A DNA stretch of 64,000 nucleotides, taken from NCBI RefSeq assembly GCF_016734905.1, contig NZ_JAERPO010000001.1:372001-436000 (forward strand). Direction: 5' to 3'. The DNA comes from Sphingopyxis jiangsuensis. GTDB taxonomy: Bacteria; Pseudomonadota; Alphaproteobacteria; Sphingomonadales; Sphingomonadaceae. A program made the position numbers and the translations under genes. Below the pieces are notes generated by a model that did not search any database, was not told the origin of the DNA, and was given only the letters and a program-made list of their open reading frames with translations. Shown here piece after piece: positions 1 to 64,000 of the stretch (position 1 is its first letter; each line of letters starts with the position of its first letter).

Positions 1-523
1 CCGCCGCGCCCGATTTCGGACTGACATAGGCGAGATCGCCCGTCGCGCCCGTCGCCACGCACGCGCTGAGATCGAGTCCGAACCCCAGTTCAGCGAGCAG
101 CAACAGCTCGTAACGCCCGAGCGCGAGCGCCCATTGCCGCGCCGAGGGCGCCGCCGCGACCGCATCGAGCACCGCCGCAAGCGCGGCATAGAGCGCCGGA
201 TAGGCCTGCCCCTCCGGAAGCGTCGCTGCGGTAACACTCGTCAGCCAGTCGATTGCCGAGGCGGGCAAGGGCTCGGCGAGCAGCGGCGCGCGGCTCGTCA
301 GCAACTCGGCGGTCGCGCCGGCGAGCTGCTCCTCGGTGCGCGCGCGCAGTTCGAGCGCGATCAGGTTTCCCGGCATCAGAATCGGCCGCAGCCGCCGCGA
401 CCGCCCGCCGCGCACATAGCCTGCGACAAGCCCAGCCTCCGCGGTCAGCGCGCGCACGATCGCACCATGCTCACCATGCGCGCGGACGCTGCACACGACA
501 GCCTCGGCGGTCAGGACGGCCAA
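1..523 (-). CDS. recO: DNA repair protein RecO, 3' part cut by the window edge
   Basis: Reading the minus strand from 523 gives about 174 residues that continue past position 1. The N-terminus reads [20 protein letters not shown], which fits the RecO OB fold, and the last visible residues ([11 protein letters not shown]) fit the family's DL-YVSPKSG region. RecO anneals single strands and loads RecA in the RecFOR gap-repair pathway. The best start I see is a TTG at 521-523, which overlaps the end of the upstream thioesterase gene by 13 bases and suggests translational coupling. No ATG lies near the expected N-terminus, so the start is uncertain. The identification rests on family resemblance of the visible half. 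Confidence 0.85.
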
Positions 524-903
524 AGCACCAACTGCGTCTGAGTGACCAGGGCGACATCGGCGCCGTCCTCGGTGCAGATACGCGTCTGCCAAACGGACAA
601 CCGCTTGCCGGTTTTCACCGGGGTCGCCTCTCCGACGAGCACCGCCCCGACCGGACCGCTCCCGAGGAAGTTCGTCTTGCTCTCGATCGTCGTCGTGCCG
701 CTCGCGCCATCGGGCAGCGTCAGGAAGGCGCCCACGGCCCCGAGGCAATCGGCGAAAGCCATGATCGCGCCGCCGTGAACGATATTGCCCGCGGTGCAGA
801 TTTCGGGGCGCACGGGAAGCTTGCCAGTGACGCGATCCTTGCTGGCCTCGTCGATCGTCACGCCGAGCGTGCCCGCAAGCGGCATGGTAGCGGCGAAATT
901 CAT
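511..903 (-). CDS. PaaI-family hotdog thioesterase
   Basis: A 130-residue protein with a single hotdog domain of the PaaI/YbgC type, predicted to hydrolyse acyl-CoA thioesters in the cytosol. The motif [20 protein letters not shown] is the typical HGG helix segment of PaaI proteins. A reading frame is open from 924, but the ATG at 901-903 has a good ribosome binding site (AGGAGG, about 8 bases upstream), so I chose it. The gene lies 57 bases downstream of uvrC and overlaps the recO start, so the three probably form one minus-strand unit. The true substrate cannot be read from the sequence. Confidence 0.85.
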
Positions 904-960
904 AGGCTTTTCCTCCTGAACCAATACGCCCTCCCCTTCAGGGGAGGGGCTTGAATCGCC

Positions 961-2931
961 CTATCCCCCCGGATTGTAGAAATCATACACCGCCTGCGCG
1001 ACCGCGGCGCTGACCCCCGGCGCCTTCTTCAGATCCTCGAGGCTCGCGCCCTTGATCGCGCGCGCGGTACCGAAGTGCATCAGCAGCGCCTTCTTGCGCG
1101 CCGGGCCAATGCCCGCAACCTCGTCGAGCGGCGAGCTTCCCATCGCCTTCGCGCGCTTCTGCCGGTGCGCGCCGATTGCAAAGCGGTGCGCTTCGTCGCG
1201 CAGGCGCTGGATATAGAAGAGCACTGCATTGTTCGGCGGCAGCGTGAATTCGCGCCCGTCGGGCAGGTAGAAGGTCTCGCGCCCTGCATTACGATCCGGC
1301 CCTTTCGCGACGCCGACGAACGGCAGGTCATCGATACCCAGCTCGGCAAAAACTGACGCGACCGCCGACACCTGCCCCTTGCCGCCGTCGATCAGCACCA
1401 GGTCGGGCCATTCGCCCTTCGTGCGCTCGGGGTCTTCCTCGATCGCGCGCGCGAAGCGGCGCTCGAACACCTCGCGCATCATCGCGAAATCATCGCCCGG
1501 CTGCGTCTCGGCGCGCTTGATGTTGAACTTGCGATAGGCGCCCTTGATCCACCCCTCGGGGCCCGCGACGACCATCGCGCCGAGCGCGTTCGTCCCCTGG
1601 ATATGGCTGTTGTCATAGATTTCGATACGCTGCGGCGGCGCGTCGAGGTCGAACAGCTCGGCGAGTTCGCGGCCGAGCTTCGCCTGGCTGCTGCTTTCGG
1701 CGAGCCGCCGGTCCAGCTCCTCGCCCGCGTTGCGCACCGCCTGGTCGAGCAGCCGCTTGCGGTTGCCGCGCTGCGGTATGCTGATTTCGACCTTGCGCCC
1801 CGCCGTTGCGCCGAACGCTTCGGCGAGCAGCGCCGCCTCGGCGGGCTCGCGATCGACAAGGATCAGCTTCGGCGGCGGCACGCCCTCGTAAAATTGCATC
1901 AGAAAGCTTTCGAGCACCTCTTCCTCGGGAACGTCCGCGACATGCGCTGGAAAGAAGCTGCGGTGCCCCCAATTCTGGCCGCCGCGGATAAAAAATCCGG
2001 CGATGCAAAGCTGCCCGCCCTTCGCCGCGAGCGCAAAGACGTCGGCGTCGCCCAGCCCGTCGGCGTGGACCGACTGGCTGCCCTGGATGAAGGTCAGCGC
2101 CTTCAGCCGGTCGCGCAGCACCGCCGCCTGCTCGAAATCCATCGCATCGGCGGCCTTGGTCATCGCTTCGCCAAGTCGCTTCTGCACCGCGGTCGAGCGG
2201 CCCTCGAGGAAGTCCTGCGCGTCGCTCACCAGCGCGGCATAATCGTCTTTCGAAACACGATCGACGCACGGCGCCGAGCAGCGGCGGATTTGGTAGAGCA
2301 GGCACGGGCGCGAGCGGTTGGCGAAGAAACTGTCGGTGCAGCTTCGCAGCAGAAAGGTCTTCTGCAGCGCGTTGAGCGTGCGGTTCACCGACCCCGCGCT
2401 CGCGAACGGCCCGTAATAGCGCCCTTTCGCGCGTCGCGCCCCGCGATGCTTCTGCACGCGGGGAAAATCATGGTCCATCCGCAGCAGGATGAACGGGAAG
2501 CTTTTGTCGTCGCGCAGCAGCACGTTATAGGGCGGGCGATAGCGCTTGATGAGCTGCGCCTCGAGCAGCAGCGCCTCGGCCTCGCTGGTCGTGGTGACGA
2601 TCTCCATCGCGCGCGTCTGCGCGACCATGCGCTGCAATCGCTGCGGCAACCGCGCGACCTGCGTATAGTTGGTGACGCGGTTCCTGAGCGCGCGCGCCTT
2701 GCCGACGTAGAGCACATCGCCGCGCGCATCGAGCATCCGGTACACGCCGGGGCGCGCCGGAAGCTTTTTCACGACAGTACGGATGACCCCGGCGCCGCGA
2801 TCGAGGTCGGGCTTGTCGCCATCCTCGCCGCTGCCCCGCACGACATAGGTGGCCTTTTCCTCGTTGAAGCGTTCGGGGGCGTTGGGGCGAACCATCACAG
2901 CCATGTAGGCGAAGGCGATGGGCGCCGCCAT
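961..2931 (-). CDS. uvrC: Excinuclease ABC subunit UvrC
   Basis: A 656-residue protein, close to the usual UvrC length of about 600-650. In order it shows a GIY-YIG nuclease domain near residues 55-135 (PARPGVYRMLDARGDVLYVG), a UVR motif near 260-295, an RNase H-like C-terminal nuclease domain (IEIYDNSHIQGTNALGAMVV), and helix-hairpin-helix repeats at the end (GIGPARKKALLMHFG). UvrC makes both incisions around bulky DNA lesions after UvrAB has found them. The first 50 residues precede the nuclease domain and look poorly conserved. Internal starts at residues 10 and 13 are possible, as no strong ribosome binding site decides the question. Confidence 0.95.
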   Translation of the reverse strand: MAAPIAFAYMAVMVRPNAPERFNEEKATYVVRGSGEDGDKPDLDRGAGVIRTVVKKLPARPGVYRMLDARGDVLYVGKARALRNRVTNYTQVARLPQRLQRMVAQTRAMEIVTTTSEAEALLLEAQLIKRYRPPYNVLLRDDKSFPFILLRMDHDFPRVQKHRGARRAKGRYYGPFASAGSVNRTLNALQKTFLLRSCTDSFFANRSRPCLLYQIRRCSAPCVDRVSKDDYAALVSDAQDFLEGRSTAVQKRLGEAMTKAADAMDFEQAAVLRDRLKALTFIQGSQSVHADGLGDADVFALAAKGGQLCIAGFFIRGGQNWGHRSFFPAHVADVPEEEVLESFLMQFYEGVPPPKLILVDREPAEAALLAEAFGATAGRKVEISIPQRGNRKRLLDQAVRNAGEELDRRLAESSSQAKLGRELAELFDLDAPPQRIEIYDNSHIQGTNALGAMVVAGPEGWIKGAYRKFNIKRAETQPGDDFAMMREVFERRFARAIEEDPERTKGEWPDLVLIDGGKGQVSAVASVFAELGIDDLPFVGVAKGPDRNAGRETFYLPDGREFTLPPNNAVLFYIQRLRDEAHRFAIGAHRQKRAKAMGSSPLDEVAGIGPARKKALLMHFGTARAIKGASLEDLKKAPGVSAAVAQAVYDFYNPGG

Positions 2932-2971
2932 AGGTTGCGGGTTGAATTACAATCCAACCCCCTCCACGCCG

Positions 2972-3072
2972 GGCCGGACCAGCGATCATCGTCTTCCGCC
3001 AGTTAAGTGTCCCCGGCGAAAGCCGGGACCCGGTCTGGGGCTTGGCAGAGGACGATGATTGCCGGTCTGACC
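2972..3072. repeat. Compound palindromic repeat between uvrC and atpF
   Basis: Two 30-base arms (2972-3001 and 3043-3072) are inverted copies that match at 24 of 30 positions. All six differences are transitions. Between them sits a small hairpin at 3009-3029 with the core CCCGGCGAAAGCCGGG. The same core type recurs at 40949-41024. I read it as a REP-like intergenic element; function unknown. Confidence 0.7.
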
Positions 3073-3130
3073 GGGGAAGACGATCACAGCGGTGGAGTAC
3101 GGCGTTCCAACCGGCGCTGTCTCGCCGCCG

Positions 3131-3166
3131 CTCCAAAACAAAACGCCCGCAGAAACCTGCGGGCGT
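3131..3166 (-). terminator. Rho-independent terminator of the F0 operon
   Basis: A perfect 10-base stem (ACGCCCGCAG with CTGCGGGCGT, 3143-3152 and 3157-3166) with a four-base loop. On the minus strand it is followed by TTTGTTTTGGAG. It lies 24 bases past the atpF stop, as expected for the end of that operon. Confidence 0.85.
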
Positions 3167-3190
3167 CGTGTCAGGTCAAGGCGATATCGC

Positions 3191-3721
3191 TCAGCTCTTG
3201 GCGACCGATGCAATCGCCTTGTCGACGAGCGCCTTGTCGGTAGCGGCGTCATGCTTTTCCGCAATCAGCTTCGCCGCCGCTTCGGTCGCGGCCTGCGCCG
3301 CCGCGGTGCGGACTTCGGCAAGCGCATTGGCTTCGGCAGCGGCAATGCGCTCCTCGGCCATCTGCTTGCGGCGCGCGATCAGCGCCGTCGCGTCGGCCTT
3401 TGCCTTGGCGACGAGCGCCTGCGCCTCGGCATCGGCGCGCGCGCGCATCTCTTCGGCTTCCTTGGCGGCTGCGGCGAGCTTCGCCTCATATTCGCCTTTG
3501 AGCGCTTCGGCTTCGAGCCGCAGCCCTTCGGCTTCCTTGAGCTGCTTCGAGATTTCCGAAATGCGGTTGTCGAGCATCGCGCCGATTGCCGCCGGAACCT
3601 TTTTCCAGACGAGGATACCAAGGAAAACGAGCATCGCGAGCGATACCCAGACCGTCGCGTCGAGTCCGAACGCGGTCGGCTCGTTGGTGCCTTCCGCAAG
3701 CAAAAGGGTCAGATTAGCCAT
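3191..3721 (-). CDS. atpF: ATP synthase F0 subunit b
   Basis: A 176-residue protein with one N-terminal membrane helix (about residues 22-42, WVSLAMLVFLGILVW) followed by a long charged Ala/Glu/Lys-rich coiled coil. This is the peripheral stalk that holds the F1 head against the F0 motor in the inner membrane. It is the last gene of the operon and overlaps the upstream b' gene by 8 bases. Having two different stalk genes (b and b') is typical of alphaproteobacteria, cyanobacteria and chloroplasts. Assignment of b versus b' between the two rests on order and on the longer N-terminus here. Confidence 0.9.
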   Translation of the reverse strand: MANLTLLLAEGTNEPTAFGLDATVWVSLAMLVFLGILVWKKVPAAIGAMLDNRISEISKQLKEAEGLRLEAEALKGEYEAKLAAAAKEAEEMRARADAEAQALVAKAKADATALIARRKQMAEERIAAAEANALAEVRTAAAQAATEAAAKLIAEKHDAATDKALVDKAIASVAKS

Positions 3722-4214
3722 TGAGAACCGCCTTCACTGCCACCTTTGCGTCCGCGGCCGAGACATTCGCGCCCGACAGCTTGGCGACAAGATCGCTCGC
3801 GGCTTCGGCCGCGACAGATTCGATTTCCGCCATCGCCGAATTGCGCGCCGCCGCGACATCGGCCTCGGCCGCCGCCAGCTTGGCGCCAAGCTCGGCATCG
3901 ACCTTGGCGAGACGCTTTTCGGCGTCGCGCGCAGCCTTGCCCTTCGCGTCGGCTACCGCCTTCTGCGCAACGGCACGGCTCGCGTCGCTTTGCTGGCGAT
4001 AGCTTTCCTCGACCTTGTCCGCTGCGGCATGCGCCGCTTTGGCCGCCGCCAGATCGTCCGCAACCTTGCGGTCGCGCGCGTCCACCGTCGCTTCGATCTT
4101 TGGCAGCATGCCGCGACCGATCACGATATAAATACCGGCAAACACGACGAGCAGCCAGAAAAGCTGCGACGCGAGATACCAGTTGTCAGCGGTGAGCTGG
4201 GCTATCTGGGGCAT
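3714..4214 (-). CDS. atpX: ATP synthase F0 subunit b'
   Basis: A 166-residue stalk subunit with one membrane helix near residues 17-37 (LFWLLVVFAGIYIVIG), followed by a coiled coil rich in Ala, Lys and Asp. It pairs with AtpF to form a heterodimeric peripheral stalk. The start overlaps nothing upstream; its end overlaps the atpF start by 8 bases, which points to coupled translation and fixed stoichiometry. The segment FAGIYIVIGRGMLPKIEATVDAR is split by the usual Pro after the membrane helix. The family has several symbols (atpF2, atpG, atpX), so the symbol here is a convention. Confidence 0.88.
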   Translation of the reverse strand: MPQIAQLTADNWYLASQLFWLLVVFAGIYIVIGRGMLPKIEATVDARDRKVADDLAAAKAAHAAADKVEESYRQQSDASRAVAQKAVADAKGKAARDAEKRLAKVDAELGAKLAAAEADVAAARNSAMAEIESVAAEAASDLVAKLSGANVSAADAKVAVKAVLNG

Positions 4215-4288
4215 GAAAGGCGGACCTTAAATAACTGGAAACCTGCAAGACAGTGCCCGAACCACCGGTCCGGGCACCCGGTCGCCGA

Positions 4289-4516
4289 TTAGACGACGAA
4301 GAGCAGGATCATCGCAACGACGAACGCCAGCAGGCCGAGAAGTTCGGCAGCGGCGAAGCCGATGAACAGGCGACCCTGCTGGCCGTCGGCAGCCGCGGGG
4401 TTGCGCAGTGCGCTTTCGAGGAAGCTGCCGAACACATTACCCACGCCGATGGCGGCCATGCCGGCACCGATAGCGGCGAGACCAGCACCGATCAGCTTTG
4501 CTGCTTCTGCGTCCAT
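4289..4516 (-). CDS. atpE: ATP synthase F0 subunit c
   Basis: A 75-residue hairpin of two membrane helices forming the rotor ring. The polar loop reads RNPAAADGQQ (about 39-48), and the ion-binding acid is Glu58 in GFAAAELLGLLAF. I see no extra side chains of the sodium-binding type, so proton coupling is likely. The ATG at 4514-4516 is fixed by a strong ribosome binding site (AAGGAG, 9 bases upstream). That fits the high expression needed for the ring subunit. The frame stays open far upstream, but the longer form has no support. Confidence 0.95.
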   Translation of the reverse strand: MDAEAAKLIGAGLAAIGAGMAAIGVGNVFGSFLESALRNPAAADGQQGRLFIGFAAAELLGLLAFVVAMILLFVV

Positions 4517-4557
4517 TGTAATAACTCCTTGGGATAATCGTTTGGTTTTAAACGTCT

Positions 4558-5343
4558 TTAGTGAAGATTGACCGCGTCGTTGATATAGAGCGAGGTCAAC
4601 AGGGCGAAAACATAGGCCTGGATGCCGGCGACGAGCAGTTCGAGCGCGCTGATGCCGATCATCAGGATGAAGCTGAGCACCGAAACGATCGAACCGAGCC
4701 ACAGCGTTTCGGCGTTGAAGCCGTTGATCACAAATCCCGACAGCACTTTCAACAGCACGTGACCGGCGGTCATCGCGACGAAAAGCCGCAGCCCGAGGCT
4801 GAAGGGACGAACCATGAACGACACGAACTCAATCGGCGCGATGATCGGGATCATCGGCAGCGGCGTGCCTTGCGGGACGAACAGCGAAAAGAAATGCAGC
4901 CCATGACGCCAGAAACCGACGACCAGGACGATCGCGAAACTGATGATCGCGAGCACGCCCGTGATCGCGATATGGCTCGTCACCGTGAAGGGGTGCAGGC
5001 CCAACACGCCGAGCGGCAGCATGCCGAGCAGGTTGCAGAACAGGATGAACATGAAGAGCGAGAAGACATAAGGCGTATATTTACGTCCTTCGCTGCCGAT
5101 ATTCTGCGTCATCATGCTCGAGATGAAGCCCGTGAAGCCCTCGACCGCAGCCTGCCAGCGACCGGGCACGAGTTCGCGCCGCATGCCGCCCCACATGAAC
5201 AGGCCGAGCGCAATCGCTGCGACGATCATCCAGAGCGCGCTGTTGGTGAACAGAATCTCCTGCCCGCCAAGATTGAAACCACCGCCAAGCGGGGCCACCT
5301 CGAACTGGTGCATCGGGTCGATCTTGCCGGATTCCGCCGCCAC
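4558..5343 (-). CDS. atpB: ATP synthase F0 subunit a
   Basis: A 261-residue membrane protein forming the two half-channels beside the c ring. The essential arginine is Arg186 in RPFSLGLRLFVAMTAGH, the most conserved part of the family. Several hydrophobic helices are readable, for example residues 33-52, 93-113 and 124-146. The start is a GTG at 5341-5343 with GGAGTGAAGA just upstream, so GTG is well supported. It is the second gene of the operon, 67 bases after atpI and 41 bases before atpE. Confidence 0.95.
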   Translation of the reverse strand: MAAESGKIDPMHQFEVAPLGGGFNLGGQEILFTNSALWMIVAAIALGLFMWGGMRRELVPGRWQAAVEGFTGFISSMMTQNIGSEGRKYTPYVFSLFMFILFCNLLGMLPLGVLGLHPFTVTSHIAITGVLAIISFAIVLVVGFWRHGLHFFSLFVPQGTPLPMIPIIAPIEFVSFMVRPFSLGLRLFVAMTAGHVLLKVLSGFVINGFNAETLWLGSIVSVLSFILMIGISALELLVAGIQAYVFALLTSLYINDAVNLH

Positions 5344-5410
5344 TCTTCACTCCACACGCATTGCGGAACGGCTAAATCGCCGACCCGTCGAAATTACCGT
5401 TCCGCCGCAG

Positions 5411-5740
5411 CTATTTGCGCGGCGGCGAAGACAGGCGAATGATGTTTCTGAAGGCAACGACGATGCCCAGGAACAACATCCCCAACAAACCCCAGGGCGA
5501 CGTATCCGCGAACCGGTCGATCAGCCAGCCGAACAGGCCGCCACCGATCAATCCGCCCAGCAACTCGGCCAGCACGCGGTTGCCGAGCCGGTAATTGGCA
5601 TCGGATTCCGGTCCGGCGTTCGTTGCGGTCCGTTTCGCTTCTGCGGCTTCGGCCCGGTCCAATCGCTCCTCGAGCGAGACCAGGCGCGAATCCTCCGAAG
5701 CTGGTTCCGGATCGCTGCCGTTCCCCGTCATTTGCGCCAT
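5411..5740 (-). CDS. atpI: AtpI-type F0F1 ATPase assembly protein
   Basis: A 109-residue protein with a polar N-terminal half and two membrane helices in the second half (about residues 60-98). It carries the Gly-rich signature GGLIGGGLFGWLIDRF. AtpI proteins help assemble the c ring and are commonly the first gene of bacterial atp operons, as here. The N-terminal segment (SLEERLDRAEAAEAKR) may form a short coiled coil. The gene follows a promoter at 5822-5850. Function is from family knowledge; identification rests on the motif and the gene order. Confidence 0.85.
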   Translation of the reverse strand: MAQMTGNGSDPEPASEDSRLVSLEERLDRAEAAEAKRTATNAGPESDANYRLGNRVLAELLGGLIGGGLFGWLIDRFADTSPWGLLGMLFLGIVVAFRNIIRLSSPPRK

Positions 5741-5821
5741 CCTCCTGAAACAGAGCCGGAAACCTCCGATTCTGCCTGCGAAAAAAGGCCCGAAAATTCG
5801 GGGGACCCCTAAGGCGCGGTC

Positions 5822-5850
5822 CGTTTAGGAATGCCGCCCCATTAAGTCAA
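5822..5850 (-). promoter_or_regulatory. Sigma70-type promoter of the F0 operon
   Basis: On the minus strand TTGACT (5845-5850) and TAAACG (5822-5827) are separated by 17 bases. The pair lies about 80 bases upstream of atpI, the first gene of the operon. Spacing and the -35 box match the housekeeping consensus well; the -10 box matches moderately. Confidence 0.6.
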
Positions 5851-5891
5851 TGCTTGTGCGCGCATGCGTTGCGCGTCTTTGTGCACCCGCA

Positions 5892-5926
5892 CAAAAATGC
5901 CGCCGCGTTTAGGGGCGCGGCGGCAT
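5892..5926 (-). terminator. Rho-independent terminator of the ydbH operon
   Basis: A perfect 11-base stem (ATGCCGCCGCG with CGCGGCGGCAT, 5897-5907 and 5916-5926) with an 8-base loop. On the minus strand it runs into TTTTTG. It lies 34 bases past the ydbL stop, and so separates this operon from the atp promoter. Confidence 0.85.
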
Positions 5927-5960
5927 GGAGCGGCCCGCGGGCCGCCTTGGAAACCGAATT

Positions 5961-6365
5961 TTACAGGCAGCGCGAATCGCGCACCGGCGGGCTGGCGTCG
6001 CGCGTCAGCCAGCGGCCGTCGGGCGCCTTATATTTCTCGCCCGGCTTGGTATTCGCGATCAGGTTGCAGCCGCTGGTGAACGCGAACTGCTCCACCGTGC
6101 TCCCGGTCGCCGACGCGCGCTCGGTATAGGCGGCCTTGCGCTTGATGTTGAGATCCTGCACCAGCGCGCGGATCTCGGGCGTCGGCGAAGTCGCAAAGCC
6201 CAGATAGCCGTCGGGTTGCTCGCCGATCTGCCCCGCAGCGCGCGCCGCGGCATAGGCCGGATCACGCTGCGCCATCGCCGACGGGACCGCAAGCGACACC
6301 GCCGCAATCGCCGCGCATGCGCCAATCGCCAGTCCGGTTGCTTTTCCTATCTTCAGTCGCATCAT
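5961..6365 (-). CDS. ydbL: YdbL family periplasmic protein (DUF1318)
   Basis: A 134-residue protein with a signal peptide (residues 1 to about 32, ending SAMA). The mature part shows the DUF1318 pattern: GYLGFATSPTPEIRALVQDL, then a segment with ERASATGSTVEQFAF, then a C-terminal GRWLTR. It is the last gene of the ydbH-ynbE-ydbL operon, 14 bases after ynbE. In Escherichia coli this trio takes part in outer-membrane lipid homeostasis, with YdbL modulating the YdbH-YnbE bridge. I infer the same role here from gene order and family resemblance. Confidence 0.82.
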   Translation of the reverse strand: MMRLKIGKATGLAIGACAAIAAVSLAVPSAMAQRDPAYAAARAAGQIGEQPDGYLGFATSPTPEIRALVQDLNIKRKAAYTERASATGSTVEQFAFTSGCNLIANTKPGEKYKAPDGRWLTRDASPPVRDSRCL

Positions 6366-6379
6366 GTTCGATCCTCGAA

Positions 6380-6595
6380 TTAGAATATTTCGCTATTCTG
6401 CTCGATGAGCTTCTTGGCGTCGCCGTCCAGCCTGTACACAATTTCCTGCCGGATGTTGATGTTCAGGTTGATTTCGATCGGCTTGTCCGGCGTTTCGATC
6501 TGCACGCAGCCGCCAAAAAGCGCCGCGACCGTCACTAACGTCAGAGTGCGACCGGTCAGGTTCCGCCTCCTTGCTCCACTGTTGCGCTGATTCAT
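6380..6595 (-). CDS. ynbE: YnbE-like outer-membrane lipoprotein
   Basis: A 71-residue lipoprotein. The signal sequence ends in a lipobox (LFGGC) with Cys30 as the lipidated residue. The mature part is only about 40 residues and reads CVQIETPDKPIEINLNINI, followed by IRQEIVYRL, the YnbE pattern. Its start overlaps the ydbH stop as ATGA, showing tight translational coupling. In E. coli YnbE multimers extend the YdbH beta-groove to the outer membrane. The short beta-prone mature region here fits that role, which I infer. Confidence 0.82.
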   Translation of the reverse strand: MNQRNSGARRRNLTGRTLTLVTVAALFGGCVQIETPDKPIEINLNINIRQEIVYRLDGDAKKLIEQNSEIF

Positions 6596-9500
6596 GGCAT
6601 GGGCTCGCTTTCTGTGGGCTGAACGGGGCTGTCGGCTGCGTTTTCGGCTTCTTCCTGGGCGCGCAGCAAAGTCGGCAGATTCTGTTCGATGAGCAAGGAC
6701 GGGTCGTAAAACCCTTTGGCAGAGGTCAATAGCTGGCGGAAGGGCGCGGTGATCTTGACGTTGAAGACCAGCGGTATCTTCGCGACCTGTTCGGTCAGGA
6801 AATTGCGCGTCGCCCCTGCGCCCTGCCCCACGCCGCCGAAACGAATGTCGGTGACCATCTCGCCGTCGAGGTCGCCGTTGAGGATGATCGTCAGGTCGTC
6901 ATATTTCAGCGAACGCAGCGCGCCGAAGGCGAAGTTGGCGATCGCGCCCAGGTTGCGGTTCGACAATTCGCCGACATAGGCGAGCGTCCCGCCACCGGCG
7001 CGCGAATCGATGCGGCCACCGACGATCCGCCCGCCCAGCCCGTCGAATTCGACCGGAAGCGTGCCGTCGAAGGTGCCGGTGGCGTTGATATTCTCGAACC
7101 CGAATTGCTGGAGGAAAACCGCCGCGTCGACGCCCACGATGTCGAAGGAGAGGCGGCGCGGCTGGTCGGCGCTGAAATCGAGCGTTGCGGGGTGCAGCAC
7201 CAGCTGGCCGCCACCGAAGGGCCAGCTCCCGCCCTCGATCCGCACGCGGTTGCCGCCGAGCAGCCGATATTCGACCCGCCCGTCGCGCACCGGGATGCCC
7301 GGGTTGATTTCGACGATTTCGGCAATCTGGCCGGGCGCGGAGCGGATACCGAGCAGATCCTCGAACGTCAGCGTCGTCGTCAGCCCTTTGACGGGACCAA
7401 AGGCGGCGGCAAGATCGGCGTTCGCGGTCGCAAAGGTCCCGCGGCTCGTCACCCCGTCCGGCGTCCATTCGATCCGCCCGTCGCCAACGACGGACCCGCG
7501 GACGTTGGCGATGACGCCAAGCGCGAGGTTGGTGAGTTGGTCGGGCTGGAACCCTTCGTCGAAGCGCAATTCGTCGATCTTCAGATCGGCGGCCCCCGTT
7601 CCACTTTCGAGCCGGTGGGTGATGATCGTGTCGAGGATCTTGCGCCCCGTCGCGCGCTCGTTGAACGCGGCATTCGCGTCGACGACCCCGTCGGCAAAGC
7701 GCAAATGGGCATCCGAGCTGACGAGCGGCGAAAAGCGCGCGTCGGTTTCCGCATCGGTCAGAAGCAATTCGCCGTCGAGGTCGAACGCCCCCTCCGCCCA
7801 GCGCCAGTCGCCCGCGATCTCGCTCATCAAGAGCGGAACCGCACCGATTTCGGCGCGCGCACCGCTCAGGCGTCCGGTCATGCCGCCCCGCGCCGCGGCC
7901 CCGGCGACCTGCTCGGCCGCGAACAGCGTCGCACCGTCGCCCTCGCCCAGCCGCAGGTCGGCGTCGGCAAGCGTCCAGCGCATCGACGCCAGATCGATCG
8001 CCGCGCGCCCGCCGTCGAAGGCAAAGGGGGACGCGCCGCTCGTTCCGCGCAGGGCGAGGGCGGGGATGTTGACTTGTCCCCGGACGCCGCCCGGTCCGGC
8101 GCTCAGCAACGGCGCCCCGCGCCGGCTACACAGGTCGATTGCGGTGGGCGCGAGACGGAAGCCCGCGACATCGACGCGCTGGACGCTCGCGCGGCTGCAC
8201 CCGCCGTCGAGCGCAACCGAACCGTCGGGCGCGAGGACACCCGCCAGCCGGAGCCGCAGCCGCTCGGCGCGACCGTCGCCCAGCGGGCCCGTCAATTCCG
8301 CCGTCGTGGCGAAATGCAAGAGCGCGTCGCGGCCGCCCGAGAAGCTTATCGGAGACAGCGCAAGGCGCGCATTGTCGCTGACATAGGGTGCGATCGTCGC
8401 GGTGCCGCGCATCGTCCCGTTGGCGCGGCGGTCGAGGTCGATATTGCCATCGGGAAGGCCGCCGCCGCCGAAGGTCCAGCGACCGTTGACCAGAAAGGCG
8501 GGCCGGTCGGCCGCGAGCAAATATCCGACGCGGCTTTCGGTGCCGCCGGTAACGCGCGCGCCGCCTGGCGACGACAATTTGGGAGCAATCAGCTCGATTC
8601 GCGCCGACTTGCCCTCGCCCGCCAACGCAAAGCCGGCTTCGCCAGCGGTGCCGGCAAGCATCCGCGAAACCGCAGCCACCGCTTTTTCCGCAACGGGGCC
8701 GATCGGTGTTCCGGCAAGCCCGCGACCGCTTTCGGCGATCGAGCGGCGCAGCGCCGGGCTCGCGGCGGCATCGGCGAACGTCAAGCGTCCGCTCGCAACG
8801 GGAGGCGCGCGGCCGACAAAAATCTCGGCCGTCATTTCGGCGGTACGCACGGTAAAATCGGCTCCCGCCAACCGCTCGATGTCGGCCTCGGCGTCGATCC
8901 GCGTGCGGGCGGCATCGCCTTCGAAGCTGGCAAGGACGCCGAGCCGTGACGCGGTAACACCCGCCCCCACCAGCCTTGCAATGCTCGCGTCGGCGCGTCC
9001 CTTCCAGCTCGTGAGCTGTTCAGAGAGCGACACGTCGAGCGCGATCTGGGGCCGCTCTGCGCGCAGGCCGCTGTCCGCGCAGCGCAGCGTCGACCCGCGT
9101 AGCGGCCCCTGCAGCGTGGGGCGGACGTCGCGAACGAGCAGCGCGCCGTAAAAGGTCACCTCACGCGCGGCGCAGTCCCCGACCGACAGGTTCGGCGCGA
9201 CAAGCGCGAGCCGTCCCATGAAATCGTTGCGCAGATTCCCGCTTCCGTTGAGCTGCGCGCCGACATTCCCCCACGGCGTTTCGATGCGCGCCCGCGCATC
9301 GGTCAGTGCCACCGCGATGTCGGGCAATGCGAAGGGCGTCGTGTCGTCGGGATCGCGGAAACGGTCGAGCGTGCCGAACGACAATTGCCCGTCGACGAAG
9401 CGCCCGTACAGTCGCACGCCGGTAGCTCGAATGCCCGATACATATGGCCCCGACCAGCCGTACCCCAGACTGACCTCAACCTGGTCGGCGGTCAGGTCGG

Positions 9501-9738
9501 GTCGGGCGGGGTTGCCGATAACGACGTCGGAGATTCGCTCCGACTGAAACCCGATCGAATCGATCCGATAGCGCGCGGGAACGTCGAGATTGTCGAGGCG
9601 ATCGCGAATAACCTCGTCGGCGATCGGTTCGCGCGCCAGCCACGCAGCGCCCGCCAGAACGGCGACCGCGGCTCCGGTCAGCCAGCGTTTTTTGAACAGC
9701 CGCTTGCGGGGCGGCGTTGGTTGTTCTTCGTCATTCAC
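6592..9738 (-). CDS. ydbH: YdbH-type AsmA-like intermembrane lipid transport protein
   Basis: A protein of about 1048 residues with a short basic cytosolic N-terminus (PPRKRLFKKRW), one membrane helix (LTGAAVAVLAGAAWLA), and a very long periplasmic region dominated by beta-prone repeats. It ends with the dicarboxylate-transport (YdbH) region. Such AsmA-like proteins form a hydrophobic groove that spans the periplasm and moves phospholipids. I chose the GTG at 9736-9738 because it puts the basic stretch and helix at the start and leaves room for promoters before radC. A frame is open up to 9831. The adjacent ynbE and ydbL genes strongly support the assignment. Confidence 0.82.
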   Translation of the reverse strand: MNDEEQPTPPRKRLFKKRWLTGAAVAVLAGAAWLAREPIADEVIRDRLDNLDVPARYRIDSIGFQSERISDVVIGNPARPDLTADQVEVSLGYGWSGPYVSGIRATGVRLYGRFVDGQLSFGTLDRFRDPDDTTPFALPDIAVALTDARARIETPWGNVGAQLNGSGNLRNDFMGRLALVAPNLSVGDCAAREVTFYGALLVRDVRPTLQGPLRGSTLRCADSGLRAERPQIALDVSLSEQLTSWKGRADASIARLVGAGVTASRLGVLASFEGDAARTRIDAEADIERLAGADFTVRTAEMTAEIFVGRAPPVASGRLTFADAAASPALRRSIAESGRGLAGTPIGPVAEKAVAAVSRMLAGTAGEAGFALAGEGKSARIELIAPKLSSPGGARVTGGTESRVGYLLAADRPAFLVNGRWTFGGGGLPDGNIDLDRRANGTMRGTATIAPYVSDNARLALSPISFSGGRDALLHFATTAELTGPLGDGRAERLRLRLAGVLAPDGSVALDGGCSRASVQRVDVAGFRLAPTAIDLCSRRGAPLLSAGPGGVRGQVNIPALALRGTSGASPFAFDGGRAAIDLASMRWTLADADLRLGEGDGATLFAAEQVAGAAARGGMTGRLSGARAEIGAVPLLMSEIAGDWRWAEGAFDLDGELLLTDAETDARFSPLVSSDAHLRFADGVVDANAAFNERATGRKILDTIITHRLESGTGAADLKIDELRFDEGFQPDQLTNLALGVIANVRGSVVGDGRIEWTPDGVTSRGTFATANADLAAAFGPVKGLTTTLTFEDLLGIRSAPGQIAEIVEINPGIPVRDGRVEYRLLGGNRVRIEGGSWPFGGGQLVLHPATLDFSADQPRRLSFDIVGVDAAVFLQQFGFENINATGTFDGTLPVEFDGLGGRIVGGRIDSRAGGGTLAYVGELSNRNLGAIANFAFGALRSLKYDDLTIILNGDLDGEMVTDIRFGGVGQGAGATRNFLTEQVAKIPLVFNVKITAPFRQLLTSAKGFYDPSLLIEQNLPTLLRAQEEAENAADSPVQPTESEPMP

Positions 9739-9890
9739 AACCGCACCGAACCACAATCGTCCCCCAAAGGCACTAATCGACGCCGAACCAACGCGGGAAT
9801 TCTCGTTTCGCTGCAGGAAATTGGCGCACAATCCACTTTCGGTTTCTATGACCGTTGAGTGAGCCCCACAAGGCGGTTATTGCCCGAGCC

Positions 9891-10580
9891 ATGGCCGATG
9901 CGCCCGATCCTGTTCCGGACCACGCCGGCCATCGCGCGCGGCTCCGCGCGCGCCTGCTCGACGATCCCGGCGGGCTCGCCGACTATGAACTCGTCGAATA
10001 TCTGCTCGCGCTTGCGATTCCGCGCCGCGATACCAAGCCGCTTGCCAAATCATTGCTTCGCGAATTCGGTTCCTTTGCCCAGTTGATAAGCGCCGATCCG
10101 GAGGCGTTGCGCCGTGTCGACGGGATGGGCGACGGCGCCGTCGCCGCGCTCAAGATCGTCCAGGCATCGAGCCTGCACCTGCTGAAGGGCGAGTTTCGCG
10201 ACAAGCCGCTTCTCTCCAGTTGGGATGCGCTTCTCGACTGGCTCCGCGCCGACATGGGGCCGATCGACATCGAGCGCGTGCGCATACTGTATCTCAACGC
10301 GCGCAATATGCTGATCCGCGATGAAATCGCCAGCGAAGGGTCGATCGACCAATCGGCCATCTATGTTCGCGAGGTTATCCGCCGCGCGCTCGAGCTTGGC
10401 GCAGCGGCGATCATCCTTGTCCACAATCACCCGAGCGGCAGTCCCGAACCGAGCCGTCAGGACATTGCCATCACGCGTGACATCGCCGAGGCGGCGTCGA
10501 GGCTCGGCATCACCCTCCACGACCATATCATCATCGGCGGCACCGAGTATCGCAGCTTTCGCGCGATGGGGCTTTTGTAA
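9891..10580 (+). CDS. radC: RadC/JAB-domain protein
   Basis: A 229-residue protein with an N-terminal helix-hairpin-helix-like region (GFRSR-type GHRARLRARLL, then a segment ending RRVDGMGDGAVAALK) and a C-terminal JAB/MPN metalloprotease-like domain. The metal motif is HNHPSGSPEPSRQD. Despite the name, RadC has no proven repair role; the domain resembles deubiquitinase-type peptidases. The frame is open upstream from a TTG at 9855, but the ATG at 9891 starts just before the conserved region, so I prefer it. Neither start has a strong ribosome binding site. The gene is divergent from ydbH. Confidence 0.85.
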   Translation: MADAPDPVPDHAGHRARLRARLLDDPGGLADYELVEYLLALAIPRRDTKPLAKSLLREFGSFAQLISADPEALRRVDGMGDGAVAALKIVQASSLHLLKGEFRDKPLLSSWDALLDWLRADMGPIDIERVRILYLNARNMLIRDEIASEGSIDQSAIYVREVIRRALELGAAAIILVHNHPSGSPEPSRQDIAITRDIAEAASRLGITLHDHIIIGGTEYRSFRAMGLL

Positions 10581-10587
10581 GCATAAT

Positions 10588-10615
10588 GCAGCCGCCGGAC
10601 GTATCCGACGGCTGC
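10588..10615. terminator. Hairpin between convergent radC and EF-hand gene
   Basis: A 12-base stem with one mismatch (GCAGCCGCCGGA with TCCGACGGCTGC) and the loop CGTA. It lies between two convergent genes, so it could end both transcripts. No run of T follows on either side, so intrinsic termination is doubtful. Confidence 0.4.
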
Positions 10616-10638
10616 ACCACCCCGTCCAGGAGCGGGAG

Positions 10639-11094
10639 TCAGGCGCCGCGCGCCAGAAAGCCGGTCAACTCGGTCTTGTTGACCCCGGTCGACTTGTCGG
10701 CATCGGCGGCCGCAAAGGCCTGCCCGATCCATGACTTTACGGCTTCGGATTCCGGATCGACGCCCGGCTCCGTCGCGACGCGAAGCTTTTTCATCCATGC
10801 GGCGAACTCGGTCTCGCTGAGTTCGCCATTCGCATCGGAATCATAGGTCGGGAATTCCTGATCGACGATCTGCGCGATCTGCGCCGGCGTCGCCGCGGTG
10901 CCTTCGTTCGGCGGAGTCGAAGGCTGAGGCGCTGGCGTCGCCACGGGCGCCGACTGCGGGACCGGTTCGGTCATCGGGTCGGTAATCGGGTCGGTCTGCG
11001 TCGGCGGATCGGTCGGTTCGGGCACCGGTTGCTCTTGGGCCAGCGCCGGAAAACTCACCGCCGCCGCGCCGACGAAAAGCAATTGTTTCAGCAT
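10639..11094 (-). CDS. Secreted EF-hand calcium-binding protein
   Basis: A 151-residue protein with a signal peptide ending FPALAQ (about residue 20) and a Pro/Thr/Asp-rich linker with PTDPPTQTDPITDP-like repeats (about 22-68). Two EF-hand loops follow: DSDANGELSETEF near residue 85 and DADKSTGVNKTEL near 131. It probably binds calcium in the periplasm or outside the cell. The ATG at 11092-11094 has AGGAG about 7 bases upstream, which decides the start although the frame is open further. The protein does not match an enzyme family I know, and its partner is unknown. It is divergent from purB. Confidence 0.8.
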   Translation of the reverse strand: MLKQLLFVGAAAVSFPALAQEQPVPEPTDPPTQTDPITDPMTEPVPQSAPVATPAPQPSTPPNEGTAATPAQIAQIVDQEFPTYDSDANGELSETEFAAWMKKLRVATEPGVDPESEAVKSWIGQAFAAADADKSTGVNKTELTGFLARGA

Positions 11095-11291
11095 GTATTT
11101 TCTCCTGAGTTGGCGGCGGCATGAAAGGGGGAAATGCCGCCGCCGGGGGATAGACATTCGCGAAACTGGCGGATGAAGGGCATGGTTGCGCGGTGTCGCC
11201 GATTGGCGAAACGCATCGCCCCTGCTAGGGCGCGCCCTGTCGCGATTCCGCGCTGCAATTGCGACGAACCGCCGAAAAGGAAGGGAAATCA

Positions 11292-12602
11292 ATGGTTCCG
11301 CGTTACGCTCGCCCCGAAATGACCGCGATCTGGTCGGCCGAGAATCGCTACCGGATCTGGTTCGAGATCGAGGCGCATGCGACCGACGCACTCGCCGAGC
11401 TTGGGACCGTGCCCAAATCGGCGGCCAAGGCGCTGTGGGACTGGTGGGCGACCGCGCCGAAGATCGACGTCGACGCCATCGACGCGATCGAGGCCGTGAC
11501 CAAGCATGACGTCATCGCCTTCCTCACCTGGGTCGCCGAAAATGTCGGCGAAGAGGCGCGCTTCATGCACCAGGGGATGACGAGTTCGGACGTACTCGAC
11601 ACCTGTCTTGCGGTTCAACTGGCGCAGGCGGCGGATATCTTGCTCACGGACATCGACGCGCTGCTCGCAGCGATCAAGCGCCGCGCGTACGAACATAAGC
11701 TCACCCCCACGATCGGCCGCAGCCACGGCATCCACGCGGAACCGGTCACCTTCGGACTCAAGATGGCCGAGGCCTATGCCGAATTCGCGCGCTGCAGGGC
11801 GCGACTTGTCGCCGCGCGCGCCGAAATCGCGACCTGCGCCGTCTCGGGCGCGGTCGGAACCTTCGCCAACATCGACCCGCGCGTCGAGGCGCATGTCGCC
11901 GAAAAGCTGGGGCTGACCGTCGAGCCGGTGTCGACGCAGGTCATCCCGCGCGACCGTCACGCAATGTTCTTTGCCACCCTCGGCGTCATCGCCTCGTCGA
12001 TCGAGCGGCTCGCGGTCGAGGTTCGCCACCTTCAGCGCACCGAAGTTCTCGAGGCCGAGGAATATTTCTCGCCCGGCCAAAAGGGCTCGTCGGCGATGCC
12101 GCACAAGCGCAACCCGGTGCTCACCGAAAATCTCACCGGCCTTGCGCGCATGGTCCGCAGCGCCACAATCCCGGCGATGGAAAATGTCGCGCTGTGGCAC
12201 GAGCGCGACATCAGCCACTCGTCGGTCGAACGCTTTATCGGCCCGGATGCGACGATCACGCTCGATTTCGCGCTCGCGCGGCTGACCGGCGTGGTCGACA
12301 AGCTGCTCGTCTATCCCGAGCGGATGCAGAAGAATCTCGACCGCATGGGCGGCCTCGTCCACTCGCAGCGTGTCCTGCTGGCGCTCACCCAGGCTGGTGC
12401 GAGCCGCGAGGACAGCTATGCGATGGTCCAGCGCAACGCGATGAAGGTCTGGGAAAGCGATGGAATGCTGTCGCTGCTCGAACTGCTCAAGGCCGATGAC
12501 GACGTCACCGCGCGCCTGTCTCCCGAACGGCTGACGGAACTATTCGATCTCGAATTCCACATGAAACATGTCGACACGATATTTGCGCGCGTCTTCGAAT
12601 AG
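11292..12602 (+). CDS. purB: Adenylosuccinate lyase
   Basis: A 436-residue member of the fumarase/aspartase superfamily. It cleaves SAICAR and adenylosuccinate in purine synthesis. The signature loop reads [16 protein letters not shown] near residue 265, and the second active-site region has [14 protein letters not shown] near residue 96 and [14 protein letters not shown] near 140. The length fits the family. I chose the ATG at 11292 because it follows AAGGAAGGG and gives the usual start [10 protein letters not shown]. The gene stands alone, with lapA and pyrF starting 67 bases later. Confidence 0.95.
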
Positions 12603-12669
12603 CCCCGGACTGGAAACGCGCACAAAACTCGCTTAGAACGACGACAGGGATCAGCGGAGGAGCAATTAA

Positions 12670-12996
12670 GTGGGCATCGTGCGGACGATCATCTGGGTGC
12701 TTTTGACCGCCATCCTCGTCATCTTTGCGATGGCGAACTGGAAAGTGGTGACGGTCACGGTCTGGCCCGGATGGGAAGCCGAAACAAAGCTCCCCGTCAT
12801 CATCCTCGTGACCTTTCTGATCGGTAGCATTCCGATGTGGATCGCGCTGCGCACGCAGCGCTGGTCGATGCGGCGGCGCATCGAGGCGAGCGAGCGCCAG
12901 CTCGTCGACCTGCGCGCGATGGCGAACCGACCCGCAGAGCCAGCGCCCGCGCCGCCCGTCAACGACATCCCGCCATCTCCCTTGGAAACCCAATGA
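12670..12996 (+). CDS. LapA-domain inner-membrane protein (DUF1049)
   Basis: A 108-residue protein with two membrane helices (about residues 4-22 and 41-60). Between them lies the LapA-type strand MANWKVVTVTVWPGWEAETK. A cytosolic basic tail with RRRIEASERQLVDL follows and ends in a Pro-rich stretch. LapA (YciS) works with LapB to control LpxC and lipopolysaccharide synthesis in enterobacteria, but its role in alphaproteobacteria is not established. The start is a GTG with GGAGGAG upstream. The stop overlaps the pyrF start as ATGA. Confidence 0.8.
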   Translation: MGIVRTIIWVLLTAILVIFAMANWKVVTVTVWPGWEAETKLPVIILVTFLIGSIPMWIALRTQRWSMRRRIEASERQLVDLRAMANRPAEPAPAPPVNDIPPSPLETQ

Positions 12997-13667
12997 CCTC
13001 GCCGCTCTATCTCGCCATCGACACGCCGCATCTCGATGCCGCGCTGACGCTCGCCCAAAAGGTGCGCTATCATGTCGGCGGGCTCAAACTCGGGCTCGAA
13101 TTTTTCTGCGCCAATGGCCATCATGGCGTCCACGAAATGGCGAAAATCGGCCTGCCGATCTTTCTCGACCTCAAGCTGCACGACATTCCCAACACCGTCG
13201 CCAAGGCGATCCAGGCGCTCCGCCCGCTCGAACCTGCAATCCTCACCGTTCACGCCGCCGGCGGGCGCGCGATGCTCGAAGAAGCAAAGGCGGCGGCAGG
13301 GCTCCATACAAAGGTGGTCGGCGTCACCGTGCTCACCAGCCTCGACGCTCCCGACCTCGACGACATCGGCGTCGGGGGTACGACCCACGATCAGGTCGTG
13401 CGCCTCGCGGCGCTCGCGCGCACGTCGGGTCTCGACGGCATCGTCTGCTCGGGTCAGGAGGTAAAGTCGGCGCGCAAGGCGTGGCCCGGCGGCTTCTTCG
13501 TCGTGCCGGGCGTGCGCCCCGTCAACGGCAAGGCCGGTGACCAGAAGCGCATCGTTACGCCGGCGCAGGCCATGTCCGACGGCGCGTCGATCCTCGTCGT
13601 CGGCCGCCCGATTACCCAATCGCAAGACCCCGACCTCGCCGCGCGCGAAATCGAGGCGACGCTTTAG
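12993..13667 (+). CDS. pyrF: Orotidine 5'-phosphate decarboxylase
   Basis: A 224-residue TIM barrel that converts OMP to UMP, the last step of pyrimidine synthesis. The catalytic array is visible as FLDLKLHDIPNTV (Asp-x-Lys-x-x-Asp) near residue 55. The phosphate-binding end reads VPGVRP and later GASILVVGRPIT. The start ATG overlaps the lapA stop, so the two are cotranscribed. The gene ends 6 bases from a convergent AT-rich lipoprotein gene. In relatives as I recall them, pyrF and trpF are close neighbours on one strand. Confidence 0.95.
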   Translation: MTSPLYLAIDTPHLDAALTLAQKVRYHVGGLKLGLEFFCANGHHGVHEMAKIGLPIFLDLKLHDIPNTVAKAIQALRPLEPAILTVHAAGGRAMLEEAKAAAGLHTKVVGVTVLTSLDAPDLDDIGVGGTTHDQVVRLAALARTSGLDGIVCSGQEVKSARKAWPGGFFVVPGVRPVNGKAGDQKRIVTPAQAMSDGASILVVGRPITQSQDPDLAAREIEATL

Positions 13668-13673
13668 TCCCGA

Positions 13674-14090
13674 TCAGTTCACGATCAACGCACGCGACTG
13701 TATATTATAGCCGGCCAGCTTCATGCTATCTTTCGCCTTTACATAGACGAATGTTTCTGTGGCTTTGTCCTTATCATATGTCGTCTGCATCGTCAGTGTG
13801 ACGATCGTGGTGCCGTTTGCAAAATTGACATGCCAGCTCTGCTGCTCAGATTTGCCTGCTTTGCCGAGCTTTTTCTGAACCGCGCCGAGCAATTCTTCAA
13901 ACCCTACAATATCAACACTGTCCTGCATCTCGTCGGCAGAACCATAGTAAATATCGTCAAAATTTCCAGCGTTTAACTCTCCGTGAAAGGTCTTGATCGC
14001 CTGTTGCGATTGCTCCACGCTTTTCCCGGCTTCGGCGGGCGAACAGCCCGCAACCGCAAAAGCTAAGAGAAACGCCAACATAATTCGCAT
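13674..14090 (-). CDS. Lipoprotein of unknown function, AT-rich
   Basis: A 138-residue lipoprotein. The signal peptide MRIMLAFLLAFAVAGC gives Cys16 as the lipid site. The mature part has mixed helix and strand, with a segment GNFDDIYYGSADEMQDSV and a strand NGTTIVTLTMQTTYDKDKA that suggest an NTF2-like (cystatin-fold) domain; this is a guess. Base composition and codons are clearly AT-richer than in the neighbours, and the gene lies on the opposite strand between pyrF and trpF. Both points suggest a recent insertion. I do not recognise the family. Confidence 0.72.
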   Translation of the reverse strand: MRIMLAFLLAFAVAGCSPAEAGKSVEQSQQAIKTFHGELNAGNFDDIYYGSADEMQDSVDIVGFEELLGAVQKKLGKAGKSEQQSWHVNFANGTTIVTLTMQTTYDKDKATETFVYVKAKDSMKLAGYNIQSRALIVN

Positions 14091-14189
14091 ATCGATCCCC
14101 TTCTTTTACCCCGATAAAAAGTCCGATGCCGCCACGCCTCGTTTGACGAGACGATTGCATGAATTGGCAGACTAAAGCAAAGGCGTTCC

Positions 14190-14822
14190 ATGCCCCCTCT
14201 CGTCAAAATCTGCGGCCTCTCCACCCCCGAAACCGTCGATGCCGCCATCCGGCACGGCGCGACGCATATCGGCCTCGTCCATTACGAGCCGAGTCCGCGC
14301 CACATCGACCTGGCGACCGCTGCGGCGCTCAGGAAGCGCGCCGAGGGGAAGGTCAAGGTCGCGCTGCTTCTCGTCAATGCGTCGCAGCAACTCACCGGAC
14401 AGGCGCTCGCCACGGTGCGGCCCGACATCATCCAGTTTCACGGCAGCGAGACCCCCGAATGGCTCGCGCGCGTCAGGCAACTCGTCCCTGCCGAGGTGTG
14501 GAAGGCCGTCGGGCTCAAGGATGCGGGCACGCTCGACCGCGTCGCCAAATATCAGGGCGCGGCCGATCGCATCCTGTTCGACGCGCCCGCGCAGGCCTTG
14601 CCGGGCGGGACGGGCACACGCTTCGACTGGTCGCTGCTCCGCGGCCATCGCCACGCGATCGACTGGGGAATCGCGGGGGGGCTGACACCCGACAACATCG
14701 GGCAGGCAATCGCAGAGACGGGCGCCCCGCTCGTCGACGTGTCGTCGGGCGTCGAGAGCGCACCGGGCATCAAGGATATGGACAAGATGGCGGCATTCCT
14801 TAAAGCGGTCGCATCATGCTGA
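14190..14822 (+). CDS. trpF: Phosphoribosylanthranilate isomerase
   Basis: A 210-residue TIM barrel that rearranges PRA to CdRP in tryptophan synthesis. The catalytic cysteine is Cys8 in VKICGLSTPE, and the catalytic aspartate lies in ILFDAPAQ. The phosphate site reads GIAGGLTPDNI. It is the first gene of the plus-strand trpF-trpB-trpA-accD-folC row, 96 bases before trpB. Length is normal. No attenuator-like leader peptide was seen in the 99-base gap upstream. Confidence 0.95.
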   Translation: MPPLVKICGLSTPETVDAAIRHGATHIGLVHYEPSPRHIDLATAAALRKRAEGKVKVALLLVNASQQLTGQALATVRPDIIQFHGSETPEWLARVRQLVPAEVWKAVGLKDAGTLDRVAKYQGAADRILFDAPAQALPGGTGTRFDWSLLRGHRHAIDWGIAGGLTPDNIGQAIAETGAPLVDVSSGVESAPGIKDMDKMAAFLKAVASC

Positions 14823-14918
14823 CGCACCCGCCCTTCGTCGTGCGCATCGGGAGCCGATGGCGCTAATCGCACGAGACACCCTCGCCTGCGATCCAGCCAA
14901 TTTGCCCGACGGAAAAAT

Positions 14919-16142
<1,224 letters not shown>

Positions 16143-16170
16143 TGAAATCTCGGCACACCTTAGCAGCCAT

Positions 16171-16246
16171 CGTCATCCCGGACTTGATCCGGGATCCATT
16201 TTTTCGGCGTTGCGTGAATGTATCCCGGATCAAGTCCGGGACGACG
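16171..16246. repeat. Palindromic repeat pair between trpB and trpA
   Basis: Two inverted arms (16171-16196 and 16221-16246) with the core CCCGGACTTGATCCGGG, matching at about 24 of 26 positions. Each arm can also fold on its own. A single arm of the same family lies at 53557-53585. It sits within the trp operon and could form a stem in the mRNA. Confidence 0.75.
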
Positions 16247-16287
16247 AAGCGGGAAAGCATGGCCGAAAATGCATCCGAGGGGGCTAT

Positions 16288-17079
16288 ATGACCCGCTTCG
16301 CCGCCACCTTCGCCAAGCCGCGCCCCGCACTCGTCGCCTTCATCACCGGCGGCGACGGTGATACCGCCGCGAACCTCGACGCGCTCGTCGCGGGGGGCGC
16401 CGATGTGATCGAGCTTGGCATGCCCTTCACCGATCCGATGGCCGACGGCCCCGCGATCCAGCAGGCGAACCTGCGCAGCCTCGCCAAGGGCACGACCACC
16501 GCCGACATCTTCGGACAGGCCGCCGCCTTCCGCCAGCGCCACCCCGACACCCCGCTCGTCCTGATGGGCTATGCCAACCCGATGACGATCCGCGGCGGCG
16601 ACTGGTTCGCCGCCGAATGCGCGCGTGCCGGCGTCGACGGCGTCATCTGCGTCGACGTTCCTGCCGAGGAAGACCCCGAACTCGGCCCCGCGCTTCGCGC
16701 TGCGGGCATCGACCTGATCCGCCTCGCCACCCCGACGACCGACACCGTGCGCCTGCCCGCCGTGCTCGATGGCGCCGGCGGTTTCCTCTATTATGTCTCG
16801 GTCGCGGGGATCACCGGCCAGCAACAGGCCGCGCAGGCCAGCATCGACGAAGCCGTTGCGCGCCTCAAGGCCGCGACCGACCTGCCCGTCGCGGTCGGCT
16901 TCGGCGTGCGCACCCCCGATCAAGCCGCGCAGATTGCGCGCGTTGCCGACGGCGTAGTCGTCGGATCGGCCTTTATCGACATCATTGCCGAGCATGGCGA
17001 CGCCGCGGCGCCGCATGTCGAGGCCTTCACCCGCACCCTCGCCGATGCTATCCATAGCGCCAAGGAGATCGCCGCATGA
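16288..17079 (+). CDS. trpA: Tryptophan synthase alpha chain
   Basis: A 263-residue TIM barrel that splits indole-glycerol phosphate and passes indole to TrpB. The catalytic acids are in [16 protein letters not shown] (Glu and Asp). The phosphate site reads [11 protein letters not shown] and VVGSAF. I chose the ATG at 16288 because it starts directly before the first strand; the upstream open frame is translated repeat sequence. The stop overlaps the accD start as ATGA, so trpA and accD are coupled. The purine-rich stretch AGGGGG lies about 9 bases upstream. Confidence 0.96.
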
Positions 17080-17927
17080 GCTGGCTCGACCGCGTTCGCA
17101 ACGCCCTGCCCTTTGGCGCCAAGCGCGACAGCGCCGACAACCTCTGGCACAAATGCCGCCAGTGCCAGCAGATGGTGTTCGTCAAGGAATGGGAAGATAA
17201 TCTCAACGTCTGCCCGCGCTGCGAGCATCATGATCGCATCGGCGCGAAGGAGCGTTTCGCGCAGCTGTTCGACGGCGGTATCCACGAACTATTGCCCGCG
17301 CCCGCGGCGCCCGAAGACCCGCTGAAGTTCCGCGATACCAAGAAATATGTCGACCGTATCAAGGCGGCGCGCGCGCAGACCGGCGACCGCGACGCCTATC
17401 AGAACGCCTTCGGGCGCATCGACGGCAAACCCGCGGTGATCGGCGTGCAGGATTTCGCCTTCATGGGGGGGTCGATGGGCGTTGCCGTCGGCGAAGCCTT
17501 TGTCGCGGGGGTCGAACAGGCGATCAAGCGCGGCTGCCCCTATATCGCCATCACGGCCGCGGGTGGTGCGCGGATGCAGGAAGGCACGCTGTCGCTGATG
17601 CAGATGCCGCGCGCGACCGTCGCGCTCCAGCGCCTGCGCCGCGCGGGCCTGCCCTATATCGTGCTGCTCACCGATCCCACGACCGGCGGCGTGACGGCAA
17701 GCTATGCGATGCTGGGCGACATTCAGATCAGCGAACCCAAGGCGCTGATCGGCTTCGCCGGCCAGCGTGTGATCGAGAATACGATCCGCGAAAAGCTGCC
17801 CGAAGGCTTCCAGCGCGCCGAATATCTGCTCGAGCACGGGATGATCGACATGGTCGTCGCGCGCAAGGACCTGCCAGCGACGCTCGGCCGCCTGATCGGT
17901 TATCTGGCGCCCGAAAAGGCGGCCTGA
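17076..17927 (+). CDS. accD: Acetyl-CoA carboxylase carboxyltransferase subunit beta
   Basis: A 283-residue subunit that, with AccA, moves the carboxyl group from biotin to acetyl-CoA in fatty-acid synthesis. A zinc ribbon is visible at Cys27, Cys30, Cys46 and Cys49 (CRQCQ and CPRCEH). The crotonase-fold core carries [19 protein letters not shown] and [17 protein letters not shown]. The start overlaps the trpA stop. It lies 130 bases before folC, a common order in alphaproteobacteria, with a repeat element in that gap. Confidence 0.96.
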
Positions 17928-17938
17928 CTTTCCCGTAT

Positions 17939-18032
17939 CGTCATTGCGAGGAGCGAAGCGACGCGGCAATCCCCCGTTTTCGTCATCGAGACGCCGAAAG
18001 CTGGAGATTGCTTCGCTCCGCTCGCAATGACG
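17939..18032. repeat. Inverted repeat between accD and folC
   Basis: The arms CGTCATTGCGAGGAGCGAAG (starting 17939) and its imperfect inverse ending at 18032 flank about 30 bases. This sequence type (TCATTGCGAGGAGCGAAGC) is a widespread bacterial intergenic repeat that I recognise from memory. Its role is unknown. Confidence 0.7.
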
Positions 18033-18057
18033 AGCCGATTGTAAGGCGCCACCCGCA

Positions 18058-19371
18058 ATGCCCGACCACGCGCACAGCTCCGACCCTGCCGTCCAGGCCC
18101 AACTCGACCGCCTCGCCGCGCTGTCGCCGGGGCGCGACATATTGGGGCTCGAACGCATCGCCGCACTGTGCCGCCGCCTCGGCAACCCGCAGGACAAGCT
18201 CCCGCGTACCTTCCATGTTGCGGGGACGAACGGCAAGGGCTCGACCTGCGCCTATCTCCGCGCAATCCTCGAAGCCGACGGGCGCCGCGTCCATTGCTAT
18301 ACCAGCCCGCACCTCGTGCGCTTCAACGAGCGCATCCGCCTCGCCGGCGCGCTCATCGACGATGCGCATCTGGCGGCGTTGCTCGCAGAGGTGCTCGACG
18401 TGTCAGACGATCTCGGCGCCAGCTTTTTCGAGGTAACGACGGCCGCGGCCTTCCTGGCGTTCTCACGCGTCCCGGCGGATGATTGCGTGATCGAAGTCGG
18501 GTTGGGCGGCCGCCTCGACGCGACAAACATCATTCCAGCGCCTGCCGTCTGCGGCATCGCGTCGCTTGGCATCGACCACGAAGCCTTTTTGCTCGCTCCC
18601 GAGGCCGGGACGCCGGCGGACGCGGCCGAGCGCATCGCATGGGAAAAGGCGGGGATCGTCAAGCCTGGTTCGAAGCTCGCGTCGCTCGGCTATTCGCCCG
18701 CGGTCATGGACGTCGTGGCGGGTCGCGCCGCCGCGGCGGGCGCCGGGCATTTTGCGGAGGGTCGCGACTGGTCGGTCGAATGCGCGGAGGCAGGATTCCA
18801 TTGGCGATCGGCGCGCGGCGACGTCGAACCTTTGCTGACATCGCGCATGGCGGGCGAGCATCAGATGCGCAACGCGGGCCTTGCCATTGCGATGCTCCAC
18901 CTCGCCGATCCGCGCCCGTCTTCCGACGCCATCGTGCAAGGGATCGCTGTCGCCCATTGGCCTGCACGTTTACAACTGCTCAACTCGGGACCGCTGAGCG
19001 AGCTTGCCCCCGTTGGCACCGAAATCTGGCTCGACGGCGCACATAACGCCGACGCAGGCATACAGATTGCCGCGCATCTCCGAAACGACCCGCGCCGCAT
19101 CCATTTGATTGCGGGCATGCTGGCGAACAAACATCCCGAAGCCATTATGGCGCCGCTCGCCGACCGCCTCGCGTCGATCAATATCGTCCCCGTACACGGT
19201 CACGAACATCACGACGCCAGCGCGTTTGGCCCCGCCGCACGGCAGGCCGCAAGCGTCGAAGAAGCGCTCGCCGGCCTCGCGGTCGATCCCGCGCGCGAAA
19301 TCGTGCTGATCGCGGGCTCGCTCTATCTGGCGGGCATCGTCCTTGCCGCGAACGGCGAGTTGCCAGCCTAG
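18058..19371 (+). CDS. folC: Bifunctional folylpolyglutamate/dihydrofolate synthase
   Basis: A 437-residue Mur-ligase-type enzyme that makes dihydrofolate and adds glutamates to folates. The ATP loop reads VAGTNGKGSTCAY near residue 55. The Mur-ligase core continues with TSPHLVRFNERIR and the magnesium-binding EVGLGGRLDATNI. The C-terminal domain has WLDGAHNADA. The start ATG at 18058 immediately follows the palindromic repeat and has no strong ribosome binding site. It is the last gene of the trp-acc row and converges with the ampG-like gene 10 bases on. Confidence 0.93.
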   Translation: MPDHAHSSDPAVQAQLDRLAALSPGRDILGLERIAALCRRLGNPQDKLPRTFHVAGTNGKGSTCAYLRAILEADGRRVHCYTSPHLVRFNERIRLAGALIDDAHLAALLAEVLDVSDDLGASFFEVTTAAAFLAFSRVPADDCVIEVGLGGRLDATNIIPAPAVCGIASLGIDHEAFLLAPEAGTPADAAERIAWEKAGIVKPGSKLASLGYSPAVMDVVAGRAAAAGAGHFAEGRDWSVECAEAGFHWRSARGDVEPLLTSRMAGEHQMRNAGLAIAMLHLADPRPSSDAIVQGIAVAHWPARLQLLNSGPLSELAPVGTEIWLDGAHNADAGIQIAAHLRNDPRRIHLIAGMLANKHPEAIMAPLADRLASINIVPVHGHEHHDASAFGPAARQAASVEEALAGLAVDPAREIVLIAGSLYLAGIVLAANGELPA

Positions 19372-19381
19372 GGGCGTGACC

Positions 19382-20803
19382 TCAGGTCTTGACCGGCTTT
19401 GGTCGACCTTCCTCGGGATGCACAAGTTCGTGGCCGTCATCTTCGGTGCTCGGCTGGCGAACGGATTCGACGACGAACCCCTTGCGCCACAGGATCCAGA
19501 GAAGGAGCATGCCCGGGATCGCGATTGCCACCGTGACGATCCAGAAACCGATCCAGCCGAGCCCTTCGGCGAGGAAGCCTCCGGGGGTTGCCAGCCACGT
19601 CCGCCCAACGGCTGCGAACGACGACAGGAGCGCGAATTGCGTGGCCGTGTAAGCAAGGCTCGACAGGCCGGAGAGATAGGTGACAAAGACGGTCAGCCCG
19701 ATCCCGCTCGTGAAATTCTCGGTCCCCACCGCAATCGCGAGCATCAGCGGCGAATGGCCGACCGCAGCGAGGACCGCGAACAGCAGATTGCTGAACATCA
19801 TCAGCAGGCCCGAAACGAGCAAGGCGCGGCCCATTCCCAGCCATGCGATGAAGGGCGCGCCGCACGCCGATCCGACAATCAGCGCGACAAAGCCGACTCC
19901 CTTGTTGATCGCGACAAATTCGGTGTCGCTGAAACCGAGTTCGACGATCATCGGGTTCAGCATGCCCTGCCCCATCGCATCGCCGACCTTGTAAACAAGC
20001 ACAAAGAGCAGGATCAGCACCGCCCCGTTGCGCCCGAGAAATTCGCGGAAGGGATTGACGACCGTGTCCTGTAGCCATGCCCCGAAGCCGCTCGCGAGCG
20101 CCTTGGCCCGCGTCGGGTCGAAACGCCCCGTTCCGGCATAAAGCGCGCCGAACAGCGCGGGCAGAACGGCCAGCGCGGTAAAGCCATAGGCGGCCGCCCA
20201 GCCGAGATTGAACCCCTCTGGCGACGCGAGGGCGATCGTCCCGACCCCGGCGATCAGATTGCCGGTTCGATAGCCGAACTGGTTCATGGCAGTACCGTGC
20301 GGCAATTCCGCATCGGAGAGGATTTCGATGCGATAGGCGTCGATCACAATATCCTGCGTCGCCGACAGGAAAGCGACGGCAATCGCCCAGAAGGCAAAGG
20401 GAGCAAGATTGTCGTTCGTCGGATCGCTCGTTCCGAGTTGCCAGATCGCAACGACGAGAAGCGCCTGGATGAAGAACAACCAACCCCGCCTCTGCCCGAA
20501 AATCCGCGTCAGGAACGGCAAAGGCAAGCGGTCGACGAGCGGCGCCCACAGGAATTTGAGCGTGTAAGGCGTGGTGAGACCGATCGCGAACCCGATGGTC
20601 GACTTTTCGATTCCGACCTTCGACAGCCAAAAGGTCATCGTTCCGAGCAGCAGGGTCAGCGGGAAGCCGCTCGAAATGCCGAGCAGGAAGGCCACGATCG
20701 GCATGGGTTTGCGATAGGGTGCAAAACTCGGGATCACGAAAGCGAGGCCGATGACCAACAGGATAACGGCCACCAGCACCGCCGTGTCGAGCCCAAGCTG
20801 CAT
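19382..20803 (-). CDS. AmpG-like MFS permease
   Basis: A 473-residue membrane protein with 12 or more helices and the MFS fold. The N-terminal part reads SSGFPLTLLLGTMTFWLSKV, followed by TTPYTLKFLWAPLVDRLPLP, the AmpG (muropeptide permease) pattern, and QDIVIDAYRIEIL. AmpG imports anhydromuropeptides for cell-wall recycling and so affects beta-lactamase induction. The ATG at 20801-20803 has GGGGAGGAA just upstream, so it is preferred over an upstream in-frame ATG. No ampC or other recycling gene is adjacent, so the substrate remains inferred. Confidence 0.82.
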   Translation of the reverse strand: MQLGLDTAVLVAVILLVIGLAFVIPSFAPYRKPMPIVAFLLGISSGFPLTLLLGTMTFWLSKVGIEKSTIGFAIGLTTPYTLKFLWAPLVDRLPLPFLTRIFGQRRGWLFFIQALLVVAIWQLGTSDPTNDNLAPFAFWAIAVAFLSATQDIVIDAYRIEILSDAELPHGTAMNQFGYRTGNLIAGVGTIALASPEGFNLGWAAAYGFTALAVLPALFGALYAGTGRFDPTRAKALASGFGAWLQDTVVNPFREFLGRNGAVLILLFVLVYKVGDAMGQGMLNPMIVELGFSDTEFVAINKGVGFVALIVGSACGAPFIAWLGMGRALLVSGLLMMFSNLLFAVLAAVGHSPLMLAIAVGTENFTSGIGLTVFVTYLSGLSSLAYTATQFALLSSFAAVGRTWLATPGGFLAEGLGWIGFWIVTVAIAIPGMLLLWILWRKGFVVESVRQPSTEDDGHELVHPEEGRPKPVKT

Positions 20804-20919
20804 AAGGTTCCTCCCCTGCCCGCACATCGCGGCATCCAGGGATATTGGCCTAATGCTTCGTCGATAAATTGGAAGCGACTAAATCGCGATCCGCCCCTTA
20901 CGGGACGCACCTTGTCGCG

Positions 20920-21357
20920 TCACGCGGCTTCAGGCCGCCGGAACATGCGAAAGCCGCTGACCTTGCGCGGCGCCTCGTTTTTGCAGATCGTCGACTCGAT
21001 CGCGCGCAGGGCGCCGATCAACGCCGAAGGGCCGTGGGGTTTCCCAAGGAAGGCGTCGGCGATATCGGCGGCATCGTCGGGGCATTGGCCCGTTACCAGC
21101 AGTACGGCCATCCCGCGATCGCGCGCCAGCCGGGCAACCTCGCGTCCCGTCATATGTCCGGCAAGGCCCAGGTCGAGCACCAGCGCGTCAATCTGTTCCG
21201 ACGCGATGATCGCCACCGCCGCCTCGCCCGAATCGACTGACGCGACGACCTGATAGCCGCTGTGCTTCAGCGTCCGCTCGTTGTCGAACGCGACCAGCGG
21301 GTCATCCTCGATGACCAGCAGCCGCTTGATGCAGGACGGGCGAGACGCGAAGAGCAT
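20920..21357 (-). CDS. Single-domain response regulator
   Basis: A 145-residue protein made of one CheY-like receiver domain. The acidic pocket is in LLVIEDDPLVAF, the phosphoacceptor aspartate in ALVLDLGLAG, and the conserved lysine in FLGKPHG. There is no output domain, so it probably acts through protein contact in a phosphorelay, like other small receivers common in this order. The ATG at 21355-21357 follows GGGAG by 5 bases; an upstream ATG at 21381 is possible. No kinase gene is adjacent. It is divergent from the pseudouridine synthase gene. Confidence 0.82.
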   Translation of the reverse strand: MLFASRPSCIKRLLVIEDDPLVAFDNERTLKHSGYQVVASVDSGEAAVAIIASEQIDALVLDLGLAGHMTGREVARLARDRGMAVLLVTGQCPDDAADIADAFLGKPHGPSALIGALRAIESTICKNEAPRKVSGFRMFRRPEAA

Positions 21358-21512
21358 GAATACTCCCTTTGAAACCGCCATGACCCGCTCTTCCCCTTCC
21401 TGCAATATCGCTTCTGCTTGCCATCGACGAAGCGACAGTTTTCCGGCTATGAGCGTGGTCACAACGCAACACTTCCTTTTCCAAAAACGACAAGAAAGCC
21501 GCATCCGTTCCG

Positions 21513-22346
21513 ATGACGACCCGCCGCCCGCCAAGAAACACGCCCGACCGCGAAGCCCCAAAAGGCCGCCGCGCCGCGCGCGCTTCGCAATCGCCGCGCA
21601 AAGCTGCGCCAACCGAACATGAGGAAGGACCGCAACGCATCGCCAAGTTGCTGGCCCGCGCCGGCGTCGGTTCGCGCCGCGATGTCGAGCGAATGATCGA
21701 GGAAGGCCGTATCGCGCTTCATGGTGAGATCATTTCGCAGCCCGCGCCGCTCCTTGCGACTACGGAAGGCCTGACAGTCGATGGCAATCCCGTCGCCAAG
21801 CCCGTTTCGACGCGCCTTTACCGCTTTCACAAGCCCGCAGGATGCCTGACTGCGGCGCGCGATCCGAAAGGGCGCAAGACGATCTATGACCTTTTGCCCA
21901 AGGACCTGCCGCGGCTGATGCCCGTGGGTCGGCTCGACTATAATACCGAGGGGCTGTTGCTGCTCACCAACGACGGCGAATTCAAACGCCAGCTCGAATT
22001 GCCCGCGAGCGGGGTCGAGCGCACCTATCGGGCACGCGCCTTTGGCGACGTCAGCCAGGCGCAGCTCGAAGAATTGATGCTCGGCGTCGAGATCGACGGC
22101 ATCCGTTATGGCAAGATCGACGCCAACCTGGAGCGCCGCACCGGGCGCAACCAGTGGATCGAGTTGACGCTGACCGAAGGCAAAAACCGCGAGGTCCGCC
22201 GCGTGCTCGAGCATCTGGGGCTGCAGGTCAGCCGCCTGATCCGCACGCGCTATGGCGAATTCCTGCTCGACGGACTCGATACCGGAGCAGTCGAGGTTGT
22301 TCCGCGCGACGCGCTTTTCCAGTTTCGCCGCCGTCTCGACAAATGA
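21513..22346 (+). CDS. rRNA pseudouridine synthase, RsuA/RluB family
   Basis: A 277-residue enzyme that turns uridine into pseudouridine in rRNA. After a basic, low-complexity N-terminus (about 1-40) an S4 RNA-binding domain follows (RIAKLLARAGVGSRRDVERM). The catalytic domain then has the aspartate motif VGRLDYNTEGLLLLTNDGE. It resembles RluB, which modifies 23S rRNA, more than RsuA, but I cannot tell the target with certainty. The stop overlaps the rsmD start as ATGA, linking two rRNA modification genes. Confidence 0.9.
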   Translation: MTTRRPPRNTPDREAPKGRRAARASQSPRKAAPTEHEEGPQRIAKLLARAGVGSRRDVERMIEEGRIALHGEIISQPAPLLATTEGLTVDGNPVAKPVSTRLYRFHKPAGCLTAARDPKGRKTIYDLLPKDLPRLMPVGRLDYNTEGLLLLTNDGEFKRQLELPASGVERTYRARAFGDVSQAQLEELMLGVEIDGIRYGKIDANLERRTGRNQWIELTLTEGKNREVRRVLEHLGLQVSRLIRTRYGEFLLDGLDTGAVEVVPRDALFQFRRRLDK

Positions 22347-22888
22347 GGGTGATCGCTGGCGAATGGCGCGGCCGCAAACTGCTCGCGCCCAGAAACGAGG
22401 CGACCCGCCCGACCGCCGACCGGACGCGCGAAACGCTTTTTTCGATGCTGACAAGCCGGCTCGGCAGCTTCGAAGGCTTGGCCGTCGCCGACCTCTTCGC
22501 CGGATCGGGGGCGCTTGGCATCGAGGCGCTGTCGCGCGGCGCAGCGCTTTGCCTGTTTGCCGAGCAGGACCGCGACGCGCTCGATGCGCTGCGCAAGAAT
22601 ATCGCTGCGCTGGGGGCCGCGACGCGTGCCGAGGTGCGCGCCGGCTCGGTCCTCGCTCTGGGTCCCGCACCGCGCGCCTTCGACCTGCTCCTGCTCGACG
22701 CGCCATATGCCACCGGCGCGGGCAGCGTCGCGCTCGACAAGCTTGGACGCCTCGGCTGGATCGCGCCCGACAGTTGGGTGTCGATCGAGACGGGCGAGCG
22801 CGAAAAGGTCGACGTCGCAGGGTATGAAATCGACGCCGAGCGCAAGGTCGGCAAGGCAAAGCTCACACTCTTGCGACCCGCCGCATAA
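22343..22888 (+). CDS. rsmD: 16S rRNA (guanine966-N2)-methyltransferase
   Basis: A 181-residue SAM-dependent methyltransferase. It starts with the family signature MRVIAGEWRGRKLLAP and RPTADRTRETLFSML. The SAM motif reads VADLFAGSGALGIEALSRGA. The catalytic motif is DAPY instead of the usual DPPY/DPPF (LLLLDAPYATGAG), a small oddity. It is translated with the upstream pseudouridine synthase gene through a four-base overlap and precedes uvrD by 50 bases. Confidence 0.92.
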   Translation: MRVIAGEWRGRKLLAPRNEATRPTADRTRETLFSMLTSRLGSFEGLAVADLFAGSGALGIEALSRGAALCLFAEQDRDALDALRKNIAALGAATRAEVRAGSVLALGPAPRAFDLLLLDAPYATGAGSVALDKLGRLGWIAPDSWVSIETGEREKVDVAGYEIDAERKVGKAKLTLLRPAA

Positions 22889-22938
22889 TCGCGGCGACGC
22901 ACTGGACAGCCCTCCCCGCGTTCCCTAATCGTTCGCGC

Positions 22939-25236
22939 GTGACCGATACCCCGTCCCCCCTGCCCGACGCATCCGACGCGCCCTATCTCGCCGGCCTCAA
23001 CGGGCCGCAGCGGCAGGCGGTGCTGACGACCGAGGGACCGGTGCTGATGCTCGCGGGCGCCGGGACGGGCAAGACCGCCGCGCTCACCGCGCGCCTTGCG
23101 CATATCATCGCGACGCGGCGCGCCTGGCCGTCGGAAATTCTTGCCGTGACCTTCACCAACAAGGCGGCGCGCGAGATGCGCGAGCGCATCGGGCGGATGA
23201 TCGGCGATGCGGTCGAGGGGATGCCCTGGCTTGGCACCTTTCACAGCATCGCGGCGAAAATGCTCCGTCGCCACGCCGAACTCGTCGGGCTCCAGAGCAA
23301 TTTCACCATCCTCGACACCGACGACCAGTTGCGCGTGCTCAAGCAGCTTATCCAGGCCGAAGGGCTCGACGAAAAGCGCTGGCCCGCGCGCCAGCTTGCG
23401 GGACTGATCGACCGGTGGAAGAACCGCGGCCTCACCCCCGCCGACCTCGACGCCGCCGACAGGGAAGCCTATGCCGACGGCAAGGGACAGCATTTCTACG
23501 CGCTCTATCAGGCGCGGCTGAAGACGCTCAACGCCTGCGATTTCGGCGACCTGTTGCTCCACATGCTCGTCATCCTGAAAACGCACCGCGACGTGCTCGA
23601 ACAATATCAGCAACGCTTCAAATATATCCTCGTCGACGAATATCAGGACACCAATGCGAGCCAGTATCTCTGGCTCCGCCTGCTCGCGCAGGCGCGCAAG
23701 AATATCTGCTGCGTCGGTGATGACGACCAGTCGATCTATTCGTGGCGCGGCGCGGAAGTTGCCAATATCCTTCGCTTCGAAAAGGATTTCCCGGGCGCGA
23801 CGGTGATCCGGCTCGAACAAAATTATCGCTCGACGCCGCAAATCCTCGCTGCCGCATCGGCGTTGATCGCGCAGAACTCGGACCGGCTCGGCAAGACGCT
23901 GTGGACCGACCTTGACCCCGGCGACAAGCTGCGCGTCGTCGGCGTATGGGACGGGCCCGAAGAAGCGCGGCGGATCGGCGAAGAGCTGGAGGATTTGCAA
24001 CGCCAGCGCATCTCGCTCGACCGCGCCGCAATCCTTGTGCGCGCGCAATTCCAGACGCGCGAGTTCGAAGACCGCTTTATCGCGATCGGAATGCCCTATC
24101 GCATCGTCGGTGGCTATCGCTTCTACGAGCGCGCCGAAATCCGCGACGCGCTCGCTTATCTGCGCCTCGTTCAGTCGAGCGCCGACGACCTTGCGTTCGA
24201 ACGCATCGTCAATGTCCCGAAGCGGGGCCTCGGCGACAAGGCGCTCGCACGCATCCACCAGTTCGCGCGCATCGAACGCGCGCCGCTCTTCCACGCCGCG
24301 TCAAGGATCACCGAGACCGACGAACTCACGCCGCAAGCGCGGCGCAGCCTTTCCGGCTTCGTCGCGCAGATGCGTGGCTGGCAGGCGAAGGCGGGCGAAC
24401 TGTCGCACCCCGAGCTGACCCAGCTTATCCTCGACGAATCGGGCTATACGGCGATGCTGCAGGCCGATCGCAGCGCCGAGGCCGCGGGGCGGCTCGAGAA
24501 CCTCTCCGAACTCGTTCGGGCGATGGAGGAATATGATTCGCTCGAAGCGTTCCTCGAGCATGTCAGCCTCGTCATGGACCGCGACAATGACGATCAGTCG
24601 GAAACCGTGACGATCATGACGATCCACGCCGCCAAGGGCCTCGAATTCGACCATGTATTCCTCGCCGGGTGGGAAGACGGCGTGTTTCCGTCACAGCGCG
24701 CGATGGACGAAGGCGGCACCGCCAGCCTCGAGGAAGAACGCCGCCTCGCCTATGTCGCGATCACGCGCGCGCGCCGCCGCGCGAGCATCTATCATGCTGC
24801 CAACCGTCGCATCTATGGCCAGTGGATGAGCAGCATTCCCAGCCGCTTCATCGGCGAAATTCCGCCCGAACATGTCGAAAGCCAGAACAGCTTCGGCGGC
24901 GGACAAAGCCTGTGGCGCGCCAACTGGTCGGCGCAGGGCGATCCCTTCGCACATGTCGCCGAACGCCAGCCTTCGCGGACGATGACCCGCGGACCCGCGT
25001 GGCAGCGCGCCGTGGCGCAATCCTCGACGATCACCCGCGCCCCCGCGCCCAGCGAAAAAGGCCCCGCGGCATCCGTTGGCGCCAGGCCGCGCGCCGATCT
25101 GGCGATCGGGATGCGCGTGTTTCATGAAAAATTCGGCTATGGGGCAATTGCCGACATCGACGGCAACAAGCTGGAGGTCGAGTTCGAACAGGCCGGCACG
25201 AAGCGCGTCCTCGACGGCTTCGTCCAGCCCGCCTGA
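22939..25236 (+). CDS. uvrD: UvrD/PcrA-type DNA helicase
   Basis: A 765-residue superfamily 1A helicase that unwinds DNA in excision and mismatch repair. Motifs in order: Walker A AGAGTGKTAALTARL near residue 40, VTFTNKAAREMRERI, Walker B LVDEYQDTNASQYLW near 233, GDDDQSIYSWRGAEV near 260, LEQNYRS near 292, and TIHAAKGLEFDHVF near 557. The C-terminal tail has a Tudor-like segment with GMRVFHEKFGYGAI and VEFEQAGTKRVL, as in PcrA. The start is a GTG without a strong ribosome binding site. The upstream neighbour is rsmD. Confidence 0.94.
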   Translation: MTDTPSPLPDASDAPYLAGLNGPQRQAVLTTEGPVLMLAGAGTGKTAALTARLAHIIATRRAWPSEILAVTFTNKAAREMRERIGRMIGDAVEGMPWLGTFHSIAAKMLRRHAELVGLQSNFTILDTDDQLRVLKQLIQAEGLDEKRWPARQLAGLIDRWKNRGLTPADLDAADREAYADGKGQHFYALYQARLKTLNACDFGDLLLHMLVILKTHRDVLEQYQQRFKYILVDEYQDTNASQYLWLRLLAQARKNICCVGDDDQSIYSWRGAEVANILRFEKDFPGATVIRLEQNYRSTPQILAAASALIAQNSDRLGKTLWTDLDPGDKLRVVGVWDGPEEARRIGEELEDLQRQRISLDRAAILVRAQFQTREFEDRFIAIGMPYRIVGGYRFYERAEIRDALAYLRLVQSSADDLAFERIVNVPKRGLGDKALARIHQFARIERAPLFHAASRITETDELTPQARRSLSGFVAQMRGWQAKAGELSHPELTQLILDESGYTAMLQADRSAEAAGRLENLSELVRAMEEYDSLEAFLEHVSLVMDRDNDDQSETVTIMTIHAAKGLEFDHVFLAGWEDGVFPSQRAMDEGGTASLEEERRLAYVAITRARRRASIYHAANRRIYGQWMSSIPSRFIGEIPPEHVESQNSFGGGQSLWRANWSAQGDPFAHVAERQPSRTMTRGPAWQRAVAQSSTITRAPAPSEKGPAASVGARPRADLAIGMRVFHEKFGYGAIADIDGNKLEVEFEQAGTKRVLDGFVQPA

Positions 25237-25280
25237 TCGTGTCGTAACGGCACGCTATTGCCTGTCCGGAAAAGGGTCGC

Positions 25281-25356
25281 TGGTGGAGCCGAGGGGAATC
25301 GAACCCCTGACCTCTGCAGTGCGATTGCAGCGCTCTCCCATCTGAGCTACGGCCCC
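25281..25356 (-). tRNA. tRNA-Ala, anticodon CGC
   Basis: A full cloverleaf reads on the minus strand from 25356 to 25281, with encoded CCA (25281-25283). The acceptor stem GGGGCCG pairs with CGGCTCC with one G-U pair. The D arm is GCTC-AGATGGGA-GAGC. The anticodon stem CTGCA/TGCAG closes the loop ATCGCAC, giving anticodon CGC for codon GCG. The T arm has the loop TTCGATT. CGC-alanine tRNA suits a GC-rich genome. Confidence 0.95.
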
Positions 25357-25367
25357 GCGACGGCGGC

Positions 25368-25396
25368 GTCTTAACGATCCCGCTTGACAGTGGCAA
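25368..25396 (-). promoter_or_regulatory. Putative promoter of tRNA-Ala(CGC)
   Basis: On the minus strand TTGCCA (25391-25396) and TAAGAC (25368-25373) are 17 bases apart, and the -10 box ends 11 bases before the tRNA 5' end. Spacing is ideal; the -10 box is a weak match. Confidence 0.45.
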
Positions 25397-25453
25397 CGGC
25401 TTTTCTGACCAAAGAGCCGGTTACGCGTTGAAACATGGGAATGGGGGGTTCCG

Positions 25454-26470
25454 ATGGCGAAGGCATGGCATTTGGTGAGTCGTCCGCAGGGCTTGCCGAC
25501 GATGGATAATTTCGCGCTGCGCGATTTGCCCGACCAGCCGCTTGAAGCGAACCAGCTTCGCGTGCGCAATCGCTGGCTGTCGGTCGATCCCTATATGCGT
25601 GGCCGGATGAACGACGCGAAAAGCTACGCCGCCAGTTTCCAGCTCGGTGAGCCGATGACCGGCGGCGCGATCGGCGAGGTGGTCGAAAGCCGGATGGACG
25701 GCTTCGCGCCCGGCGACCTCATCCTCCACATGGGCGGCTGGCGCGATGGCGGTGTCATCGGGCTCGACCTGATGCCCAACAAACTGCCAAGGCAGCTTCT
25801 CGACGCGGGCATGCCGCCTCAGACTTTCCTGCACAACATGGGACTCACGGGCGGCACCGCGTGGATAGGATTGCTCCGGGTCGCCGCCGCCAAGCCGGGC
25901 GAAACGGTTTTCGTGTCGGCGGCCGCGGGTGCGGTGGGGTCGGCGGTCGTCCAGATTGCGAAGGCACGCGAAATGACGGTCATCGGCTCGGCGGGCGGCG
26001 CCGAGAAATGCGCGTGGATCGCCGACATCGGTGCCGACGCCGCGGTCGATTACAAGGCCGGTCCGGTCCTGCCCCAACTTGCCGCCGCCCTCGAAGGCCT
26101 CGGAAAGCCGGGCATCGACGTCTATTTCGACAATGTCGGCGGCGAGCATTTGGACGCGGCGTTCGCGGTTGCGAACGATTTCGCGCGCTTTGCGATCTGC
26201 GGGATGATCGACGTCTATAACGACGGACATCCACAGGAGATGAAATATCTGATCCGCACCATCCCGGCGCGCATCCGTATGGAAGGCTTTATCTACACCG
26301 ATCAGTTTTTCGACTGCATGGAGGAATTCTATGCCGACATGGGCGGGTTGATCGCCAGCGGCGCGGTCACGATCCGCGAGACGGTCCATGATGGCATCGA
26401 CGCCGCGCCGGAGGCATTCCTCGGCCTGTTTGCGGGCGAAAACATTGGAAAGATGCTGGTCCGGATCTAG
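25454..26470 (+). CDS. NADP-dependent oxidoreductase, zinc-free MDR family (CurA-like)
   Basis: A 338-residue medium-chain dehydrogenase/reductase. The N-terminal catalytic domain reads VRNRWLSVDPYMRGRMNDAKSYA in two parts typical of the leukotriene B4 12-hydroxydehydrogenase/CurA group. The NADP site is VSAAAGAVGSAVVQIAK, and the C-terminal part has YFDNVGGEHLDAAF. No zinc-binding cysteines are visible. Members reduce alpha,beta-unsaturated aldehydes or ketones, so a detoxifying role is likely; the substrate is unknown. A GGGGGG stretch lies upstream of the ATG. It stands alone between the tRNA and a DEAD-box gene. Confidence 0.88.
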   Translation: MAKAWHLVSRPQGLPTMDNFALRDLPDQPLEANQLRVRNRWLSVDPYMRGRMNDAKSYAASFQLGEPMTGGAIGEVVESRMDGFAPGDLILHMGGWRDGGVIGLDLMPNKLPRQLLDAGMPPQTFLHNMGLTGGTAWIGLLRVAAAKPGETVFVSAAAGAVGSAVVQIAKAREMTVIGSAGGAEKCAWIADIGADAAVDYKAGPVLPQLAAALEGLGKPGIDVYFDNVGGEHLDAAFAVANDFARFAICGMIDVYNDGHPQEMKYLIRTIPARIRMEGFIYTDQFFDCMEEFYADMGGLIASGAVTIRETVHDGIDAAPEAFLGLFAGENIGKMLVRI

Positions 26471-26702
26471 GCGGGGCATCGCATGAAACGCCCTTGAAGC
26501 GACCGAAATGACGGACGGATGCGTCGAATATCTCCGTGTCGCTGCCGGAGGGGCGATTGGCGCGACTTCGCCGTCGCTCCACCACGCCTTGCGGGCGTGG
26601 CCTCCTCCCTCCCGATAGCTTCGCCACAGGGAGGATTAAATGTCCGCTCCCCGCCCCAAGGCCGACGTCAGTTCAAACTACGCTCTGGAATGATCGGCGA
26701 AA

Positions 26703-28049
26703 TCAGCTTCCGAAACCCACCGAGAGGAAGTCCGGCAGCGGGCCGTTCCACCCGTCGTCGGATTCGTCGTCGCGCGGCGGACGCGGCGCTGCCTTCGGGG
26801 GCTTGGGCGGCGCCTTGGCGCGAGCGCGCGGCGCTTCAGGGGCGTCGTCGCGACCTTTGTTTCGGTTCGCTCCGCGACGGCCGCTTTTCGGTTCGCGCGG
26901 CGCTTCGGTCTCGTCGGCGACCGGCGAAGCCTTGGCCGTGCCACCGTGGACCGGAATATTGTAGCCGGTCAGCTTCTGGATATTGTCGAGCGCTTCGTCG
27001 TCCGACGGGGTGACGAGCGTGAACGCCCGCCCCTGCGCCCCCGCGCGGCCCGTGCGGCCGATACGGTGGACATAATCGTCGGGGTGCCAGGGCGCATCGA
27101 AGTTGAACACATGGCTCACGCCCTTCACGTCGAGCCCGCGCGCGGCGACGTCGGATGCGACCAGAATGTTGATGTCGCCATTCTTGAATCGATCGAGTTC
27201 GGCAATGCGGCTCGACTGGTCCATGTCGCCGTGGATCTCGCCGGCGCGATAGCGATAGCGTTGCAACGACTTTGCCAGCTCGCGCACCGTGGTCTTGCGG
27301 TTGCAGAAGATGATCGCCGTACCGACGTCTTCTTCCTCGATCAGCGCGCGCAGCGTGTCGCGCTTGCCGCGTTCGCTGGTCTTGACGACGAACTGCTCGA
27401 TATTCTCGTTGCGGCTCGCCGGGCGTGCCACCTCGATCGTCTTGGGATTCGAGAGGAACTTGTCGGCGAGTTTCTTGATCGGCGGCGGCATCGTCGCCGA
27501 AAAGAGCAGTGTCTGGCGGTTCGCGGGCAGCTTGGTGCAGATATGCTCGATGTCGGGGATGAAGCCCATGTCGAGCATCCGGTCGGCCTCGTCGATCACC
27601 AGAAGGTTGCAGCCGGTGAGCAAAATCTTGCCGCGCTCGAACAGGTCCATCAGGCGGCCCGGCGTCGCGATCAGAACGTCGACGCCCTTTTCCAGCGCCT
27701 TGACCTGGTCGCCCATCTGTACGCCGCCGATCAGCAACGCCATCGAAAGCTTGTGATACTTTCCGTATTTCTCGAAGTTTTCGGCGACCTGGGCCGCGAG
27801 TTCGCGCGTCGGCTCGAGGATCAGCGAGCGTGGCATCAGCGCGCGGGTGCGGCCGTGCGCCAATATGTCGATCATCGGCAGGACGAAGGAGGCGGTCTTG
27901 CCCGTCCCCGTCTGCGCGATGCCGATCATGTCGCGCATCATCAGCACCGAGGGGATGGCGCCCGCCTGGATCGGTGTTGGCGTGTCATAGCCCGCCTCGA
28001 TTATGGCGCGCAAAAGTTCGTCGGATAGGCCGAGGTCGGCAAATTTCAT
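26703..28049 (-). CDS. DEAD-box ATP-dependent RNA helicase (RhlE/DeaD-like)
   Basis: A 448-residue RNA helicase. Q motif TPTPIQAGAIP, Walker A AQTGTGKTASFVLP, the DEAD box LLVIDEADRMLDMGF, SAT in LLFSATMPPP, and the motif HRIGRTGRAG are all visible in order. The C-terminus (about 385-448) is a basic, Pro/Ala/Arg-rich tail (PPKPPKAAPRPP) typical of RhlE-like proteins in alphaproteobacteria. The start MKFADLGLSDELLRA at 28049 is the usual N-terminus; a longer open frame to 28103 has no motif. Roles include ribosome assembly and mRNA decay. A 232-base gap separates it from the convergent reductase gene; I see no gene there. Confidence 0.92.
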   Translation of the reverse strand: MKFADLGLSDELLRAIIEAGYDTPTPIQAGAIPSVLMMRDMIGIAQTGTGKTASFVLPMIDILAHGRTRALMPRSLILEPTRELAAQVAENFEKYGKYHKLSMALLIGGVQMGDQVKALEKGVDVLIATPGRLMDLFERGKILLTGCNLLVIDEADRMLDMGFIPDIEHICTKLPANRQTLLFSATMPPPIKKLADKFLSNPKTIEVARPASRNENIEQFVVKTSERGKRDTLRALIEEEDVGTAIIFCNRKTTVRELAKSLQRYRYRAGEIHGDMDQSSRIAELDRFKNGDINILVASDVAARGLDVKGVSHVFNFDAPWHPDDYVHRIGRTGRAGAQGRAFTLVTPSDDEALDNIQKLTGYNIPVHGGTAKASPVADETEAPREPKSGRRGANRNKGRDDAPEAPRARAKAPPKPPKAAPRPPRDDESDDGWNGPLPDFLSVGFGS

Positions 28050-28163
28050 AAGGTCAACATGTCCGGAAAAGATGACAGCGCGACGTCCCACGCCCGCCAG
28101 CACTCGGGCGCCACTAGGGGAAAGTGCGGGGAAAAGTCAAGGAAAGCCGAACGAAGCGGGCAA

Positions 28164-28691
28164 TTAATCGTCGTCGCGCGGGACAGCGACCATCACCCGG
28201 AACTTGTCGACTTCGCATTTGGCGCCCGTACGCGCGTGGAGCTCGTCGCGTCCCGCACAGAGATTGCCGTCCTCGTTACCCTGCATGTAAAAGCCGGCAT
28301 AGAAATCGAGCGCACGGCATCCGCGGTTAAGGTGAGCCCTAAGCCGCTGTTTTTGACGGGTTATAAGGTCGATGCTGTCGCGCTGCGCGGCCTGCATTCC
28401 GACAATATTGCGCATGGCCACACATTTCGGCCCCTTCTTCTCCTTCCATTCGATCGGCATATCGTATCGCCGGACGGTTGGCGCGGAGCTGGGAGCAAAG
28501 TTGTTGAGAGACGAGCGCTGCGCCGGGACGCGTATGATGACCTGCTGGTCGATGACGATCTGCCACTGCGGCGTATCGGCTGGTGGCGGCAAGGGTATCG
28601 CAGTCGCAATCGGTTCGGGCGGGGCGGCGGGCGGCGGAACGTCGGAAGTCGGCGCCGCCGCCGCGAGAAGCGCCAAGGCGTGACTCAGCAT
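28164..28691 (-). CDS. Secreted or exported protein of unknown function
   Basis: A 175-residue protein. It starts with a short hydrophobic stretch (MLSHALALLAAAAP), then a Pro-rich segment (VPPPAAPPEPIATAIPLPPP), and a more ordered region with cysteines at about 93, 125, 145 and 159 that could form disulfides. The pattern suggests an exported protein with one small domain. I do not recognise the family. A possible 34-residue frame just upstream (28685-28789) overlaps its start by 7 bases. It is divergent from the dehydrogenase gene at 28889. Confidence 0.65.
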   Translation of the reverse strand: MLSHALALLAAAAPTSDVPPPAAPPEPIATAIPLPPPADTPQWQIVIDQQVIIRVPAQRSSLNNFAPSSAPTVRRYDMPIEWKEKKGPKCVAMRNIVGMQAAQRDSIDLITRQKQRLRAHLNRGCRALDFYAGFYMQGNEDGNLCAGRDELHARTGAKCEVDKFRVMVAVPRDDD

Positions 28692-28789
28692 GTCGGGATC
28701 GCCGATTCCGGGAAAATATTACAGGCTTCGTCGATCACATTCGGCTCCCGTAGCGGTGCGCGCTGGACGAATTGCTGCTTTTCGTCCAT
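28685..28789 (-). CDS. Possible small leader ORF, 34 residues
   Basis: A short frame begins with ATG at 28787-28789 behind AGGGTGGGG and ends in a TGA that overlaps the start of the downstream exported-protein gene by 7 bases. It begins MDEKQQFVQRAPLREPNVID. The overlap and the ribosome binding site suggest translational coupling, but with such a short frame chance is a fair explanation. Confidence 0.3.
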   Translation of the reverse strand: MDEKQQFVQRAPLREPNVIDEACNIFPESAIPTC

Positions 28790-28888
28790 CCCCACCCTAG
28801 CGATGATGATTGAACATCAAATGAATTGCTGTCGAGACCCCAAAGTGCCGGTGCGGCGACATTTGCCAAAGCACGAAGCTGCGAAGCC

Positions 28889-30319
28889 ATGCCGATGACC
28901 GGAACCCCTTCTCCCGCCGCATTGCGCGCGCTTTCCGATCTGCTCGGCCCCAAGGGCTTCACGACCGATCCCGACATCATGTCGCCGTGGCTCACCGACT
29001 GGCGCGGCAAGTATCGCGGTGCCGCCGCGGCGATGCTCTCGCCCGCCGACAGCGACGAAACGGCGGCGCTCGTGAAAATCTGCGCCGAATACGGCCTTCC
29101 CCTCGTTCCGCAGGGGGGCAACAGCGGCATGGTCGGCGGCGCCACGCCCGACGCGTCGGGGGCGCAACTCCTCGTCAGCATGCGCCGGATGAACCGGGTG
29201 CGCGAAATCGACACCGGGGCTCAACTCGCGGTCGTCGAGGCCGGTGTTATCCTCGAGAATTTTCATGCCGCAGCCCTTGCGCACGGCCTGCGGTTCCCGT
29301 TGACGCTGGGCGGCAAGGGGTCGGCGACGATCGGCGGGCTTGTCTCGACCAACGCCGGCGGCACGCAGGTGCTGCGCCACGGGACAATGCGCGGGCTCGT
29401 CGCCGGTATCGAGGCAGTGCTCCCGGACGGCAGTCTTTTCAACGGCCTCGCGGCGCTCAAGAAGGACAATCGCGGCTATGATCTGCGCCAGCTGTTCTGT
29501 GGCGCCGAGGGGACCTTGGGGATCGTAACCGCCGCGACCTTGCAGCTCGTTCCGGCGGCGACAGCGCGGCGAACGGCATGGGTGGGGATTGCTTCGCCCG
29601 ACGCAGCCCTGCAACTGTTGCGTCGCCTCGACGCGGCGCTCGGCCGGGCGCTCGAGGGGTTCGAGATCATGCCCCAATCGTGCATCGAATCGGTGTTGCG
29701 GAACATCCCGCAGACGCGTGCGCCGCTCGATGCAAAGACGCCGTGGCATGTGCTGATCGAACTCGCTGGCGAAGACGATGAGCCGCTCGACGAAGCGCTT
29801 CGAGCGGGGCTGGAAGCTGCGCTCGACGCGAAGCTGATCGACGATGCCGTCGTCGCGCAAAACGAACGCGAAAGCGAGGAGTTCTGGCGGATTCGCGACT
29901 CGATTTCAGAGGCGGAGCGCGCCAACGGCCCCGCGCTGCAACATGACATCAGCGTGCCGGTCGACCTTATGCCGGCCTTTATCGCGGAGAACCCCCACCG
30001 CCTCGTCGCAGAATTTCCCGGCGCGCGCGCCATGTCGTTCGGCCATTTGGGCGACGGCAATGTCCATCACCACGTCAAACCGCCGCCCGATGTCGACGCG
30101 GTGCAATGGCTGGCAGCGAATGGCGAAGCCGTGAGCCGCCTTGTCTATCGGCATGTCCTCGAACTCGGCGGGTCGATCTCGGCCGAGCATGGCATCGGCC
30201 AGATGAAGCGCGACCTGCTCGCCGAACTCGACAGCCCGGCGCGGCTGGCGGCGCTGCGCGGAATCAAGGCGGGACTCGACCCCCGGGGGTTGTTCAATCC
30301 GGGCAAGCTGATTGCCTGA
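28889..30319 (+). CDS. FAD-linked dehydrogenase, GlcD / D-2-hydroxyglutarate dehydrogenase type
   Basis: A 476-residue flavoprotein of the vanillyl-alcohol oxidase superfamily. The FAD-binding PP loop reads VPQGGNSGMVGGATPD near residue 75, followed by TIGGLVSTNAGGTQVLRHG. The C-terminal cap carries HLGDGNVHHHV and SISAEHGIGQMKRDLL, with the histidine pair of D-2-hydroxyacid dehydrogenases. It should oxidise D-2-hydroxyglutarate or D-lactate and pass electrons on to an acceptor. Starts at 28889 and 28895 (both ATG) are equally plausible; a longer frame from 28826 lacks family features. Confidence 0.87.
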   Translation: MPMTGTPSPAALRALSDLLGPKGFTTDPDIMSPWLTDWRGKYRGAAAAMLSPADSDETAALVKICAEYGLPLVPQGGNSGMVGGATPDASGAQLLVSMRRMNRVREIDTGAQLAVVEAGVILENFHAAALAHGLRFPLTLGGKGSATIGGLVSTNAGGTQVLRHGTMRGLVAGIEAVLPDGSLFNGLAALKKDNRGYDLRQLFCGAEGTLGIVTAATLQLVPAATARRTAWVGIASPDAALQLLRRLDAALGRALEGFEIMPQSCIESVLRNIPQTRAPLDAKTPWHVLIELAGEDDEPLDEALRAGLEAALDAKLIDDAVVAQNERESEEFWRIRDSISEAERANGPALQHDISVPVDLMPAFIAENPHRLVAEFPGARAMSFGHLGDGNVHHHVKPPPDVDAVQWLAANGEAVSRLVYRHVLELGGSISAEHGIGQMKRDLLAELDSPARLAALRGIKAGLDPRGLFNPGKLIA

Positions 30320-30428
30320 TTGACCCCGCGATTCGGAGCATCGCCCCTTGCGCCGCGGGACGCGTGCCAATAAGGCGCTGCATCATCATTTTGTCCCGAA
30401 TGCGCGGGACCTTTATCGGAGTTCGATC

Positions 30429-31205
30429 ATGGCCACTGCGCCCGAAAATGCTTTGCCGCTGTTTTACAACGACCTCGAACCGCTTTCGAGCGTCGACCAC
30501 GCCGATTTTCGCGCGCGCGGCCTTGAAAAGGCGGATTTTCTTGTCAAACAGCACGCCGTGCCGCTGACGTCGGACGAATTTGTCGCGGCAAGCCGCTTTT
30601 ACCCCATCGTCTTTTCGGCTGGCGACAAGCCTGTGCCGCTGGCGCTGATGGGCCTGAACGAGGGCGTGAACACCTTTGTCGACGACGAAGGCAAGCTCAA
30701 GAACCCGGTCTATGTCCCCGCCTATATCCGCCGCTACCCCTTCCTCCTTGCACGGCTGCGCCCCGATTCCGACGAACTCTCGCTGTGCTTCGACCCCACG
30801 TCGGGCGCGATTGCAAAGGGTGACGAAGGCGACGCGCTTTTCGTCGACGGCAAGCCGTCGGAAGCGGTCAACGCCGTGCTCCAATTCTGTCAGCAGTTCG
30901 AAGAGGCAGGCCAGCGGACGACCATGTTCGTCGAAGAGCTGAAAAAGGCCGACTTGCTGATGGACGGCGAAGTCAGCATTCAGCCCGAAAATTCGGACAA
31001 GCCCTTCATCTATCGCGGTTTTCAGATGATCGACGAGAACAAGCTGCGTGAACTGCGCGGCGACGTGATGCGCAAGATGGTCCAGAACGGCATCATGCCG
31101 CTGATCTTCGCACATCTTTTCTCGCTTCAGCTGATGCGCGAAGTCTTTGCGGCGCAGGTCGCCGCAGGCAAGATGCCGCAGGTTACCGAAGCCCCGCAAG
31201 TCTAA
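30429..31205 (+). CDS. SapC family protein
   Basis: A 258-residue soluble protein of the SapC family, originally named for a gene beside S-layer genes. It begins MATAPENALPLFYNDLEPLS and shows FAASRFYPIVFSA-like and VYVPAYIRRYPFLLARL segments, which are family hallmarks. In sphingomonads and caulobacters such genes are often near TonB receptors or tryptophan halogenases; none are adjacent here. Its biochemical function is not known. I chose the ATG at 30429, just before the conserved region. A strong terminator follows at 31230-31263, so it seems to be a single-gene unit. Confidence 0.82.
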   Translation: MATAPENALPLFYNDLEPLSSVDHADFRARGLEKADFLVKQHAVPLTSDEFVAASRFYPIVFSAGDKPVPLALMGLNEGVNTFVDDEGKLKNPVYVPAYIRRYPFLLARLRPDSDELSLCFDPTSGAIAKGDEGDALFVDGKPSEAVNAVLQFCQQFEEAGQRTTMFVEELKKADLLMDGEVSIQPENSDKPFIYRGFQMIDENKLRELRGDVMRKMVQNGIMPLIFAHLFSLQLMREVFAAQVAAGKMPQVTEAPQV

Positions 31206-31229
31206 GCGCGGGTTCAACATCGATTCGAG

Positions 31230-31263
31230 TGGCGCGCGGGCACGGGTGCTCGCGCGCCATTTT
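31230..31263 (+). terminator. Rho-independent terminator of sapC
   Basis: A GC-rich stem (TGGCGCGCG with CGCGCGCCA, extended inward by GCAC/GTGC) spans 31230-31259 and is followed by TTTT. It lies 24 bases after the sapC stop. Confidence 0.8.
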
Positions 31264-31284
31264 CGTACGCGCGGTCCAATGCGT

Positions 31285-31488
31285 CTAAAAGTCGATGGCG
31301 ATGCCCTTGAGCTCCCAGTCGCCATAGCGGACAGGATTGCGGCCTCCCGGCTGATCCTCGGCTGCAATCGCTTCGCACGCCGCGGGTTCGGGGATCGCCG
31401 AGTTGACCCAGTCGGTCGGCGGCTTCACATGGGGCGGTCGCGTCTGCGCACGCGGCGTTCCGCCGATGGTGTCTTTGTCCTTTGCCAT
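31285..31488 (-). CDS. DUF1674 protein, SDHAF4-type succinate dehydrogenase assembly factor
   Basis: A 67-residue protein ending in the DUF1674 signature GGRNPVRYGDWELKGIAIDF. This matches the SDHAF4 family, which in mitochondria binds flavinylated SdhA and protects it during complex II assembly. The N-terminal half is polar and variable. The ATG at 31486-31488 precedes MAKDKDTIGG. It is divergent from rsmB with only 55 bases between start codons, so the two share promoter space. The function is inferred from the eukaryotic homologue. Confidence 0.82.
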   Translation of the reverse strand: MAKDKDTIGGTPRAQTRPPHVKPPTDWVNSAIPEPAACEAIAAEDQPGGRNPVRYGDWELKGIAIDF

Positions 31489-31543
31489 AGCCTGATCGAT
31501 ATAGGAGTTTCGATGCACCGCGCCAACCGTCCGTTCCCCCGTC

Positions 31544-32839
31544 GTGGCTGACAATCGCCGCCGCCCGCGCCGTCGGCCAAACGGCGAGCCGCCGGGTACG
31601 GCGGTCCGGCGAGCCGCGCTCCGCCTCCTCGACGCCATCTTGCGTCGTGGTGATCCGCTCGACGTTGCGGCCCATGCGGCGATGCAGGGCTTGCCTCCCG
31701 CCGATCGCGCCTTTGGCGTCGCCATCGTGTCCGAAACGCTACGCTGGATGGCCGAAATCGATGCGCTGATCGATGGCGCAACGGCGCAACCGCTGCCCGA
31801 CGACGTCAAGTCCCGCGCCGTGCTGCGCCTCGCGCTTGCCCAGCTTCTGGTGCTCAAAACGCCGGGACACGCCGTCGTCTCGACCGCGCTGCCGCTCGTC
31901 GACGGAGGGCCGCGACGGCTCGTCCACGCGATACTTTCTCGTGCCCAGCAAGAGCAATGGGTGCTTCCGGTATCGGCGCGCCTTCCCGCTCCTGTCGAGG
32001 AGCGCTGGCGCGCCCAGTGGGGCGACACGATGGTTGCCGCAGCGTCGGAAAGCTGGAGCGCCGCGCCGCCGCTCGACCTCAGTTTCGCGAACGAACCCGA
32101 TGCCGACCAATGGCCAGAGGCTACCGCGCTCGCGCCCCGACACCGGCGCCTGGACCGTGGAAATGCCGTGGATACGCTCCCCGGATACGGCGAAGGCGGC
32201 TGGTGGGTCCAGGATCTCGCCGCGAGCTTGCCGGTGCGCCTGCTCGGCGAAGGGCATGGGCGGACCATCCTCGACCTCTGCGCCGCCCCCGGTGGCAAGA
32301 CGATGCAGCTTGCGGCTGCGGGGTGGGCTGTTACCGCCGTCGATTCGAGCGCCAAGCGCCTCGGTCGGCTCGAACAGAATCTGTCGCGAACCGGTCTGTC
32401 TGCAACGATCGTCCAGGGCGATATTCGCAACTGGCAGCCCGAGGCGCCGGTGGACGCCGTGCTCCTCGATGCCCCCTGTTCGGCGACCGGCATATTCCGG
32501 CGCCATCCCGACGTCCTGCACCGCATCGAATCGCGCCAGATAGCCGAAATGGCGGCGCTCCAGTCCGAATTGCTCGCACGCGCCGCAAAGTGGCTCAAAC
32601 CGGGCGGGACGCTCGTTTATGCAACCTGCTCGCTCGAAAGGGCCGAGGGCGAGGATCAGGTGGCGGCCTTTCTGGCGACGCATGCAGATTGGGAAGTCGT
32701 TTCCGCGCGCGCGGAAGAACTCCCCGGCGATATCGCGCCCGACGCATCGGGCTATGTCCGCACCCTCCCGGGCTTGCTGGCCAAAGAGGGCGGGCTCGAC
32801 GGTTTCTTTATCGCGCGGCTGCGCGCGCCGGCGGCTTGA
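31544..32839 (+). CDS. rsmB: 16S rRNA (cytosine-5)-methyltransferase, RsmB/NOL1 family
   Basis: A 431-residue protein with an N-terminal NusB-like RNA-binding domain (about 20-140) and a C-terminal methyltransferase. The SAM motif reads DLCAAPGGKTMQLAAAG. The two catalytic cysteines are in DAPCSATGIFRRHPD and YATCSLERAEGED. It should methylate C967 of 16S rRNA. The start is a GTG at 31544. The NusB domain separates RsmB from RsmF and other Sun-family enzymes, which supports the symbol. Confidence 0.9.
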   Translation: MADNRRRPRRRPNGEPPGTAVRRAALRLLDAILRRGDPLDVAAHAAMQGLPPADRAFGVAIVSETLRWMAEIDALIDGATAQPLPDDVKSRAVLRLALAQLLVLKTPGHAVVSTALPLVDGGPRRLVHAILSRAQQEQWVLPVSARLPAPVEERWRAQWGDTMVAAASESWSAAPPLDLSFANEPDADQWPEATALAPRHRRLDRGNAVDTLPGYGEGGWWVQDLAASLPVRLLGEGHGRTILDLCAAPGGKTMQLAAAGWAVTAVDSSAKRLGRLEQNLSRTGLSATIVQGDIRNWQPEAPVDAVLLDAPCSATGIFRRHPDVLHRIESRQIAEMAALQSELLARAAKWLKPGGTLVYATCSLERAEGEDQVAAFLATHADWEVVSARAEELPGDIAPDASGYVRTLPGLLAKEGGLDGFFIARLRAPAA

Positions 32840-32851
32840 CCGGCGCGCCGG

Positions 32852-34573
32852 TCAGAAGACCGCGCGCGGTGCATCTTCCTTCATCATTGCCGCGCGCACC
32901 ATCGGGATCGGCGGACCACCATAGGACAGGAATTCGTCGTGGAACGCCTTCCACTTCGTCCGGTCGCCTTTCGTCCAATCCTCGCGCAGCTTGCGGATCA
33001 TCAGCTTGCCCAGTGTATAGTTGAGGTAGAGCGGGTCATAAGTCCCGCGCGCCGCCTGCTGGCGCGCATTGCCTTCGTCCTGGAAACATTCTTCCTTGAA
33101 CAGCTGCTCGCTCTGTTCGACCGTCATGCCCTGGGTGTGCAGGCCGATCGCCGACAGATAGCGGCAGTTGCGCAGCAACGCGTTCGACAACTGCCCGATG
33201 TGCATTTCGGGATCGCCGTCACCGAGTCCCGCTTCCCACATCATCTCCTCGGTGTAATGCGCCCAGCCCTCGGCGAAGGCATAGCCGACGAACAGCTTGC
33301 CGAAGATGCTTTCGGCACGGTTGGAGTGGAGTGCGTGGAGGAAATGGCCCGGCCATATCTCGTGGACCGAGGTGAACATCAGGTCTTTCGTTCCAGGCAC
33401 GAAGTCGAGTTGCGTCTGCCGGTCCCATGACGGGTCGGGCGGCGAGATATAATAGACCGACGGAAGTGCCGTTTCATAGGGACCGGGAATATCGATATAT
33501 GCGCTGTTCTGGCGGTTATAGGGCGGCGATTCCTGCACCTGCGCCTCCTCGGTGCCAGGGATGGACACCAGGTCTTTCTCGACGAGAAACGCGCGCAGCA
33601 TCGGCAATTGGCGCCGCGCCTCGGCAACCGGTCCGTCGGCGGGCTTGTTGCTTGCCATCCTTTTCATGCAGTCGATGATCGTCTGTCCGGCGGCATATCT
33701 TGCGCAAGCCGCCTTTAACGCGTCCTGATTGCGCCTGAGATCGGCGCGGCCGATCGCTTCGAGTTCTTCGAGCGAGGTGTCGACGCCCTCGTTGGTCAGA
33801 AGCATCTTCGAAAATCGTTCGGCGCCAATCGCGAAACCGCCCGGCGTTCCCGGCTGCGACTGGATATGGTTCGCCAGATCCTTCATCGCCGCCGCGGCCT
33901 TGGCCGCCGCTTCGTCGAACCGCTGCTGGAGCGCTTCATCCTTGACCTCGGCAAAGGCCGCCTTGGCGTCGCCGGTATAATAATCGGCAAAGCCCCCGAA
34001 GCCCGCCGCGCCATATCTGACGAAGGTCGCGGGCAGCGGAAGCTCGAGATTCGCCTTGATCTGCGCCGCCGCCGCCGGGACATTCTCGGCATAAGCGATG
34101 AACGCCTTCATCCGCGTTTCGGCATCGCCATAGGGCCGCGCGATATAGACGTTGGGGTCGAGCGCGCCGTCGTAGAAGGCGGGGTTCTTTTTCGCGAAAT
34201 CCGTATCGCGGAGGAAGAAGAGCTGCCCCTCTGCAACCTTGATCAGATAGTTGCGCTCGAAGCGTTCGGCGTCGGTCAACGGGCCATCGAACGCCTTGGC
34301 GTCGGCGATCGCCTGTTCAAGGAAGGCGGCTTGCTCCTCCAACCCTTCGGGCGACCAGTCGGGCAGCCTGCCGTCAAATTCATGCTTGCCCTGATAGACG
34401 GCGAAGGTCGGGTTGAGCGGAAAATAGCCTTTAAGGAAGGTATCGCGAAACGCATTCCAGCTCTTGCCATTGGCCGTCGCTGCTGGCTTGTCCGACGCCG
34501 CATCGCACGCGCCCAGCGCAAGCAACGACGCTGCGAGCGCGACTTGCCCCAATCGTTTGAAATTCCGTGCCAT
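32852..34573 (-). CDS. DUF885 family lipoprotein, putative metallopeptidase
   Basis: A 573-residue lipoprotein with lipobox LLALGAC (Cys23). The large alpha-helical body belongs to DUF885, which resembles M2/M32-type zinc peptidases. The zinc motif is HEIWPGHFLHAL (His-Glu-x-x-x-x-His variant typical of DUF885), and further on stands EGWAHYTEEMMWEAGL with the third ligand. Family members are probably periplasmic or surface-anchored oligopeptidases, but no activity is established for this one. The ATG at 34573 directly precedes the signal sequence; a frame opens at 34609. It is convergent with rsmB. Confidence 0.83.
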   Translation of the reverse strand: MARNFKRLGQVALAASLLALGACDAASDKPAATANGKSWNAFRDTFLKGYFPLNPTFAVYQGKHEFDGRLPDWSPEGLEEQAAFLEQAIADAKAFDGPLTDAERFERNYLIKVAEGQLFFLRDTDFAKKNPAFYDGALDPNVYIARPYGDAETRMKAFIAYAENVPAAAAQIKANLELPLPATFVRYGAAGFGGFADYYTGDAKAAFAEVKDEALQQRFDEAAAKAAAAMKDLANHIQSQPGTPGGFAIGAERFSKMLLTNEGVDTSLEELEAIGRADLRRNQDALKAACARYAAGQTIIDCMKRMASNKPADGPVAEARRQLPMLRAFLVEKDLVSIPGTEEAQVQESPPYNRQNSAYIDIPGPYETALPSVYYISPPDPSWDRQTQLDFVPGTKDLMFTSVHEIWPGHFLHALHSNRAESIFGKLFVGYAFAEGWAHYTEEMMWEAGLGDGDPEMHIGQLSNALLRNCRYLSAIGLHTQGMTVEQSEQLFKEECFQDEGNARQQAARGTYDPLYLNYTLGKLMIRKLREDWTKGDRTKWKAFHDEFLSYGGPPIPMVRAAMMKEDAPRAVF

Positions 34574-34704
34574 TCTGGATCCTCCCTTTACCCGGACCTG
34601 CCGGCACATCTGCCACCCGACCGGCGCCGTGGCAGCAATAAATCGACGAACGACAGTCCATTCGATACTGGACAGAACAGAAATGCCGGTTACGGGAGGG
34701 CGCG

Positions 34705-36021
34705 ATGGCGACTCTCCCCCCTTCGGAAGGCTATGACCCGGTGCTGCCGGCCCCGGTCGGCCCGCCCCCTTCCCCGCTGCGATTTCGCGACTATCGCTAT
34801 TATTGGTTCGCGCGTTTCACCGCCGTGATGGCGACGATCGCGATGGTCGTCGTCATCGGCTACCAGCTCTATGACACCGCGCGCACCGACTATGGCATGT
34901 CGATCAAGGAGGCGTCGTTCCAGCTCGGGCTGCTCGGGCTCGTCCAGTTCGTCCCGCTCGCCATCCTCACCCCCGTCGCCGGATGGGCCGCCGACCGGTT
35001 CGAGCGGCGCAGCGTCGCCATTTTCTCGAACCTCATCGATCTGCTGATTGCAGCGGCGCTCGGCTGGTTCACCTGGATCGACGCGCTCACGCTGCCACTC
35101 CTGTTCACTCTCGCCGCACTGCACGGCGTTGCGCGCGTCTTTTCGGGGCCGGCCATGAGCGCGATTGCGCCGAACATCGTGCCCGCCAACGTCCTGCCGC
35201 GAGCAATTGCAATGGGGAGCATTGCATGGCAGTCGGCATCGGTCATCGGTCCCGCAGCGGGCGGTTTGCTCTATGCCGCCAGCCCGACGTCGGTCTATGT
35301 TTTTTCGGCCGTATTCCTCGGCGTTTCGGCCTTTTTGATCAGCCGCGTGCGACCGGTTCTGCCGCCGCCGGCAGAGGTGCGCCGCCATCCCTTGCGCGAG
35401 ATGGTCGACGGGCTGCGCTTTGTCTGGTTCGATCGCTTCCTCCTCGGCACGATCACGCTCGACCTGTTCGCGGTGATCCTGGCAGGCGCGACCGCGATGC
35501 TGCCGGTCTATGCGCGCGACATCCTGCAAACGGGGTCGGAAGGACTGGGCTTCCTGCGCGCTGCTCCCGCGCTCGGCGCCGCCGCGGTCGCGATCGGCCT
35601 CTCGTTCCGTCCGATCGAACGGAATGTCGGGGTCAAGATGCTGTGGGCGGTCGCCGTCTTCGGCGCGGTGACGGTGGGCTTCGGCCTCTCGACCAATTTC
35701 TTCCTGTCGCTCGCGCTGCTCGCGATCATGGGGGCGGCCGACATGTTCTCGGTCTTTGTGCGCGGCACGCTGATCCAGCTCAACACCCCCGATGCGATGC
35801 GCGGGCGCGTCAGCGCGGCGTCGGGTCTTGCGATCTCGGCATCGAACGAACTGGGCGAAATGCGCGCCGGTGCAATGGCGGCGGTGCTTGGCCCGGTTGG
35901 CGCAGTCGTCATCGGCGGCGCTGGCGCGATTGGCGTCACCGCGCTATGGTCATGGCTCTTCCCCGAGCTGCGCCGGGCGCGTACTTTCGAACCGCAATTC
36001 AAGACAGGACCGACGACATGA
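34705..36021 (+). CDS. MFS transporter, EntS-like exporter type
   Basis: A 438-residue membrane protein with about 12 helices. The N-terminus has [20 protein letters not shown], the usual start of DUF894/EntS-like MFS exporters, and the loop [19 protein letters not shown] is the MFS motif A. The central part reads [20 protein letters not shown]. These proteins export small molecules such as siderophores or drugs; substrate here is unknown. The stop overlaps the cysK start as ATGA, so transporter and cysteine synthase are made together. That raises the possibility of a sulfur metabolite as substrate (inference). Confidence 0.85.
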
Positions 36022-36938
36022 AAGCCAATTCGATCCTCGACACCATCGGCAACACGCCGCACATCCGCATGACGAAACTCTTCCCCGACGCCGAAGTCTG
36101 GGTGAAGTCCGAACGCAGCAATCCCGGCGGCTCGATCAAGGACCGCATCGGCCTTGCGATGATCGAGGCGGCCGAGCGCGACGGCAGCCTGAAGGAAGGC
36201 GGCACCATCGTCGAACCGACGTCGGGCAACACCGGCATCGGCCTTGCGATGGCCGCGGCCGTGAAGGGCTATAAGCTCATCCTTGTCATGCCCGAAAGCA
36301 TGTCGCTCGAACGCCGCCGTCTGATGCTCGCCTATGGCGCGACCTTCGACCTCACCCCGCGTGAAAAGGGGATGAAGGGCGCCATCGAGCGCGCGATCGA
36401 GCTTGTCGAGACGACCCCCGGTGCGTGGATGCCGCAGCAGTTCGAAAATGAAGCCAATATCGACGTCCACTTGCGCACGACCGCGCCCGAAATTCTCGCC
36501 GATTTCAAGGACAGCCCGATCGACGCACTGATCACCGGGGTCGGGACCGGCGGCCACATCACCGGCTGCGCCCAGTTCCTCAAGGAACATTGGCCCAACC
36601 TGAAGGTCTTTGCCGTCGAGCCTGTCGCGTCGCCCGTCATTTCGGGCGGGCAGCCCGCTCCGCACCCGATCCAGGGCATTGGCGCGGGCTTCATCCCGCG
36701 CAACCTCCATACCGACTTGCTTGACGGGGTGATCAAGGTCGACGCCGCCGACGCCAAGAACATGGCGCGCCGTGCGGCCACCGAGGAAGGCATGCTCGTC
36801 GGCATTTCTTCGGGCGCGACGCTGGCCGCGATCCAGCAAAAGCTTGCCGAGCTTCCGCCGGGCAGCCGCGTGCTCGGCTTCAACTATGACACCGGCGAAC
36901 GCTATCTGTCGGTGCCCGACTTCCTGCCGGAAATCTGA
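36018..36938 (+). CDS. cysK: Cysteine synthase A (O-acetylserine sulfhydrylase)
   Basis: A 306-residue PLP enzyme that makes cysteine from O-acetylserine and sulfide. The PLP lysine is Lys41 in [11 protein letters not shown]. The substrate loop reads [18 protein letters not shown], and the phosphate loop is [10 protein letters not shown]. The length matches CysK; CysM is also possible because the family is hard to split by eye. The start overlaps the MFS gene stop, and the SleB hydrolase gene follows after 11 bases, so all three may form one operon. Confidence 0.92.
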
Positions 36939-36949
36939 AGCCCCGGTCC

Positions 36950-38098
36950 ATGCGCAGCGATGCCACAGAGGCGTTGCCGCTTTGGCGCGACGGGACGGGC
37001 TGGCTGTTCGTCCTGATCGCCGTCGCGGCGATCGTGGCTGTCCTTCATGCGAGCGACAACCAACGCGGCCCCGGCCAGCTCGCCCGGCCTCACCCCGTCG
37101 CTCCGCCGCCGGACGTCGTGCCCGAAGTGCCGGCGATGGAACTGGCGCCGATAGCCGAGGAGGACGCGCGCGCCGCCAATGCGCGCATCCCCTTCGTCAC
37201 GACGGGTTTGGTCGCCCCCGCGCCGTTCCGCTATTCAGGAAATGGTGATGGACGCGCCCGCGCCCGCGACTGCCTCGCCGCGGCGATGCTTTACGAAGCG
37301 GGCGACGATGCGCGCGGTCAGCAAGCGGTCGGTCAGGTCGTGATCAACCGCGCGCGGCATCCTGCCTTTCCCAAGTCGATCTGTGGTGTCGTGTTTCAGG
37401 GTTCAGAGCGGACGACCGGCTGCCAATTCACTTTCACCTGCGATGGGGCGCTGTCACGGCGTAATTCGGCGGCGGCGTGGGCACGCGCGCAGGCCAATGC
37501 CGAGGCGATGCTTTCGGGGGCCACCTATGCGCCGGTTGGCCTCGCGACGCATTATCATACCGACTGGGTGCGCCCTTACTGGAGCGACAGTTTCGAAAAA
37601 ATCGCCATCGACGGCACGCATCTTTTCTTTCGCTGGCCCGGCTTCTGGGGGACACCCGGCGCCTTTCGCGGCGTCGTATCGGGTAATGACGGCGCCGTGG
37701 CCAAGCTCGCCGCCCTGTCGCCGCTGCACGCCGCCGCGCTGGGCCTTCCCTCGGGCCTTGCAAGCAATGACGCGCCCGCCGAAGTGGGCGAGCCGCGCGT
37801 CGCAACGCGATCCGGCGCAAGCGGCGACCGCGACACCATCTATGTCCAGCTCGACCGCCGCGCGACCGCCGAAAGCTTCGTCACCACCGCGCTCCGCCTC
37901 TGCGGCGAGCGCCCCTATTGCAAGTTCATGGGTTGGACCAACCCGATGCTCAAGCCCGAGAGCGACGCCATGTCCGACATGCAACGCAACGCGATGAGCT
38001 TTTCCTACCTGCGCGACGACAAGGCGGGGTTCGAAAAGGCGCTGTGGAACTGCAGCGAGTACAAGCGCGACGATGCGCGGCAGTGCATGAAGCGATAG
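36950..38098 (+). CDS. SleB-family cell wall hydrolase
   Basis: A 382-residue protein with one membrane helix near the N-terminus (about 19-35, WLFVLIAVAAIVAVLHA), a Pro-rich linker, and a hydrolase_2 (SleB) domain from about residue 105. The domain reads CLAAAMLYEAGDDARGQQAVG, in which Glu is the presumed catalytic acid, then VVINRARHPAFPKSICGVV and ATHYHTDWVRPYW. It probably cuts glycan strands of peptidoglycan from the periplasmic face. A C-terminal extension of about 110 residues beyond the core carries four cysteines (RLCGERPYCKF and others) and is not recognised. Confidence 0.88.
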   Translation: MRSDATEALPLWRDGTGWLFVLIAVAAIVAVLHASDNQRGPGQLARPHPVAPPPDVVPEVPAMELAPIAEEDARAANARIPFVTTGLVAPAPFRYSGNGDGRARARDCLAAAMLYEAGDDARGQQAVGQVVINRARHPAFPKSICGVVFQGSERTTGCQFTFTCDGALSRRNSAAAWARAQANAEAMLSGATYAPVGLATHYHTDWVRPYWSDSFEKIAIDGTHLFFRWPGFWGTPGAFRGVVSGNDGAVAKLAALSPLHAAALGLPSGLASNDAPAEVGEPRVATRSGASGDRDTIYVQLDRRATAESFVTTALRLCGERPYCKFMGWTNPMLKPESDAMSDMQRNAMSFSYLRDDKAGFEKALWNCSEYKRDDARQCMKR

Positions 38099-38100
38099 AA

Positions 38101-38126
38101 CCGGCGGGGCGCAACGGCCCCGTCGG
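38101..38126. terminator. Hairpin after the SleB gene
   Basis: A 10-base stem with one G-T pair (CCGGCGGGGC with GCCCCGTCGG) lies 3 bases past the stop, between two convergent genes. No T run follows, so it is only a candidate terminator. Confidence 0.35.
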
Positions 38127-38145
38127 CCATCGAATCACGCGTACG

Positions 38146-38883
38146 TCAGGCCGCTTCGGCAGCCGCCGTCATCGACGGCCAGCGATTGGGGTTGAAAAAG
38201 CGCTTTTCCATCCGCTCGAAATAATCCGTCAGGTTCGGAAAAGTCGCCACCATGTCGCGCAGCGGACTGTCGAAAACCGGCGATGCACAGGCCGTCAACA
38301 CGCCATAGGCGATACCGTCGAGCGCGGTCGCCCTGTCGGCAAGGAAATATGGTTTGTCGCCCAGCAGTGCCGCCGCCATCTCGATGTCGCGTTGCGCCAG
38401 CTGCATCCGTTCTGCGCGGCTGTGCCGCCCGATCCCGCTGATCTCATACCCGGTGCGTATCCGATCAAGCGTGTCGGCAATGACCCCTGCGCGCATAGGC
38501 TCGGGAATCGCCGCAAAGAACAAAGCCGGGCCGCGTTCGAAATTGTCGCTTTCGAGCCAGCGCTCATGTCCCATGATCGACGCCAGCCGGTCCTCGAACA
38601 TCCGTTCAGTGGCCCAGGCGATTGCGCGCTGCTCGGCGGTCAATCCATGATCGAGATCGGCGCCGAGTTTCGCCTCGAAATGCCAGCGGATGAAAGTCGA
38701 ATCCTCGATGATCCGCCCTTCATCCTCGACATAAGGCGCCTTGTGCTTCGGCACCGCGTCGAGATCGGCGATTTCCCGGTCGAAGGGGACGCCAAGCATC
38801 TGGAGCTGGACATCGGCCTTGATCACAAAAGGGCTCGGACTCTGGCAGCCGAACATCGCACCCCATCCGAATAATGTCGTCAC
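38146..38883 (-). CDS. Glutathione S-transferase-like protein
   Basis: A 245-residue protein with a thioredoxin-like N-terminal domain (about 1-80) and an all-helical C-terminal domain, the GST layout. It resembles the metaxin/Faxc group: KHKAPYVEDEGRIIEDSTFI, then CASPVFDSPLRDMVATFPNL. The catalytic Ser/Cys position of classical GSTs is not clear to me, so the activity is uncertain. The start is a GTG at 38881-38883 with AAGGAG 8 bases upstream. It is divergent from a WYL regulator gene, with a near-perfect 18-base palindrome in the 93-base gap, which suggests that the regulator controls it. Confidence 0.82.
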   Translation of the reverse strand: MTTLFGWGAMFGCQSPSPFVIKADVQLQMLGVPFDREIADLDAVPKHKAPYVEDEGRIIEDSTFIRWHFEAKLGADLDHGLTAEQRAIAWATERMFEDRLASIMGHERWLESDNFERGPALFFAAIPEPMRAGVIADTLDRIRTGYEISGIGRHSRAERMQLAQRDIEMAAALLGDKPYFLADRATALDGIAYGVLTACASPVFDSPLRDMVATFPNLTDYFERMEKRFFNPNRWPSMTAAAEAA

Positions 38884-38935
38884 GCGTCTTCTCCTTGCTT
38901 TTCCAACTGGGTGAATCTGCGCTATCACGCGTCTG

Positions 38936-38953
38936 CTGACAGCATGATGTCAG
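38936..38953. promoter_or_regulatory. Candidate operator between GST and WYL genes
   Basis: CTGACA-GCATGA-TGTCAG is an 18-base inverted repeat with one mismatched base pair. It lies 23 bases upstream of the WYL regulator start and 52 bases upstream of the divergent GST start. This is the position expected for an autoregulated shared operator. No binding data are available. Confidence 0.5.
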
Positions 38954-38976
38954 TAGTGACAAGCTAGGGTCGGTTC

Positions 38977-39672
38977 ATGCGACGCACCGAACGACTTTTC
39001 GGTATCATCCAGGCGCTGCGCACTGCCCGACGACCGGTCGCGGGCCATGAGCTCGCCGCACAATTCGAGGTATCGCTGCGCACGCTTTACCGCGACATGG
39101 CCGAACTGCTCGCGCAGCGCGTGCCGGTCCGCGGCGAGGCGGGAACCGGATATGTCATCGACAGCGAATATGACATGCCGCCGCTGATGCTTACCGTCGA
39201 CGAACTCGAAGCGGCGGCGCTCGGCGCTGCATGGGTAGCGCAGCGCGGAGACGATGCTCTTGCACGCGGTGCGCGCAATCTGGTCGCCAAGCTGTCGGCG
39301 GCGGTGCCGGACCATCTGCGCACTGCGATCATCGAGCCGGCGATAGCGCCGCTCGCCTTTCGCAAGCATGTGCTCGATGGCGCCGAGGTTTCGATTATCC
39401 GCACGGCGATCCGCGACCGCCGGAAAATTGGCGTTTCCTACGTCGATGTCGAAGGCCGCGCGACCGAGCGCATCCTGTGGCCGATCATTATCGGCTATCA
39501 GGACGATATCCGCATCGTTGCCGCGCACTGCGAATTGCGCGATGCTTTCCGCCATTTCCGTACCGACCGGATGAAGCGCGTCGAACGGCTCGACGCGCGC
39601 ATCCCCGAACCCTTTGCACGCCTGCGCGGCCGATGGGAAATACAGCAGCTTCGTCGCCGCGATTGCACCTGA
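38977..39672 (+). CDS. YafY-type transcriptional regulator with HTH and WYL domains
   Basis: A 231-residue regulator. The N-terminal winged HTH (about 1-60) reads RRPVAGHELAAQFEVSLRTL and YRDMAELLAQRVPVRG. The WYL domain follows (about 140-210), with IGVSYVDVEGRATERILWPI and IVAAHCELRDAFRHFRTDRM. WYL domains sense small ligands or nucleic acid. The gene is divergent from the GST gene and convergent with a reductase gene. An operator-like palindrome lies 23 bases upstream, so autoregulation and control of the GST gene are likely (inference). Confidence 0.88.
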   Translation: MRRTERLFGIIQALRTARRPVAGHELAAQFEVSLRTLYRDMAELLAQRVPVRGEAGTGYVIDSEYDMPPLMLTVDELEAAALGAAWVAQRGDDALARGARNLVAKLSAAVPDHLRTAIIEPAIAPLAFRKHVLDGAEVSIIRTAIRDRRKIGVSYVDVEGRATERILWPIIIGYQDDIRIVAAHCELRDAFRHFRTDRMKRVERLDARIPEPFARLRGRWEIQQLRRRDCT

Positions 39673-39695
39673 TCGTCGGCAAGCCGCGCCTAGGG

Positions 39696-40835
39696 TCAGG
39701 ACCCATTGGGCCGGATCAGATATTTCTCGCCCGTCCGCTTGGCATTGTACGCATGCGCCACTTCCAGATCGAGCGCCTCGGTCAGCGAGATGTCGTGGCT
39801 GTAGTGGCTCTTGAAGGTCGTGGTGAGCTCGTCGACAACGCGCTGGCGCAGACGACCGACGACTTCGGCACCGGCCTTTTGCAGGAACGGCGTCAGCAGG
39901 AATCCCGACAGCGACCAGGTCAGGCCGAAACTCCGATTGAGGATCGTCGGGCCGAGGTCGAGCGCGCCATAGATATAGACCTGTTTGAACGTATCCGAGC
40001 CGTAGCGGCTGTAGGTCGCCATGCGCTTGACCGCCGCGACCTCCATCGCCGCCAGTATCTGGCCCGCAAGCTTGCCGCCGCCAATCGCGTCAAAGCCCAG
40101 TGTTGCGCCCGTTTCGACGATCGCCGCGATCAGCTTGTCCTGGAAATCATCGTCACTGCTGTTGACGATATGCTCGGCGCCCAGATCCTTGAGCAGCTTT
40201 ACCTGCGCTTCGCTGCGCACGATGTTGACGAGCGGCACGCCGTCCGCCGCGCAAATCTTCACGAGCATCTGGCCCAGGTTCGAGGCCGCAGCGGTATGGA
40301 CGATCGCGCTATGCCCTTCCATCCGCATCGTCTCGACAAAGGCTTGCGAGGTCAGCGGATTGACGAAGCAAGACGCGCCGTCTGCAGGATCGGTGCCGTC
40401 GGGCAGCGGCAGGCACATGCCGACGGGGAGGCAGCGATATTCGGCATAGATTTCCCCGCCCAGCATCGCGACGGTCTTTCCGAGCAGCGCCTGCGCTTCG
40501 GGCGAGTCGCCCGCGGCGACAACCACGCCGCTTCCTTCATTTCCGATCGGCAGCGCCTCGCCGATGCGTCCAGACATCGCGCGCATGCCGGGCGGCGGCA
40601 CGTCGGCGGTAATGACGGGGAGCCCGTCGCGCGTCGAGGCACGCGCGGTCGACATATCCGCGCCGCCGAACAGCAGGCCAAGGTCCGACGGGTTGATCGG
40701 CGTAGCCTGCACCTTCACCAGCACCTCGTGCGGCTTGGGCGTTGGCATCGGGCGACGCTCGAAGAACACCTCGAGCTCGCCCTCGGGCTTCACCAGCGTC
40801 AGCATGACAAGGTTGGTGTCGGGCAAGTCGGTCAT
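39696..40835 (-). CDS. MDR-family zinc-binding-type dehydrogenase / quinone reductase
   Basis: A 379-residue medium-chain dehydrogenase/reductase. The N-terminal domain reads HEVLVKVQATPINPSDLGLL and PIGNEGSGVVVAAG. The cofactor domain shows IVHTAAASNLGQMLVKICAA, then LGFDAIGGGKLAGQIL. Few zinc ligands are visible, so a quinone reductase or enoyl reductase activity is more likely than an alcohol dehydrogenase. The ATG at 40833-40835 follows GGGAGACG; a frame is open further. It converges with the WYL regulator gene. The substrate is unknown. Confidence 0.82.
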   Translation of the reverse strand: MTDLPDTNLVMLTLVKPEGELEVFFERRPMPTPKPHEVLVKVQATPINPSDLGLLFGGADMSTARASTRDGLPVITADVPPPGMRAMSGRIGEALPIGNEGSGVVVAAGDSPEAQALLGKTVAMLGGEIYAEYRCLPVGMCLPLPDGTDPADGASCFVNPLTSQAFVETMRMEGHSAIVHTAAASNLGQMLVKICAADGVPLVNIVRSEAQVKLLKDLGAEHIVNSSDDDFQDKLIAAIVETGATLGFDAIGGGKLAGQILAAMEVAAVKRMATYSRYGSDTFKQVYIYGALDLGPTILNRSFGLTWSLSGFLLTPFLQKAGAEVVGRLRQRVVDELTTTFKSHYSHDISLTEALDLEVAHAYNAKRTGEKYLIRPNGS

Positions 40836-40948
40836 CGTGCGTCTCCCATGTTCGGTTTCTCGATGAAACGGAATAGGATGGTGGGACGGTGGAGGCAATC
40901 GCCCAGGCTCGAAAAATACCGACAGGTTGGAGCGTAACACCCGATCTT

Positions 40949-41024
40949 GTCATCCCGGCGAAGGCCGGGATCTCGCCGGTGCGCCGATCCGCTAGGAGGA
41001 GATCCCGGCCTTCGCCGGGATGAC
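40949..41024. repeat. Perfect 26-base inverted repeat next to cysQ
   Basis: The arms at 40949-40974 and 40999-41024 are exact inverted copies with the core ATCCCGGCGAAGGCCGGGAT and a 24-base spacer. Each arm is itself a hairpin. The repeat starts 3 bases past the cysQ stop, so it may also help end the cysDNCQ transcript. The core is related to the one at 3009-3029. Confidence 0.8.
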
Positions 41025-41026
41025 GA

Positions 41027-41773
41027 TCAAGAAGCGGGGCGATATTCACCCGCGATGCGCAGCACCTCATGCGCCAGTTCCTTCCGGCAAATCAGCAGGT
41101 CGGGCAGATAGGTGTCGCGGTTGTTGTATCGCAGCGGCGCTCCGTCGGCGCGGCTGACGTGGAGGCCCGCGGCCTGAGCGACCGCGACCGGCGCGCAATT
41201 GTCCCATTCATATTGGCCGCCGGTGTGGAGATAGATGTCGGCCTGCCCAAGCACCACTGCCATTGCCTTTGCGCCCGCCGATCCCATGGCGAGCAGTTCG
41301 GCGCCGATCCGCTCGGCGACGAACACCGCTTCGGCGGCGGGGCGCGTCCGGCTGACGAGCATTTTGGGCGGATTGTTCGCGGGCTGGAGCGCGGGCGGCG
41401 CACCCGATGTCAATGTCAACCCGAGGCCCGGCAGCGCGACCGCGCCGACGGCGGCGACGCCGTCGATTGCGAGCGCGACATGCACCGCCCAGTCGCTGCG
41501 CCCCTCGCCATATTCGCGCGTGCCGTCGAGCGGATCGACGATCCACACGCGGCTTTGCGCGCAGCGCGCGACATTGTCCTTCTCCTCTTCGGACAAAAGC
41601 GCGTCGCCGGGTCGCGCGGCGCGCAGTTCGCGGCACAGCATGGCATTGGCCTGCTCATCCCCCGCCTTGCCGAGCGCCTTGCCGTCGAGATCGCCGCGCG
41701 CGCGCAGATCGAGCAGGATTTGTCCTGCTTGCCGCGCCAGCCGTTCGGCCAGTTGCTCGTCGCTCTCCCCCAT
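41027..41773 (-). CDS. cysQ: 3'(2'),5'-bisphosphate nucleotidase CysQ
   Basis: A 248-residue inositol monophosphatase-like enzyme that removes the 3'-phosphate of PAP, the by-product of sulfate reduction. The metal motifs are visible: LLSEEEKD near residue 60, WIVDPLDGTREYGEG near 76, and YEWDNCAPVAVAQAAGL near 190. It follows cysNC by 5 bases, so it belongs to the cysD-cysNC-cysQ operon. The link between PAPS use and PAP removal is functionally consistent. Length is typical. Confidence 0.92.
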   Translation of the reverse strand: MGESDEQLAERLARQAGQILLDLRARGDLDGKALGKAGDEQANAMLCRELRAARPGDALLSEEEKDNVARCAQSRVWIVDPLDGTREYGEGRSDWAVHVALAIDGVAAVGAVALPGLGLTLTSGAPPALQPANNPPKMLVSRTRPAAEAVFVAERIGAELLAMGSAGAKAMAVVLGQADIYLHTGGQYEWDNCAPVAVAQAAGLHVSRADGAPLRYNNRDTYLPDLLICRKELAHEVLRIAGEYRPAS

Positions 41774-41778
41774 CGCGC

Positions 41779-43680
41779 CTATCCCAGCAACCGGTCGATG
41801 ATCAGGTCCGCGGCTTCGTCGGGCGTGATGGCCGTGGTGTCGATGCGGATCTCGGGGCTTTCGGGAACCTCATAGGGGCTGTCGATGCCGGTGAAGTTCT
41901 TGAGCTGTCCGGCGCGCGCCTTCTTGTAAAGGCCCTTCACATCGCGGCGTTCGGCTTCCTCGAGCGGGGTGTCGATGAACACCTCGATGAACTCGCCCTC
42001 GGGAAGCATCGCGCGCACCAACTCGCGCTCGGCGCGGAAGGGCGAGATGAAGGCGGTGATGACGATGAGTCCGGCGTCGGTCATCAGCTTGGCGACCTCG
42101 CCGACGCGGCGGATATTTTCGATCCGGTCTGCCTCGGTGAATCCCAGGTCACGGTTGAGCCCGTGGCGGACATTGTCGCCGTCGAGCAGGAAGCTGTGCC
42201 GGTTCATCCGGTGCAGCTTTTTCTCGACAAGGTTGGCAATCGTCGATTTTCCCGACCCCGACAATCCGGTAAACCAGAGCAAGGCGGGCTTCTGGTTCTT
42301 CATGTCGGCGCGCATCTCGCGGCTGATGTCGCTCGCCTGCCAATGGACATTCTGCGCGCGGCGTAGGCTGAAGTGCAGCATGCCCGCCGCGACCGTCGCG
42401 TTGGTGATCTTGTCGATCAGAATGAAACCGCCGAGCATATGGTTGTCGGCATAGGATTCAAAGACGATCGGCTTGTCGGTCGTCACCTCGACGACGCCGA
42501 TGCCGTTCAGCTCGAGCGTCTTCGCCGCCAGGTGATCGAGCGTGTTGACGTTGATCTCGTACTTCGGCGCCTGCACCGTCGCCGAAACGCTCTGCGTCGC
42601 GAGCTTCAGCCAATAGGCGCGTCCGGGGATCATCGCCTCGTCGGCCATCCACACCAGCGTCGCCTCGAACTGGTCGGCCGCCTGCGGAGGATTGTCTGCT
42701 GCCGCGATGACATCGCCGCGCGAGCAATCGACCTCGTCGGCAAAGGTCAGCGTCACCGACTGGCCCGCGACCGCTTCATCGAGGTCCCCGCCGAGGGTCA
42801 CGATGCGCTCGATCGTCGTTTGCTTGCCGCTGGGGAGGACGCGCACGGCATCGCCCGGCTTGACCGACCCGCCCGCGATCTGCCCCGAAAAGCCTCTAAA
42901 ATCAAGGTTTGGGCGATTAACCCATTGAACCGGAAAGCGAAAATTGGAATTTACGTCACGCTGCGCGGCAACTTCGACACCTTCCAGATGCTCGACCAGC
43001 GTCGGCCCCTTGTACCAGGGCGTGTTGGACGAGAGCGCGGTAATATTGTCGCCCTTGAAGCCCGAAATCGGGATCGCGGTGAAATCGGTAATCCCGATCT
43101 CGCTCGCAAAACTGCGATAGCTCAGCAGAATGCGCTCGAAGACCGTCTTGTCATAGCCGACGAGGTCCATCTTGTTCACCGCGAGCACAATGTGCCGAAT
43201 GCCCAGCAGGTGCGCGAGAAAGCTGTGCCGCCGCGTCTGGGTCAGCACGCCCTTGCGCGCGTCGATCAGGATGACCGCAAGGTCGGCGGTCGACGCGCCG
43301 GTGACCATGTTGCGCGTATATTGCTCGTGCCCCGGCGTGTCGGCGACGATGAACTTGCGCTTCTCGGTCGTGAAAAAGCGATAGGCGACGTCGATCGTGA
43401 TCCCCTGCTCGCGTTCGGCGGCAAGGCCGTCGACGAGCAGCGCGAAATCGATCTCCTGCCCCTGCGTGCCGACGCGCTTGCTGTCCGCCTCGAGCGCCGC
43501 GAGCTGGTCCTCGAAGATCATCTTGCTGTCGTAGAGCAGCCGCCCGATCAACGTCGATTTGCCGTCATCGACGCTGCCACAGGTGATGAACCGCAGCAGC
43601 GACTTCTGTTCGTGCCGCGCGAGATAGGCGTCGATATCCTCGGCGATCAGGGCATCGGTGACATAGATGGGGTCGGTCAT
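41779..43680 (-). CDS. cysNC: Fused sulfate adenylyltransferase GTPase subunit and APS kinase
   Basis: A 633-residue fusion. The N-terminal part (about 1-440) is the CysN GTPase: P loop [31 protein letters not shown], and NKMD. The C-terminal part (about 445-633) is the CysC APS kinase with [19 protein letters not shown]. The fusion makes APS and then PAPS, with CysD as partner. A 70-base AT-rich patch with unusual codons lies at about 42893-42962, in the CysN barrel segment [19 protein letters not shown]; the protein sequence there looks normal. The start overlaps the cysD stop by one base. Confidence 0.95.
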
Positions 43681-44585
43681 CAGAAATACCCCTCCTGCTT
43701 CTTCTTCTCCATCGACGCATCGCCGCCATCCTTGTCGATGATGCGCCCCTGCCGTTCGCTCGTGGTGGTGAGCAGCATCTCCTGGATGACTTCGGAGAGC
43801 GTCGCCGCCTCACTCTCGACCGCGCCGGTCAGCGGGTAACAGCCAAGCGTGCGGAAGCGTACCGAGCGCTCGACCGGAACCTCGCCCTCATTGAGCGGGA
43901 AGCGCGCGTCGTCGACCATCAGCAACAGGCCGTCGCGCTCGACGGTAGGGCGCAGCGCGGCGAAATAGAGGGGCACGATGGGGATATTCTCGCGCGCGAT
44001 ATATTGCCAGATGTCGAGCTCGGTCCAGTTCGATATCGGGAAGACGCGGATGCTCTCCCCCTTCGCTTTGCGGGCATTGTAGAGGTTCCACAGCTCGGGC
44101 CGCTGCTTCTTCGGGTCCCACCCGTGGCTCGCGGTGCGAAAGGAAAAGATGCGCTCCTTCGCCCGGCTCTTTTCCTCGTCGCGCCGCGCGCCGCCAAAGG
44201 CGACGTCGAAGCCGTGAAGGTCGAGCGCCTGCTTGAGCCCCTCGGTCTTCCACATGTCGGTATGCAGCGGGCCGTGATCGAACGGGTTGATCCCGCGCGC
44301 CTTCGCGTCGGGGTTCTGATAGACGATCAGCTCCATCCCGCTCTCGGCCGCCATGCGGTCGCGCAGCTCGTACATCGCCTTGAACTTCCACGTCGTATCC
44401 ACATGCAAAAGCGGAAACGGCGGCGGCGAGGGATAAAAGGCCTTGCGGGCAAGGTGCAGCATCACCGCGCTGTCCTTGCCGACAGAATAAAGCATCACGG
44501 GCTTTGCCGCGTCGGCCATCACTTCGCGCATGATGTGAATGCTCTCGGCCTCGAGCCGGTCGAGATGGGTCAACGTATCGGTCAT
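43680..44585 (-). CDS. cysD: Sulfate adenylyltransferase subunit 2
   Basis: A 301-residue enzyme of the PP-loop ATP pyrophosphatase family. The PP loop reads [19 protein letters not shown], and family regions [20 protein letters not shown] and [16 protein letters not shown] are present. It forms APS from sulfate and ATP, driven by GTP hydrolysis in CysN. The ATG at 44585 starts [17 protein letters not shown]. Its stop overlaps the cysNC start (ATGA). It is divergent from ivd, with about 133 bases between the start codons. Confidence 0.95.
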
Positions 44586-44718
44586 GCCTTGCCCTTGCCG
44601 TGCATGCGGGTGACAGGCAAGCTGTATGGACTTTTCGACATGCAAGCCATTCTTGTGTCCCCTTCAACTCCTCCGGCTAGCCTGCTAGTCGCATTTGAAA
44701 CCAGATAAAGAGGACAAT

Positions 44719-45888
44719 ATGCGCGCCACCCCCGATTTCGACTTTGCGCTTGGCGAAACCGCCGAAATGATTCGCGAAACGACCGCCCGGTTTGCCGACG
44801 AGCAGATTGCGCCGCTCGCGGCGAAGGCGGACGCCGAGGACTGGTTCCCGCGCGACGAACTCTGGACGCAGATGGGGGCCCTTGGCCTGCACGGCATTAC
44901 CGTCGACGAAGAGTTCGGCGGGCTCGGGCTCGGCTATCTCGAACATGTGATCGCGGTCGAGGAAGTGAGCCGCGCGAGCGCCGCGATCGGCCTCTCCTAT
45001 GGCGCGCATTCGAACCTCTGCGTCAACCAGATCCGCCGCTGGGCCAATCCCGAGCAGAAGGCGAAATATCTGCCCAGGCTCATTTCGGGCGAGCATGTCG
45101 GCAGCCTCGCCATGTCGGAGGCTGGCGCGGGCAGCGACGTCGTGTCGATGAAGCTGAAGGCCGACAAGGTTCAGGGCGGCTACGTCCTCAACGGAACCAA
45201 GTTCTGGATCACCAATGCAACCTGCGCCGACACGCTGGTCGTCTATGCCAAGACCTCGCCCGAAGCGGGATCGCGCGGGATTACCGCCTTCCTGATCGAA
45301 AAGGATATGCCGGGCTTCAGTATCGGCCAGAAAATCGACAAGGTCGGCATGCGCGGTTCGCCCACGGCCGAGCTGGTCTTCACCGATTGCGAAGTGTCTG
45401 ATGACCAGGTGATGGGCCCCGAAAATGGCGGTGTCGGCGTGCTGATGTCGGGGCTCGACTATGAACGCGTGGTACTCGCGGGGCTCCAGCTCGGCATCAT
45501 GCAGGCGTGCCTCGACACGGTCATTCCCTATGTCCGCGAGCGCAAGCAGTTCGGCAAGCCGATCGGCTCGTTCCAGCTGATGCAGGCGAAGGTCGCCGAC
45601 ATGTATGTCGCGCTCAATTCGGCGCGCTCCTATGTCTATAACGTCGCCAAGGCGTGCGACGCCGGCCAGACGACGCGCTTCGATGCGGCGGGCGCCATCC
45701 TGCTCGCCAGCGAGAGCGCGGTGAAGGTCGCAGGCGAAGCGATCCAGGCGCTCGGCGGCGCGGGCTATACGAAGGATTGGCCGGTCGAACGCTATTGGCG
45801 CGACGCCAAGCTGCTCGATATCGGCGCGGGCACGAACGAAATTCGCCGCATGCTCATCGGCCGCGAACTGATCGGCGCGGGTGCATGA
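44719..45888 (+). CDS. ivd: Isovaleryl-CoA dehydrogenase
   Basis: A 389-residue FAD acyl-CoA dehydrogenase of the leucine pathway, converting isovaleryl-CoA to 3-methylcrotonyl-CoA. The FAD region reads [19 protein letters not shown], and the C-terminal signature is [20 protein letters not shown]. The catalytic Glu in [16 protein letters not shown] lies in the helix position typical of isovaleryl-CoA dehydrogenases and not of short-chain enzymes. AAAGAGGA precedes the ATG at 44719. Its stop overlaps the next small gene as ATGA. Confidence 0.92.
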
Positions 45889-46223
45889 CGCTGACCGCGC
45901 TGGCCGCCGCCGCGATGGTGGCGGCCGCGCTGGTCCATTCGCTTATCGGTGAGCGCCGCCTGCTGGCGCCGCTTCTGGCTGGCTTGGAGCCCCAGGGCTT
46001 TGCGGTCCGCGCGGCACGATTTGCGTGGCACGCGACGGCGGTGCTCATGCTGCTGTGCGCGGCCGCGGTGGCGTGGCCGGCAACACCGCGTGGACTCGTC
46101 TTGCTCATCGGCGGCGGTTGGCTCGGAACCGGGTTGGTCAATGCTGCGTATCTTCGACTGCGCCACCCCATGTGGCTGCTGCTGGCGGGTGCCGGCATCC
46201 TCACCATCGCGGGCGCGCTGTGA
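45885..46223 (+). CDS. Small membrane protein of unknown function (112 residues)
   Basis: A 112-residue protein with about four hydrophobic helices (roughly 2-19, 46-66, 68-88 and 93-112). It begins [20 protein letters not shown]. There are no recognisable catalytic motifs. It overlaps ivd upstream (ATGA) and the next membrane gene downstream (GTGA), so all three are translated together. Membership of a known family is not clear to me. The coupling suggests a role near acyl-CoA use or just shared expression. Confidence 0.65.
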
Positions 46224-46507
46224 ACCAGACCATCCTCGACGCGCTGCAATATTATGGCGCCGGGGCGGCGACGTTCGCCGCGCTCATCGTCTCGCTCAAC
46301 CTCGGTCGGCGATGGACCGGGTGGGCGTTTGTCGTGTTCGTGACGAGCAGCATCGCGCTCATCGCATGGGGTTTTCTTCAGGACGACAGCGAAGGCATCG
46401 GATGGCAGAATATCGCGCTGCTCGCGATCAACTGCGTCGGCGTCTATCGCTACCTGATCCGCAAGGACCGACCTGAGGGCGGAAAGGAAAAGGGCGGAGC
46501 GGATTGA
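46220..46507 (+). CDS. Small membrane protein of unknown function (95 residues)
   Basis: A 95-residue protein beginning with GTG at 46220, which overlaps the previous stop. Two or three helices are visible (about 13-30, 34-51 and 62-82), and the tail is charged and Lys/Gly-rich (KDRPEGGKEKGGAD). The segment LGRRWTGWAFVVFVTSSIAL has no known motif for me. The hairpin at 46492-46518 includes its stop codon. It may form a complex with the preceding small membrane protein, given their translational coupling. Confidence 0.65.
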   Translation: MNQTILDALQYYGAGAATFAALIVSLNLGRRWTGWAFVVFVTSSIALIAWGFLQDDSEGIGWQNIALLAINCVGVYRYLIRKDRPEGGKEKGGAD

Positions 46508-46518
46508 CCGCCCCGCCC
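46492..46518. terminator. Hairpin between convergent small membrane gene and M13 peptidase gene
   Basis: An 11-base stem with one mismatch (GGGCGGAGCGG with CCGCCCCGCCC) encloses the stop codon of the 95-residue gene. It sits between convergent genes and could serve both, but no T run follows. Confidence 0.4.
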
Positions 46519-46528
46519 CTTCGCTAAA

Positions 46529-48607
46529 TCAACCCCAGACGCGGACGCGCTTTTCGGGCGGCAGATACAGCTTGTCGGTCGGCTTGACGTCGAACGCCTT
46601 GTACCAGGCGTCGAGGTTTCGGACCGTCAGCGCGCGATACATACCCGGCGCGTGGCCGTCGGTCGCAACGCGCTGGCGCAGCGCGGCGTCGCGCATCTTT
46701 GTTGCCCAGGTCTGCGCAAAGGCGATGAAGAAACGCTGGTCGCCGGTGAAGCCGTCGATGACCGGCGCCTCCTTGCCGCCCAGCGACGCGCGATAGGCGT
46801 CATAGGCCGCCTGCAGCCCGGCAACGTCGGCGATATTTTCGCCCAGCGTCAGCTTGCCGTTGATCGCGAGGTCGGGGAACGGCTTGTACTGGTCATATTG
46901 CTCGGCGAGCGCCTGGCCTGCTTCCTCGAACTTCCGGAGGTCGGCGTCGGTCCACCAGTTGCGCAGCGCGCCGGTCGAATCGAAGGCCGCGCCATTATTG
47001 TCAAAGCTGTGGCTGATTTCGTGGCCGATAACCGCGCCGATCGCACCGTAATTATACGCGGGATCGGCTTTGGGGTTAAAGAAGGGCGGCTGAAGGATGG
47101 CGGCGGGGAAGTTCAGCGCGTTCTGCACGGGCAGGTTGATCGCGTTGACCGTCTGCGGCGTCATCCACCATTCGTCGCGGTCCATCGGCTTGCCGATCTT
47201 GGCAAGCTGGTGCGCGGTTTCGGCCTTTTCGCCCGCGACGGCATTGGCATAAGCGCTGTTCCCCACGTTGAAACGCCCATAGTCACGCCATGTATCGGGG
47301 TAGCCGACCCCGACGACGATGGTCTCGACCTTCTTGATCGCTTCCTTTTTCGTTTCGGGTGCCATCCAGTCGATCGTTTCGACGCGCTTGGCAAAGGCGG
47401 TCTTGATCCCTTCGACCATGTCGCCGACTTCGGCCTTTGCCGCGGCAGGGAAATATTTATCGGCATAGGCCTTGCCCACGGCGTCGCCGAGATACTGGTT
47501 CAACGCCGCCAGCGCACGCTTGTCGCGGCTGCGCTGTTCGGGCGTCCCTGACAAGGTCGTACCGTAAAAGGCGAAATGCGCCTGATCGAGTTTCGTCGGC
47601 AGCACATCGGTGTGCATGTTGATCTGATGGAAGGCGAGCCAGTCTTTCCAGGCGTCGAGCGGCTCGCTTGCGACCAGTTTCGACAGGCGCGTGATGGCGG
47701 CGGGGTGATAGGCGGCGAACTTGCCCGCCTTGCCGAGGTTGGATGACGCGAAATAGGCCTGCCAATCGAGTCCCGGCGCCTTCTTGTCGAAATCGGCGCG
47801 CGTCCACACCGTGGCCGACTTGGTGAAATCCTCGCTCTCTTCGCGCGGCGCGTGCGCGCGCGCGATCTTCGTTTCGAGGTCATAGATTCGTGCCGCCTTG
47901 GCCTCGGCATCGGCGATGCCCGACAAGGTCAGCAGGTGGACGATATAGGCGCGATAGGCCGCGCGGATCTCGCCCATCTTCGGATCGTCCGACAGATAAT
48001 ATTCGCGCTCGGGAAGGCCGAGTCCACCCTGCAGCATATAGGGGAGCACCTCGCCCGGCGTCGAAAGCCCTTGGGTCACGAACAGGCCGAACAGATTCTC
48101 GGTATGGAAATCGGTGAAGTTGAGCGGATCGACATCGACGCGTGCCTGCTCACCCAGAACCTTTGCAAGGCCGGCCTTGTCCGCGATTGCCGAAAAACGC
48201 GCCAGATCGGCCTCGACCGGCTTCATTCCGGCAGCGTCGATCGCGGCGGTGTCCATATAGGCGTTATAGAAGGACGCGATGCGCGCCTCGTTGCTGCCCT
48301 CGGCCGGCTTGCCCTTCAGAATCGCCTCGACGAGTTCGCGGTTACGCTTCTCGGTCTCGAGGAACGCGATGTAAAAGGAACCGATCGACGACCGATCGGC
48401 GGGAATTTCGGTCGTTTTCTGCCAATTGCCGTTCGCATAGGCGTAGAAATCGTCACCCGGGTTGACCGAGGTGTCCATGGCCGTCTTGCTGATGCCAAGC
48501 TCGGTTCCGACGGTGTACACCGACTCCTTTTCGGCGCTGGTGCAGGCTGCGGTGCCCACTGCGATCGCGGTCGTCGCCAAAAGGACGGCAAGTACGGAAT
48601 GTCTCAT
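46529..48607 (-). CDS. M13-family metallopeptidase (neprilysin/PepO type)
   Basis: A 692-residue peptidase. A signal sequence is followed by Cys22 in VGTAACTSAEK, a possible lipobox. The zinc motif HEISHSFDNNG and the third-ligand region LGENIADVAGLQAAYDAY are typical of M13, as is the C-terminal PPEKRVRVWG. It probably trims small peptides in the periplasm or at the surface. The gene lies between two parts of the acyl-CoA catabolic block on the opposite strand and has no functional link to leucine breakdown that I can see. Confidence 0.93.
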   Translation of the reverse strand: MRHSVLAVLLATTAIAVGTAACTSAEKESVYTVGTELGISKTAMDTSVNPGDDFYAYANGNWQKTTEIPADRSSIGSFYIAFLETEKRNRELVEAILKGKPAEGSNEARIASFYNAYMDTAAIDAAGMKPVEADLARFSAIADKAGLAKVLGEQARVDVDPLNFTDFHTENLFGLFVTQGLSTPGEVLPYMLQGGLGLPEREYYLSDDPKMGEIRAAYRAYIVHLLTLSGIADAEAKAARIYDLETKIARAHAPREESEDFTKSATVWTRADFDKKAPGLDWQAYFASSNLGKAGKFAAYHPAAITRLSKLVASEPLDAWKDWLAFHQINMHTDVLPTKLDQAHFAFYGTTLSGTPEQRSRDKRALAALNQYLGDAVGKAYADKYFPAAAKAEVGDMVEGIKTAFAKRVETIDWMAPETKKEAIKKVETIVVGVGYPDTWRDYGRFNVGNSAYANAVAGEKAETAHQLAKIGKPMDRDEWWMTPQTVNAINLPVQNALNFPAAILQPPFFNPKADPAYNYGAIGAVIGHEISHSFDNNGAAFDSTGALRNWWTDADLRKFEEAGQALAEQYDQYKPFPDLAINGKLTLGENIADVAGLQAAYDAYRASLGGKEAPVIDGFTGDQRFFIAFAQTWATKMRDAALRQRVATDGHAPGMYRALTVRNLDAWYKAFDVKPTDKLYLPPEKRVRVWG

Positions 48608-48750
48608 CTTTTACCCTATGGTTTTGGAAAGTTACGGGAGCGATAGCCCTCTCGCCAGTTCGTTTCAATGCCAACCAAATTCGCCGGGCGGTGCTTCCCA
48701 ATCGACCAGCGACAGGCTAACCCGCAGCCTTGGATGGGAGAAGATGAGCA

Positions 48751-50409
48751 GTGGCCGCACCGGTTCTTACGACGCTTTATAACGCCGACGACGCGGCAAC
48801 GCAGGCGCGTTCGATGCACAATCGCGCGCTTCGCGACGATCTGTGGGCGCGGGTTGCCGCCTCGGCGCTTGGAGGCAGCGAAAAATCGCGCGAACGCCAT
48901 ACGAGCCGCGGCAAGCTGCTCCCGCGCGAGCGCGTCGAGCGGCTGCTCGATCCCGGCTCGCCCTTTCTCGAAATCGGCCAGCTCGCGGCGTGCGACATGT
49001 ATGGCGGCGAAGTGCCCGGCGCCGGGATGATCGCCGGCATTGGCCGTGTGTCGGGGCGACAGGCGATGATCGTCTGCAACGACGCGACGGTAAAGGGCGG
49101 CACCTATTATCCGATGACGGTCAAGAAGCATCTCCGCGCGCAGGAGATTGCCGAGGCGAACCGCCTGCCCTGCATCTACCTTGTCGATAGCGGCGGCGCG
49201 AACCTGCCGCATCAGGCCGAGGTATTTCCCGACCGCGACCATTTCGGGCGCATCTTTTTCAACCAGGCGAATATGTCGGCAAAGCGCATCCCGCAGATCG
49301 CCTGCGTGATGGGAAGCTGCACCGCGGGCGGCGCTTACGTGCCCGCGATGTCGGACGAGACGGTGATCGTGCGGGGCCAGGGCACGATCTTCCTCGCCGG
49401 ACCGCCGCTCGTGAAGGCCGCAACTGGCGAGGAAATCAGCGCCGAAGACCTCGGCGGCGGCGATCTGCACGCGAAGAAGTCGGGCGTCGTCGACCATCTC
49501 GCCGAGAATGACGAACATGCGCTGACGATCGTGCGCGATATTATGTCGCACCTCTCTGGTCCGTTCGTGTCGAGCGAAGTCGAGACACCGGGCGGTCATG
49601 CGCGTGCGATGGGCATCTCGGCTTCGCTCGATGCGAACGGGATTAGAGAACCGCGCCCGCCCAAATATGACCCCGAAGAGCTCTACGGCATCATCCCCGA
49701 GGATGTCCGCGCGCCCTATGACGTCCACGAGGTGATCGCGCGCATCGTCGATGCCAGCGAGTTTCACGAGTTCAAGGCGAACTACGGCAGCACGCTCGTT
49801 TGCGGCTTCGCGCACATCTGGGGCATCCCCGTCGCGATCCTCGCCAGCAATGGCGTGCTGTTCAGCGAAAGCGCGGTCAAGGGCGCGCATTTCATCGAAC
49901 TGGCGCAGCAGCGGCGCATTCCCCTCCTTTTCCTCCAGAATATCAGCGGCTTCATGGTCGGTGGGAAATATGAGGCAGAAGGTATTGCAAAACATGGGGC
50001 AAAGCTGGTGACAGCCGTGGCAACGGCCACCGTGCCGAAAATCACGGTGCTGATCGGCGGCAGCTTCGGCGCGGGCAATTACGGCATGTGCGGGCGCGCC
50101 TATAGCCCACGCTTCCTCTTCACCTGGCCCAATGCGCGGATCAGCGTGATGGGCGGCGAGCAGGCGGCGAGCGTGCTGGCGACCGTCCACCGCGACGCCG
50201 ACAAATGGACGGCGGAGGAAGCCGAAGCCTTCAAGGCGCCGATCCGCCAGAAATATGAGGATGAAGGCAATCCCTATCACGCCACCGCGCGCCTGTGGGA
50301 CGATGGCATCATCGACCCCGCGCAGACGCGCGACGTGCTGGGCCTCGCCTTCGCCGCAACGCTGAACGCCCCGGTCGAAGACCGCGGGTTCGGCGTGTTC
50401 AGAATGTAA
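48751..50409 (+). CDS. mccB: Methylcrotonyl-CoA carboxylase beta (carboxyltransferase) subunit with in-frame repeat insertion
   Basis: A 552-residue carboxyltransferase that, with MccA, carboxylates 3-methylcrotonyl-CoA. Family features include [55 protein letters not shown], and the end [17 protein letters not shown]. Compared with human MCCB as I recall it, this protein has about 20 extra residues at about 270-299. That segment ([13 protein letters not shown] and [10 protein letters not shown]) is the translation of a palindromic repeat, also seen at 54154-54214. The frame is kept. The start is a GTG behind GGGAGAAG. The substrate could also be geranyl-CoA. Confidence 0.88.
49561..49641 (+). 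repeat. Palindromic repeat inside mccB, in frame
   Basis: Arms at 49561-49587 (TTCGTGTCGAGCGAAGTCGA is part of it) and 49614-49641 are inverted copies matching at about 23 of 27 positions. About 26 bases separate them. The left arm is identical over 27 bases to the inverse of the right arm of the free copy at 54154-54214. Confidence 0.8.
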
Positions 50410-50419
50410 GGGTGCTGCA

Positions 50420-50725
50420 ATGATTGCCCGTCGCTGGCACGGTATCGTTCTCCGCGAAAAGTCCGACGCCTACCGCAGGCTGATGATCGAAGTCGCGATT
50501 CCGGATTATCAGTCGATCGTCGGCAATCGCGGTGCGTGGTGTCTGACAAGAGAAGACGGTGCGCTGGTTCATTTCGAAATGCTGACGTTTTGGGATAGTT
50601 ACCAGGCAATCGAAGCCTTCGCCGGAAGCCCGCTCGACGCTGCGAAATATTATGATTTCGACGCGGATTTTTTAATCGAGCAGGAACCGACAGTCCTGCA
50701 TTTCGAAGTGAGCACCAACGCATGA
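50420..50725 (+). CDS. Small protein with a dimeric alpha/beta-barrel (ABM-like) fold
   Basis: A 101-residue protein beginning MIARRWHGIVLREKSDAYRR. The pattern of a central FEMLTFWDSYQAIEAFAG helix and a final strand PTVLHFEVSTNA fits ABM-type monooxygenase or stress-response barrels, which are usually dimeric. No active-site residues can be named. It lies between mccB and a relic of mccA, and its stop overlaps the ATG of that relic, so it seems to be an old operon member. It is somewhat AT-richer than mccB. A short remnant of its 3' end recurs at 51576-51601. Confidence 0.65.
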   Translation: MIARRWHGIVLREKSDAYRRLMIEVAIPDYQSIVGNRGAWCLTREDGALVHFEMLTFWDSYQAIEAFAGSPLDAAKYYDFDADFLIEQEPTVLHFEVSTNA

Positions 50726-50835
50726 TCCAATCCCTCCTCATCGCCAATCGCGGCGAGATCGCCTGCCGGATCATTCGCACCGCGCGCAAATCCCATCTTG
50801 TCGGCGACAAGATCATCGCCGCGACCATAGGGTGA
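50722..50835 (+). pseudogene. Truncated duplicate of the mccA 5' end
   Basis: A 37-codon frame begins with the same 22 codons as mccA (only two base differences), then jumps to codons 59-69 of mccA (GDKIIAA) and ends in TGA. The missing part is about 35 codons and keeps the frame. It is too short to be a biotin carboxylase. The 26 bases upstream are also similar to those before mccA. A CPBP protease gene lies between the two copies. I read it as the scar of a duplication or recombination. Confidence 0.85.
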
Positions 50836-50839
50836 CACA

Positions 50840-51562
50840 ATGCCCAACTCGCTGATTTCAATCCTGATCATCATCGCCATGCTGCTTGCCGCTGGTTTTG
50901 CACTCGGTTTGGCGAGGCGGTCCAATTTTGCGCCGCGCTGGCTTTTCGCCGCCGCCCTCATCGTCTTCATCAATGACGCCTTGCTCACAAATCTCTATGG
51001 GCTCTTGCCCGACCTGTTCGAGGGTTCGGATTGGAACTGGCAAGGCAAGTTGCTCGCGCTCGCCGCGACACTGGCCATCGCGGCGCACCCCGCATTTGGA
51101 TGGCGCCGGTCGGGCCTGACGCTTGTGCAAGCGCCCGGATCGGCCAAGAGCGCCGCACTTGCCGTACTTCTATATTGCCTGTTCATGCTGGGGCTGGCGC
51201 TTGTCTTCCCCAATCAGGAAGCGTCGGCCGAACGAATCGCGTTTCAGCTCACCATGCCCGGGCTTGAAGAAGAGCCATTCTATCGCGGCATATTGTTACT
51301 CGCGCTCAACGAGGCCTTTCGTGGCCGCGTGCGCGCGCTGGGTATCGACTGGGGCTGGAGTGCGATGCTGTCGTCCGCGCTTTTCGGTCTTGCCCATGCA
51401 TTCAGCTATTCGGCGGACGGTGGCGCGAGTTTCGATGCGCTGACGATGGCGCTCACCGCCGTTCCTTCGCTGCTGGTCGTCTGGTTGCGCGAACGCACTG
51501 GCAGTCTATTGCTGCCCGTCGTCATGCACAATTTCGGCAATTCGATCTTGGCAATGGTGTAA
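50840..51562 (+). CDS. CPBP-family intramembrane metalloprotease
   Basis: A 240-residue membrane protein with about seven helices. The family motifs are EEEPFYRGIL (glutamates of motif 1), LFGLAHAFSY (motif 2 His), and LPVVMHNFGNSILAMV (motif 3 His/Asn). CPBP proteases process prenylated or other small membrane proteins; some bacterial members give bacteriocin self-immunity. It starts 5 bases past the mccA relic, whose end (AGGGTGA) may act as its ribosome binding site. Its location inside the leucine cluster is probably due to insertion. No bacteriocin gene is nearby. Confidence 0.85.
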   Translation: MPNSLISILIIIAMLLAAGFALGLARRSNFAPRWLFAAALIVFINDALLTNLYGLLPDLFEGSDWNWQGKLLALAATLAIAAHPAFGWRRSGLTLVQAPGSAKSAALAVLLYCLFMLGLALVFPNQEASAERIAFQLTMPGLEEEPFYRGILLLALNEAFRGRVRALGIDWGWSAMLSSALFGLAHAFSYSADGGASFDALTMALTAVPSLLVVWLRERTGSLLLPVVMHNFGNSILAMV

Positions 51563-51575
51563 CGATGCCTCCCTT

Positions 51576-51667
51576 CTGCATTTCGGAATGAGCAAAGACC
51601 AATGATCCAATCCCTCCTCATCGCCAATCGCGGCGAGATTGCCTGCCGGATCATTCGAACCGCGCGC
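51576..51667 (+). repeat. Second copy of the duplicated segment at the mccA start
   Basis: This segment matches 50696-50787: the first 26 bases at about three quarters, and the 66 bases from the ATG at 64 of 66. The pre-ATG part encodes a remnant of the ABM-like gene end (LHFGMSKDQ and a stop) overlapping the mccA start. The pair brackets the CPBP gene. Confidence 0.8.
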
Positions 51668-53545
51668 GAAATGGGCATTCGGACCATCGCGGTCTATTCG
51701 GACGCCGATGCCAAGGCGCTTCACGTCCGGCAAGCCGACGAGGCGGTGCATATCGGGCCGTCGCCGGCGCGCGAATCCTATCTTGTCGGCGACAAGATCA
51801 TCGCCGCGGCGCAAGCGACGGGCGCACAGGCGATCCATCCGGGCTACGGCTTCCTCTCCGAAAATGCCGAATTCGCGCAGGCCGTCATCGACGCCGGGCT
51901 GATCTGGGTCGGGCCGAAACCTTCGTCGATCACCGCGATGGGACTGAAGGATGCCGCCAAGAAGCTGATGGCCGAAGCGGGGGTGCCCGTCACCCCCGGC
52001 TATATGGGCGAAAATCAGGACCCCGGCTATCTCGCCGAACAGGCGGCCGAAATCGGCTACCCCGTGCTGATCAAGGCCGTGGCTGGCGGCGGCGGCAAGG
52101 GGATGCGCAAGGTCGACAGCGCCGCCGACTTCGCCGACGCGCTCGCCTCGTGCCAGCGCGAGGCGGCGGCGTCGTTCGGCAACGACCATGTGCTGATCGA
52201 GAAATATATCCTCACCCCGCGTCATATCGAGGTGCAGATATTCGGCGACACGCACGGCAATGTCGTCCATCTGTTCGAGCGCGACTGCTCGCTTCAGCGC
52301 CGCCATCAGAAGGTGATCGAGGAGGCCCCTGCTCCCGGCATGGACGACGCGACGCGCGCCGAGCTGTGCGCCGCCGCGGTACGCGCAGCAAAAGCCGTCG
52401 ATTATGTCGGCGCGGGAACGATCGAGTTCATCGCCGACGCCTCCGAAGGCCTGCGCGCCGACCGCATCTGGTTCATGGAAATGAACACGCGGTTGCAGGT
52501 CGAACATCCGGTGACCGAGGAAATCACCGGCGTCGACCTTGTCGAATGGCAACTCCGCGTCGCGAGCGGCGAACCTATCCCGCTGGCGCAGGACGAGCTT
52601 GCCATCGACGGCTGGGCGATGGAGGCGCGGCTTTATGCCGAGGATCCCACAACGGGTTTCCTTCCAAGCACTGGCACGCTCGTCGAGTTCGACTTGGGTT
52701 ATCGAGCCCGCATCGACTCGGGCGTCGAACTAGGTGATTCGATCTCGCCCTACTATGACCCGATGATCGCCAAGCTCATCACATCGGGGCCAAATCGACA
52801 CGCGGCCGGATATCGATTGCTTGAAGCTGTTCGCCAAGTTCAGGTTTGGCCCGTCAAAACCAATGCAGCGTTTCTCGGCTCATGCCTTCTGGACGAGGAC
52901 TTCATAGCGGGCAATTTCGATACAGGATTGATCCAGCGCAAAGTGGATGCACTGACTACGGCGCCCCCTGTTGACGATGCCGAGAAGAGCGCAGGCGTCT
53001 TGAACCTGCTCCGAGCGGAGAGCGGCGATCCAATGCGATCGCCGCTTCAAAGGCCCGATGGCTCTCCCGATTGGTCGGTGCACAATAGTTCACGACTGAA
53101 TAGCTTATTTGGTTTTCGACTAAACAATGCTCCCAACCGCCTGATCCGGATGACCGTCGATGGCGAGCCAACCAGCGTCAGGCTGGCCGAACCGCTTCTT
53201 GGCAATCGGAACAAGCACTACGGCCGCTATGGCGACGCATGGAGCCGACTGGGCGAGGGGTTTGTCCATCGCTTCACTCTGGAGTCGCGTTTCCATGGCG
53301 GCACCGCCGGCACGGCGGGCGACGGCGCAATCCTCTCTCCCATGCCCGGCAAGATCATCGCGGTCGAAGTCGCGGCGGGCGACACTGTCGTGAAGGGCCA
53401 GAAACTGCTCACCCTCGAAGCAATGAAGATGGAGCACAGCCTGACCGCGCCCTTCGACGGGGTCGTCGCCGAACTCAACGCGGTCGCCGGGGCGCAGGTG
53501 CAGGTCGAAGCGTTGCTGGTGAAGATCGACGCGGCAGAAGAATAG
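51602..53545 (+). CDS. mccA: Methylcrotonyl-CoA carboxylase alpha (biotin) subunit
   Basis: A 647-residue subunit with biotin carboxylase domains (about 1-445; ATP-grasp segment KAVAGGGGKGMRKV, then EMNTRLQVEHPVTE), a linker domain, and a C-terminal biotin carrier domain. The biotin lysine is Lys609 in LEAMKMEHS. From about residue 343 to 543 codon use shifts toward A/T-rich codons and then shifts back, although the protein reads normally. That looks like a recombined segment. The gene is preceded by a duplicate relic of its own 5' end. With mccB it forms the carboxylase. Confidence 0.92.
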   Translation: MIQSLLIANRGEIACRIIRTAREMGIRTIAVYSDADAKALHVRQADEAVHIGPSPARESYLVGDKIIAAAQATGAQAIHPGYGFLSENAEFAQAVIDAGLIWVGPKPSSITAMGLKDAAKKLMAEAGVPVTPGYMGENQDPGYLAEQAAEIGYPVLIKAVAGGGGKGMRKVDSAADFADALASCQREAAASFGNDHVLIEKYILTPRHIEVQIFGDTHGNVVHLFERDCSLQRRHQKVIEEAPAPGMDDATRAELCAAAVRAAKAVDYVGAGTIEFIADASEGLRADRIWFMEMNTRLQVEHPVTEEITGVDLVEWQLRVASGEPIPLAQDELAIDGWAMEARLYAEDPTTGFLPSTGTLVEFDLGYRARIDSGVELGDSISPYYDPMIAKLITSGPNRHAAGYRLLEAVRQVQVWPVKTNAAFLGSCLLDEDFIAGNFDTGLIQRKVDALTTAPPVDDAEKSAGVLNLLRAESGDPMRSPLQRPDGSPDWSVHNSSRLNSLFGFRLNNAPNRLIRMTVDGEPTSVRLAEPLLGNRNKHYGRYGDAWSRLGEGFVHRFTLESRFHGGTAGTAGDGAILSPMPGKIIAVEVAAGDTVVKGQKLLTLEAMKMEHSLTAPFDGVVAELNAVAGAQVQVEALLVKIDAAEE

Positions 53546-53556
53546 ACCCTGTTGTT

Positions 53557-53585
53557 CGTCACCCCGGACTTGATCCGGGGTCCAT
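53557..53585. repeat. Single-arm repeat after mccA
   Basis: CGTCACCCCGGACTTGATCC followed by GGGGTCCAT is one arm of the family found as a pair at 16171-16246. It can form a hairpin by itself and lies 12 bases past the mccA stop. Confidence 0.6.
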
Positions 53586-53677
53586 CGCCGGTCGTTACGT
53601 TCAACGCCGCGCCAGACGAAAGAACAGGCCATGGATGCTGTAACAAACTCAGCATCACGATTTTTGGGAGCTAAAGA

Positions 53678-54127
53678 ATGGCCGGCAAATTTTTCGACGA
53701 ATGGACCATCGGCGCCACGCTGACCCACGACATCCGGCGCACGGTGACCGAAACCGACAATCTTCTGTTCACGACGATGACGCACAATCCCCAGCCGTTG
53801 CACCTCGACGTCGAAGCGGCGAAGGCGTCCGAGTTCGGGCAGATCCTCGTCAACGGCACCTTCACCTTCAGCCTGATGGTCGGGCTGTCGGTCGGCGACA
53901 CGACGCTCGGCACGCTCGTCGCGAACCTCGGCTATGACAAGCTCGTGATGCCCAAGCCCGTGTTCATCGGCGACACGCTCCGCGCGACGAGCGAGGTGAT
54001 CGCGCTCAAGGAATCGAAATCGCGGCCCAACGCCGGGATCGTCACCTTCCTGCACAAGGCGATCAACCAGCGCGACGAAATTGTGTGCCAGTGCGAACGC
54101 TCGGCGCTGATCAAGCGAAAAGACTGA
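53678..54127 (+). CDS. MaoC-family dehydratase/hydratase
   Basis: A 149-residue hotdog-fold hydratase. The MaoC signature [20 protein letters not shown] includes the catalytic Asp/His area, and [16 protein letters not shown] follows. Such proteins hydrate enoyl-CoA compounds; one subgroup acts on mesaconyl-CoA. It follows mccA and precedes a CitE-like lyase. I infer a role in the step after carboxylation (methylglutaconyl-CoA hydration), normally done by a crotonase. Another CoA substrate is possible. No ribosome binding site stronger than GGGAG is seen. Confidence 0.85.
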
Positions 54128-54153
54128 ATCGTCCCCTTGGGGTCAGGACCCTT

Positions 54154-54214
54154 GGTTCGAGCGAAGTCGAGAACCACTGACCCCTCGCATGTCTCGACTT
54201 CGCTCGACACGAAC
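54154..54214. repeat. Palindromic repeat upstream of the CitE-like gene
   Basis: Arms GGTTCGAGCGAAGTCGAGAA (starting 54154) and the inverse at 54191-54214 flank a short spacer. The right arm, inverted, is identical over 27 bases to part of mccB. This is the free copy of the repeat inserted in mccB. Confidence 0.8.
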
Positions 54215-54229
54215 GGCATAGGTGATGGC

Positions 54230-55081
54230 ATGAGACTCCGCTCGCTCCTCTTCGTCCCGGGCGACCGCCCCGAGCGTTTCGCCAAGGCCGCGGCTTCGGG
54301 CGCCGACGCGATCATCCTCGATCTGGAAGATTCGGTTGCGCTCGCCAACAAGGAGGCCGCGCGCGGCCATGTCGCCGATTATCTTGCGGGCGCGCGCGCG
54401 GTGTTCACGCTCGTTCGCGTCAACCCGCTCGACGGGCATATGACGGCGGCGGACGTCGCCGCCATCGTCGACGCACGCCCCGACGCGATCATGCTCCCGA
54501 AGGCAGAAGGCGCACCGAGCATCGCGCAGCTCGATACCATCCTGCGCAGCGAAGGCAGCGATGCGGCATCGCTTCCGGCAATCCTGCCGATAGCGACCGA
54601 AACCCCCACGGCGGTCTTCACGCTCGGCAGCTACCGCGAGGCAAAGAGCCGCCTCGCTGGCCTCACCTGGGGCGCGGAGGACCTGCCTGCCGCCATCGGT
54701 GCGGCGACGAGCCGTGAGGATGATGGAAATTACACCGACCCTTATCGCGTCGTCCGCGCTCTGACGCTCTTTGCCGCGCACGCGGCGGGCGTGGCCGCCA
54801 TCGACACCGTATTTCCGGCGATCAAGGATGAAGCCGGCCTCGCAACCTATGCCGCCCGCGCGCGCCGCGATGGCTTTACCGGCATGATGGCGATCCACCC
54901 GTCGCAGGTGGCACCGATCAACGCTGCCTTCACCCCCTCTGTCGAAGAGGTCCACCGCGCGCAGGCGATTGTCGACGCCTTTGCCGCAAGCCCCGGCGCG
55001 GGCGTGTTGCAGGTCGACGGAAAGATGGTCGATGCGCCGCATCTCAAGCAGGCGCTTCACATATTGTCGCTTGCCGACTAG
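54230..55081 (+). CDS. CitE-like CoA lyase (HpcH/HpaI family)
   Basis: A 283-residue TIM barrel beginning MRLRSLLFVPGDRPERFAKA. The family motifs are DAIILDLEDSVALANKEAAR, then VRVNPLDG, MLPKAEGAPS, and GLTWGAEDLPAAIGA, with the acidic metal ligands. Related enzymes cleave malyl-CoA or citramalyl-CoA. Its place after mccA and MaoC suggests cleavage of a hydroxylated CoA product, perhaps 3-hydroxy-3-methylglutaryl-CoA, but that activity is unproven for the family. The ATG follows AGGTGAT; an open frame upstream is translated repeat. Confidence 0.85.
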   Translation: MRLRSLLFVPGDRPERFAKAAASGADAIILDLEDSVALANKEAARGHVADYLAGARAVFTLVRVNPLDGHMTAADVAAIVDARPDAIMLPKAEGAPSIAQLDTILRSEGSDAASLPAILPIATETPTAVFTLGSYREAKSRLAGLTWGAEDLPAAIGAATSREDDGNYTDPYRVVRALTLFAAHAAGVAAIDTVFPAIKDEAGLATYAARARRDGFTGMMAIHPSQVAPINAAFTPSVEEVHRAQAIVDAFAASPGAGVLQVDGKMVDAPHLKQALHILSLAD

Positions 55082-55098
55082 GGTTCTGACCCTGGCCG

Positions 55099-56592
55099 CT
55101 AACGCTTGCCGCGAAATGGGCGGTGGCGTTTCGCCCATTTCTTGCCGCGCCGCCAATGCTTGCGAAGTCCGCGCGCGGCAAAGCCTTCGAACATCTGGTC
55201 GGGACTGGCGGGGTCGAGCAGTTCATTCTCCGCAATGAACTCGTCGAGCGGGCCGGGTGCGGTCAGGTCGAGGCGGTCGAGCGTCCGCCCCTTCCCCCGC
55301 AGCGAGTCGACCGTTTCGATGAGCGAGCCACACGCGTCGAAACGCCGCGCAACATCGTCCGGATCGACGCCCAGATGCTCGGCGAGCAGCGATTCGCGCA
55401 GCATCCGGATGGTCGGACCGACATCGCGATTGGCGGCAAGGCCGACGTCGATGGTGACATCGCATTCGCTGTCGAGCGCCATCGAACGGTTGTTGAGGTT
55501 CGCCGACCCCACACGGATCACGCGGTCGTCGATGATCGTCGTCTTGGAATGGACATAGATGGGCTGGCCGCCTGCGGTGCGCGGGACATAGATGCGCAGC
55601 CGGTCGCCGTGGCGCGCTTTCGCGATCTGGCGGACCAGCACGACACGCGCGGCGTCCATCGCCTTTTGCTCGAGCCAGCCGTCGGCAGTCTCGGGCATCA
55701 CCAGGACAAATTCGGGCGCATCGTCTTCGTCGAGGCGTTCGGCGATTGCGGCCGCCATGGTCGCGCAGGTGAAATATTGATTTTCGATATAAACGAAGCG
55801 CTTGGCTGCCGCGATCATGTCGAGATAGAGTTGCTCGATCTCGCGCACCGGCTCGCACCCGTCATATTCGGCGCGCGTGCGCGAAATCGCAACGTCGACG
55901 TTGCGAAAATGCGGATCGAGGTCGTCGGGCCAATTCTCGCCAACGCCGCTCAGATCGCGCAGCGGTTTGCGCGTCGCGCGCTGCCAGCGCTCGTTGCCGA
56001 GTTCGGCGAGCGCTTCGCCGACCTTGCCCGCGAGCATCATCGTCGAATCGTGCCAGGGCATGTAAGTGGCGCCGTCGGGCGCGACGCGGCAGGGCTCGTC
56101 GTCGCGATGTGCGCGCGTGTCCCAGCGACGCGAGCCCACGTCGATCCCGCCGCACACCGCCAGATGGTCGTCGAAAACCGCGACCTTCTGATGATGGCTG
56201 CATCCTACGGGATGCGCGCTGTCGAGCCGGAAGCTGATCGACCGCGTCACTTTCCAGCGCAGCACCATCGCGAGGATGCGCGGGATCGCGAAATGTTTGA
56301 GCGCGCCGAAATTCCATCGCAAAATGTCGATGTCGCGGTCGGGGCGCTCTTTCGCCAGGCGGAGCATGTAATGGCCGAGCGATTCGCCCTTGCCGTCGCT
56401 GCCCGGCAACAGCGAGATGCGCGGGTCGAAATCCCAGCCGATCAACAGCACGCGCTCCTTTGCGCCATCCATCAGGCGGGCAAGCAGCGCGTAATAGTCG
56501 GCGGCATCGACGATCAGGCGGGCCGCGTCGGCGCCTTCTATTCGCCAGCAATTGCGCCCCTCGGCGACGATGGGGGGGACAGTATCGGTCAT
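55099..56592 (-). CDS. Phospholipase D-like protein (PLD superfamily)
   Basis: A 497-residue protein with two HKD catalytic motifs: HHQKVAVFDD near residue 140 and HSKTTIIDDRVIRVGSAN near 355. The region between carries IENQYFTCATMAAAIAERL. Two full motifs in one chain fit phospholipase D or cardiolipin synthase, but no membrane helix is visible, so a soluble PLD is likelier. A basic tail (RKHWRRGKKWAKRHR) may touch membranes or nucleic acid. I took the ATG at 56592; a GTG at 56604 is possible. It converges with the CitE-like gene. Confidence 0.87.
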   Translation of the reverse strand: MTDTVPPIVAEGRNCWRIEGADAARLIVDAADYYALLARLMDGAKERVLLIGWDFDPRISLLPGSDGKGESLGHYMLRLAKERPDRDIDILRWNFGALKHFAIPRILAMVLRWKVTRSISFRLDSAHPVGCSHHQKVAVFDDHLAVCGGIDVGSRRWDTRAHRDDEPCRVAPDGATYMPWHDSTMMLAGKVGEALAELGNERWQRATRKPLRDLSGVGENWPDDLDPHFRNVDVAISRTRAEYDGCEPVREIEQLYLDMIAAAKRFVYIENQYFTCATMAAAIAERLDEDDAPEFVLVMPETADGWLEQKAMDAARVVLVRQIAKARHGDRLRIYVPRTAGGQPIYVHSKTTIIDDRVIRVGSANLNNRSMALDSECDVTIDVGLAANRDVGPTIRMLRESLLAEHLGVDPDDVARRFDACGSLIETVDSLRGKGRTLDRLDLTAPGPLDEFIAENELLDPASPDQMFEGFAARGLRKHWRRGKKWAKRHRPFRGKR

Positions 56593-56637
56593 CGCCGCCG
56601 ACACGCATGGCGGCGGCGATGGTTGCGTGCCGGGCGG

Positions 56638-58437
56638 TCAGGCCGCGTGAAACTGCTCCGGCGTCAGCGCCATCATCGCTTCGCTTCCCGCCTCGATCTT
56701 GCGCCGCAGCGCGCCGGCGTCGGGCATGAAGCGTTCGGCGAAATGGCGCGCGGTGACGAGCTTCGCTTCGAGGAACGCCTTGCTGCCGCGCCCTTCGTCG
56801 AGCGCCGCCTGCGCCGCCGTCGCCATCCGCAACCACATGAGTCCTAAGGAAACGATCCCCATAACATGCATATAATGATACGCACCCGCACCGACATTGT
56901 CGGGGTTGGTCATGCCATTTTGCATGAACCACATGGTTGCCGCCTTGAGTTCGCCATTCGCCTTTTCGAGGCGCGTCGCGAAATCGGCGAGCGGCCCGTC
57001 TTTCGCGTCGGCACATTCGGCGTCAATCGTCGCGAAGAGAAGCTGGACCGCGCGGCCGCCGTTCTGCGCAAGCTTGCGACCGACGAGGTCCATCGCCTGC
57101 ACGCCGTTCGCGCCCTCGTAGATCATCGTGATGCGCGCATCGCGGACATATTGGCTCATGCCATGTTCCTCGATGTAGCCGTGGCCGCCGAACACCTGCT
57201 GCGCGTTGGTCGCGACTTCATAGCCCTTGTCGGTGCCATAGCCCTTGATCACCGGCGTCAGCAGGCTGACGAGGTCGTCGGCCTGCTGCCGCTCCTCCTC
57301 GCTTTCGGCGACGTGCGACAGGTCGACCTGCAGTGCGCCCCAGATGCACAGTGCGCGCAGTCCTTCGACAAAGGCCTTCGAATCCATCAGCATCCGGCGA
57401 ATATCGGGGTGCACGAACAAGGGATCGGCCTTTTCCTGCGGATCCTGGGGGCCGGTGAGCGCACGCCCTTGGCGACGGTCCTGCGCATAGGCGACGGCAT
57501 TCTGGAACGCGATGTCGGCCTGTCCCAACCCCTGGATACCCACGCCCAGGCGCGCCGCGTTCATCATCACGAACATCGCGGCGAGACCCTTATTCTCCTC
57601 GCCCACCATCCAGCCGGTCGCACCGTCGTAATTCATCACGCAGGTCGAGTTGGCGTGGATGCCCATCTTGTGCTCGATCGACCCGCACGACAGGCTGTTG
57701 CGCTCGCCAAGGCTGCCATCGGCGTTGACAAGGAATTTGGGGACGATGAAGAGCGAAATCCCCTTCACGCTGTCGGGCGCGTCGGGGGTCTTTGCGAGCA
57801 CGAGATGGACGATATTCTCGGTCAGGTCATGCTCGCCCGACGAAATGAAGATCTTGGTGCCCGTGACTGCATAGCTGCCGTCGCCGTTCGGCACCGCGCG
57901 CGTTCGGATGAGGCCGAGGTCGGTGCCGCAGTGCGGTTCGGTCAGGTTCATCGTCCCGCCCCATTCACCCGACACCATCTTGGGGACATAGGTTGCCTTC
58001 TGCTCGTCCGAGCCCTTGACGAGAATGGCGGCAATCGCGGCCTGGGTCAGGCCTGGATACATGGCGAACGCCTGGTTGGCGGCCATGCGAAACTCTTCGA
58101 CCGGAAAGCCGACAATGTGCGGGAGGCCTTGTCCGCCAAACTCTTCAGGCTGGGTGAGTAGCGTCCAGCCGGCATCACAATAGGCCTTATACGCTTCCTT
58201 GAAGCCCTCAGGCGTGGTGACCGACCCGTCGTCGTGACGCGTACAGCCCTCCAGATCGCCCGACTGGTTGATCGGGAAAAGCACCTCTTCGCAGAACTTG
58301 CCCGCTTCGGTGAGCACCGCCTCGACCATGTCGGGGGTCGCATTTTGAAAGCCCGGCAGATTGGCATAACGTTCGATGCCGAGGACATCGTTGATCAGGA
58401 AAAGCGTGTCCTGAACGGGGGCGCGATAAACAGGCAT
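56638..58437 (-). CDS. Large acyl-CoA dehydrogenase (DmdC/FadE type)
   Basis: A 599-residue flavoenzyme, about 200 residues longer than short acyl-CoA dehydrogenases. The N-terminal extension includes [20 protein letters not shown], which is typical of the DmdC-like group. FAD motifs are [20 protein letters not shown] and [20 protein letters not shown]. Members oxidise 3-methylmercaptopropionyl-CoA or medium and long fatty acyl-CoA. The substrate cannot be read. The upstream gene is a MerR regulator on the same strand, 67 bases away, so they probably form a unit. Confidence 0.9.
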
Positions 58438-58504
58438 GCGGATACTTTCTGAAAATCAGCGGTGAGAGAATATAGCTTGCCCGGGGAGGCGGCGAAAGCG
58501 AAGG

Positions 58505-58936
58505 TCAGCGCGCCTTTTGCTTGGCGTCGACTTTTCGGACCGTTTCGATGAATCGCGTCAGCTCATCGACCGCGCTATCGATATCATCGCGCTGACGTTG
58601 CAACAGCGCAATCCGTTCCTGGCACTTTTCAATCGTCACCTGCCGCTGCAATTTGCGGCCGTCCCCGACGTCGTAAAGATCGATCATCTCGCGGATGTCG
58701 GCTAGGCTGAACCCCGTGCGCTTGGCACGCAAAATCCAGGCAAGACGGGCGCGATCGCGCTTCGAATAGATACGCGACAGTCCCTTGCGCGATGGACTGA
58801 TCAGCCCCTCATCTTCGTAGAAACGCAGCGCCCGCGCCGTCACACCGAATTCGGTCGACAGATCGGTAATACTATATTGTTCGCGGCCCAGATGATCGGG
58901 CGTATCGATATGCGCGTGGCCGTAGGTGTCGGTCAT
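58505..58936 (-). CDS. MerR-family transcriptional regulator (LiuR-like)
   Basis: A 143-residue regulator with an N-terminal MerR HTH (QYSITDLSTEFGVTARALRF, then YEDEGLISPSRKGLSRIYSK) and a coiled-coil C-terminus (about 95-135). It has no cysteine cluster for metal sensing, so it belongs to the metabolite-responsive branch. LiuR regulators of leucine and acyclic terpene operons look like this. It probably controls the adjacent acyl-CoA dehydrogenase gene and perhaps the ivd-mcc block (inference). The start ATG is at 58934-58936. Confidence 0.88.
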   Translation of the reverse strand: MTDTYGHAHIDTPDHLGREQYSITDLSTEFGVTARALRFYEDEGLISPSRKGLSRIYSKRDRARLAWILRAKRTGFSLADIREMIDLYDVGDGRKLQRQVTIEKCQERIALLQRQRDDIDSAVDELTRFIETVRKVDAKQKAR

Positions 58937-59000
58937 GCGCGAAGACTAGTTTCCGTTGACGTGAACGTCAAGGCCGCGCAGCGGGCCAGAAACCACCGCT

Positions 59001-59528
59001 TCAATCACGGCAGGGCGTGCCCATATTGCCCCGGTTATCGGGTATCTGCAAGCGTCGGGCATCGTCCGCCGACCAGCTTGCGCGCGGAAGGCGCAATCCG
59101 CGGAGCGAAATGCGGTCGGAGCACAGTTTTTCGCATTGTTCGGGAAAGGTTCCGGGCAGGCGCAACTCGTCACCCTCCTCGTAAACGACGAGTTCACAAC
59201 CGTCGTGCCCTGAAAATGCAAGGCGCCAACTGTCGCCCTCGCGCCCTATCCCGCCGGAAGCGCTGCACGTCAGTTCGGTACCGAAGGATGCCGAGAGCAC
59301 GAAACGCCATTCATCTTGTCCATCGGGAACAATGCACATCACGTCGCGACCCAGATCGTGGCGTCGCTCGAGTACGCCCGACGGGTCTGCCGACGGGTTA
59401 TGGACGAGTCCGCGTTCTCGCGCTGCTATTTCGAGCGGGTTCTCGAGATCGACCGCTCCGCCGCTATTCGGATGACGATCACATGCCGCCAGCAGCGCGA
59501 CCGTGCACAGCAACGCCAACCTAGCCAT
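59001..59528 (-). CDS. Lipoprotein of unknown function
   Basis: A 175-residue lipoprotein with signal MARLALLCTVALLAAC (Cys16). The mature part has several Cys residues (near 64, 86, 109, 130 and 134) that may form disulfides. It shows no family I recognise. It follows hisI by 2 bases, so it is cotranscribed with a histidine-pathway gene without any obvious link. The unusual segment RHDLGRDVMCIVPDGQDEWR is consistent with a folded domain. Confidence 0.68.
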   Translation of the reverse strand: MARLALLCTVALLAACDRHPNSGGAVDLENPLEIAARERGLVHNPSADPSGVLERRHDLGRDVMCIVPDGQDEWRFVLSASFGTELTCSASGGIGREGDSWRLAFSGHDGCELVVYEEGDELRLPGTFPEQCEKLCSDRISLRGLRLPRASWSADDARRLQIPDNRGNMGTPCRD

Positions 59529-59530
59529 TG

Positions 59531-59893
59531 TTACAAGAACACCAATCGGCCGTCAGGCTCTATCCTGCGGTAAAAGCAGCTTTTTCGTCCGGTATGACAG
59601 GCCGGCCCCGATGGCTCGACGCGCAGCAGCAACGCATCCTGATCGCAGTCGACGCGAAGGTCGACGACCGTCAGCACATTTCCCGAGGTCTCGCCTTTTT
59701 GCCAAAGGCGGCCGCGCGAGCGCGACCAGAAATGCGCCAATCCGGTCGCCTGCGTCTTTGCAATCGCCGCGTCATTCATATGTGCCACCATCAATATGTC
59801 GCCGGAGGCGGCATCGACGACAATCGCGGTTACCAGACCCGCTGCGTCAAAACGCGGGTCAAAACGGGCGGATTCGTCACGGGCCTGATCCAT
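59531..59893 (-). CDS. hisI: Phosphoribosyl-AMP cyclohydrolase
   Basis: A 120-residue enzyme that opens the purine ring of phosphoribosyl-AMP, the third step of histidine synthesis. The metal-binding region is [17 protein letters not shown], and [18 protein letters not shown] and [14 protein letters not shown] are family hallmarks. Length is normal for the stand-alone form; the HisE pyrophosphatase part is absent, as in many alphaproteobacteria. The ATG at 59893 opens the conserved protein. Other his genes are not near. It is divergent from purF. Confidence 0.92.
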
Positions 59894-60035
59894 GAATTCG
59901 GCTTTAGGGCAGGAAAACTGTCGCTGCCAAGCCAAGACTGGTCGCTGTCATCAAAGAGTCCAAATTGGGGGGGCGACATTTGCGATTGCGGCCCCTATAT
60001 GCGCGGCAGTCCCAGCCCCCTGCCCCCGGAACGAA

Positions 60036-61493
60036 ATGCTGACGACCCATCCTTTTGACGACGACAAGCTCCGCGAGGAGTGCGGCGTCTTTGGTATTCA
60101 CGGCGCCGAAAGCGCGGCCGCGGTCGTGGCGTTGGGGCTCCATGCCCTCCAGCACCGTGGTCAGGAAGCCGCCGGCATCACGGCCTTCGACGGCAAGGAA
60201 TTTCATACCCATCGCGCGATGGGCCACGTCGCGGGCAATTTCGACCGCGACGATATCATGCGCCAACTCGCGGGCAGCTCGGCGATCGGCCATGTACGCT
60301 ATTCGACGACCGGCGAGACGGCGCTTCGCAACGTACAACCGCTGTTTGCCGACCTCGCTACCGGCGGCTTCGCGGTCGCGCATAACGGCAACATCTCCAA
60401 CGCCACGGCGCTGCGCAAGATATTGGTTCGCCGTGGATCCATCTTCCAATCGACGAGCGACACCGAAGTCATCATCCACCTCGTCGCCACCTCCAATTAC
60501 CGCACCCTGCTCGACCGGTTCATCGACGCGCTGAAGCAGGTCGAGGGGGCCTATTCGCTGATCTGCTTGACCGCAGAAGGCATGATCGGCTGCCGCGACC
60601 CGCTCGGCATCCGCCCGTTGGTCATCGGCAAGCTCGGCAACGCGCATATTCTGGCGTCAGAAACGGTGGCGCTCGATGTTGTCGGCGCCGAGTTCGTCCG
60701 CTCGGTTGAGCCGGGCGAGCTCGTCATCATCCGCGAGGGCGAACTCACGTCGCACCATCCCTTTGCCGAGCGCCCCGCGCGTCCGTGCATCTTCGAATAT
60801 GTCTATTTCTCGCGCCCCGATTCGATAGTCGACGGGACGAGCGTCTATTCGGTGCGCAAGGCGATCGGCGCGGAACTGGCACGCGAGAATCCGGTCGAGG
60901 CCGATCTGGTCATCCCGGTCCCCGATTCGGGGACGCCCGCGGCGATCGGCTATGCCCAGGAATCGGGGATTCCGTTCGAACTCGGCATTATTCGCTCGCA
61001 CTATGTCGGCCGCACCTTCATCCAGCCGGGCGACAAGGTTCGCCACCTTGGCGTCAAGCTCAAGCACAATGCCAACCGCGCGCTGATTGCGGGCAAGCGC
61101 ATCGTCCTCATCGACGATTCGATCGTTCGCGGCACGACCAGCCTGAAAATCGTCCAGATGATGCGCGATGCCGGGGCGGCCGAGGTGCATATGCGCATCG
61201 CTAGCCCGCCGACGTCGCACAGCTGCTTCTATGGTGTCGACACACCCGAACGCGCGAAGCTGCTCGCCGCGCAGATGACGGTGGGACAGATGGCGAACTT
61301 CATTAATGCCGACAGCCTGTCGTTCTTGACGATCGACGGGCTATATCGCGCGCTCGGTGAAGCAAGGCGCGCCGACGATTGCCCGCAATATTGCGACGCC
61401 TGTTTCACGGGCGATTATCCGACGACGCTGACCGACTTTGACGAAAACAGTCTCGAGGATCAGTTTTCGCTTCTTGCCGAGCGGGTTGTCTGA
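60036..61493 (+). CDS. purF: Amidophosphoribosyltransferase
   Basis: A 485-residue enzyme for the first step of purine synthesis. After a short propeptide the catalytic Cys16 (in REECGVFGIHG) becomes the mature N-terminus. Glutaminase parts are in HNGNISNATALR. The PRPP loop reads VLIDDSIVRGTTSLKI. Cysteines in PCIFEYVYFSRPDS, HSCFYGVD and YCDACFTGDYP match the four ligands of the iron-sulfur (Bacillus) type, so a [4Fe-4S] cluster is likely. The ATG at 60036 gives the standard N-terminus; a longer frame has no support. Confidence 0.95.
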   Translation: MLTTHPFDDDKLREECGVFGIHGAESAAAVVALGLHALQHRGQEAAGITAFDGKEFHTHRAMGHVAGNFDRDDIMRQLAGSSAIGHVRYSTTGETALRNVQPLFADLATGGFAVAHNGNISNATALRKILVRRGSIFQSTSDTEVIIHLVATSNYRTLLDRFIDALKQVEGAYSLICLTAEGMIGCRDPLGIRPLVIGKLGNAHILASETVALDVVGAEFVRSVEPGELVIIREGELTSHHPFAERPARPCIFEYVYFSRPDSIVDGTSVYSVRKAIGAELARENPVEADLVIPVPDSGTPAAIGYAQESGIPFELGIIRSHYVGRTFIQPGDKVRHLGVKLKHNANRALIAGKRIVLIDDSIVRGTTSLKIVQMMRDAGAAEVHMRIASPPTSHSCFYGVDTPERAKLLAAQMTVGQMANFINADSLSFLTIDGLYRALGEARRADDCPQYCDACFTGDYPTTLTDFDENSLEDQFSLLAERVV

Positions 61494-61497
61494 CGAA

Positions 61498-62232
61498 ATG
61501 ACCACGAAAACCGAAGAATTGGGCGGGCAGGTTGCGCTCGTCACCGGGGCGAGCCGCGGTATTGGCGAGGCCATCGCCTATTCACTCGCGACGCGCGGCG
61601 CCCACGTCGTCATCACGGCGCGCACGGCTGGCGGGCTCGAGGCGCTGGAGGATCGCATCCACGATGCTGGCGGCAGCGCGACGATCGCGCCGCTCGATCT
61701 GACCGACGGCGACAGCATTGCGCGCCTTGCGAGCGCGATGGCCGAACGCTGGAACAAGCTCGACATGCTCGTGCTCAATGCCGCGATGCTCGGAACGCTG
61801 ACGCCGGTGGCCGCGATCGACGGCAAGGAATTCAATCGCCTCCTGACGCTCAACCTGATCGCGCAACAAGCGCTGATCGCCAATTTCGATCCACTGCTCC
61901 GCCGCGCTTCGAACGGCCGTCTTGTTGCCCTGTCGAGCAGCGTTGCGCGCAGCCCGCGGGCCTATTGGGGTGCCTATGCGGCGTCGAAGGCGGCGTTCGA
62001 GGCGCTTGTCACCAGCTACGGCGCAGAAATGCAGAATATTTCGGGCGTTCGCACCGCGATCCTCAACCCCGGCGCGACACGCACGCAAATGCGCGCTCGC
62101 GCCTATCCCGGCGAAGATCCGCAAAGCATAAAGGAACCGTCAGCGGTCGGCGAGTTTGTCGCCCGCATGATGGCCGAGGGCTTCGACAGCACGGCATTCC
62201 ACGAATTGCCCAAAGTCATGGCCGACGCTTAA
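61498..62232 (+). CDS. Short-chain dehydrogenase/reductase
   Basis: A 244-residue SDR. The cofactor motif is VTGASRGIGEAIAYSLATRG, the NNAG-equivalent LVLNAAMLGTL, the active serine in ALSSSVARS, and YAASKAAFEALV carries Tyr and Lys. The layout is close to YciK-like or FabG-like enzymes. It starts 4 bases after purF, so it is in the same operon, with no evident purine role. Substrate unknown. Confidence 0.88.
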   Translation: MTTKTEELGGQVALVTGASRGIGEAIAYSLATRGAHVVITARTAGGLEALEDRIHDAGGSATIAPLDLTDGDSIARLASAMAERWNKLDMLVLNAAMLGTLTPVAAIDGKEFNRLLTLNLIAQQALIANFDPLLRRASNGRLVALSSSVARSPRAYWGAYAASKAAFEALVTSYGAEMQNISGVRTAILNPGATRTQMRARAYPGEDPQSIKEPSAVGEFVARMMAEGFDSTAFHELPKVMADA

Positions 62233-62292
62233 CGCACTTTTTGCGTTCCAGTGGCACAAGGGCTGCGGTTTGGAACATCAGGGGTTCGCACA

Positions 62293-62685
62293 ATGAATTC
62301 GACCGTGCGCGGCATTGCCGGGACGATGGCCGGCATATTGGTTGCCTTCGCGCTTCTCTGGATTGCGCAATATGCCGGGAGCGCGCTGTCGCCCGATGTC
62401 TATGATCCGTCGACGGGCGAAGTTTTGATCCCCATCGGTTCGACAATCGCGCTCTTCATCGGCTGGTTTGTCGGCACCTTCGCGGGAAGCTGGCTCGCGA
62501 TGCGCGTGTCGGGCAATTCAGGCGCCGGCTGGGTCGTCGCGGGCGCGATACTCGGGGCGAGCCTCTACCGCGCCGTGACGCTGGCAGACCAGTGGTGGGT
62601 CATGGCGATCGGCATCGTCATTCCGCTGGCCGCAGCATGGGCCGCGCAGCGCGCATCGGCGCTGGCGCCTGTCCATCCTGCGTGA
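62293..62685 (+). CDS. Membrane protein of unknown function
   Basis: A 130-residue protein with four hydrophobic helices (about residues 7-29, 48-70, 77-97 and 101-121). Its first helix reads IAGTMAGILVAFALLWIAQY. It has no motif I recognise. It follows the SDR gene by 60 bases on the same strand and converges with the serine hydrolase gene after 12 bases. The pattern is a polytopic inner-membrane protein; no function can be assigned. Confidence 0.65.
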   Translation: MNSTVRGIAGTMAGILVAFALLWIAQYAGSALSPDVYDPSTGEVLIPIGSTIALFIGWFVGTFAGSWLAMRVSGNSGAGWVVAGAILGASLYRAVTLADQWWVMAIGIVIPLAAAWAAQRASALAPVHPA

Positions 62686-62697
62686 GAGTGCTGCCCG

Positions 62698-63873
62698 CTA
62701 AGGCGCGGATTCGCGGTCGATAGCGGCCTGCACCGTCTTGTAAAATGTCTCGCGCGCAGTTCCTACGCCTTCCGGGTCGGTCGCAGTCGGCCAATTCCCG
62801 TTCGAAGCGATCACCAACTTCCGCGCCGGGTCGATGAAAATCCCCTGCCCGAAAATGCCCTGGGCAGCGAAACTTCCGTCGTCGTTGGTCCACCACTGAT
62901 AGCCATAGCCGCGGCCCGGCACGTCGATGTCCGCCCGCTTGGTCGTCGCCGAAGCCAGCCAGTCGTCAGGGAGAATTTTTTCGCCACCCGCGATGCCTCC
63001 GTTCAAGATGAACTGGCCGAAACGCGCATAGTCGCGCAAACTTGCCGACATGCAGCAGCCGCTGATCTCGTGCCCCGTCGCACCGAGCATCCAGACGCCG
63101 TCCTGCTCCATCCCGAACGGCTTCCAGACCTTTTCGGAGAGATAGTCGGACAGCGTCTTACCCGTCGCACTCGACACGAGCACACCGATCAAATTGGTCT
63201 CGCCGGTCTTGTAAACCCACTTTGATCCTGCCGGAGCTTCGCGGGGCAACGTCTTCATATAGCTGACCGTTATGTCCTCGCCGGGGACGGGCTTCTGAAG
63301 GCTGAAGCGCGCGACGTCCGAATTGGGATCGGTATAATCCTCATTCCATTTGACCCCCGACGTCATCGTCAGCAGCTGGCGAACGCTGACGTCGTCATAG
63401 GCCGAGCCGGCAAGGTCCGGGATATAGACCGTGACCTTGTCGTCGAGGCTCCTGATATAGCCGTCCTTGACGGCGGCACCGACGAGCGTGGAGGTAAAGC
63501 TCTTCGCGACCGAAAAGCTGGTCCAGCGCCCGCCTGCATCATAGCCGAGCGCGTATTTCTCCAAGCGAACCTTGCCGTCCTGCACGATGATCAACCCGGC
63601 ATTGCGCTGCGCGGCCATATGCGCATCGACGTCGAGACCGATGTCAAGCGGCTCACCTTCCGGCAACGGATAGACCGGTCCACCGGCAGCGATTCGGTTC
63701 ACCACTACCTTCGGGACGGTCTCCATGGTCCGAAAGGCTGCATCGCGTTGGTCTTGGCTCCAGAAAAGCACGTTCAGATCCTCCGGAAATTGGTTGCTCG
63801 TCTGGGCGGATGCGGAGCAAACGCCCGCCATCGCAGCGGCCCCCATGAACGCCGCAGCCATATATCGTCGCAT
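62698..63873 (-). CDS. Serine hydrolase, beta-lactamase class C/EstB type
   Basis: A 391-residue protein with a signal peptide (MRRYMAAAFMGAAAMAGVCS, cleavage near ASAQ). The SxxK motif is SVAKS in WTSFSVAKSFTS, and the second motif Tyr is in YKTGETNLIGV. GYQWWTNDDGSF lies near the third region. This fits esterases and beta-lactamase-like hydrolases more than true AmpC enzymes. It is presumably periplasmic. The ATG at 63871-63873 has a GGGGAGG upstream at a slightly long distance. It follows a partial cyclopropane-synthase gene by 26 bases. Confidence 0.85.
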   Translation of the reverse strand: MRRYMAAAFMGAAAMAGVCSASAQTSNQFPEDLNVLFWSQDQRDAAFRTMETVPKVVVNRIAAGGPVYPLPEGEPLDIGLDVDAHMAAQRNAGLIIVQDGKVRLEKYALGYDAGGRWTSFSVAKSFTSTLVGAAVKDGYIRSLDDKVTVYIPDLAGSAYDDVSVRQLLTMTSGVKWNEDYTDPNSDVARFSLQKPVPGEDITVSYMKTLPREAPAGSKWVYKTGETNLIGVLVSSATGKTLSDYLSEKVWKPFGMEQDGVWMLGATGHEISGCCMSASLRDYARFGQFILNGGIAGGEKILPDDWLASATTKRADIDVPGRGYGYQWWTNDDGSFAAQGIFGQGIFIDPARKLVIASNGNWPTATDPEGVGTARETFYKTVQAAIDRESAP

Positions 63874-63899
63874 AACCAGAACGGCCTCCCCTCGATTGT

Positions 63900-64000
63900 T
63901 TATATTTGTTTTTCCAGCGTCACCTGCGCCACGTCGATCCCGCCGCCGCGAAAACCGCCTTCGCAATATTGCAGATAGAATCGCCACAGCCGCACGAAAC
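63900..64000 (-). CDS. C-terminus of a cyclopropane-fatty-acyl-phospholipid synthase-like protein, cut by the window edge
   Basis: Thirty-two codons run from the window end to a TAA at 63900-63902. They read FVRLWRFYLQYCEGGFRGGG, then IDVAQVTLEKQI. The pattern W-FYL-YCE-GF is the C-terminal signature of cyclopropane-fatty-acid synthases and related SAM methyltransferases. The rest of the protein lies outside the window, so the family assignment is from this tail only. The serine hydrolase gene follows on the same strand. Confidence 0.6.
   Translation of the reverse strand, partial: FVRLWRFYLQYCEGGFRGGGIDVAQVTLEKQI

Follow-up and report, generated by a model that had tools for sequence, protein, structure and literature searches.

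Rickettsia palindromic elements (RPE), reportedly described by Ogata and co-workers in 2000 and 2002, are said to lie inside protein genes. In REPINs, two REP hairpins in inverted orientation make up a single unit, mostly intergenic and present in tens of copies; to our knowledge, insertion into coding sequence is not part of their definition. REPINs and RAYT transposases are the subject of Bertels and Rainey (2011; PMC3116915). The RPE are 105–146 bp long and specific to Rickettsia (PMC2229807). Intragenic REPs of the GTAG and CGTC types have been described from many genes, as short single REPs and as dimers, the dimers or grouped repeats encoding 20–30 residues (Di Nocera et al., 2013; PMC3733652). 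Among the genes concerned are truB and those of tRNA synthetases from Erythrobacter litoralis and Sphingopyxis alaskensis, and the authors consider that the encoded stretches could be flexible linkers or loops. About the same site was used only in recB of two Xanthomonas, the other genes of that category having different sites. The CGTC REPs are defined by a CGTC (or TGTC/CCTC) end, a stem of 8–9 bp that begins with A-T pairs, and a CCA tail (PMC3733652). In its main-text section on intragenic REPs mccB is not named, the gene list being placed in Additional file 3; the portion consulted of a further REP survey (PMC12306157) contains neither "Sphingo" nor "in-frame". Perfect inverted repeats of up to 284 bp are also known within protein-coding genes of Nematomorpha mitochondria (PMC6649704).

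Here we describe a palindromic repeat family, S1, of Sphingopyxis jiangsuensis, one copy of which is read in frame within mccB, located in the analyzed window of 64,000 nucleotides. Like RPE, S1 is a dispersed palindrome read in frame within a conserved enzyme, the gene not being lost, and close relatives have the orthologue without it. Unlike RPE, it is about 70–85 bp long and belongs to free-living sphingomonads; moreover, the refilling of one protein site by unrelated families, as seen here, is not described for RPE in the consulted text of PMC2229807. A preliminary description of the window had drawn the parallel with Rickettsia; the phenomenon proved peculiar neither to mccB nor to one repeat family. 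With the REPs of Di Nocera et al., S1 has in common that short repeats or their dimers occur within genes, but by inspection it lacks a GTAG or CGTC end, and the sites recur over many genera and with several families. As in REPINs with RAYT transposases, two inverted hairpins make up a mostly intergenic unit of tens of copies, but no transposase is linked to S1 in this genome. In contrast to the palindromes of animal (Nematomorpha) mitochondria, S1 is a dispersed bacterial repeat family.

The mccB gene and the palindrome within it

The mccB product matched PF01039 with 508.3 bits in Pfam, its top PDB sequence matches were AccD1/MCC beta, and Foldseek with the MccB model retrieved human MCC (8j4z, TM 0.86) and the MCC beta subunit of P. 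aeruginosa (3u9r). The sole NCBIfam match was mmdA, under the cut-off. The partner gene mccA at 51602–53545 encodes biotin carboxylase and biotinyl domains. By the PF01039 match, the mccA neighbor and the structure match, MccB is a carboxyl transferase beta subunit adjoining the biotin carboxylase subunit.

The coordinates of the repeat and its host gene are compiled in Table 1. A repeat of about 80 bases with inverted arms in an open reading frame had been claimed in the preliminary description, and both points were borne out: the arms (49561–49585 and 49616–49640, 25 nt each and 30 nt apart) are 88% complementary, and the frame stays open through the repeat, whose first codon is CCG at 49561 and whose last, GGG, ends at 49641. 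The 28 extra residues placed there at 270–299 were off by no more than a few, as the repeat itself accounts for 27 codons. The proposed identity of the left arm with the inverse of an arm in a free copy is exact over 27 bases (CCGTTCGTGTCGAGCGAAGTCGAGACA) at 54190–54216. This free copy follows a stop codon that ends at 54127 and precedes the ATG at 54230 with which an HpcH/HpaI aldolase-like gene starts. Compared with the GTG-type core, the right arm in mccB has 3 differences in 19 positions, and two of them make up the GCA/TGC stem type that is found in free copies too; one GTG/CAC arm combined with one GCA/TGC arm is the arrangement of many free copies. The stem score of the mccB linker (L120) was 17.5 against a mean of 6.4 in shuffled sequences, and none of 200 mononucleotide shuffles equaled it (here and below, shuffling kept base composition only).

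Table 1. Positions of the host gene, the in-frame repeat with its arms, and the free copy in the window.
Feature	Position	Strand	Remark
mccB, beta subunit of methylcrotonyl-CoA carboxylase (carboxyl transferase)	48751..50409	+	Open 552-codon frame carrying the repeat
In-frame palindromic repeat of family S1, two inverted REP-like arms and a loop	49561..49641	+	Read as 27 residues
Left arm of the mccB repeat, GTG..CAC stem type	49561..49589	+	Exact core match, genome C1:421567-421585
Right arm of the mccB repeat, GCA..TGC stem type	49613..49641	-	Read as protein on the + strand
Free S1 copy, intergenic, with a left arm of GGT..ACC type	54148..54216	.	Exact core in right arm; left end approximate

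Downstream of mccB, the start of mccA is duplicated (50696–50815 and 51576–51800), the two copies agreeing at 89% over 95 nt and at 94% over 34 nt. The truncated copy (MIQSLLIANRGEIACRIIRTARKSHLVGDKIIAATIG*), which has an internal deletion, stands ahead of a CPBP/Rce1-like protease gene at 50840–51562, the full mccA starting at 51602. On the + strand of the stretch examined, five of six relatives (L038–L040, L042 and L043) showed a single start of mccA and lacked a CPBP motif; in the stretch examined of the sixth (L041), no mccA start was seen.

Dispersal of S1 and its relation to known repeats

When up to 2 mismatches were allowed, the S1 core, GTGTCGAGCGAAGTCGAGA, matched the genome of 3.13 Mb 48 times, and the reversed-pattern control had no match. 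Allowing 3 mismatches, S1 occupied 33 places with 59 arms, 26 of the places being two-armed, and the consensus arm was CCGTTCGtgTCGAGCGAAGTCGAGAcaCC. The outer triplets were complementary in 49 of the 59 arms (GTG/CAC in 29, GCA/TGC in 16, GCG/CGC in 2, and GGT/ACC and GCC/GGC in 1 each). Since they pair in differing combinations, the change is compensatory, as expected for a REP-type hairpin. The predicted hairpin energies of three arm types ranged from -4.8 to -7.5 kcal/mol, and many copies were close to the end of an ORF, at a distance of about 30 nt or less. Overall, S1 has the general traits of REPs and REPINs, namely short palindromes in tens of copies and inverted, hairpin-forming pairs.

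Rfam returned no family match up to E 1 for window positions 48500–55200. By inspection, the conserved end of S1 is CCGTTCG and not that of GTAG REPs, and the consensus arm is unlike the end, stem and tail given above for CGTC REPs. Membership in REPINs mobilized by RAYT was not supported either, the genome's single Y1_Tnp match (G000 C2:966635) not being flanked by S1. This Y1 transposase match (at 1465–2130 of L118, which is G000 C2:965135–968461) has 34-nt inverted repeats alongside, unlike S1, the repeats beside it lying at 1361–1394, 2126–2159 and 2160–2187 of L118; it scored 76.8 bits as REP_Tyr_transpos, the cut-off being 80. A tie between this transposase and S1 was rejected because the inverted repeats alongside the sole match are unrelated.

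Of the 33 S1 copies, two proved to lie in coding sequence, those in mccB and carA. For the other 31, no coding position was demonstrated by ORFs and GC3, considered for all copies, together with Pfam searches of 10 candidate ORFs; among these long ORFs running across the repeat, domains flanked it on both sides in carA alone. In the others the repeat precedes the Pfam domain, and they were taken as probable upstream over-extensions, a judgment made for the group as a whole. They comprised SufB/SufD-like, MFS transporter, DUF4153, two aminotransferase, His_biosynth and amidohydrolase ORFs, as well as a Mur ligase and a peptidase S66 on opposite strands.

Related MccB proteins with and without the repeat

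The next question is whether the segment is native protein. The check proposed in the preliminary description, an alignment with related MccB, showed that 77 of 80 related proteins from named genomes are without it, and that the remaining three carry an S1 repeat, confirmed in their DNA. The nearest Sphingopyxis proteins (L038–L041) have 530 residues against 550 and lack the segment. Close homologues with the same residues but no repeat DNA, which had been named as the refutation of an insertion, were not encountered among the 80; as the four nearest proteins are without the segment and 20 residues shorter, the case for native protein fails this test. The comparison supports the segment being an inserted repeat, as had been proposed, with the correction that it is not a bare insertion: the 27 repeat residues stand in the place of about 7 in the relatives.

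The three named carriers, a Sphingomonadaceae MAG, Erythrobacter sp. WG and an Altererythrobacter MAG, have S1 at the same linker and in the same frame, and an 81-row tree that took in all 80 named rows needed four changes for these and the window protein. In a 70-row tree built without the insert columns, from which 23 of the 80 named native rows were left out and in which 30 of 67 inner branches were well supported, the MccB of S. indica was the sister of the window protein (support 98/88) and was empty. On this tree, 16 carriers need 14 changes, or 15 if the state scored is the repeat family, and on this ground a single ancestral insert was rejected as the main story.

Unrelated repeat families at one MccB linker

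The search of the repeat in other genomes together with its coding context, also suggested beforehand, revealed that the same MccB site recurs with other families and that other proteins are affected too. A profile made from four S1 carriers was searched in 397 genomes of the family, 369 of which had a match, and at least 17 genomes, including the own one, were carriers at the MccB linker. Because the profile favors S1 and the carriers were counted among the matches listed, this number is a lower bound. At least three unrelated families, with labels assigned by eye, filled the linker: S1, S2 (CTGAGCYTGTCGAAGG) and S3 (CCCAGYGNAGGCTGGG / CCCGCGMAGGCGGGG). S1 or single S1 arms occurred in L119 (the genome of L046), L121, L122, L123, L129, L131 and L132, with a single arm by sequence in L131, L129 and L132; S2, read as LSLSKG..FD.LS, in L124 and L127; and S3, read as PAFAGA and similar, in L125, L128, L130, L236 and L238. 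The long linkers L126 and L235 had no clear family label, and a possible repeat remnant in L179 was left out of the counts.

For each of the three families there is at least one carrier in whose own genome the family is dispersed, and this is true of most carriers, not all. The number of S1 arms was 30 in G116, 60 in G079, 58 in G129, 55 in G200, 108 in G397 (L042) and 113 in G398 (L044), but few were found in G240 (6) and G340 (5), and no exact one in G295. For S2, matches with up to 2 mismatches numbered 85 in G204 (control 7) and 12 in G181 (control 3). S3 had 92 matches in G361, 47 in G223 and 19 in G208, with few in G149 (4) and G137 (3).

The palindromic nature of the linkers was assessed for 165 MccB linkers read from 169 loci, 16 of them long (at least 21 residues) and 149 short. 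Among the long ones, 11 gave p ≤0.005 and L126 gave 0.010, while the palindrome was not significant in L235 (0.05), L236 (0.07), L131 (0.39) and L123 (0.495). The short linkers reached p <0.05 in 17 cases against about 7 expected, with a mean stem of 5.7 versus 5.2 in shuffles, and repeat pieces sit in a few of these low-p linkers (L129, L132 and L238).

Recurrence in other enzymes

Outside MccB, recurrence was most strongly seen in valyl-tRNA synthetase (ValRS), which was matched in 145 of 149 family genomes. An enlarged linker of 22–60 residues was present in at least 32 of these 145 (L279–L308, G054 and G068), and the native linker measured 10–13 residues in 19 of 20 further genomes sampled (L355 was not parsed). 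The stem tests, in which 48 of 50 linkers were read in a first run and 52 of 53 in a later one, found 30 of the 32 enlarged linkers palindromic at p <0.05 and 29 at p ≤0.01, the exceptions L295 and L300 having p 0.19 each; in comparison, none of the 19 linkers of native length reached p 0.05. By eye, at least five repeat families are present. A native query was also searched in 115 genomes of the class. In 96 of 97 readable genomes of other families in the class, the 96 having been selected manually among the matches listed, the match was continuous over the site with no insert of 20 or more residues; the remaining genome (G481) has a long low-complexity insert which was not significantly palindromic (p 0.093). 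One ValRS linker (L305, from G023) reads RHSELVSES..ILKHVQDDE, and no shuffle reached its stem. This peptide is also known from palindromic repeats of other bacteria.

In the own CarA, the S1 repeat falls at about residues 202–224, between the CPSase domain (21–146) and the glutaminase domain (239–419). CarA was matched in 146 of 149 family genomes, and among 30 loci fetched, nine had a long palindromic linker (the own one, L150–L154, L156, L157 and L159), the repeats being S1, S2 and two further families by eye; L158 and L160 are longer yet not palindromic. In the linkers L154, L156 and L159 the S1 arms are reversed, the STSLD arm standing before the SSEVE arm, as if two neighboring elements or an inverted layout were involved.

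Since a DNA-based choice of elements is meant to avoid protein-level bias, 20 S1 elements per genome were taken in order of place from G079 and G129, with mccB left out and, in G129, C1:1071380 omitted from among the first 21 places. Coding was called by ORF and GC3 thresholds together with Pfam, and with NCBIfam for the G129 proteins. Two of the 20 elements were coding in G079 (RNase R and ValRS) and three of 20 in G129 (PutA, RNase R and ValRS), the RNase R and ValRS sites being identical in these two genera. The PutA linker, between the two enzymes of this protein, was filled once (G129), and the RNase R of G129 was just under the NCBIfam cut-off. RNase R was matched in 132 of 149 genomes, and of 30 linkers fetched, 26 were read; eight had a palindrome at p ≤0.005 (L309, L310, L311, L316, L317, L319, L321 and L323), and L314 and L326 were long with no significant palindrome. 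The linkers in RNase R of G091 (L311, 69 residues) and ValRS of G124 (L304, 59–60 residues) are very long and possibly consist of stacked repeats.

Reading frame and predicted structure

All three frames of the S1 consensus arm are free of stops, and 47 of 51 coding S1 arms were read as SSEVE or STSLD (52 arms matched, a spurious third arm with 3 mismatches in L149 being set aside). As the protein queries themselves carried this frame, the fair count is that of the seven elements that came from the window or from DNA searches, in which 13 of 14 arms had it. The bias fits selection against the other, arginine-rich readings.

The AlphaFold2 model of MccB (45 rows) was of moderate confidence, with a mean pLDDT of 73.5 and pTM of 0.80. 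The predicted structure agrees with the earlier placement of the segment in a linker: pLDDT falls below 50 at residues 269–294, between helices 252–264 and 306–312, and the plain reading of the model is a disordered linker.

Discussion

The repeat in mccB belongs to a family dispersed in the genome and is absent from the sister lineage. With high confidence, we interpret it as an S1 REP palindrome that inserted in frame into a tolerant linker of MccB, such loops being filled repeatedly and independently. One of the about 33 S1 elements would have entered mccB once this lineage had parted from that of S. indica, landing in the linker between the carboxyl transferase halves and replacing about 7 native residues with the frame kept, so that the insert would be read as a hydrophilic stretch of 27 residues. 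S1 would be a selfish element, moved by a transposase acting in trans, and the insert would be tolerated by the MccB loop as neutral for the enzyme, while insertions elsewhere in genes would be purged. Each palindrome family spreading in a sphingomonad genome would in this way test the few permissive loops and persist there as a flexible linker. If tolerant loops are few and every family tests them, repeated and independent filling of the MccB, CarA, RNase R and ValRS sites would follow.

The recurrence at the same sites might instead reflect true insertion hotspots, at which the elements or the enzyme moving them prefer some DNA feature and target choice adds to tolerance. Five coding matches among 40 sampled S1 elements in three proteins, two of them common to both genera, the frequency of enlarged ValRS linkers (at least 32 of 145 genomes) and the use of one site by unrelated families all speak in favor of this. 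However, no shared target sequence is evident by eye among the native sites, most sampled S1 copies were not found in genes, and the sites are common to families of different sequence, which speaks for something in the protein loop and against a target motif. We regard such hotspots as rather unlikely. Nevertheless, mere tolerance is no obvious explanation for the same few sites, and target choice may contribute.

Positive selection could keep repeat-made linkers if a longer or more flexible linker were of use, or if an mRNA hairpin slowed translation between domains. The strong frame bias, the position of the CarA and PutA inserts between domains and the divergence of the L044 and L121 inserts from each other without stops are consistent with it. 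On the other side, presence is patchy even within genera, 149 of 165 MccB linkers are short, and purifying selection alone suffices for the frame bias, which makes this explanation improbable.

Still less can be said for one old insertion in a common ancestor followed by many losses. The same site and, for S1, the same frame in several lineages would agree with it, as would the excess of short MccB linkers with a low stem p (17 of 149, about 7 expected). Different families occupy the site, though, the tree needs 14 changes, the nearest relatives are empty and each loss would have to restore a linker of native length; the mean stem of the short linkers, moreover, hardly exceeds that of shuffles (5.7 vs 5.2). 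Such a history is very improbable. Nothing was found in favor of a native segment resembling repeats by chance, and this reading is refuted by the exact 27-base identity with the free copy, the genome-wide family, the empty relatives, the repeat-bearing DNA of the three other carriers and the shuffle test.

Returning to S1 and the other families as insertions into tolerant loops, coding REPs are known in kind, and the new part, as far as searched, is that acceptor sites are shared by unrelated families. Recurrent acceptor sites of this sort were not found reported in a search that covered titles and the beginnings of abstracts of open-access papers. A wider proposal is offered tentatively, as one that we hold to be less likely than not: a few loops of core enzymes (ValRS, MccB, CarA, RNase R and perhaps PutA) might be lineage-wide acceptor sites, to which unrelated selfish palindromes are preferentially delivered or in which they are preferentially kept, the linkers and loops of Sphingomonadales enzymes being built repeatedly and convergently from mobile DNA.

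Coding palindromes have so far been regarded mainly as a curiosity of Rickettsia and scattered genomes. Here a given loop of a given enzyme has received insertions many times independently, and this amounts to a natural replicate experiment, which lets one ask about target choice versus filtering, about how changeable a loop is and about the later tuning of linkers. The variable linkers of these sphingomonad enzymes are partly mobile DNA, and this matters for alignments, trees and annotation.
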